From a virus: a stretch of 20,920 nucleotides of DNA. Shown here one piece after another: positions 1-20,920 of the stretch; the first letter of the stretch is position 1; the number at the start of each line of letters is the position of its first letter. The notes under the pieces are model-generated. The model searched no databases. It had not been told where the DNA came from and was given only the letters and a program-made list of their open reading frames with translations. The stretch covers positions 1 through 20,920 of the IMG/VR virus record IMGVR_UViG_3300032322_000303. One strand, written 5' to 3'. The translations under genes were made by a program, and so were the position numbers.

Positions 1-40
1 AATATATTTTATTTAATTAGGGAAAACACCTATGAATAGA

Positions 41-70
41 TTGCTAAACATGCTTAGATTGCTATACAAT
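41..70 (+). promoter_or_regulatory. Early promoter, copy 1 (sigma70 type, extended -10)
   Basis: A -35-like TTGCTA lies at 41-46, followed by a 16-bp spacer and an extended -10 TGC-TATACA (60-68). The block TTAGATTGCTATACAAT recurs at two other sites in the window (3672-3701 and 4722-4751), each just upstream of a gene. The first 20 bases of the window are AT-rich and could act as an UP element. It should drive the operon that starts at 118. Host sigma70 use is inferred from the consensus match. Confidence 0.8.
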
Positions 71-78
71 CACGACAT

Positions 79-103
79 GCCCTAGCGTTTTGCAAGGGGT
101 CTT
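79..103 (+). promoter_or_regulatory. Hairpin leader, copy 1
   Basis: Between the promoter and the Shine-Dalgarno lies a segment that can fold. CCC (80-82) pairs with GGG, an internal loop follows, then GC (85-86) pairs with GC (92-93) around a U-rich loop. It is followed by GTCTT and then the ribosome site AAGGG (106-110). The same layout recurs at 3711-3735 and 4762-4787. It could be a translational control hairpin, a stabiliser, or a weak attenuator, because the hairpin is followed by U residues. The stem is short, so the structure is suggestive only. Confidence 0.5.
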
Positions 104-117
104 AAAAGGGAAATCAA

Positions 118-339
118 ATGTCACAAACTTTCAAAGCAGATTGCTATTTTCAAGAAGAGCAATACAACCCCCGCATTCGCGCCACTGTTCCACCAGCTTG
201 GGTAATTGAGTTTGACTGCGCTTTGCCTAACACAAATGTGCCTCCTGTGTTTTTTGGTCACTCTCGTAAAGAAGCCATCCAAAACGCAATTGATTGTTTA
301 AAGTCTCGCGGCTTTACTGGTCGTTTAATTCTTAACTAA
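118..339 (+). CDS. Hypothetical early protein, 73 aa
   Basis: First gene of the first early cassette, 7 bases after a clear AAGGG ribosome site and directly downstream of promoter and leader copy 1. The C-terminal half (FFGHSRKEAIQNAIDCLK and on) looks like a short alpha/beta unit of a kind seen in small phage proteins. I see no catalytic motif, signal peptide or membrane segment. Being first after an early promoter suggests early expression, possibly host takeover, but no function can be assigned. Confidence 0.75.
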   Translation: MSQTFKADCYFQEEQYNPRIRATVPPAWVIEFDCALPNTNVPPVFFGHSRKEAIQNAIDCLKSRGFTGRLILN

Positions 340-350
340 TAGGAATAAAA

Positions 351-650
351 ATGGCAACTTTTCAAGAACGCAAACAAGACTTTTGGGAGTGGCATAAAGC
401 CAACCCAAAGGTCTGGGAATACTTCGAGAGGTTTTCTCTCGAGGTGGTCAAGACTGGTCGCAAGAAGGTCAGCCATTGGTTGATCATCAACCGCATCAGG
501 TGGGAGGTTTACCTTGAGACAACAGGTGAGGACTTCAAGATCAGCAACGACTACATAGCCTTCTATGCCCGCCTGTGGCGTGCTCGTCACCCAGAGCACA
601 AAGACCTATTCACCATTAAACGCATGATAGGGGAACCTAGTGAAAACTAA
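351..650 (+). CDS. Conserved phage protein of unknown function, 99 aa
   Basis: Starts 11 bases after the previous stop with a GGAATAAAA ribosome site. The protein is basic and aromatic-rich. It resembles, from memory, a widespread phage family with an N-terminal part ending in a NP-x-V-x-E-x-F motif (here NPKVWEYFERF, about residues 18-28), a central S-H-W-L-I-I-N-R-I-R-W segment, and a C-terminal Y-A-R-L-W...HPEH stretch. The function of that family is not known to me. It lies in the early operon and its end overlaps the next gene by 11 bases. Confidence 0.8.
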   Translation: MATFQERKQDFWEWHKANPKVWEYFERFSLEVVKTGRKKVSHWLIINRIRWEVYLETTGEDFKISNDYIAFYARLWRARHPEHKDLFTIKRMIGEPSEN

Positions 651-837
651 GCGCATCACGATGCCAGTCTCTGAGGAGATTGAGCACATCAGGGATCGCT
701 TGACTTTTGATACTGGAGTCAAGATGACCTACAACCAGACAATCAGTTTCCTAATCCATTTCTACATTACACGAACCTTGCCCTCTGTCACTAATTTTGA
801 ACAACCCAAAACACAATGGAGAACAGTAAAAAAATGA
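640..837 (+). CDS. Small protein, possible ribbon-helix-helix type, 65 aa
   Basis: Start is a GTG inside the previous gene, chosen because AGGGGA sits about 6 bases upstream. The in-frame ATG at 661 has no comparable site. Residues 2-9 (KTKRITMP) could form a beta strand, followed by two predicted helices (about 10-24 and 30-44). That layout matches ribbon-helix-helix DNA-binding proteins, but the match is by pattern only. The C-terminal 20 residues are polar. If it binds DNA, a role in regulating the early promoters would fit; this is inference. Confidence 0.65.
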   Translation: MKTKRITMPVSEEIEHIRDRLTFDTGVKMTYNQTISFLIHFYITRTLPSVTNFEQPKTQWRTVKK

Positions 838-1049
838 CTACTACAGCCATCGAAGACGCACTCAAGAAGTCTTACTCTGACGGGTTTCTCAGCGGCTTAA
901 ACGCAATGCCAAGAAACTTTACGCCACTAACTGACGAAGAGATTCAAGCCGCATTGGGCATTGACGCAAGTAGCTCTAACTGGAACTTGATCAAAGTTCT
1001 TGAATGGGGTAACAAAATCCAAACCGCTTTACTGGAGAAAAATAAATGA
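834..1049 (+). CDS. Hypothetical protein, 71 aa
   Basis: An upstream in-frame ATG exists at 816, but it has no ribosome site. The ATG at 834 forms an ATGA overlap with the preceding stop and has GGAG about 10 bases upstream, so I start here. The protein is mixed helical, with a TPLTDEEIQAALG segment in the middle that resembles phage proteins I cannot name. No enzyme motif is visible. It ends in another ATGA overlap with gene 1046, so translation is probably coupled. Confidence 0.7.
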   Translation: MTTTAIEDALKKSYSDGFLSGLNAMPRNFTPLTDEEIQAALGIDASSSNWNLIKVLEWGNKIQTALLEKNK

Positions 1050-1261
1050 CACAAGATGAAATTATTGCAATGGCAACAAAAGCTGGATTCAAATCATCTG
1101 TTTTTAATCATTCGACATGGATTAAAGAGTTTGAGAAATTTGCCAAGCTGGTAGCACAGCATGAGCGTGAGGCGTGTGCAAAGGTGTGTGATGACCTTTG
1201 GGAAGATGATGGCACTGCATATGACTGTGCTGAAGCCATCAGAACATTGGGGCAAGCATGA
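1046..1261 (+). CDS. Conserved phage EREACAKVC-type protein, 71 aa, first of a tandem pair
   Basis: A small helical protein with the pattern FAKLVAQHEREACAKVC and a C-terminal CAEAIRTLGQA. From memory this pattern is very common in phages of proteobacteria, but its function is unknown. The three cysteines (two in the ACAKVC block, one near the C-terminus) are conserved in the neighbour at 1258 and could be structural or metal-binding. It begins with an ATGA overlap and ends with one. The high similarity to the next gene shows a local duplication. Confidence 0.78.
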   Translation: MTQDEIIAMATKAGFKSSVFNHSTWIKEFEKFAKLVAQHEREACAKVCDDLWEDDGTAYDCAEAIRTLGQA

Positions 1262-1575
1262 CAAGAAATGAAATTGAACACATGTGGAAAGTAGCCAGTA
1301 ACAATCCAAACCACGATACAAATTGGCATGACCCAGTCGTTATAGCCTTTGCCAAACTAGTAGCACAGCACACGCTTTCCAACATTGACCCAAGCAAGTT
1401 TATGTCGTACCAAGAAGTGTTTGAAGCAGGGTGCTTAGCCGAGCGTGAGGCGTGTGCAAAGTTGTGTTTTGAAATGTGGGATAAGTGGATGGATGCTGAT
1501 CCGAGCGAGCGTCACAACTTGCCCCGCGATGCAGAGGATTGTGCTCACGCCATCCGAGCAAGGGGACAAGCATGA
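1258..1575 (+). CDS. Paralogue of gene 1046, 105 aa, with an insert
   Basis: Shares FAKLVAQH, EREACAK and C-terminal AIRARGQA with the protein at 1046. About 22 extra residues lie between FAKLVAQH and EREACAK, and there is a longer linker before the last cysteine. The coding DNA for EREACAK is identical over 21 bases in the two genes (1163-1183 and 1441-1461), so the duplication or a conversion event is recent. Function unknown. Translationally coupled by ATGA on both sides. Confidence 0.78.
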   Translation: MTRNEIEHMWKVASNNPNHDTNWHDPVVIAFAKLVAQHTLSNIDPSKFMSYQEVFEAGCLAEREACAKLCFEMWDKWMDADPSERHNLPRDAEDCAHAIRARGQA

Positions 1576-2201
1576 GCTACATCATTGCATCATTGCCACC
1601 CATGAAGTGTTTTGTAAAACGCGAGTTTTTATACAACGACCAAAAAGGGCATGGCGAGTTGGAGCCAGCAGTCTGGGTAAGTCTTAAAGCCCTGCGTGGT
1701 CAAGTGTTCAGGATTGAGTCCCTGTTGCCTGCATATGGCGCTCTGTACGACAAGCTACCCATCCATGCTTATGTGTGGCATGAAGATGCTGGCAACCTTC
1801 CAATCGACACCCTTCAGTTGTGGGACTGCATGGGCTACCGCTTTACAATCGTAGAAAAGATTGGCTTGCGTAACTTAGGCGTGAAGTTCTTAGGCAAAGA
1901 CAAGGCGTGGCACTTTGGTCGCTACTTGTTTACTGTGGACTTTTGCGCAGATGGCATGGAAGTAGACACAGGCTTTACAGAGCAAGCTGAAGAGCACAAG
2001 AGCTTTAACTTTATTGCGCTCGACAATGGTCAGTTTGCATGCCAGCCAAACAACAGGTGCTTGTGGTACGACCAGAGCTTGATTCCTTCAGAGACAAAGT
2101 TTCCTGACTTCCAAGCCGCACGCAGATTGTGGACAGTAGATGGCACACGCAAGTGGTCAGCAGGAGATGACTGGTTTTACGATATTCAGGAGAGAACATG
2201 A
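1572..2201 (+). CDS. Conserved phage protein of unknown function, 209 aa
   Basis: An open frame extends to 1539, but the ATG at 1572 forms an ATGA overlap with the previous gene and gives the N-terminus MSYIIASLPPMKCFVKREF, so I use it. The sequence (GHGELEPAVWVSLKALRGQ, YGALYDKLPIHAYVW, LQLWDCMGYRFTI, CQPNNRCLWYDQSL) matches a phage family I recognise from marine and freshwater viral contigs. In those relatives too the function is unknown. The protein is full length, soluble and rich in aromatic residues. I see no nucleotide-binding or nuclease motif. Confidence 0.85.
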   Translation: MSYIIASLPPMKCFVKREFLYNDQKGHGELEPAVWVSLKALRGQVFRIESLLPAYGALYDKLPIHAYVWHEDAGNLPIDTLQLWDCMGYRFTIVEKIGLRNLGVKFLGKDKAWHFGRYLFTVDFCADGMEVDTGFTEQAEEHKSFNFIALDNGQFACQPNNRCLWYDQSLIPSETKFPDFQAARRLWTVDGTRKWSAGDDWFYDIQERT

Positions 2202-2353
2202 AAGTCAGAACTAATCGCCACCGCACTTTGGCAATGATGGCACGCAAGAAAAAATACGCATGGATTGTTGCGCCTTATGTCAAACAGGCATTCATAAACT
2301 ATGAGCGCAACCAAAGGATCAAAGCACTTGTAGACAAGGCGTTTCCAGAATGA
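2198..2353 (+). CDS. Small basic protein, 51 aa
   Basis: A short frame with ATGA overlaps on both sides (2198/2201 and 2350/2353), which is strong support that it is translated. AGGAGAGA lies just upstream. The product is very basic: MKVRTNRHRTLAMMARKKK at the N-terminus, then a hydrophobic WIVAPYVKQAF segment and a charged helix. It may bind nucleic acid or a protein partner. No family is recognised. Confidence 0.65.
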   Translation: MKVRTNRHRTLAMMARKKKYAWIVAPYVKQAFINYERNQRIKALVDKAFPE

Positions 2354-2592
2354 GCGATCTATTTGGTTACGAAGAGTTTGACTGGCGTAAGGAGTGGCAG
2401 GACATGCCTGAGTTTTTTCAAGAAGACCTGACACCCTTTCGCGTGCTCAATATCCGATTTAGGAATGAAGAGGATGTGCAAGAGTTTGCGAAGCTGGTGG
2501 AGCAAGTCATCACGCCAAAACAAAAGGCGTTATGGTTCCCGCACGCTGAGTTCCGCAGGGCATCGCACTTGAGGTGGGTAGATGAATCCTAA
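2350..2592 (+). CDS. Small conserved partner of the glycosyltransferase, 80 aa
   Basis: A compact protein starting MSDLFGYEEFDWRKEW with a central RFRNEEDVQEFAKLVEQ and a W-F-P motif near the C-terminus. From memory this small family sits next to TAGT-type glycosyltransferases in many phages, and the 11-base overlap with the gene at 2582 supports a functional pair. No catalytic motif is seen, so a structural or accessory role in base modification is an inference. Confidence 0.75.
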   Translation: MSDLFGYEEFDWRKEWQDMPEFFQEDLTPFRVLNIRFRNEEDVQEFAKLVEQVITPKQKALWFPHAEFRRASHLRWVDES

Positions 2593-3451
2593 GTACCCCA
2601 TCTACATCGTGTCTAAAGGGCGCTGGAAGACGCGCCTGACGAGCAAGGCACTCGACCGTATCAATGTGCCCTACTACATCGTGGTAGAGGCCCATGAGCG
2701 CGAGGAGTACGCCGCTGTCATTGATCCTGCAAAGGTGCTGGTGTTGCCTGAAAAATATTTGAGGGACTATGACACTTGTGATGATGAAGGCGAGGCGCGA
2801 GGAAAAGGCCCCGGGGCCGCTCGCAACTTCTGCTGGGATCACAGCATCCTCTTCGGTCACGCCCGCCACTGGGTCATGGACGACAACATCGCAAGCTTCA
2901 ACAGGCTCAACCGCAACCTCATGGTTAAGGTGACCTCTGGCACTATTTTCAAGGCCGCTGAGGACTTCGTAGACCGCTACACCAATGTCGCCATCTCTGG
3001 CTTTAACTACGACTTCTTTGCCAAGGCCAAAGAGCCTCTACCTGCCTTCGTAATGAACACCCGCATCTACTCCTGCCTGCTCATTGATAACAGCCTCCAA
3101 ATGCGCTGGAGAGGCCGCTACAACGAAGATACTGACCTGTCCATCAGAGCGCTCAAAGCTGGCCTGTGCACCATCCAGTTCAACGCATACCTACAGGAGA
3201 AGGCCACCACCCAGACCATGGCAGGTGGCAACACTGACGAGTTCTACGCTAAGGAGGGAACCCTGCCTAAGTCTCAGATGATCGAGCGCCTGCACCCTGA
3301 TGTGGCTGAGGTCGTCTGGAGGTTTAACCGCTGGCATCACCATGTGGACTACACAGTGTTCAAACACAACGCCCTCATCAAACGTGAAGGCTTAGTTATC
3401 CCTAAAGGCATCAACACATATGGCATGAAACTAATCGAGATTACCAAATGA
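2582..3451 (+). CDS. TET-associated-type glycosyltransferase (TAGT-like), 289 aa
   Basis: Predicted to transfer a sugar to a modified base in DNA, such as hydroxymethylpyrimidine. The N-terminus YPIYIVSKGRWKTRLT is a hallmark of the TAGT family described in computational surveys of phage base modification. V-M-D-D-N (D100, D101, N102) fits the metal-binding DxD-like site of a GT-A fold. Y-N-E-D-T-D-L (180-186) fits the late acidic active-site block. Length is normal. The upstream gene overlaps it and the downstream gene is coupled by ATGA. No TET/JBP oxygenase or nucleotide hydroxymethylase is in this window, so the acceptor base is unknown. Other GT-A sugar transferases are possible but less likely. 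Confidence 0.72.
   Translation: MNPKYPIYIVSKGRWKTRLTSKALDRINVPYYIVVEAHEREEYAAVIDPAKVLVLPEKYLRDYDTCDDEGEARGKGPGAARNFCWDHSILFGHARHWVMDDNIASFNRLNRNLMVKVTSGTIFKAAEDFVDRYTNVAISGFNYDFFAKAKEPLPAFVMNTRIYSCLLIDNSLQMRWRGRYNEDTDLSIRALKAGLCTIQFNAYLQEKATTQTMAGGNTDEFYAKEGTLPKSQMIERLHPDVAEVVWRFNRWHHHVDYTVFKHNALIKREGLVIPKGINTYGMKLIEITK
2807..2818. repeat. CCCCGGGG palindrome inside the glycosyltransferase gene
   Basis: One of six perfect CCCCGGGG octamers in the window. Here it extends to the 12-base palindrome GGCCCCGGGGCC, encoding Gly-Pro-Gly-Ala. See the finding on this motif. Confidence 0.7.
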
Positions 3452-3663
3452 AAATTGCACAAACCCCAACCAATAACTACTCTGTAGATGTCGAGCAGTG
3501 GCAAGACCAGCACGCTGACTTGATCAACGATTTAGAAGCCTACAACGGTAGCAACCAGTTCATTCTGAACATGTATCACGAGCTAACTTACTGGGGGACT
3601 CTCAGTGATAACCAAGTCAAAAAACTGCGAGTTGCATTAAAGCAACATAAGGGAAAGTCCTAA
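3448..3663 (+). CDS. Hypothetical protein, 71 aa
   Basis: Last gene of the first cassette, coupled to the glycosyltransferase by ATGA. The sequence has an acidic, N/Q-rich N-terminal half and a helical end (LSDNQVKKLRVALKQHK). That end could be a small helix-turn-helix-like or protein-binding unit, but I cannot assign a family. The stop is followed directly by promoter copy 2. Confidence 0.7.
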   Translation: MKIAQTPTNNYSVDVEQWQDQHADLINDLEAYNGSNQFILNMYHELTYWGTLSDNQVKKLRVALKQHKGKS

Positions 3664-3671
3664 TAAAAAAG

Positions 3672-3701
3672 TTGTTGCTCGTGTTTAGTTTGCTATACAA
3701 T
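3672..3701 (+). promoter_or_regulatory. Early promoter, copy 2
   Basis: TTGTTG (3672-3677), a 16-bp spacer and an extended -10 TGC-TATACA (3691-3699). The spacer carries the conserved TGTTTAG seen in the other copies. It should drive gene 3752. Confidence 0.78.
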
Positions 3702-3710
3702 GCACCCATG

Positions 3711-3735
3711 CCCCAGCGATTTTGCATAGGGTCTT
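3711..3735 (+). promoter_or_regulatory. Hairpin leader, copy 2
   Basis: CCC (3711-3713) can pair with GGG (3729-3731) and GC (3716-3717) with GC (3724-3725), followed by GTCTTTT. The ribosome site AAAAGGGAAA comes next. An alternative ATGC/GCAT pairing is also possible. The layout matches the leaders at 79 and 4762. Confidence 0.5.
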
Positions 3736-3751
3736 TTAAAAGGGAAACATC

Positions 3752-4372
3752 ATGAAAGCAACTCAAATCCGTGGTACTTGCCAATGCTGTGGTCGTCAGC
3801 AAGCTGTCGTCAATGGCAAGATGTCCAAGCATGGCTACACAGTCAAGATGGGCTGGTTCTCAGGTGTATGCACAGGTCAGCATTATGTTCCTATGCAAGT
3901 GAGCCGCGAAGTTGCAGACAAGATCGTTGCTGAAATCCGCGCAGAAATTCCTCAACTGTTGGCTAAGGCTGACCAAGTCAAAGCAGGCGAGATCAAGCCA
4001 GTGTCCATCATGCGCTCAGTGAGCTTCAAAGAAAAAGTCGAAGTTGCATTTGCTGACGCTACATCAATGGAACAGCGCCACGCTCTGCACGCCATGGAGT
4101 GGAACCTGCGCTTGCGTGCTAAGGCTGGTGAAGACTTCTCCAAAATGCTCGAGGAAACTGCTAACAAAGTCCATGGTACAGCTCTGACAGAAGTCTCCAA
4201 AAAAGAGCCAGCAGAGTTCATCATGCCTCGCGACCAAAAGACAGGCCATGGCATGACATATACATGCACATCAGTCGAAGGCGCTCGGGTGTACTACAAA
4301 GTCCAGAAGGGTGAGACATTCTTCAAGGGCTGGATGGGTTCCCAAGCATGGAGAAAGATGGCTTCGGTTTAA
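3752..4372 (+). CDS. Zinc-ribbon phage protein of unknown function, 206 aa
   Basis: First gene of the second cassette, with its own promoter and leader and a strong AAAAGGGAAA site. The N-terminal 45 residues hold C10-x2-C13, H27, C40 and H44, which fits a small zinc-binding domain. The pattern CxxCGR...SKHGYTV...GWFSGVC is familiar from other phage and plasmid proteins of unknown role. The middle is helical and charged (about 50-150) and the C-terminal 40 residues look beta-rich. It could bind nucleic acid or a host protein; the individual promoter suggests a need for high or early expression. Confidence 0.8.
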   Translation: MKATQIRGTCQCCGRQQAVVNGKMSKHGYTVKMGWFSGVCTGQHYVPMQVSREVADKIVAEIRAEIPQLLAKADQVKAGEIKPVSIMRSVSFKEKVEVAFADATSMEQRHALHAMEWNLRLRAKAGEDFSKMLEETANKVHGTALTEVSKKEPAEFIMPRDQKTGHGMTYTCTSVEGARVYYKVQKGETFFKGWMGSQAWRKMASV

Positions 4373-4386
4373 TAAAAGGGGAAATC

Positions 4387-4704
4387 ATGAAAAAAATTCA
4401 ATATCAATCGTACTGGTTTGACACGGATCACTCAATTGGGGACAGGGGGCAGTTCCCCGGTGGCGAGCGCCGCAGAGTCCAAGTCGATGGCAAAACCGTT
4501 GGCTTCTTGCGTGTCGCCAAAAATGGCTGGGCACAGAGCGACAAGAAGCGCGGAACGCCATCTCAAATCTGGAAGTTTGAGCCAGTCAGCAGTTCCGACT
4601 TGGGCGTTCAGATCGCACGGAAAATGCCCTCCTATACAGAATATTTTGCGGAGGCTAAAAAAATTATTTCATCAGTTGTTACCGAAGTTAGGGTAAGCAC
4701 CTAG
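4387..4704 (+). CDS. Hypothetical protein, 105 aa
   Basis: The frame is open from 4348, but the ATG at 4387 follows the strong site AAAAGGGGAAA and lies after the previous stop, so the shorter start is chosen. The product is basic. Its N-terminal half looks beta-rich (YWFDTDHS, RRRVQVDGKTVGFLRV), and the C-terminal 25 residues could form a helix. No motif or family is recognised. It shares the second cassette with the zinc-ribbon gene. Confidence 0.72.
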   Translation: MKKIQYQSYWFDTDHSIGDRGQFPGGERRRVQVDGKTVGFLRVAKNGWAQSDKKRGTPSQIWKFEPVSSSDLGVQIARKMPSYTEYFAEAKKIISSVVTEVRVST

Positions 4705-4721
4705 AAAATAATTGTAAAAAC

Positions 4722-4751
4722 CTGTTGTAACTGTTTAGATTGCTATACAAT
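4722..4751 (+). promoter_or_regulatory. Early promoter, copy 3
   Basis: CTGTTG (4722-4727), a 16-bp spacer with TGTTTAG, and an extended -10 TGC-TATACA (4741-4749). Sequence and spacing match the copies at 41 and 3672. It should drive the third cassette beginning at 4801. Confidence 0.78.
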
Positions 4752-4761
4752 CACTCCCATG

Positions 4762-4787
4762 CCGTAGCATTTTGCAAGCGGTCTTTT
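4762..4787 (+). promoter_or_regulatory. Hairpin leader, copy 3
   Basis: CCG (4762-4764) can pair with CGG (4779-4781) where the other copies have CCC and GGG, a compensatory change. GC (4767-4768) pairs with GC (4774-4775). The hairpin is followed by TCTTTTT, which gives this copy the look of a weak intrinsic terminator or attenuator ahead of the ribosome site AAGGAAA. Confidence 0.55.
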
Positions 4788-4800
4788 TAAGGAAACTAAG

Positions 4801-5073
4801 ATGGCAAACGCCAAAATCAAAAAACAAAACTTCCGCGCAGGCTTGCTGGTTGTCGCTACTGACAATCCAGAAACACAGGTCTACACCGTCGAGAGCATCG
4901 ATGGCAACCATGTCACCTACACATGGTTTGAGGGCGAGAACCAATGCATCTCTGGCATTGACTACTCCATGCTCATGACTCCTACCATCGAGCAAATTGA
5001 GTACAGCATCAACGCTAACGGTCGTCTGGCAAACGCCCTTGATGTGGCTGATGTGAAATTCATCATCGGCTAA
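4801..5073 (+). CDS. Hypothetical protein, 90 aa
   Basis: First gene of the third cassette. After a basic start (MANAKIKKQNFRAG) the sequence looks like a small beta barrel or SH3-like fold: LLVVATD, VYTVESIDGNHVTYTWF. A helical tail follows. The fold guess is from pattern only. The gene ends 8 bases before a very stable UUCG hairpin, which may set the level of downstream expression. Confidence 0.72.
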   Translation: MANAKIKKQNFRAGLLVVATDNPETQVYTVESIDGNHVTYTWFEGENQCISGIDYSMLMTPTIEQIEYSINANGRLANALDVADVKFIIG

Positions 5074-5080
5074 ACCAACA

Positions 5081-5096
5081 GGGGGCTTCGGCCCCC
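5081..5096 (+). terminator. GGGGGC-TTCG-GCCCCC hairpin without a T-tract
   Basis: A perfect 6-bp GC stem closed by a UUCG tetraloop, placed between genes 4801 and 5110. No U-run follows, so it is a poor intrinsic terminator. It may instead protect upstream mRNA ends, mark a processing site or give partial termination. Confidence 0.5.
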
Positions 5097-5109
5097 ACTA
5101 GGACACATC

Positions 5110-5265
5110 ATGAACAAGTATTTCACCAACAAAGAATTCCGCTCTGGCTTTGATGCCGCCGCTTTTTGCGAGGCATGCGACAAGTCTCAATCTAAAGACT
5201 GGGTTGCTGGCTGGAACTACTATCAAGACAAGATGACTGCAAGCGAATCAGCTTGCTGGTTTTAA
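5110..5265 (+). CDS. Small protein, 51 aa
   Basis: A short frame with the ribosome site AGGAC, followed 9 bases later by the next gene, which carries the same 15-base initiation region. The product has three cysteines (C20, C23, C49), a C-x-x-C pair and several aromatic residues near the end (DWVAGWNYYQDKM, ACWF). The FRSGFDAAAFCEACD stretch is likely helical. Family not recognised; a metal-binding role is only a possibility. Confidence 0.6.
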   Translation: MNKYFTNKEFRSGFDAAAFCEACDKSQSKDWVAGWNYYQDKMTASESACWF

Positions 5266-5274
5266 GGACACATC

Positions 5275-5466
5275 ATGAAAAATTTAAAACCAATCAAAGA
5301 TGCCGCACGAGACTTTCTCATTGAGTATGGCCCTACTCATGCGTTTAGTTATGTTGAAAAAAAGTTTGATGCTTATGTAAAAGCACAAGATGAGCAAATG
5401 GCTGACTACTATTGTTTAGTCTTAGAAAATTTGTATGAACGCGCTAAAGAATGGAGAAAAGCATGA
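5275..5466 (+). CDS. Small helical protein, 63 aa
   Basis: Begins with AAGGAC and a translation-initiation region identical over 15 bases (5265-5279) to that of gene 5110 (5100-5114). The sequence is strongly helical and charged, with no motif I can name. Its stop overlaps the next start as ATGA. Confidence 0.65.
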   Translation: MKNLKPIKDAARDFLIEYGPTHAFSYVEKKFDAYVKAQDEQMADYYCLVLENLYERAKEWRKA

Positions 5467-5621
5467 ACACAAAAGTCTTGTCACATGTGCGCCGCATCTT
5501 TGCTTCATACGATGCGCCCCCAAAAACCATTCGCTCTTACCAGCGTCAGTGGGTTCGCTCAATTCGCCGCTTAGGTGATAACTGGTTAGTTGCTAAACAA
5601 ATCAAAAGGATCGAACAATGA
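5463..5621 (+). CDS. Small basic protein, 52 aa
   Basis: Bounded by ATGA overlaps on both sides (5463/5466 and 5618/5621). The product is arginine-rich (VRRIFASYDAP, RSYQRQWVRSIRRLGDNW) with two likely helices, a composition that suits nucleic-acid binding. No family is recognised. Confidence 0.6.
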   Translation: MNTKVLSHVRRIFASYDAPPKTIRSYQRQWVRSIRRLGDNWLVAKQIKRIEQ

Positions 5622-5812
5622 ACGCCGACAAGATCATCAGCCAAGTCGCTCTGCAAGCCTCCAAGACCTATCAAGACGCAGATGCGCGTGACCGCTTAGC
5701 CTACCAAGTAGGAATGCTTCAAGGCACGATCCGTGACCTTTGCTACCAGTTAGAAATTAACCAAGAACAAGTCAAAGTCCTCAACCTGCAAATTCTGAAA
5801 GCACAAAAATGA
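5618..5812 (+). CDS. Small coiled-coil protein, 64 aa
   Basis: A wholly helical protein. The last 30 residues (GTIRDLCYQLEINQEQVKVL and on) show leucine or hydrophobic positions spaced as in a coiled coil. It sits directly upstream of the ERF gene with an ATGA overlap, so it may be an oligomeric accessory to the recombination module. That role is inferred from position only. Confidence 0.68.
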   Translation: MNADKIISQVALQASKTYQDADARDRLAYQVGMLQGTIRDLCYQLEINQEQVKVLNLQILKAQK

Positions 5813-6381
5813 AAAACATTGCTACCGCGCTCTGCAAAGCACAGAAGGCTTTTGGCCCTGCCCTCAAAAGCTCTGTCAACCCACACTTTCGCTCCAAGTA
5901 TGCTGACCTTGCCGCTTGCGTTGAAGCAGTCATGGACAGCCTTAACAACAATGGCATCTCCTTAATCCAGCAAACCCATGACCACCCTGATGGCGTGATC
6001 GTAGAGACAATGTTCCTGCACGAGTCAGGCGAGTCATTAAGCTGTGGTCGCCTGTACTTTCCTGCCGCCAAGAACGATCCACAGGGCTATATGAGCGCCC
6101 TGACCTATGCCCGCAGGGGTTCGCTCATGGCGGCTTGTGGCATCGCTCCAGAAGACGACGATGGCAATGCCGCATCCCGTAAGACAGAGTCTAAGGTTTC
6201 TGAAAGCGTAATGGCTGACCACCTTGCCGCCATCAGCGCCAGCGCCAACTCAGAAGAGTTGCAGAAAGCCTACTCACAAGCCTACGAAGCCTGCAAGGGT
6301 GACCAAGGCTGGCAAGCCAAAGTGATTGCCGCAAAGAAGGCCCGTGTTGAAAAAGCTAAAAAAGAAAGTTTGAAATCATGA
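5809..6381 (+). CDS. ERF-family single-strand annealing protein, 190 aa
   Basis: Recombinase of the ERF superfamily, which anneals complementary single strands during phage recombination and end repair. Visible signatures are NPHFRSKYADLAACVEAV (about residues 24-41), the NGISLIQQ strand, ETMFLHESGESL, and the SALTYARRGSLMAACGI block followed by the acidic EDDDGNAA. The usual GSALTYARRY is here MSALTYARRG, a small deviation. Length fits the family. The C-terminal third is a charged helical tail. An exonuclease and a protein with an SSB-like tail follow in the same operon, the normal setting for this family. Confidence 0.9.
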   Translation: MKNIATALCKAQKAFGPALKSSVNPHFRSKYADLAACVEAVMDSLNNNGISLIQQTHDHPDGVIVETMFLHESGESLSCGRLYFPAAKNDPQGYMSALTYARRGSLMAACGIAPEDDDGNAASRKTESKVSESVMADHLAAISASANSEELQKAYSQAYEACKGDQGWQAKVIAAKKARVEKAKKESLKS

Positions 6382-6545
6382 AAAAAGAAAAACCTGTCAC
6401 CCTCGACCAAATGACCTTGCGTGACTTCTATGCGCTCTTTGCCATGGTCGGTGACCTAGCAAGCGGCACAAAAGCAGACCAAAAGAACATTGCCGCCAAA
6501 GCATATGACCTAGCAAACGAAATGATGAAAGCCCGAAATGATTGA
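6378..6545 (+). CDS. Small protein between annealase and exonuclease, 55 aa
   Basis: ATGA overlap with the ERF gene and an 8-base overlap with the exonuclease gene make translation likely. The product MKKEKPVTLDQMTLRDFYAL and on is two helices with a hydrophobic face (FYALFAMVGDLA, NIAAKAYDLANEMM). Family unknown. The position suggests an accessory of the recombination pair. Confidence 0.65.
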   Translation: MKKEKPVTLDQMTLRDFYALFAMVGDLASGTKADQKNIAAKAYDLANEMMKARND

Positions 6546-7164
6546 AATCGAACAACGCTCAAACGAATGGTTTGCCCTGCGCTTAGGCAAGGTGACCGCC
6601 TCTCGTGTCGCTGACCTGATGGCTAAAACCAAAACAGGCTACTCAGCAACTCGCGAGAACTACATGGCCCAGCTCGTGGTGGAGCGCATCTCCAACTCAC
6701 AGGCTGAGTCCTTTACCAACGCCGCCATGCAGTGGGGTACGGATCAGGAACCCTATGCCCGTGCAGAATACGAAGCCACACAAGGCGTTATGGTCGAGGA
6801 GTGTGGGTTTGTATCCCACCCAACAATTGAGATGGCTGGAGCCTCTCCTGATGGCTTGGTGGGGGATGAAGGACTCATAGAGATCAAGTGCCCTAATACA
6901 GCCACGATGATCGATGTTTTGCTCACAGGTACTGTGGCATCCAAATACTACACCCAGATGCAATTCCAGATGGCCTGCACGGGTCGCCAGTGGTGTGACT
7001 ATGTGGTGTTCGATCCACGCATGCCAGCCAAGGCGCAAATGTTTATAAAAAGAGTGGCAAGAGATGAGGCGTTCATTGCAGAGATGGAAGCTGAAGTCAC
7101 CAAGTTCCTCGGCGAAGTCGCTGAAAAAGTAGCAAAAATCCAATCAATCATTGAAAGCAAATAA
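6538..7164 (+). CDS. YqaJ-family viral exonuclease, 208 aa
   Basis: A lambda-exonuclease-like PD-(D/E)XK nuclease expected to resect double-stranded DNA ends and supply single strands to the ERF protein. Motifs in order: QRSNEWFALRLGKVTASR (6-23), MQWGTDQEPYARAEYE (64-79) with the acidic E71, SPDGL with D105, I-E-I-K-C-P with E115 and K117 as the catalytic E-x-K, and the Y-x-x-Q-M-Q-F-Q block (137-144). All key residues are present and the length is typical. It overlaps the genes on both sides. Confidence 0.93.
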   Translation: MIEIEQRSNEWFALRLGKVTASRVADLMAKTKTGYSATRENYMAQLVVERISNSQAESFTNAAMQWGTDQEPYARAEYEATQGVMVEECGFVSHPTIEMAGASPDGLVGDEGLIEIKCPNTATMIDVLLTGTVASKYYTQMQFQMACTGRQWCDYVVFDPRMPAKAQMFIKRVARDEAFIAEMEAEVTKFLGEVAEKVAKIQSIIESK

Positions 7165-7397
7165 TGGCTAAGAAATACGACATCAAATTCGCGGCTCGTG
7201 AATACGAAGTAAAAGGCGAAAAGAAAACCTATTGGTCAAACCATGGCACATTGTTTATTGAAGACAGTGGCAAGATCAAAATCAAGATGGACTCACGCCC
7301 TGACTCCAAAGATTACGATGGCTGGTTCCAAGTGTTTGAGCAAAAACCTAAAGAGCAGTACCAAGGTTTGCCACAAGACGACGACATGGCGTTTTGA
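7164..7397 (+). CDS. Small protein with SSB-like acidic tail, 77 aa
   Basis: Starts within the exonuclease stop (TAATG). The body is beta-rich and basic (KYDIKFAAREYEVKGEKKTYW, in part, then GTLFIEDSGKIKIKM), compatible with a single-domain OB-like fold. It ends D-D-D-M-A-F, close to the D-D-D-I-P-F tip by which bacterial SSB recruits partners. Together with ERF and YqaJ this makes a small single-stranded DNA-binding protein likely. The core does not show a sequence match I can confirm, so the call rests on the tail, length and context. Confidence 0.6.
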   Translation: MAKKYDIKFAAREYEVKGEKKTYWSNHGTLFIEDSGKIKIKMDSRPDSKDYDGWFQVFEQKPKEQYQGLPQDDDMAF

Positions 7398-7402
7398 TTA
7401 AC

Positions 7403-7450
7403 GGGGGGAAAGCCGTGCAACATGCTTGCGCACGAGCGGTTAGTACCTCC
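7403..7450 (+). promoter_or_regulatory. Predicted multi-helix RNA element
   Basis: Nested pairings: GGGGG (7404-7408) with CCTCC (7446-7450), AGCCG (7411-7415) with CGGTT (7437-7441), and TGC (7416-7418) with GCA (7430-7432). It fills nearly all of the gap before the ribosome site of the membrane protein gene at 7469. No U-run follows, so it is not a standard terminator. I do not recognise a known riboswitch class. Confidence 0.45.
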
Positions 7451-7468
7451 ACCACATAAGGAAAAATA

Positions 7469-7618
7469 ATGGGATACTTTATTGGAATAATCTGTTTCTT
7501 GGCATGGCTTACCCATGTGTTTACCTGTTTTATAGAAGGTCTGTGGGGATTCTTGATAGCAGGCGCACTGCTATTTCCCATTGGAATTTTGCATGGGTTT
7601 TACCTGTGGTTTAGGTAA
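7469..7618 (+). CDS. Small membrane protein, 49 aa
   Basis: Preceded by the ribosome site AAGGAA. Nearly the whole product is hydrophobic and aromatic, with two likely membrane segments (about 3-22 and 25-48) split by the single acidic residue E23. The pattern ...WLTHVFTCF...GFLIAGALLFPIGILHG is familiar from small membrane proteins of phages and bacteria of unknown role. It is last in the early operon; its stop codon lies in the A-run that serves as the T-tract of the leftward terminator. A holin-like role is possible but unsupported. Confidence 0.65.
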   Translation: MGYFIGIICFLAWLTHVFTCFIEGLWGFLIAGALLFPIGILHGFYLWFR

Positions 7619-7643
7619 AAAAAAGCCCTGCGTGAACAGGGCT
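7617..7643 (-). terminator. Intrinsic terminator of the late operon
   Basis: On the minus strand AGCCCTG-TTCACG-CAGGGCT forms a 7-bp stem with a 6-base loop, followed by eight T residues. It lies 22 bases beyond the last late gene. On the plus strand the hairpin is followed by AAATGG, so it should terminate only leftward transcripts well. Confidence 0.88.
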
Positions 7644-7664
7644 AAATGGCACTCTGCAAAAGTG

Positions 7665-9704
7665 TTATTTCATTTTAGCTAATTCTGCTTCGATGTCAGC
7701 TTCGATGTCAGGAGCACCCTTAATCCGATTTGGGCTTGATTGAATATCAGACTCAAGATCAGGGGCTGTTTGTTGTGGAGCTGGCGATGGGAATATAGCG
7801 CTTGCTGTACCCATTGTCGTGCCAATCTCAGCCTTGGTTGCCCTTGCCTCACGAGGAGCTTGCTTCTTGGCGTAGTCCTCCAAAACCTTGACAGTTGCGG
7901 CAACCTCAGCAGGGTTGTTAGACATCAGCATTCCAGCTAGTTTGTCAGCCGTATCCTGAGTCATGGTGGTGCTCTTAGCCGCCTTAGCCGCCAGCCCAGT
8001 CAGGGATGACCAGAAACCACCTGTAATGGCGTTTCCGATAGCTTCACCCATGGAGTTGTCACCCTCAAGCGCTTGGTTCATCTGGGTACGACGAGCGGTG
8101 CTCGAGTTAGCCAATATGCTGTTAGCTTGGTTAAACAACTGAGACTCGCGCTCAAGCGCCGCTTTAAACAAATTAAAATGCGCAGGATTGTCAAACAAAG
8201 GCATGAGCTTTTGTTGCATCTCAGGTGAGCCAATAACATTTTGCGCTGAGTTACGCACAGAAGCTGGCCCCATGATCTGCCCATAGATGTCACGAGCCAC
8301 ACCAGTGCGGAACGCTTCTTTCTCAGAGGGAGACATACCCTTAACGAGCTTAGCAACCTCTTCGTGATCCATGCCACGGAACTTATCCATACCAGCTCTC
8401 ATGGCATCAATAACTTCCATGTCACCAGCGTACTTAGTTAGCGCTGTGTCGTACTCAGGAACCACGGTTTTCAGGCGGTCACGCAACTCATTACGCATCT
8501 GCTTGAGGGTGTTTGCTTGAGTCTTGACAGTAGCATCAGTAGAGCTAAAGCCTGACTTGACCATAGCGTCCATGGCGCGTTTCATGTAGTCAAGCGTGCG
8601 CACATCAGGGATTGAGGCAACTTTAATGTTTCCTTCTGTATCAGCGATGTACAAAGGCTCGAGTTTGAACTTGCTTGGGTCTTGACCACGAACCTTGGCG
8701 AGATTGGCCTCACCATTAGCAATCTGTCGAGCAAGGTCATAGACTGACTTGACTTCGGGTTGCTCGAGGATGGTCATGATTTTGGGGTCGTTGACACTGC
8801 CAACATTGTAGGCATCGTCGTAGGCTGTGCCAGCGAAGTCGCGGAGTTCTTTGACTAGGCGGTCTTCGTCAGCGTAGTAGTCCCCCGGCTTCAAGCCCGC
8901 CTTCACCTGATCATATGTCCGCTCCCGAATACCCGCCTTCTGCTCACCAAGCCTCTTACCAATTACTTGACGACCACTGCCCACTCGCTGTGCCACCGCC
9001 TCAGCCAAGTCCACCATCGCTGGATCAACATTAGCCACCGTTGAAGGCACGCGCATGCTTGCATCTTTTTTCATCACAGCCTCAATCTGCTGTGGTGTCA
9101 ACTGAGCCTGCTTCAATGCGTCTAGCATCTTTGCTGAGGCTCTGTCTTGAATGCCTTGTGGAGTAGGCATCAGGCGCTCTTTTAGCCAGTTGTAGCCACT
9201 TCCAGCAGTGCGCATACCAACAGGGATAGCCGCACCTAACGCAGTGCCCATCAGAGCGCCCGTGCCAGCACCAGAGCCACGCTCGCCCTCAGTGGCTGTG
9301 CCAGCGCCAGCAACAGCACCAGTTGTGCCACCAGCGGCGATGCTACGAGCCATGGGGCTTTGGGAGAGGCGTGAGAGGATGCCAGCAGAGGCGCGTCCTG
9401 TTTGGGCAACGGCGGCGGGCTGGCCCCCGGGGGTGAGCATCATCCCCACCGCAGGCAACATCCCACCCGCAAACTCTAGCGTCCCAGCCGCATACGGATT
9501 TTCAGCAGAATATCTCGCATACTCGTCACGAATTTTTGCCAGATTGTCTTCATAACTACCACTCCCAAGTTTAGAGCGGAGCCAAGCCTCGCCCTCATCA
9601 CCCCAACCCATGCCTAGTCCTTGACCAAGCAGGGCGCGAACATCACCAACCTTGCGGTTAACAGGTGGCTTCTTGCCACGAGCCGTATTATTTAAGTCAG
9701 CCAT
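7665..9704 (-). CDS. Candidate internal or ejection virion protein, 679 aa
   Basis: Last gene of the late operon, with an AAGGAC ribosome site and a TAATG overlap with the upstream gene. The N-terminal stretch with GWGDEGEAWLRSKLGSGSY (34-51) and ENPYAAGTLEFAGG (68-81) resembles large internal proteins of other phages. Residues about 80-165 are Gly/Ala-rich and include a glycine-zipper-like run, which could insert in membrane during DNA entry. The rest is helical and charged. The C-terminus holds a short repeat (APDLESDI, APDIEADI). Role as an ejection protein is inferred from composition and position. Confidence 0.65.
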   Translation of the reverse strand: MADLNNTARGKKPPVNRKVGDVRALLGQGLGMGWGDEGEAWLRSKLGSGSYEDNLAKIRDEYARYSAENPYAAGTLEFAGGMLPAVGMMLTPGGQPAAVAQTGRASAGILSRLSQSPMARSIAAGGTTGAVAGAGTATEGERGSGAGTGALMGTALGAAIPVGMRTAGSGYNWLKERLMPTPQGIQDRASAKMLDALKQAQLTPQQIEAVMKKDASMRVPSTVANVDPAMVDLAEAVAQRVGSGRQVIGKRLGEQKAGIRERTYDQVKAGLKPGDYYADEDRLVKELRDFAGTAYDDAYNVGSVNDPKIMTILEQPEVKSVYDLARQIANGEANLAKVRGQDPSKFKLEPLYIADTEGNIKVASIPDVRTLDYMKRAMDAMVKSGFSSTDATVKTQANTLKQMRNELRDRLKTVVPEYDTALTKYAGDMEVIDAMRAGMDKFRGMDHEEVAKLVKGMSPSEKEAFRTGVARDIYGQIMGPASVRNSAQNVIGSPEMQQKLMPLFDNPAHFNLFKAALERESQLFNQANSILANSSTARRTQMNQALEGDNSMGEAIGNAITGGFWSSLTGLAAKAAKSTTMTQDTADKLAGMLMSNNPAEVAATVKVLEDYAKKQAPREARATKAEIGTTMGTASAIFPSPAPQQTAPDLESDIQSSPNRIKGAPDIEADIEAELAKMK
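9425..9432. repeat. CCCCGGGG palindrome
   Basis: Extends to CCCCCGGGGG (9424-9433). It encodes Thr-Pro-Gly-Gly in the 679-residue protein with the codons CCC GGG. Confidence 0.65.
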
Positions 9705-12532
9705 TATTCAAGTCCTTCTGGTGTAGGAGTTGCGCTAGAAGTTGTGTCTCTGTAAACACCGCGCTTGATCTCATCGAGGCGGCGCTTGCTACGCTCGTCG
9801 ATAGACTTCAGAGCACGGAAAGCATTCTTCATGATACGAGCACGTTCTTCGATACTCTTCGCGTTGATACCTTGGAGTTCTTTGAGGGTGCGGGTTTCTG
9901 CATCGGAAATGGCCCCGGGGAACGTGGACTTCAACTGCGCCAACGCGCCCTTCTCCAACAAGTTAATTTGCTCACGAGTATTCGCTAACTTAGGGTCTTT
10001 AGAACCCGCCGCTTCAAGAATCTTCCGCTGTGTAATGTCTGGCAACGATGCATCAAACGTATTTGGATTTAACGAATAAGCACGCTTGAGGTCTTCCATA
10101 GCTTGCGATGTACTGCCAAGCATGTCTTCAGTCTGAGTCTTCAATGCAACCTCTGCTGGAGTCAACTTAGTTTGTTGTTCCTGTTGGTTTTGGAACTTTT
10201 GAAGTGCCAAAGTTGCATTTGCTTGTTGAACGCTCATGCCTGCCAATGTTGCTGTAACTTGAGCTAACTTAGCGTCGACGCTAGTCTGGGCAATTGCGTT
10301 GACACGGTCTTGGAACTCCTTAGTCCCGGGGCGCAACCCCTCGTCCTTCGCCTGTTTACCCGCCGCAGACTCAGGCTCACCAGACTTAATAAAGTCCTTA
10401 ATAATTTCAGTCGTGATAGCCCTCTTGTCCTTCATGCCCTCAGACGCAAGGGTTTTGATTGTTGCAAGTTCATCCTTAGCGGATGCCATACGCATCTCTT
10501 GACCTTTAAGACCCATCTGCAACTGAAGTGCACGCTGAGCCTTTTTAGCATCGCGCTCTTCTTTGCTATAAGCCGCAAGCTCTTTGTTCACATTACCAAG
10601 TGTTTCCGCAAAGTGACCAGTCTTAGTAGGAGAACCAAACGCAGAAGCTAAACGGAAATACATTTCAGCTTTAGAAGGCGCTTCATCAGCGGAACCTTTA
10701 ATAGCCTTTTGAATCATTGCTTGGAATGCAAGTGACTCTGCATCGGAGCGTTTACGCGCTTCTGCAAGTTCAGAACTGTAGTCAGTTGAATCACCTGCAT
10801 ATCGTTGGAGCAATGCGTCCAACTGAGTAGCACGAGCGTCCATCGGCGATTGAGGTGTCGGTGGGTAAGCATCGCGTCTAGTCATTTGGTTAGAAACGGG
10901 TGCAGGAGCCTGAACTTCCATAGGGAACAGCTTAGAGCCTTGGAAACTCATGATGTCAGCTTGTGGTGTAACGCCATAGTTTTCAGCCATTTTTTCAATG
11001 CTGTCGCCACCATTAATGCCGCCAGTTTGAAAATGAGTTTTCACACGACCACCTTTAGCGTAATTCGCCATGTCATACATGTCAAAGAATTTACCACCGC
11101 CACCGCCGCCGCCAAAATCGCTAACACCTAAGCCATATTTACCAAAGTCGTCAGCGCCACCAAAATAATCAGGCTTTAAAAATTCAGCAGGGTTGCTGAA
11201 GTCATTATCGTTAATATATGTTGATTCGCTAGGGTATGAACCAAAGGCATCTGGCAAGCCGCTAGGCGACTCAGATACAGGGTTGATGTATGTGTTGTTA
11301 CCGCTGTTGAACGAATTGTCCCCAGCCATAGAACCAAAGCTAAACCCTGAATTGTCAACATTTTCCCAAGGCTGGACTTCATATAGAGTATCTAAAGAAT
11401 CAATAGCTCCTTGAATACCGCTGGTTGTACCGTCATCAGTTGCGATTGGATTGTCAACTATAAAAGGATTGTCAACTACAAAGGGAGTGTCAACTACAGT
11501 AGGAGTGTCTATTACAACAGGAGTGTTAGTAGTTATTGCAGGAGTTTCAGGCGACAGATATTTGTCAAACTCTTCTGGCAGGTCACCACCGCCCGCTCTG
11601 TTAGGGCCAATAGTGTCAGGAATAGTAATGTTAGGGTCAACCTCGGTAATGTCCACAACACCTGTTCTAGTGGTCGATGGAAAATCGTCGTCTGGACTAG
11701 GCATGACAGGCAAAGGCATGACAGGGTCAGGCACATAAGGCGGTGGCTCCCAAGGCAGTACAGGATCAGGCACAGGCTCTGGCTCAGGGTAAGGATAAGG
11801 ATCGGGTACAGGATCAGGGATAACAGGATCAGGGATGACAGGATCAGGGATGACAGGATCAGGGATGACAGGATCAGTTACGACAGGCGGCACATAAGGC
11901 GTGATTGGCGAGTACGGGGTAACTGACGTTATAGGCGTTGCTATAGGTGTTGTTATAGGCGTTGTAGGTATTACAGGCGTTACAGGCGTTGTAATTTGGC
12001 TTTCTGCTGTTCCGTACTTAGGAACTTGCAAGACATTACCCCAACGATTGTTGGTAGCGTTGTAGATATCTTGTGCGCTAATACCATACTTGTCAGCATA
12101 AGCATTGATGTCAGATGTGTTAGCTGTTGGGTTTTGAGCCGCCCAGTTTTGGATGTTTTGGTTGAACTGCTTTAGACCCATGTTAGAGCCAGCACTAGGA
12201 CTGGTTGCATATTGCAAAGCGGCAGACTTAGGCTCATTACCTGTTTGGAATTGAGCTTGCATGTACTGAGGCGTGCCAAGCATGCGGTTCTGGTACTCGG
12301 TCTTGTAGGTGTCGTACAAGGCTTTGTCAACGGGGTAGTTGACTTTGTCGATGTTGTACTTTGCCAAAAGATTGTCGTACTTAGTTTGGGCAGAGGCGAG
12401 CGCGTCACCAGTGAGGGTGTCGGTTTCGGTGGGCCGCACCCCGGGGTCTACGGGAACCCCCGCACCCGAGTAATTCAAACTCGGGGTCGACACCCCAAAC
12501 TGCTTCATCAATCGATCAAGTTCAAATCCCAT
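9704..12532 (-). CDS. Large proline-rich repeat protein, possible structural or ejection protein, 942 aa
   Basis: Clear AAGGAAG ribosome site. The N-terminal 180 residues are globular-looking. Residues about 180-285 are a proline-rich linker with TP-I-T/A runs and four exact PVIPD units. Residues about 334-361 repeat V-V-D-[TN]-P-F. A run of seven glycines lies near residue 475, followed by YAKGGRVKTHFQTGG (about 487-501). The C-terminal 370 residues are helical and rich in K, E, Q and A, consistent with coiled coil. The stiff linker suggests a spacer between two domains of a virion protein. No enzyme motif is seen. Confidence 0.7.
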   Translation of the reverse strand: MGFELDRLMKQFGVSTPSLNYSGAGVPVDPGVRPTETDTLTGDALASAQTKYDNLLAKYNIDKVNYPVDKALYDTYKTEYQNRMLGTPQYMQAQFQTGNEPKSAALQYATSPSAGSNMGLKQFNQNIQNWAAQNPTANTSDINAYADKYGISAQDIYNATNNRWGNVLQVPKYGTAESQITTPVTPVIPTTPITTPIATPITSVTPYSPITPYVPPVVTDPVIPDPVIPDPVIPDPVIPDPVPDPYPYPEPEPVPDPVLPWEPPPYVPDPVMPLPVMPSPDDDFPSTTRTGVVDITEVDPNITIPDTIGPNRAGGGDLPEEFDKYLSPETPAITTNTPVVIDTPTVVDTPFVVDNPFIVDNPIATDDGTTSGIQGAIDSLDTLYEVQPWENVDNSGFSFGSMAGDNSFNSGNNTYINPVSESPSGLPDAFGSYPSESTYINDNDFSNPAEFLKPDYFGGADDFGKYGLGVSDFGGGGGGGKFFDMYDMANYAKGGRVKTHFQTGGINGGDSIEKMAENYGVTPQADIMSFQGSKLFPMEVQAPAPVSNQMTRRDAYPPTPQSPMDARATQLDALLQRYAGDSTDYSSELAEARKRSDAESLAFQAMIQKAIKGSADEAPSKAEMYFRLASAFGSPTKTGHFAETLGNVNKELAAYSKEERDAKKAQRALQLQMGLKGQEMRMASAKDELATIKTLASEGMKDKRAITTEIIKDFIKSGEPESAAGKQAKDEGLRPGTKEFQDRVNAIAQTSVDAKLAQVTATLAGMSVQQANATLALQKFQNQQEQQTKLTPAEVALKTQTEDMLGSTSQAMEDLKRAYSLNPNTFDASLPDITQRKILEAAGSKDPKLANTREQINLLEKGALAQLKSTFPGAISDAETRTLKELQGINAKSIEERARIMKNAFRALKSIDERSKRRLDEIKRGVYRDTTSSATPTPEGLE
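9913..9920. repeat. CCCCGGGG palindrome
   Basis: Encodes Phe-Pro-Gly-Ala in the 942-residue protein with the codons CCC GGG. Confidence 0.65.
11448..11519 (-). repeat. 18-bp tandem repeat, four units
   Basis: Degenerate copies of an 18-bp unit beginning GGA(T/G)TGTCAACTA on the plus strand, encoding V-V-D-[TN]-P-F on the minus strand. A fifth decayed unit begins at 11520. The period matches a whole number of codons, so the reading frame is kept when copies are gained or lost. Confidence 0.75.
11808..11877 (-). repeat. 15-bp tandem repeat, about 4.7 units
   Basis: Unit ACAGGATCAGGGATG on the plus strand, nearly perfect, encoding the pentapeptide PVIPD on the minus strand. The near identity of the copies shows recent expansion or slippage. 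Confidence 0.88.
12439..12446. repeat. CCCCGGGG palindrome
   Basis: Encodes Asp-Pro-Gly-Val near the N-terminus of the 942-residue protein with the codons CCC GGG, in a local GC-rich patch. Confidence 0.65.
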
Positions 12533-12545
12533 GATGCTTCCTTAA

Positions 12546-14855
12546 TTAACCGCCAAGGGCGTTTAAGCCTTTGTATGTGTACAAACCTGTTGCCAGTTGT
12601 TGCAACGCTGATGGCGAATATGTTGCACCTGTTGATGTACCTTGATTAGTTGTGATTTGTGGTGTGATTGGAGCCATGCCACGAATCTGTGTGTTCAAGA
12701 AATCAAGCTGTTGCTTTGGATAGTTCTGCTGATTAATGTACTGCTGTTCTGCCGCAGTCAATTGACGTTGCATCTGTCCTTGCTGAGATGCGCCAGCCGC
12801 TTCCAAAGCCGCCGTATCTGCATAACCCATACCTTGGGCTTGCTGAGACAATCCAGCTACTTGTTGCAACGCAGACATCTGGCGCTGATAGTCTTGAGCT
12901 TTAGCAGACTGAGCCGCTTGAGCCGCAGTAAGACCAAACTGTTGTTGAGCCTGACCCGCACCTGTCTGCATCTGACCAAGGTTAGCCATCTGGGACATCT
13001 GTTGAGCAGTAAGCTGGCCTTGTGTCTGACCAAGGTTTGTCAGGTTCTGCTGTTGTTGGCTTGACAACTGACCAGCAGTTTGACCTAAATTAGTCAAAGC
13101 AGAAGCCTGTTGTCCTGTTAACTGACCAGCGGTCTGACCAAGATTAGCTAGTGCGTTAGCCTGTTGACCCGCAAGTTGACCTTGAGTCTGACCCACGTTG
13201 GCTAATGCCGCCGCTTGCTGACTTGTCAACTGACCTTGAGCCTGACCTAAGTTAGCCAGCGAGGAAGCCTGCTGACCCATTAACTGACCTTGTGTCTGAC
13301 CAAGATTAGTCAAGGAAGAAGCCTGTTGGCCTGTCAATTGACCAGCGGTTTGTCCAAGGTTAGCAAGCGTAGTAGCTTTTTGACCAGCAAGTTGACCTTG
13401 CGTTTGTCCAAGATTAGCTAAAGCAGAAGCTTGTTGACCTGCAAGCTGTCCTTGGCTTTGACCAATATTAGCTAATGCGGCGGCTTGCTGACCCGTCAAT
13501 TGACCTTGGGTCTGCGCAAGGTTTCCATACTGAGCACCACCCTGAAGCACGCGAGAAAGGTCTGCACCAGAAATGCTACCAACTGTACCAGCCAACTGAG
13601 CTTGGCGTGCAAGGTCAGCTTGAGAAGCACCAAGAGCCTGTCCAAAACCTTGGTTAGCCAACTGAGCTTGTTGGTTTAACACAGCTTCTTGAGTATCGCG
13701 CAGAGCACGGCTTGCAAACTCACCCATGCGTGAACCACCAAATTGACCTGCTCTGATAAAAGCGTCCGACACGTTAGGTAGCAAGTTCTCGCTAAGATTA
13801 CGTCCCGCCTGCTTAGCGATAGCGTCCATAACGCCACCTTGATACTGCGACATGTACTGATTGATACCACCAGCACCAGATTGAGCCGCCGCTGAGAGGT
13901 AAGGGTTAGCCGCATTCAAAGCACGATCAGAAAGCGCTTGTGCGGTCGTCTGACCAGCCTGACCCATAAAAGGTTGAGCCGCGCTGTAAATGTCACCAGC
14001 CGCTTGACTAGCTTGACTAAAGTAAGGTTGCGCCGCACCAGTGATATTGCCAGCAGAAGTACCTGCTTGATTTAGATATGGTTGAGCCGCCGCAGTAATA
14101 TCACCCGCAGAAGCACCAGCCTGATTCATGTAAGGTAAAGCCGCACCTAGAATGTTTCCAGCAGATGAACCTGCTTGCGTCAACGAAGGTTGCGCCGCAT
14201 TCATGATGTTGCCAGCGGATAAATTAGCTTGATTGAAATACGGTTGAGCTGAGCCAACAATACTGCCTGCGGCTTGACCAGACTGTGATAGATAAGGTTG
14301 AGCCGCGCTGGTGATGTTACCCGCAGATGTGCCAGCTTGATTCATGTAGGGTTGAGCCGCACCCATAATGTTGCCAGCGGACATGCCTGCCTGCGTCAAC
14401 GAAGGTTGTGCAGAGCCAACGGAATCAATACCCATTGCTCTTGAGAGCGCAGGTTGACTTGCCCCCACAATGTCCATCTGACCTGCTCTGTTGAAATATG
14501 CTTGACCAGCGCCTAAGTTTTGACCTGCCAACTCTGGACTCAAATATTGACCTTGCGCGGCTTGCAAATCACCAGCAGTGCCTTTATTGGCAAAGCCTTT
14601 CATGCCTGTAGAGGCAAAGTTCATGTCGCCTTTATATGCGCCTTGTTGCTCTTGAACTTGCTTGTAGGCTTGTTGCTGTAGAGGTGACAACTCAGCCACA
14701 GTTGGCAAACTGTAGGGCTGATAAGGCGTGTTAGCTACGTTTGTAGCTAACTGAATTTGATTGTAAATTGCATCCTGCATCCACTTTGGAGTCTCAGTGG
14801 AAGAGGTGGTGTATGAAGTCGCCAGTTGTGGCGAACCTTGAAAAAGACTTCCCAT
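12546..14855 (-). CDS. Twin-array 18-residue repeat protein, 769 aa
   Basis: A Gln/Ala/Gly-rich late protein with two arrays. Residues 147-308 are nine units of an AAQPYLNQAGTSAGNIT-type repeat. Residues 447-626 are ten units of a GQTQGQLAGQQASALANL-type repeat. Both have a period of exactly 18 residues, which is five turns of an alpha helix. A non-repeat linker of 138 residues, with NLLPNVSDAFIRAGQFGGSRM, lies between. The N-terminal 70 residues and the C-terminus (YINQQNYPKQQLDFLNTQIRG, in part) look like docking regions seen in other phage internal proteins. An elongated helical virion or ejection protein is likely; a tape-measure-like role is an alternative. Confidence 0.7.
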   Translation of the reverse strand: MGSLFQGSPQLATSYTTSSTETPKWMQDAIYNQIQLATNVANTPYQPYSLPTVAELSPLQQQAYKQVQEQQGAYKGDMNFASTGMKGFANKGTAGDLQAAQGQYLSPELAGQNLGAGQAYFNRAGQMDIVGASQPALSRAMGIDSVGSAQPSLTQAGMSAGNIMGAAQPYMNQAGTSAGNITSAAQPYLSQSGQAAGSIVGSAQPYFNQANLSAGNIMNAAQPSLTQAGSSAGNILGAALPYMNQAGASAGDITAAAQPYLNQAGTSAGNITGAAQPYFSQASQAAGDIYSAAQPFMGQAGQTTAQALSDRALNAANPYLSAAAQSGAGGINQYMSQYQGGVMDAIAKQAGRNLSENLLPNVSDAFIRAGQFGGSRMGEFASRALRDTQEAVLNQQAQLANQGFGQALGASQADLARQAQLAGTVGSISGADLSRVLQGGAQYGNLAQTQGQLTGQQAAALANIGQSQGQLAGQQASALANLGQTQGQLAGQKATTLANLGQTAGQLTGQQASSLTNLGQTQGQLMGQQASSLANLGQAQGQLTSQQAAALANVGQTQGQLAGQQANALANLGQTAGQLTGQQASALTNLGQTAGQLSSQQQQNLTNLGQTQGQLTAQQMSQMANLGQMQTGAGQAQQQFGLTAAQAAQSAKAQDYQRQMSALQQVAGLSQQAQGMGYADTAALEAAGASQQGQMQRQLTAAEQQYINQQNYPKQQLDFLNTQIRGMAPITPQITTNQGTSTGATYSPSALQQLATGLYTYKGLNALGG
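12978..13517 (-). repeat. Repeat array 2: ten 54-bp units
   Basis: Encodes ten consecutive 18-residue units of the type GQTQGQLAGQQASALANL. Most conserved positions are G1, Q2, G5, Q6, L7, Q10, Q11 and N17. Third codon positions vary between units, so it is an old or selected array and not a fresh expansion. Confidence 0.9.
13932..14417 (-). repeat. Repeat array 1: nine 54-bp units
   Basis: Encodes nine 18-residue units of the type GAAQPYLNQAGTSAGNIT, preceded by a decayed 16-residue unit at 14418-14465. The unit differs from array 2 but has the same length, and Q, A and G dominate both. Confidence 0.88.
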
Positions 14856-16654
14856 TACATGGCTCCCTTTAGATATGCAAGAGGTGATTTAGCGTTAGGG
14901 CTGAATTTGCCTTTGGCAAGCTGGCGACCTTTTTGTCTTCGCAATTGGACACGCATTGCGTCAAGGCGCTCGGCTCCAGCTTTTGTGGAACCATCCCCCA
15001 GAAGTGCAACTGTTTCAGCGTCCATTACATATTCACCATCAGAGAGTTTGGCATCGATGGTGTCATCTCGACCTGAGCCTGAGCCACGAGCCATGTACGC
15101 GATCTGTGAGAGGGAACCCCCGCGAGCCAGCCCCGGGGGGCGCGGCACGCTCAAATTATAAGCGCCCCCAGTAATTTGAGGCCACGCCTGCGCCATATAT
15201 TGGCTCAAACCTAAACCAGCATTATTCGCATCGCGTTGCATGCGGTTCCAATCCCACTGAATAGATGGGCGGTTAAAGTATTCTTTCTTTTCAGGCGACA
15301 TTGTGCTAACTGCCTGCTTAACATCAGGAGGAGCGCTACTCAAACTGCTCAACAAAGTAGCGCCAATTAAAGCGTTCTTCATTGACAGTGGACTAGAGCC
15401 ACCCGCTGGCGCATTTGTTTTGAGTTGAGAAAGTGGGGACTGAGCTGGCGCGTTAAGACCAGCACCCATGTCTTGACCACCGTATCCTTGGGTAGCCATA
15501 GGAGGGGCTGGGTTTGTCAAGGAATAGTCGACCGCAAAGTTTTCTGGGCCTTTGTACCCAATCTTGCCTGTCATGAAGTCAGTTGTACCAATACCAGCCT
15601 CTGGCACGCCACTGTAAGAGTAGTCGCCACCTTTAGGTAATTTTAAGCCTTCAAGCACAGCCTCAGATGGCTTGAGTCCTATGCGGCTAGATTCAACAGG
15701 CTTTGACATGCTCGCGGCAAGACCAGTTAAACCACCAGCAACAATGGCTGATTTAGGGTCATAGCCAGCGGCAAGCATATTTCCAAACTGTTTACCACCA
15801 GCGGCAATTGAAGCGTTACCAGTCAGGTCACCAAGTTGTTGACCAGCATAAGTGCCTAAAGCACCAGTAGCCGCGCCCTTTAAAAATCCTTGACCAGTAG
15901 CCGCGCCAGATACACCGCCAATTAAAGCGTTGCCAAGCATGTTTTGTCCTGCTGTGCCTAGATTCAGACCCATAGAACTATTTGCGGCTGAGCCAAGGTA
16001 CTCACCAGCACCACCGCCTAAGCCGCCCAAAATAGCACCTTTAAGGGGGTCACCACCAGTGAGAGCGGCAGTTGTACCACCGATGACAGCGCCACCAGCC
16101 ATGGTAGCGGCTGTGCCTGTGAAGCCCATGGATGCGCCAATTGCGGAGCCAGCCCCGGGGACAATGAAATCCAACGCAATCGGCAACGCAATCGCTAAAA
16201 ATTTCTTGAGACTAAACTTGTATTCAGGCAAACCTGTGCGCGGGTTAATTGTTCCTGAACCCCCCATGCGCTTGAGCATCTCTGCTTCGCGTGGGTTGAT
16301 GTGCGCCAGCATCGTATCACCATGACGACCCATCGCCGCCAAACCACCTCTAGCGTAACCCTTTTGCTTTGTGCGCTCCTGCATGCCATATAACAGCACC
16401 AACAAGGAAATGATCACCACAGGATCAAACTGCTCAGGCAGATCGCCCTCTTCAACCATGTCATCCTTCACTGCGGACGCAACAATCTCAGGATACTTGT
16501 CAGGGTTGTTCAGAGCAAACTCAAGCAACTTGACTAACTCATCCAAACCCTCTGTCGTAATTGGCATATCCCCAATTTGGTTTTCAAGGGTCAGCACTGC
16601 CTTTGAGAACCGTGGGTCGTTCTTTGCAATTTCAAGAATTTGTTGCTTATCCAT
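14855..16654 (-). CDS. Candidate membrane-active virion protein, 599 aa
   Basis: TTGGAG ribosome site just upstream. Residues 77-90 (DPVVIISLLVLLYG) form a hydrophobic helix. ARGGLAAMGRHGDTMLAHIN (101-120) and the NPRTGLPEY block (137-145) are typical of a phage family I recognise by sight. Residues about 150-300 are a long Gly/Ala-rich hydrophobic region suited to membrane insertion. Near the C-terminus the block DDTIDAKLSDGEYVMDAETV and then ALLGDGSTKAGAERLD is also conserved in phages. A role in DNA ejection is the best guess from composition and position among tail genes. No enzymatic motif is seen. Confidence 0.72.
   Translation of the reverse strand: MDKQQILEIAKNDPRFSKAVLTLENQIGDMPITTEGLDELVKLLEFALNNPDKYPEIVASAVKDDMVEEGDLPEQFDPVVIISLLVLLYGMQERTKQKGYARGGLAAMGRHGDTMLAHINPREAEMLKRMGGSGTINPRTGLPEYKFSLKKFLAIALPIALDFIVPGAGSAIGASMGFTGTAATMAGGAVIGGTTAALTGGDPLKGAILGGLGGGAGEYLGSAANSSMGLNLGTAGQNMLGNALIGGVSGAATGQGFLKGAATGALGTYAGQQLGDLTGNASIAAGGKQFGNMLAAGYDPKSAIVAGGLTGLAASMSKPVESSRIGLKPSEAVLEGLKLPKGGDYSYSGVPEAGIGTTDFMTGKIGYKGPENFAVDYSLTNPAPPMATQGYGGQDMGAGLNAPAQSPLSQLKTNAPAGGSSPLSMKNALIGATLLSSLSSAPPDVKQAVSTMSPEKKEYFNRPSIQWDWNRMQRDANNAGLGLSQYMAQAWPQITGGAYNLSVPRPPGLARGGSLSQIAYMARGSGSGRDDTIDAKLSDGEYVMDAETVALLGDGSTKAGAERLDAMRVQLRRQKGRQLAKGKFSPNAKSPLAYLKGAM
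15131..15138. repeat. CCCCGGGG palindrome
   Basis: Lies in a GC-rich patch encoding Pro-Pro-Gly-Leu in the 599-residue protein. Here the frame is shifted, so Pro-Gly reads CCG GGG. Confidence 0.65.
16153..16160. repeat. CCCCGGGG palindrome
   Basis: Encodes Val-Pro-Gly-Ala in the hydrophobic region of the 599-residue protein with the codons CCC GGG. Confidence 0.65.
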
Positions 16655-16666
16655 TTGTCACTCCAA

Positions 16667-16894
16667 TTAAGACAGCGATTGAGCAAAACGCTCAGCCCAG
16701 TCACGCCAATCATCAAAATCGTAAGGCAAAGGAAAGTTTTTACCTAGCGATGTATTGTTTAAAAACTGCATAGCCCAGTTCTGCCAGTCGTCACCATCAA
16801 GACGACTAAGCGCTCCATAGCTGTCCAGATCAAGCGCAATCTGGTCAGCCCAATCATGGAGCGACATGTAAGAGGGGCGAGTAATTGTGGTCAT
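16667..16894 (-). CDS. Small conserved late protein, 75 aa
   Basis: ATGA overlap with the upstream gene. Tryptophan and aspartate rich: SLHDWADQIALDLDSYG, DDWQNWAMQFLNN and DDWRDWAERFAQ show a repeated D-W-x-x-W-A pattern, as if the protein were built from two similar helical halves. It sits between the stabilisation-like protein and the large Gly-rich proteins, a position where small phage proteins of this look recur. It may be a minor virion part or a chaperone. Confidence 0.75.
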   Translation of the reverse strand: MTTITRPSYMSLHDWADQIALDLDSYGALSRLDGDDWQNWAMQFLNNTSLGKNFPLPYDFDDWRDWAERFAQSLS

Positions 16895-18726
16895 CCAAGC
16901 ACCGTCCTGTCGCCAGAATCCATGTGTCCAATAATCTGACCCATCTGATAATCACCACCCACAGCATTAGATTCAAAGCGCACACGCAACTCACGGCGTT
17001 GTTCTTTGAGCATCACAATTTGCTGGTAAGGCTCTGACGCTGTCTCAGGGAATGAGAACTGACTGCTATAAACTTCAGGTGCTCGAGCGTTAGCGCGTCC
17101 TGTGACCTGCACAGTCATTGGGCCTTTCTGAATAAAGTCAGGCTCAATCTCAGTGATACGCAGATACTCGTTTCTGCCCTGTGGCAATGAAGACAAGTCT
17201 GCTGTCTCAAAGTAAGATTGGATAGGCAATGTTGATTGACCCTCAACAGCATCAACGCCTTGCTCGTGAATCCAGACACGATAACCACTTGATGTGGGAA
17301 TGCAGTCTGTCAGCAAAGGTGATGCAAAGCCATTGTTATAACCACCAGAGGCGCGACCTGATGCAGGCAATTCTGTGTCATACCAAGAGTTCTCGCGCAC
17401 ATTGTAAATAATGGCGTGTGTGCATTCAGTTGCGTCACCCCGTGGATAGCACCACCAAATTTCACCAAAGTGAGGTACTTTAAATGCAAACACTTTAGCG
17501 CGATGGTTTGGGTTTACATTGTCAAAGAAATAATTCAAATTTAATTGGTTAGGCACTTCACGCACCACACCATTAAACATCAAGAAGCGGTCAACACCAC
17601 ACCAGAAAAACACACCATCGTAGTCAACCACACAGTCAGGCGACATGATAGAGGTATCTGTTGATATGGTGTCAAATTGGAATACGGTCGTGCCACCAGT
17701 AAAATTAACACGGATCACAGCGTCATAAGCCCAGAACAGTCCTGCTGGCGCTGATCCAGAACCTGCACGCAGTGGCATACCTTTAATGATCTTTTGACCC
17801 CATACTCGAGCTATACCTGAGCCTAAACCACTTAAGTCTGTGAAGTCGCCAGCAACAGACCAACCCACAATACCCGCAGTGCCGTAGTAAAACAGGTAAG
17901 GGAACAGCATCACAATCCCACCAGTGGCATTAGCACCTGCGGGCAATGGGATGTCTACCAAAGGAGCAGTCCCTAAAACATCGCCATAGAAAATCTGACC
18001 ACCAGTGTCGTTACACACGCACTGTAAATTAGGTGCTACATGCGCAATAATTGAGTTGTATGTGGTTGATGCGTCATATGCTGTTTGAAACATCCATTGG
18101 TTATAAGCAGATGGAAACAAAGCATTTAAACCACCACTCATGTTTACAACTGATGTGGTGATGGTTGTTGTGTTAGCCACAACCACAAACCCGTTAGTTG
18201 CCTGACCAACATTCGATGCTGTAATAGTAATGACTGCGCCAACAGCCACAGCAGTGTAGTTTGGTGTAGAAATAAAAGCGTTGATATTTGCCGCAACAGC
18301 AGTAGCAGTTGTAGGTAAATCTGTTGTGAAAAGAACTCCGCTAGATGTAATCGTAACCCCGTTAACGGTAATGCTGTTAACTGAGCCAGCCCCACCACCA
18401 GTCAAAGTAACTGTACCTGTTGCCGCCACTCCTACTGGTGTGCGATTAGTAACGATTGAACTGTTTGTAGTTGAATCAATCGTAAAACGCTCAACCGCTG
18501 TCGCTCCTGCTGAATGGCAATACTGCAAGCTCTGCTGAGTAAAGCTGTTAAAGCCTCGAGAAATTTCAGTCAAATATTTACTGATGGAACGGTAGCCACC
18601 AATTTTTCGAGGAAGCCCACGCTGAAACCTGACCCACTGTCCGTCAATGTAAAAGTCACCATCGTACCTAGTACCATCTCGCTTGATACCAGCAAGAGAT
18701 TTCAGGACTATTGTGGATTCAGGCAT
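16891..18726 (-). CDS. Tail hub / DNA-stabilisation-like protein, 611 aa
   Basis: The frame is open to 18780, but the first 18 residues of that frame are Cys/Trp-rich nonsense, and the ATG at 18726 overlaps the previous stop (TGATG), giving MPESTIVLKSLAGIKRDGTR. The N-terminus YDGDFYIDGQWVRFQRGLPR and the beta-rich body (IAHVAPNLQCV, VWGQKIIKGMPLRAG, FFWCGVDRFLMFNG, HFGEIWWCYPRG) match phage proteins annotated as packaged-DNA stabilisation or tail hub proteins. Residues about 100-200 look like an inserted Thr/Val-rich beta domain. It would sit at the tail below the adaptor. Confidence 0.75.
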   Translation of the reverse strand: MPESTIVLKSLAGIKRDGTRYDGDFYIDGQWVRFQRGLPRKIGGYRSISKYLTEISRGFNSFTQQSLQYCHSAGATAVERFTIDSTTNSSIVTNRTPVGVAATGTVTLTGGGAGSVNSITVNGVTITSSGVLFTTDLPTTATAVAANINAFISTPNYTAVAVGAVITITASNVGQATNGFVVVANTTTITTSVVNMSGGLNALFPSAYNQWMFQTAYDASTTYNSIIAHVAPNLQCVCNDTGGQIFYGDVLGTAPLVDIPLPAGANATGGIVMLFPYLFYYGTAGIVGWSVAGDFTDLSGLGSGIARVWGQKIIKGMPLRAGSGSAPAGLFWAYDAVIRVNFTGGTTVFQFDTISTDTSIMSPDCVVDYDGVFFWCGVDRFLMFNGVVREVPNQLNLNYFFDNVNPNHRAKVFAFKVPHFGEIWWCYPRGDATECTHAIIYNVRENSWYDTELPASGRASGGYNNGFASPLLTDCIPTSSGYRVWIHEQGVDAVEGQSTLPIQSYFETADLSSLPQGRNEYLRITEIEPDFIQKGPMTVQVTGRANARAPEVYSSQFSFPETASEPYQQIVMLKEQRRELRVRFESNAVGGDYQMGQIIGHMDSGDRTVLG

Positions 18727-19931
18727 CAGAATGTCCCACCAACAACAACACCAGCAGGCGCAATACCTAATGCAGTCCAAGCCGCTTGTTGGTTCGCCGC
18801 TTCAAAAATTGGAATACCTACAGCAGTGCCTCCAAGGTTAATCAGAGCACTTCCTGCAGTGGTAGCTCCTGTACCGCCTTGCGCAATTGAAATTGGGAAA
18901 CTAACGCTTGCTGTATCTGCATCAACTACATCAGTACCGTCACAGTAATAAATACCTCTTGAGCCTTGGTTAACAACAGCACCAGTTCCAGCAGAAGTTT
19001 TGACAGTCAGCGTGTATGCACCAGTTGTGGCGTTATCAACCCAATACTGCTGAACAGTCGCAGGAACAACCACAGTTCGGTTTCCAGTTAAAACGCCTGT
19101 AAATTTGTAAACAATGCGATTTAATTCTGAGCCAGCTAAAGTGTAGGTTCCAGTCCCAGCAACGCTGATAACTGTGTAGTCAAACACAAAAACAGAAGCC
19201 TGACCAAAACCAAGTGTGTAGAAGTTTGTGCCATCAGAAATAATGACAGACGAATCAGTAGGCTGGTAAGCTTTTGTCGCTAATCCATCAATTGTGTTAA
19301 CACCAGATGGTGTAAGAGTAACCTGACCACCACCTGCGTTACGCAAGTACATAAACCAGTTATTACCAACCGAAGCGGCGCTAGGCAGTGTCAATGTTCC
19401 TGAGCCTGAGCCAGTCCACAAATACATTTTTGCGCGGTCTGAGTCACCTGCAATGTAGTTGGAGTTGAATTGAGTAATAGGTACTGATTGAGACAGCAAA
19501 GTACCAACAGCAACAATACCAGTGCCAGCAAGCGCAGATGCGTTAGCAACGGACACCGTAGCGCCAAATTGAAGCGTTTCCCACAAACCATTCGTGGTGG
19601 TGTTGTTTGTCAAATAGACTTGCCAAACCGTGCCAGAAGCAATTGAAACAACTTGTGTTCCACCTGCGTTTTTAACTACAAAAGTTTCTGCGCCTTGGTT
19701 GTTAAACAGGATGGTGTTGCCAACGCCACTCTTTTGAGCGTCAGGCAGAAAGATTGACCGACCTGCGGTGTTTGCGGTCACATCAATAATGCGGGTAGCA
19801 AGATTGGTGTTAGTGCTGGTTTCCTCGGGCCAACTCAGCGTCACATCCGTAGATGTCAGCGTTATGGCGCTGTAGCTGATCTCGCTTGGGTAGATGTTTG
19901 CTCCACCAAAGACATCTGTATAGATAGGCAT
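18726..19931 (-). CDS. Tail-fibre-like protein, 401 aa
   Basis: Beta-rich, Thr/Gly/Ala/Val-rich protein of the tail. It starts MPIYTDVFGGANIYPSEISY and has the LSWP and IFLPDA strands typical of a family of phage tail proteins. It ends with ISIAQGGTGATTAGSAL and then INLGG, the well-known tail-fibre repeat. TAATG overlap with the adaptor upstream and a one-base overlap with the gene downstream. Probably trimeric and involved in host contact. Domain limits are not clear from sequence alone. Confidence 0.78.
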   Translation of the reverse strand: MPIYTDVFGGANIYPSEISYSAITLTSTDVTLSWPEETSTNTNLATRIIDVTANTAGRSIFLPDAQKSGVGNTILFNNQGAETFVVKNAGGTQVVSIASGTVWQVYLTNNTTTNGLWETLQFGATVSVANASALAGTGIVAVGTLLSQSVPITQFNSNYIAGDSDRAKMYLWTGSGSGTLTLPSAASVGNNWFMYLRNAGGGQVTLTPSGVNTIDGLATKAYQPTDSSVIISDGTNFYTLGFGQASVFVFDYTVISVAGTGTYTLAGSELNRIVYKFTGVLTGNRTVVVPATVQQYWVDNATTGAYTLTVKTSAGTGAVVNQGSRGIYYCDGTDVVDADTASVSFPISIAQGGTGATTAGSALINLGGTAVGIPIFEAANQQAAWTALGIAPAGVVVGGTF

Positions 19932-20563
19932 TACGCTTCACTCCTTGTTGCTGTGCGATCCATGATGCGCTTCAAGTCTTCGCCATTGAGCGCCTGCGCC
20001 GCACGGTCATACATGGCTTGCCAAGTCTGAATGCGCTCGTCCTTTTTGAGGAACGGCGTTGCCTCTAACAAGGTTGCATACAGCAACACATCAGGAGCGT
20101 ATTCAGTAAGCCAGTTAGTTTGTAGATCATCACCCAAAAGGGCTGGTTGCTCGTAGTACAGAATTTCAAGAGTCTGTGCTGTAGCAGGTGTTGGGGTAAT
20201 CAGCCAGTGCTGATAGTCGTAATCAGCATAGAACTGAGGAGCGGCGGTCTGGGCTTCGTTAGGCCAGTAACTGCGGCAATACTCATATGCTCGAGCAAAG
20301 ATGGGCGAGCCATTGACAGTCATGCTGATTGTGTCTCGCCACCTGTCAGGCTTTAGATAGACAGCCACGCCAACGGATAAAGGGGTACTCACCGCTCGGA
20401 TGAACCCCTGAATTTTAAGCTCTCGCGCAATTCTGCGCTCGCCTAGCGTGATCAACCGAGGCAGTTGGTCGTAGACGATCTGGTCGCTTTCTTGGGTGAA
20501 ACCACGCTCAAGATAACGGCGCACATCTACGAGCAGACTGTCGTAGGTCATGGTATAGCTCAT
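19931..20563 (-). CDS. Head-tail adaptor protein (SU10-adaptor type), 210 aa
   Basis: Starts MSYTMTYDSLLVDVRRYLER with a GGAG site, then LPRLITLGERRIARELKIQGF, a pattern I recognise from phage adaptor proteins of the SU10 type. It continues with LKPDRWRDTISM, YEYCRSYWPNEAQT, APQFYADYDYQHWLITPTP, NWLTEYAPDVLLYATLLEA and KKDERIQTWQAMYDRA. It would form the ring joining portal to tail. First gene after the late promoter. Length is normal. Confidence 0.85.
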   Translation of the reverse strand: MSYTMTYDSLLVDVRRYLERGFTQESDQIVYDQLPRLITLGERRIARELKIQGFIRAVSTPLSVGVAVYLKPDRWRDTISMTVNGSPIFARAYEYCRSYWPNEAQTAAPQFYADYDYQHWLITPTPATAQTLEILYYEQPALLGDDLQTNWLTEYAPDVLLYATLLEATPFLKKDERIQTWQAMYDRAAQALNGEDLKRIMDRTATRSEA

Positions 20564-20564
20564 A

Positions 20565-20581
20565 AATACTCCAATAGTATT
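20565..20581 (-). promoter_or_regulatory. Hairpin over the ribosome site of the first late gene
   Basis: On the minus strand AATACT-ATTGG-AGTATT is a perfect 6-bp stem. The Shine-Dalgarno GGAG spans its loop and 3' arm, one base before the ATG. It may slow translation until opened by a factor or by ribosome queuing. Confidence 0.5.
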
Positions 20582-20611
20582 AGCCGCTGATACAGCATGC
20601 GCCTAGAAAAA

Positions 20612-20640
20612 ATTATACTCCTGAACCCTTTTAGTAGCAA
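20612..20640 (-). promoter_or_regulatory. Late-operon promoter, sigma70 type
   Basis: Reading leftward: TTGCTA (20635-20640), a 17-bp spacer, then the consensus TATAAT (20612-20617). It lies between the lysozyme stop and the adaptor start. The -35 is the same hexamer as in early promoter copy 1. Confidence 0.82.
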
Positions 20641-20643
20641 CAA

Positions 20644-20920
20644 TTACGAAAGAAACACTGCTCTTTCGTCAATTCGCCTTTTTTGTAGCCCTTTAAGGAT
20701 TTTGCCACCTGCCATGCAATATTTCAAAAGTTCTTCAGCCGCGCCAGCCATGTCGCCACGAAGCACCTTTTGGCGCAGGGTTGACCTCTGGAGCGTGCCC
20801 AAACCTACATTGAAAGCAAAAGATACCAGTGCGTCAAACTGTCCTTGAGTAAGAGGCACAGGACAATAAGTAGCCACGCCTTTCTCAAACCGAGCAAGGT
20901 CTGCCCTAAGTATTGCATCG
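20644..20920 (-). CDS. Lysozyme-type endolysin, 3' part only (GH24)
   Basis: The frame stays open to the window edge, so the N-terminus with the catalytic glutamate lies outside. The visible part starts DAILRADLARFEKGVATYC and continues TQGQFDALVSFAFNVGLGTL, the signature of phage lysozymes of glycoside hydrolase family 24, then LRQKVLRGDMAGAAEELLKY and AGGKILKGLQKRRIDERAVF. It cleaves peptidoglycan at lysis. It is the first gene of the leftward region seen here, and the late promoter lies just after its stop. Confidence 0.88.
   Translation of the reverse strand, partial: DAILRADLARFEKGVATYCPVPLTQGQFDALVSFAFNVGLGTLQRSTLRQKVLRGDMAGAAEELLKYCMAGGKILKGLQKRRIDERAVFLS

Follow-up and report, generated by a model that had tools for sequence, protein, structure and literature searches.

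Repeated early promoter blocks in a stretch of phage DNA: probable control by a Cro-type repressor and a 5'-hairpin leader

The closest described relatives of the locus presented here are P22 Cro, N15 Cro and the lambda OL/PL region, with which it shares a small all-alpha helix-turn-helix Cro and dyad operators over early promoters; with OL/PL it also shares divergent early operons, the recombination genes lying in the operon away from cro. Unlike in these systems the repressor is only ~50 aa long, and unlike at OL/PL it is encoded divergently to the operon it would control, with operators at 1–4 scattered promoters instead of one switch region. Also unlike OL/PL, integrase (PF00589) and S24-type CI repressor (PF00717) were each found in 0 of 49 records, which may be incomplete, in searches whose positive controls worked; neither of these two opposing components of a lambdoid lysis–lysogeny switch was found in the 49 records. 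A single phage repressor with several dispersed sites is known from the phiC31 CIRs, the L5 stoperators and the P1 operators; the present sites share this arrangement but are fused to a common RNA leader and differ in specificity between close relatives. The T7 gene 10 leader is a comparable 5' leader, and like it, and like the 5'-terminal stem-loop mRNA stabilisers of ompA and papA, the leader found here would place a hairpin at the very 5' end, followed by a U-rich stretch and a ribosome site. The PeSLs of T4-like phages reportedly go back to work by Arbiol in 2010 and Comeau in 2014. These are promoter plus stem-loop cassettes preceding unrelated early genes and linked to gene shuffling (PMC4503421). 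The order of early promoter, stem-loop and unrelated genes, with shuffling, recurs here, but the stem-loop starts at about +3 and does not look like a terminator, the promoter bears a phage-specific operator, and the phages are not T4-like. Compared with the ompA and papA stabilisers (reviewed in PMC3997798), the leader belongs to a new sequence family and its stabilising effect is predicted. Finally, under the Cro/OR rules of Hall, Lefevre and Cordes 2005, as far as they are cited in PMC4488713, recognition-helix residues correlate with operator half-sites; helix residues also track half-sites here, but the 120 distinct pairs all come from a single phage group, the Arg/Gln switch is near-binary and the promoter setting is otherwise similar.

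The window, meaning the whole 20,920-nt stretch of DNA analysed, contains three exact copies of TTAGNTTGCTATACAAT, starting at 54, 3685 and 4735, and no other place within 3 mismatches of it; shuffled sequences held a mean of 0.22 copies, and 0 of 100 shuffles reached 3. An earlier note on this DNA had described three repeated blocks (41–117, 3672–3751 and 4722–4800) and called for a profile search. A search of the window with a covariance model of the leader returned the same three places at the top (45.9–52 bits), after which scores dropped to 11.5 bits; by this and by the comparison with shuffles the blocks are genuine. Each has more parts than first described. We think it quite likely that they are Cro-controlled early promoters of a leftward-type (lambda PL-like) operon with a 5'-hairpin leader. 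The features are as follows:

Beyond the left edge (1..16), minus strand: expected divergent Cro-type repressor gene, start codon about 28 nt outside base 1, placed from the relative L007
17..32, plus strand: block 1 upstream element TTAGGGAAAACACCTA, from sequence; TAGGG begins at −59 from the expected +1
33..50, plus strand: block 1 distal operator TGAATAGATTGCTAAACA, exact match to TGNNTAGNTTGCTAWACA, covering the −35
51..68, plus strand: block 1 proximal operator TGCTTAGATTGCTATACA, exact match, overlapping the −10
65..70, plus strand: block 1 −10 hexamer TACAAT, predicted +1 at A77
77..117, plus strand: block 1 leader RNA, 45.9 bits; stem within 80–99, GGTCTT, ribosome site
118..339, plus strand: first gene (ORF), 73 aa; in related phages, members of its family follow other operator classes too
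3648..3663, plus strand: block 2 upstream element TAAGGGAAAGTCCTAA, from sequence, at about −60
3682..3699, plus strand: block 2 operator TGTTTAGTTTGCTATACA, exact match
3708..3751, plus strand: block 2 leader RNA, 52 bits and fold; hairpin within 3710–3732, expected +1 at A3708
3752..4372, plus strand: gene behind block 2 (ORF and PHROG match), 206 aa, PHROG 17208 of unknown function
4688..4703, plus strand: block 3 upstream element TTAGGGTAAGCACCTA, from sequence, at about −70
4732..4749, plus strand: block 3 operator TGTTTAGATTGCTATACA, exact match
4759..4800, plus strand: block 3 leader RNA, 50.2 bits and fold; hairpin within 4761–4782
4801..5073, plus strand: gene behind block 3 (ORF), 90 aa
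5809–6381, plus strand: Erf-like annealing protein (PHROG match), downstream early gene
6538–7164, plus strand: exonuclease (PHROG match), downstream early gene

The operator is an 18-bp dyad, TGnnTAG-nTTG-CTAwACA, and it changes how the promoter is read. The TG[CT]TTAG sequence taken earlier for a conserved spacer is really the left arm of this dyad, and the extended −10 doubles as its right arm; a −35 is present but weak, only that at 41–46 being scored promoter-like. Exact copies in the window lie only at 33–50, 51–68, 3682–3699 and 4732–4749, two abutting operators in block 1 and one listed operator each in blocks 2 and 3. A unit of ~75 bp is shared as had been proposed, but the sharing reaches further upstream, to the inverted-repeat-like TTAGGGWAANNNCCTA at 17–32, 3648–3663 (a TAAGGG variant) and 4688–4703. 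Of the 298 cassettes in the family, 127 carry the element TAGGGWAAN2-4CCTA, almost always at −49/50, −59/60/61 or −69/72. As a host regulon motif it gave 8 matches in 60 genomes, equal to the 8 of the reversed control, and was rejected for that host family.

Within a comparison set of 227 freshwater phage contigs with 298 sites, the two arms covary, at 5.38 of 8 pairs against 4.2 when arms were swapped among sites (maximum 4.36). Operator identity is 0.72 within a genome and 0.44 between genomes (label-permutation maximum 0.48), a specificity limited to the operator: leaders, flanks and genes of the 227 contigs show no such pattern. Other operator classes in related phages are CACAnnTGTG, which sits mostly upstream of the −10, CACAATTGTG and ATAAG-CTTAT. 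The operators are computed from sequence; repressor binding to the 18-mers is predicted.

The repressor gene itself lies outside the window, and the evidence for it was taken from L007, which matches window positions 1–76, the 76 bases that precede the leader, without a difference; its Cro ORF begins 104 nt before +1. A ~50-aa gene of the P22/N15 Cro type is divergent to the first block in 153 promoter–repressor combinations, and dyad operators lie at the early promoters adjoining it, as in the P22/N15 systems. Seven of 8 tested proteins scored above the curated cut-off of Pfam P22_Cro (PF14549); one of the seven is the 49-aa L007 protein, used as proxy for that of the window, with 37.3 bits against a cut-off of 30.2. 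Its structure model (pLDDT 95.5) has a predicted all-alpha Cro fold, the best matches being N15 Cro with operator DNA (6on0, TM 0.85) and P22 Cro (1rzs, TMq 0.79), both at probability 1.00, although the Foldseek E-values reach only about 0.03, owing to the protein's short length.

The recognition helix and the operator change in step. Distances between helices correlate with those between operators (Mantel r 0.63), and still do so once the remainder of the protein is controlled for (partial r 0.44, permutation maximum 0.08). In 87 of 88 pairs the base at half-site position 7 is the one expected from the residue at helix position 2, T for Arg and A for Gln; these counts are not independent events, since the contigs are mutually related and the tree holds only about 4 helix switches. 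Arg pairs with an outer TGT, accompanied by the outer G at 0.83, and Gln with an outer TAT.

The hairpin claimed in the earlier note is upheld by folds at all three leaders and by stem covariation. The block 1 leader folds as ...((((.((.....)).)))), and block 3 has its third stem pair flipped to G-C (CCG...CGG in place of CCC...GGG), a compensatory change. The first stem position that the search patterns did not fix forms a pair in 95 of 97 distinct leaders (CG 80, GC 9, UG 4, AU 2), against 82 in the best of 1000 shuffles; an earlier count on a pattern-selected alignment was weak, with 1 pair changed on both sides, because the gathering patterns fixed stem letters, and the recount used free ones. 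Together with the genome-specific operator, this pairing supports the proposed selection on DNA and RNA together. Most leaders were gathered with patterns fixing AUGCC and GGUCUUU, so that conservation of these letters is partly built in; gathering by promoter only turned up AGCCC variants. The end of the −10 precedes the leader's A by 6 nt in 340 of 384 sites, the predicted start of the block 3 transcript falls at about 4758/4759, and the hairpin begins 2–3 nt past the expected start, about +3; this fixed spacing and the folds suggest a stem within a few nt of the mRNA 5' end. The start codon would lie mostly 36–44 nt from that end. No Rfam family reached its gathering score for the leaders, a new sequence family absent from Rfam; an int-alpA RNA match sits 3' of the cro-like gene, away from the leader. 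A leaderless AUG-Pro-stop mini-ORF (AUGCCCUAG/UGA) was rejected, many members having CAG or CGA and some no AUG. Early cassettes lacking this leader exist, as in Manatee Spring phage MW202544.

Unrelated genes had been noted behind the three blocks, and across the related phages 91 gene families lie downstream of such cassettes, the same family occurring behind 4–5 operator classes and both hairpin forms. One promoter stands before different genes in 153 pairs and one gene behind different promoters in 118, with swap junctions at both leader edges: L032 and L167 are identical in leader and gene start but differ in operator, and L032 and L041 share a promoter but not the gene. Promoter and leader-plus-gene recombine between genomes. 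This reshuffling, with its junctions at the leader and many gene families, is what copies of one spreading unit serving mainly as recombination joints, in the manner of PeSLs, would produce. We regard that account as unlikely: copies other than of the operator are no more alike within genomes than between them (leader identity 0.46 and 0.48), which also speaks against the earlier suggestion that promoter and leader were copied as a single unit inside the genome, the operator fits the resident repressor, the stem covaries, and shuffling explains where genes are placed but not why the elements are conserved. Nor do we put much faith in the dyad as a repressor-free by-product of a strong extended −10 promoter, an account left with very little probability; the right arm is partly the −10 itself, but the left arm varies along with it, the dyad differs between phages to match the recognition helix, and the CACAnnTGTG class lies for the most part upstream of the −10.

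Two further readings concern the RNA. Nearly all members have, at a constant spacing from the start, a hairpin and then a U-rich tract. Together these could be a weak intrinsic terminator just past the start, relieved by a phage or host antiterminator, but this seems decidedly improbable: the stems, 3–8 bp long, can be as short as CCC-UUU-GGG, with energies from −1.5 to −12.4 kcal/mol, the tract is merely UCUUUU, and a terminator scan, whose overall matches were at shuffle level, flagged none of the three leaders. Alternatively, early translation might be coordinated by a regulatory protein or a small RNA that binds the leader: phages whose operators are unrelated have the same RNA frame (AUGCC, stem-loop, GGUCUUUU, ribosome site), and in G014, G020 and G035 the hairpin with GGGUCUUUUUAGGAG also stands between genes with no promoter. 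Loop sequence and stem length, however, are highly variable and leave little but the flanks to recognise, and no candidate protein was found; we hold this to be a minor prospect.

We favour control by Cro. Computation shows the operators and how they match the repressor, and likewise the hairpin and the swaps; binding, start sites, repression and stabilisation are predicted. A sigma70-like promoter would have its spacer and −10 merged in one 18-bp dyad for the phage's own repressor, whose gene would be transcribed away from block 1. On the operator the repressor would cover the −10, closing the promoter as the protein accumulates during infection. The first transcribed base would be the A of the leader's AUG or its neighbour, and the mRNA would therefore open with 2–3 unpaired nt and then the hairpin, followed by GGUCUUUU, a Shine-Dalgarno site and the start codon. 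Most likely the hairpin serves to stabilise the mRNA at its 5' terminus and is coupled to a U-rich leader favourable to ribosomes; the regulon is apparently CI-less, and the leader probably stabilises the mRNA or aids translation. Because it is common to phages with different operators, the leader would also provide a common joint for exchanging early genes and promoters. The early genes at 5809..7164 have recombination functions, a lambda PL-like content, and in L282 the operon led by the cro gene also includes RusA/NinB-like and terminase genes, the blocks driving transcription the other way.

The same operator-plus-leader design, with changed repressor–site pairs, occurs in hundreds of related viruses. 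One structural protein has its matches in records of Caulobacter phage RW-type and LUZ24-like podophages, in keeping with phages that are not T4-like, and isolated phages gave neither a DNA match to the window nor the leader. A host origin of the leader was rejected: among 84,980 GTDB species genomes a single one had a match, to one hairpin form and on a phage-like contig, and a same-family check of 200 genomes returned that contig alone.

Tentatively, and with somewhat less than even confidence, we propose a Cro-only regulon, with neither CI nor integrase, for accessory early genes in widespread freshwater phages, in which repressor and operators co-diverge by a residue–base switch, an undescribed 5' hairpin leader serves as universal adapter, and an activator may act via the helically phased TTAGGGWAANNNCCTA. 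The conserved phage leader RNA lies outside Rfam. About 120 natural repressor–operator pairs in a similar promoter setting form a set for learning how Cro helices read DNA; exchanging a single residue and a single base pair would therefore put helix reading, and the joint change of a repressor with its scattered operators, directly to the test. Together, operator and hairpin leader form a sequence tag pointing to 91 families of phage early genes, most of them unknown, among which anti-defence functions are likely to be found.

The three blocks that the earlier note had picked out in the early region (41-117, 3672-3751 and 4722-4800) are real, and a chance origin is unlikely. The sequence TTAGNTTGCTATACAAT occurs three times in the window and at no other place within three mismatches (shuffles, 0.22), and the alignment of the three copies spans approximately 100 columns. 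A leader covariance model built on 54 leaders scored the three blocks at 45.9–52 bits and everything else in the window at 11.5 bits or less. The A of a conserved AUGCC is the expected first RNA base because the −10 ends 6 nt (7 in block 3) upstream of it. Beyond this start the RNA folds into a hairpin, after which come GGUCUU and the ribosome site.

Pattern scans of viral contigs placed the blocks in a family of at least several hundred loci on phage contigs from metagenomes, a family larger than the matches listed. The deduplicated set contains at least 298 cassette sites, some of whose letters are fixed by the pattern-based gathering, on at least 227 contigs, at least 63 of which have more than one; each of 50 records searched whole (mostly 31–37 kb) carries one to four. 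The cassette element has no match among 50,697 annotated phages, nor has the window among annotated phages. The element is also missing from nearly all bacterial genomes searched; the single match, in a Comamonadaceae MAG, lies on a phage-like contig carrying NinB-like and terminase genes. One of the window's structural proteins shares 32–54% identity with Caulobacter phage RW-type records and one metagenomic phage; its LUZ24-like matches are weaker.

The note had treated TGYTTAG as a spacer motif beside the extended −10 GCTATACA. Both are indeed conserved, not as separate elements but as arms of one dyad operator, TGnnTAG-nTTG-CTAwACA (read outward from the −10). A motif scan found exact matches at four positions and none elsewhere in the window; two of these operators abut in block 1, and each of the other blocks has a single one:

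33-50, dyad operator, block 1
51-68, dyad operator, block 1
3682-3699, dyad operator, block 2
4732-4749, dyad operator, block 3

Across the at least 298 sites, the best dyad position is the −10/spacer, with 5.38 of 8 positions paired versus 3.1–4.0 at other offsets. Exchange of left arms between sites lowered pairing to 4.2 (maximum 4.36 in 200 trials); the two operator arms covary. Operator types differ across phages (CACAnnTGTG, ATAAG-N4-CTTAT, TTAAG-N4-CTTAA, TGTAAAG-N4-CTTACA, TGTTTAG-N4-CTATACA), while copies in one genome agree. Operator identity is 0.72 within and 0.44 between genomes (permutation maximum 0.48; the contigs are related, so these are not counts of independent events). The same pairs display no within-genome effect in far upstream DNA (0.34 and 0.34), leader (0.46 and 0.48) or gene start (0.26 and 0.28). 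This likeness of the operator alone points to a genome-specific DNA reader, and it disfavours recent copying of whole blocks, the proposal that promoter and leader are copied as one unit.

Behind the cassettes lie genes of at least 91 families (median length 73 aa); the larger families are found with several classes of operator and with either form of hairpin. The whole leader is common to about one-third of pairs with the same gene and different promoters (n = 118), and most pairs with the same promoter and different genes (n = 153) share it as far as the start codon. The leader thus lies where two exchangeable modules meet. First genes are mostly short, and most downstream representatives have no Pfam match; the exceptions, DUF932 (behind the cassette of locus L083) and LPD29 (behind that of L258), suggest that genes for anti-defence or host takeover may be sited here.

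A candidate reader is encoded next to the first cassette. A Pfam HTH_3 search of 49 records gave weak matches, divergent and directly upstream of it, and a divergent ORF of approximately 50 aa lies at most 220 nt away in 153 distinct promoter-repressor combinations. Seven of eight proteins tested matched P22_Cro above cut-off, P22 Cro is the closest in sequence among proteins of solved structure (E 0.002), and an AlphaFold model (pLDDT 95.5) is closest to N15 Cro on operator DNA and to P22 Cro. The 49 records yielded neither an integrase nor an S24 (CI-type) repressor; many of them are fragments, so that these absences are not final. In L007, a relative identical to the window in the 76 bases before the leader, the Cro-type ORF has its start 104 nt upstream of the A that opens the leader; the window's own counterpart would thus start 28 nt outside it. 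Rfam int-alpA RNA (RF02996) matches, above gathering in L046 only, were seen in three related loci:

L046:3068-3136 (+), directly 3' of the cro-type gene, same strand
L013:2139-2212 (−)
L043:2133-2207 (−)

This RNA may be the 3' end of the repressor transcript or a small RNA from it.

Among 120 distinct operator-repressor pairs (from related contigs), recognition-helix distance correlates with operator distance (r 0.63; 0.44 with the rest of the protein removed, permutation maximum 0.08; 0.42 as partial r without the CACA class). When the second helix residue is Arg, half-site position 7 is mostly T (0.87) and position 8 mostly G (0.83); when it is Gln, they are mostly A (0.96) and T (0.80), respectively. 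At position 7 the counts are 60 Arg/T and 27 Gln/A with one exception, and a tree built without the helix implies about four Arg/Gln switches. Direct Arg–G and Gln–A reading would give this pattern, which is a correlation and not a binding test.

Farther upstream, TTAGGGWAANNNCCTA or a one-base variant precedes each block:

17-32, about −59, block 1
3648-3663, about −60, block 2
4688-4703, about −70, block 3

Of the at least 298 sites, 127 have TAGGGWAAN2-4CCTA, almost always at −49/50, −59/60/61 or −69 to −72, positions about one helical turn apart. The element is present in all operator classes, in first and later cassettes alike, with no enrichment in genomes of the host family. It would most naturally be read as an activator site.

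In the leader, the first stem pair left free by the search patterns can form in 95 of the 97 distinct sequences (best of 1000 shuffles, 82), as CG, GC, UG or AU; the next pairs did no better than shuffles. Stems have 3–8 pairs (−1.5 to −12.4 kcal/mol), the smallest of which would be poor terminators, and a terminator scan did not flag the three window leaders. Cassettes gathered by promoter only all have the hairpin and U-rich tract, a few with AGCCC for AUGCC. The start codon is mostly 36–44 nt from the predicted 5' end; for the leader as a whole, that of T7 gene 10 serves as a comparison. Known 5' stabiliser leaders (reviewed in PMC3997798) match the layout of the cassette leader, in which a hairpin 2–3 nt from the predicted start of the RNA is followed by U-rich sequence and the ribosome site; by analogy, the cassette leader would stabilise mRNA. 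Its 3' half may also serve independently, as promoter-less copies of hairpin, GGGUCUUUUUAGGAG and ribosome site lie intergenically, directly after GGGGCTTCGGCCCC, in three records (G014:C1:32527-32568, G020:C1:10059-10100, G035:C1:3829-3870). At window 5079-5110, an intercistronic GGGGGCTTCGGCCCCC hairpin lies immediately before the ribosome site that serves the gene at 5110; relatives have similar ones. Phage MW202544 from Manatee Spring (L311:2560-3180) has the same layout of divergent Cro-like ORF, TTAGGGAAAGTACCTAG element, TGTTAAG-type operator and MTDFTF-family gene, with a different leader without AUGCC, which makes it a natural case against which to judge what the leader does.

Other features of the window are:

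1046-1261 and 1258-1575, adjacent early genes with common repeated segments (FAKLVAQH, EREACAK, C-terminal region), probably a tandem duplication
2582-3451 (+), PHROG 842 (beta-glucosyl-HMC-alpha-glucosyltransferase) homologue between blocks 1 and 2, making DNA modification possible
12546-14855 (−), 769-aa protein with long arrays of 18-residue (54-nt) repeats, ~12972-13551 and ~13951-14411

In the related locus L282, the cro-type gene heads an operon with methyltransferase, RusA/NinB-like and terminase genes (named by eye from translations), and the cassette drives the opposite operon. The window operon opposite to cro contains the three blocks, then Erf-like and exonuclease genes, a content resembling that of the lambda PL operon. 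Binding, repression, timing and mRNA stability are all inferred. Most likely, every block would be strongly transcribed early on and then be shut off as accumulating Cro covers the −10.
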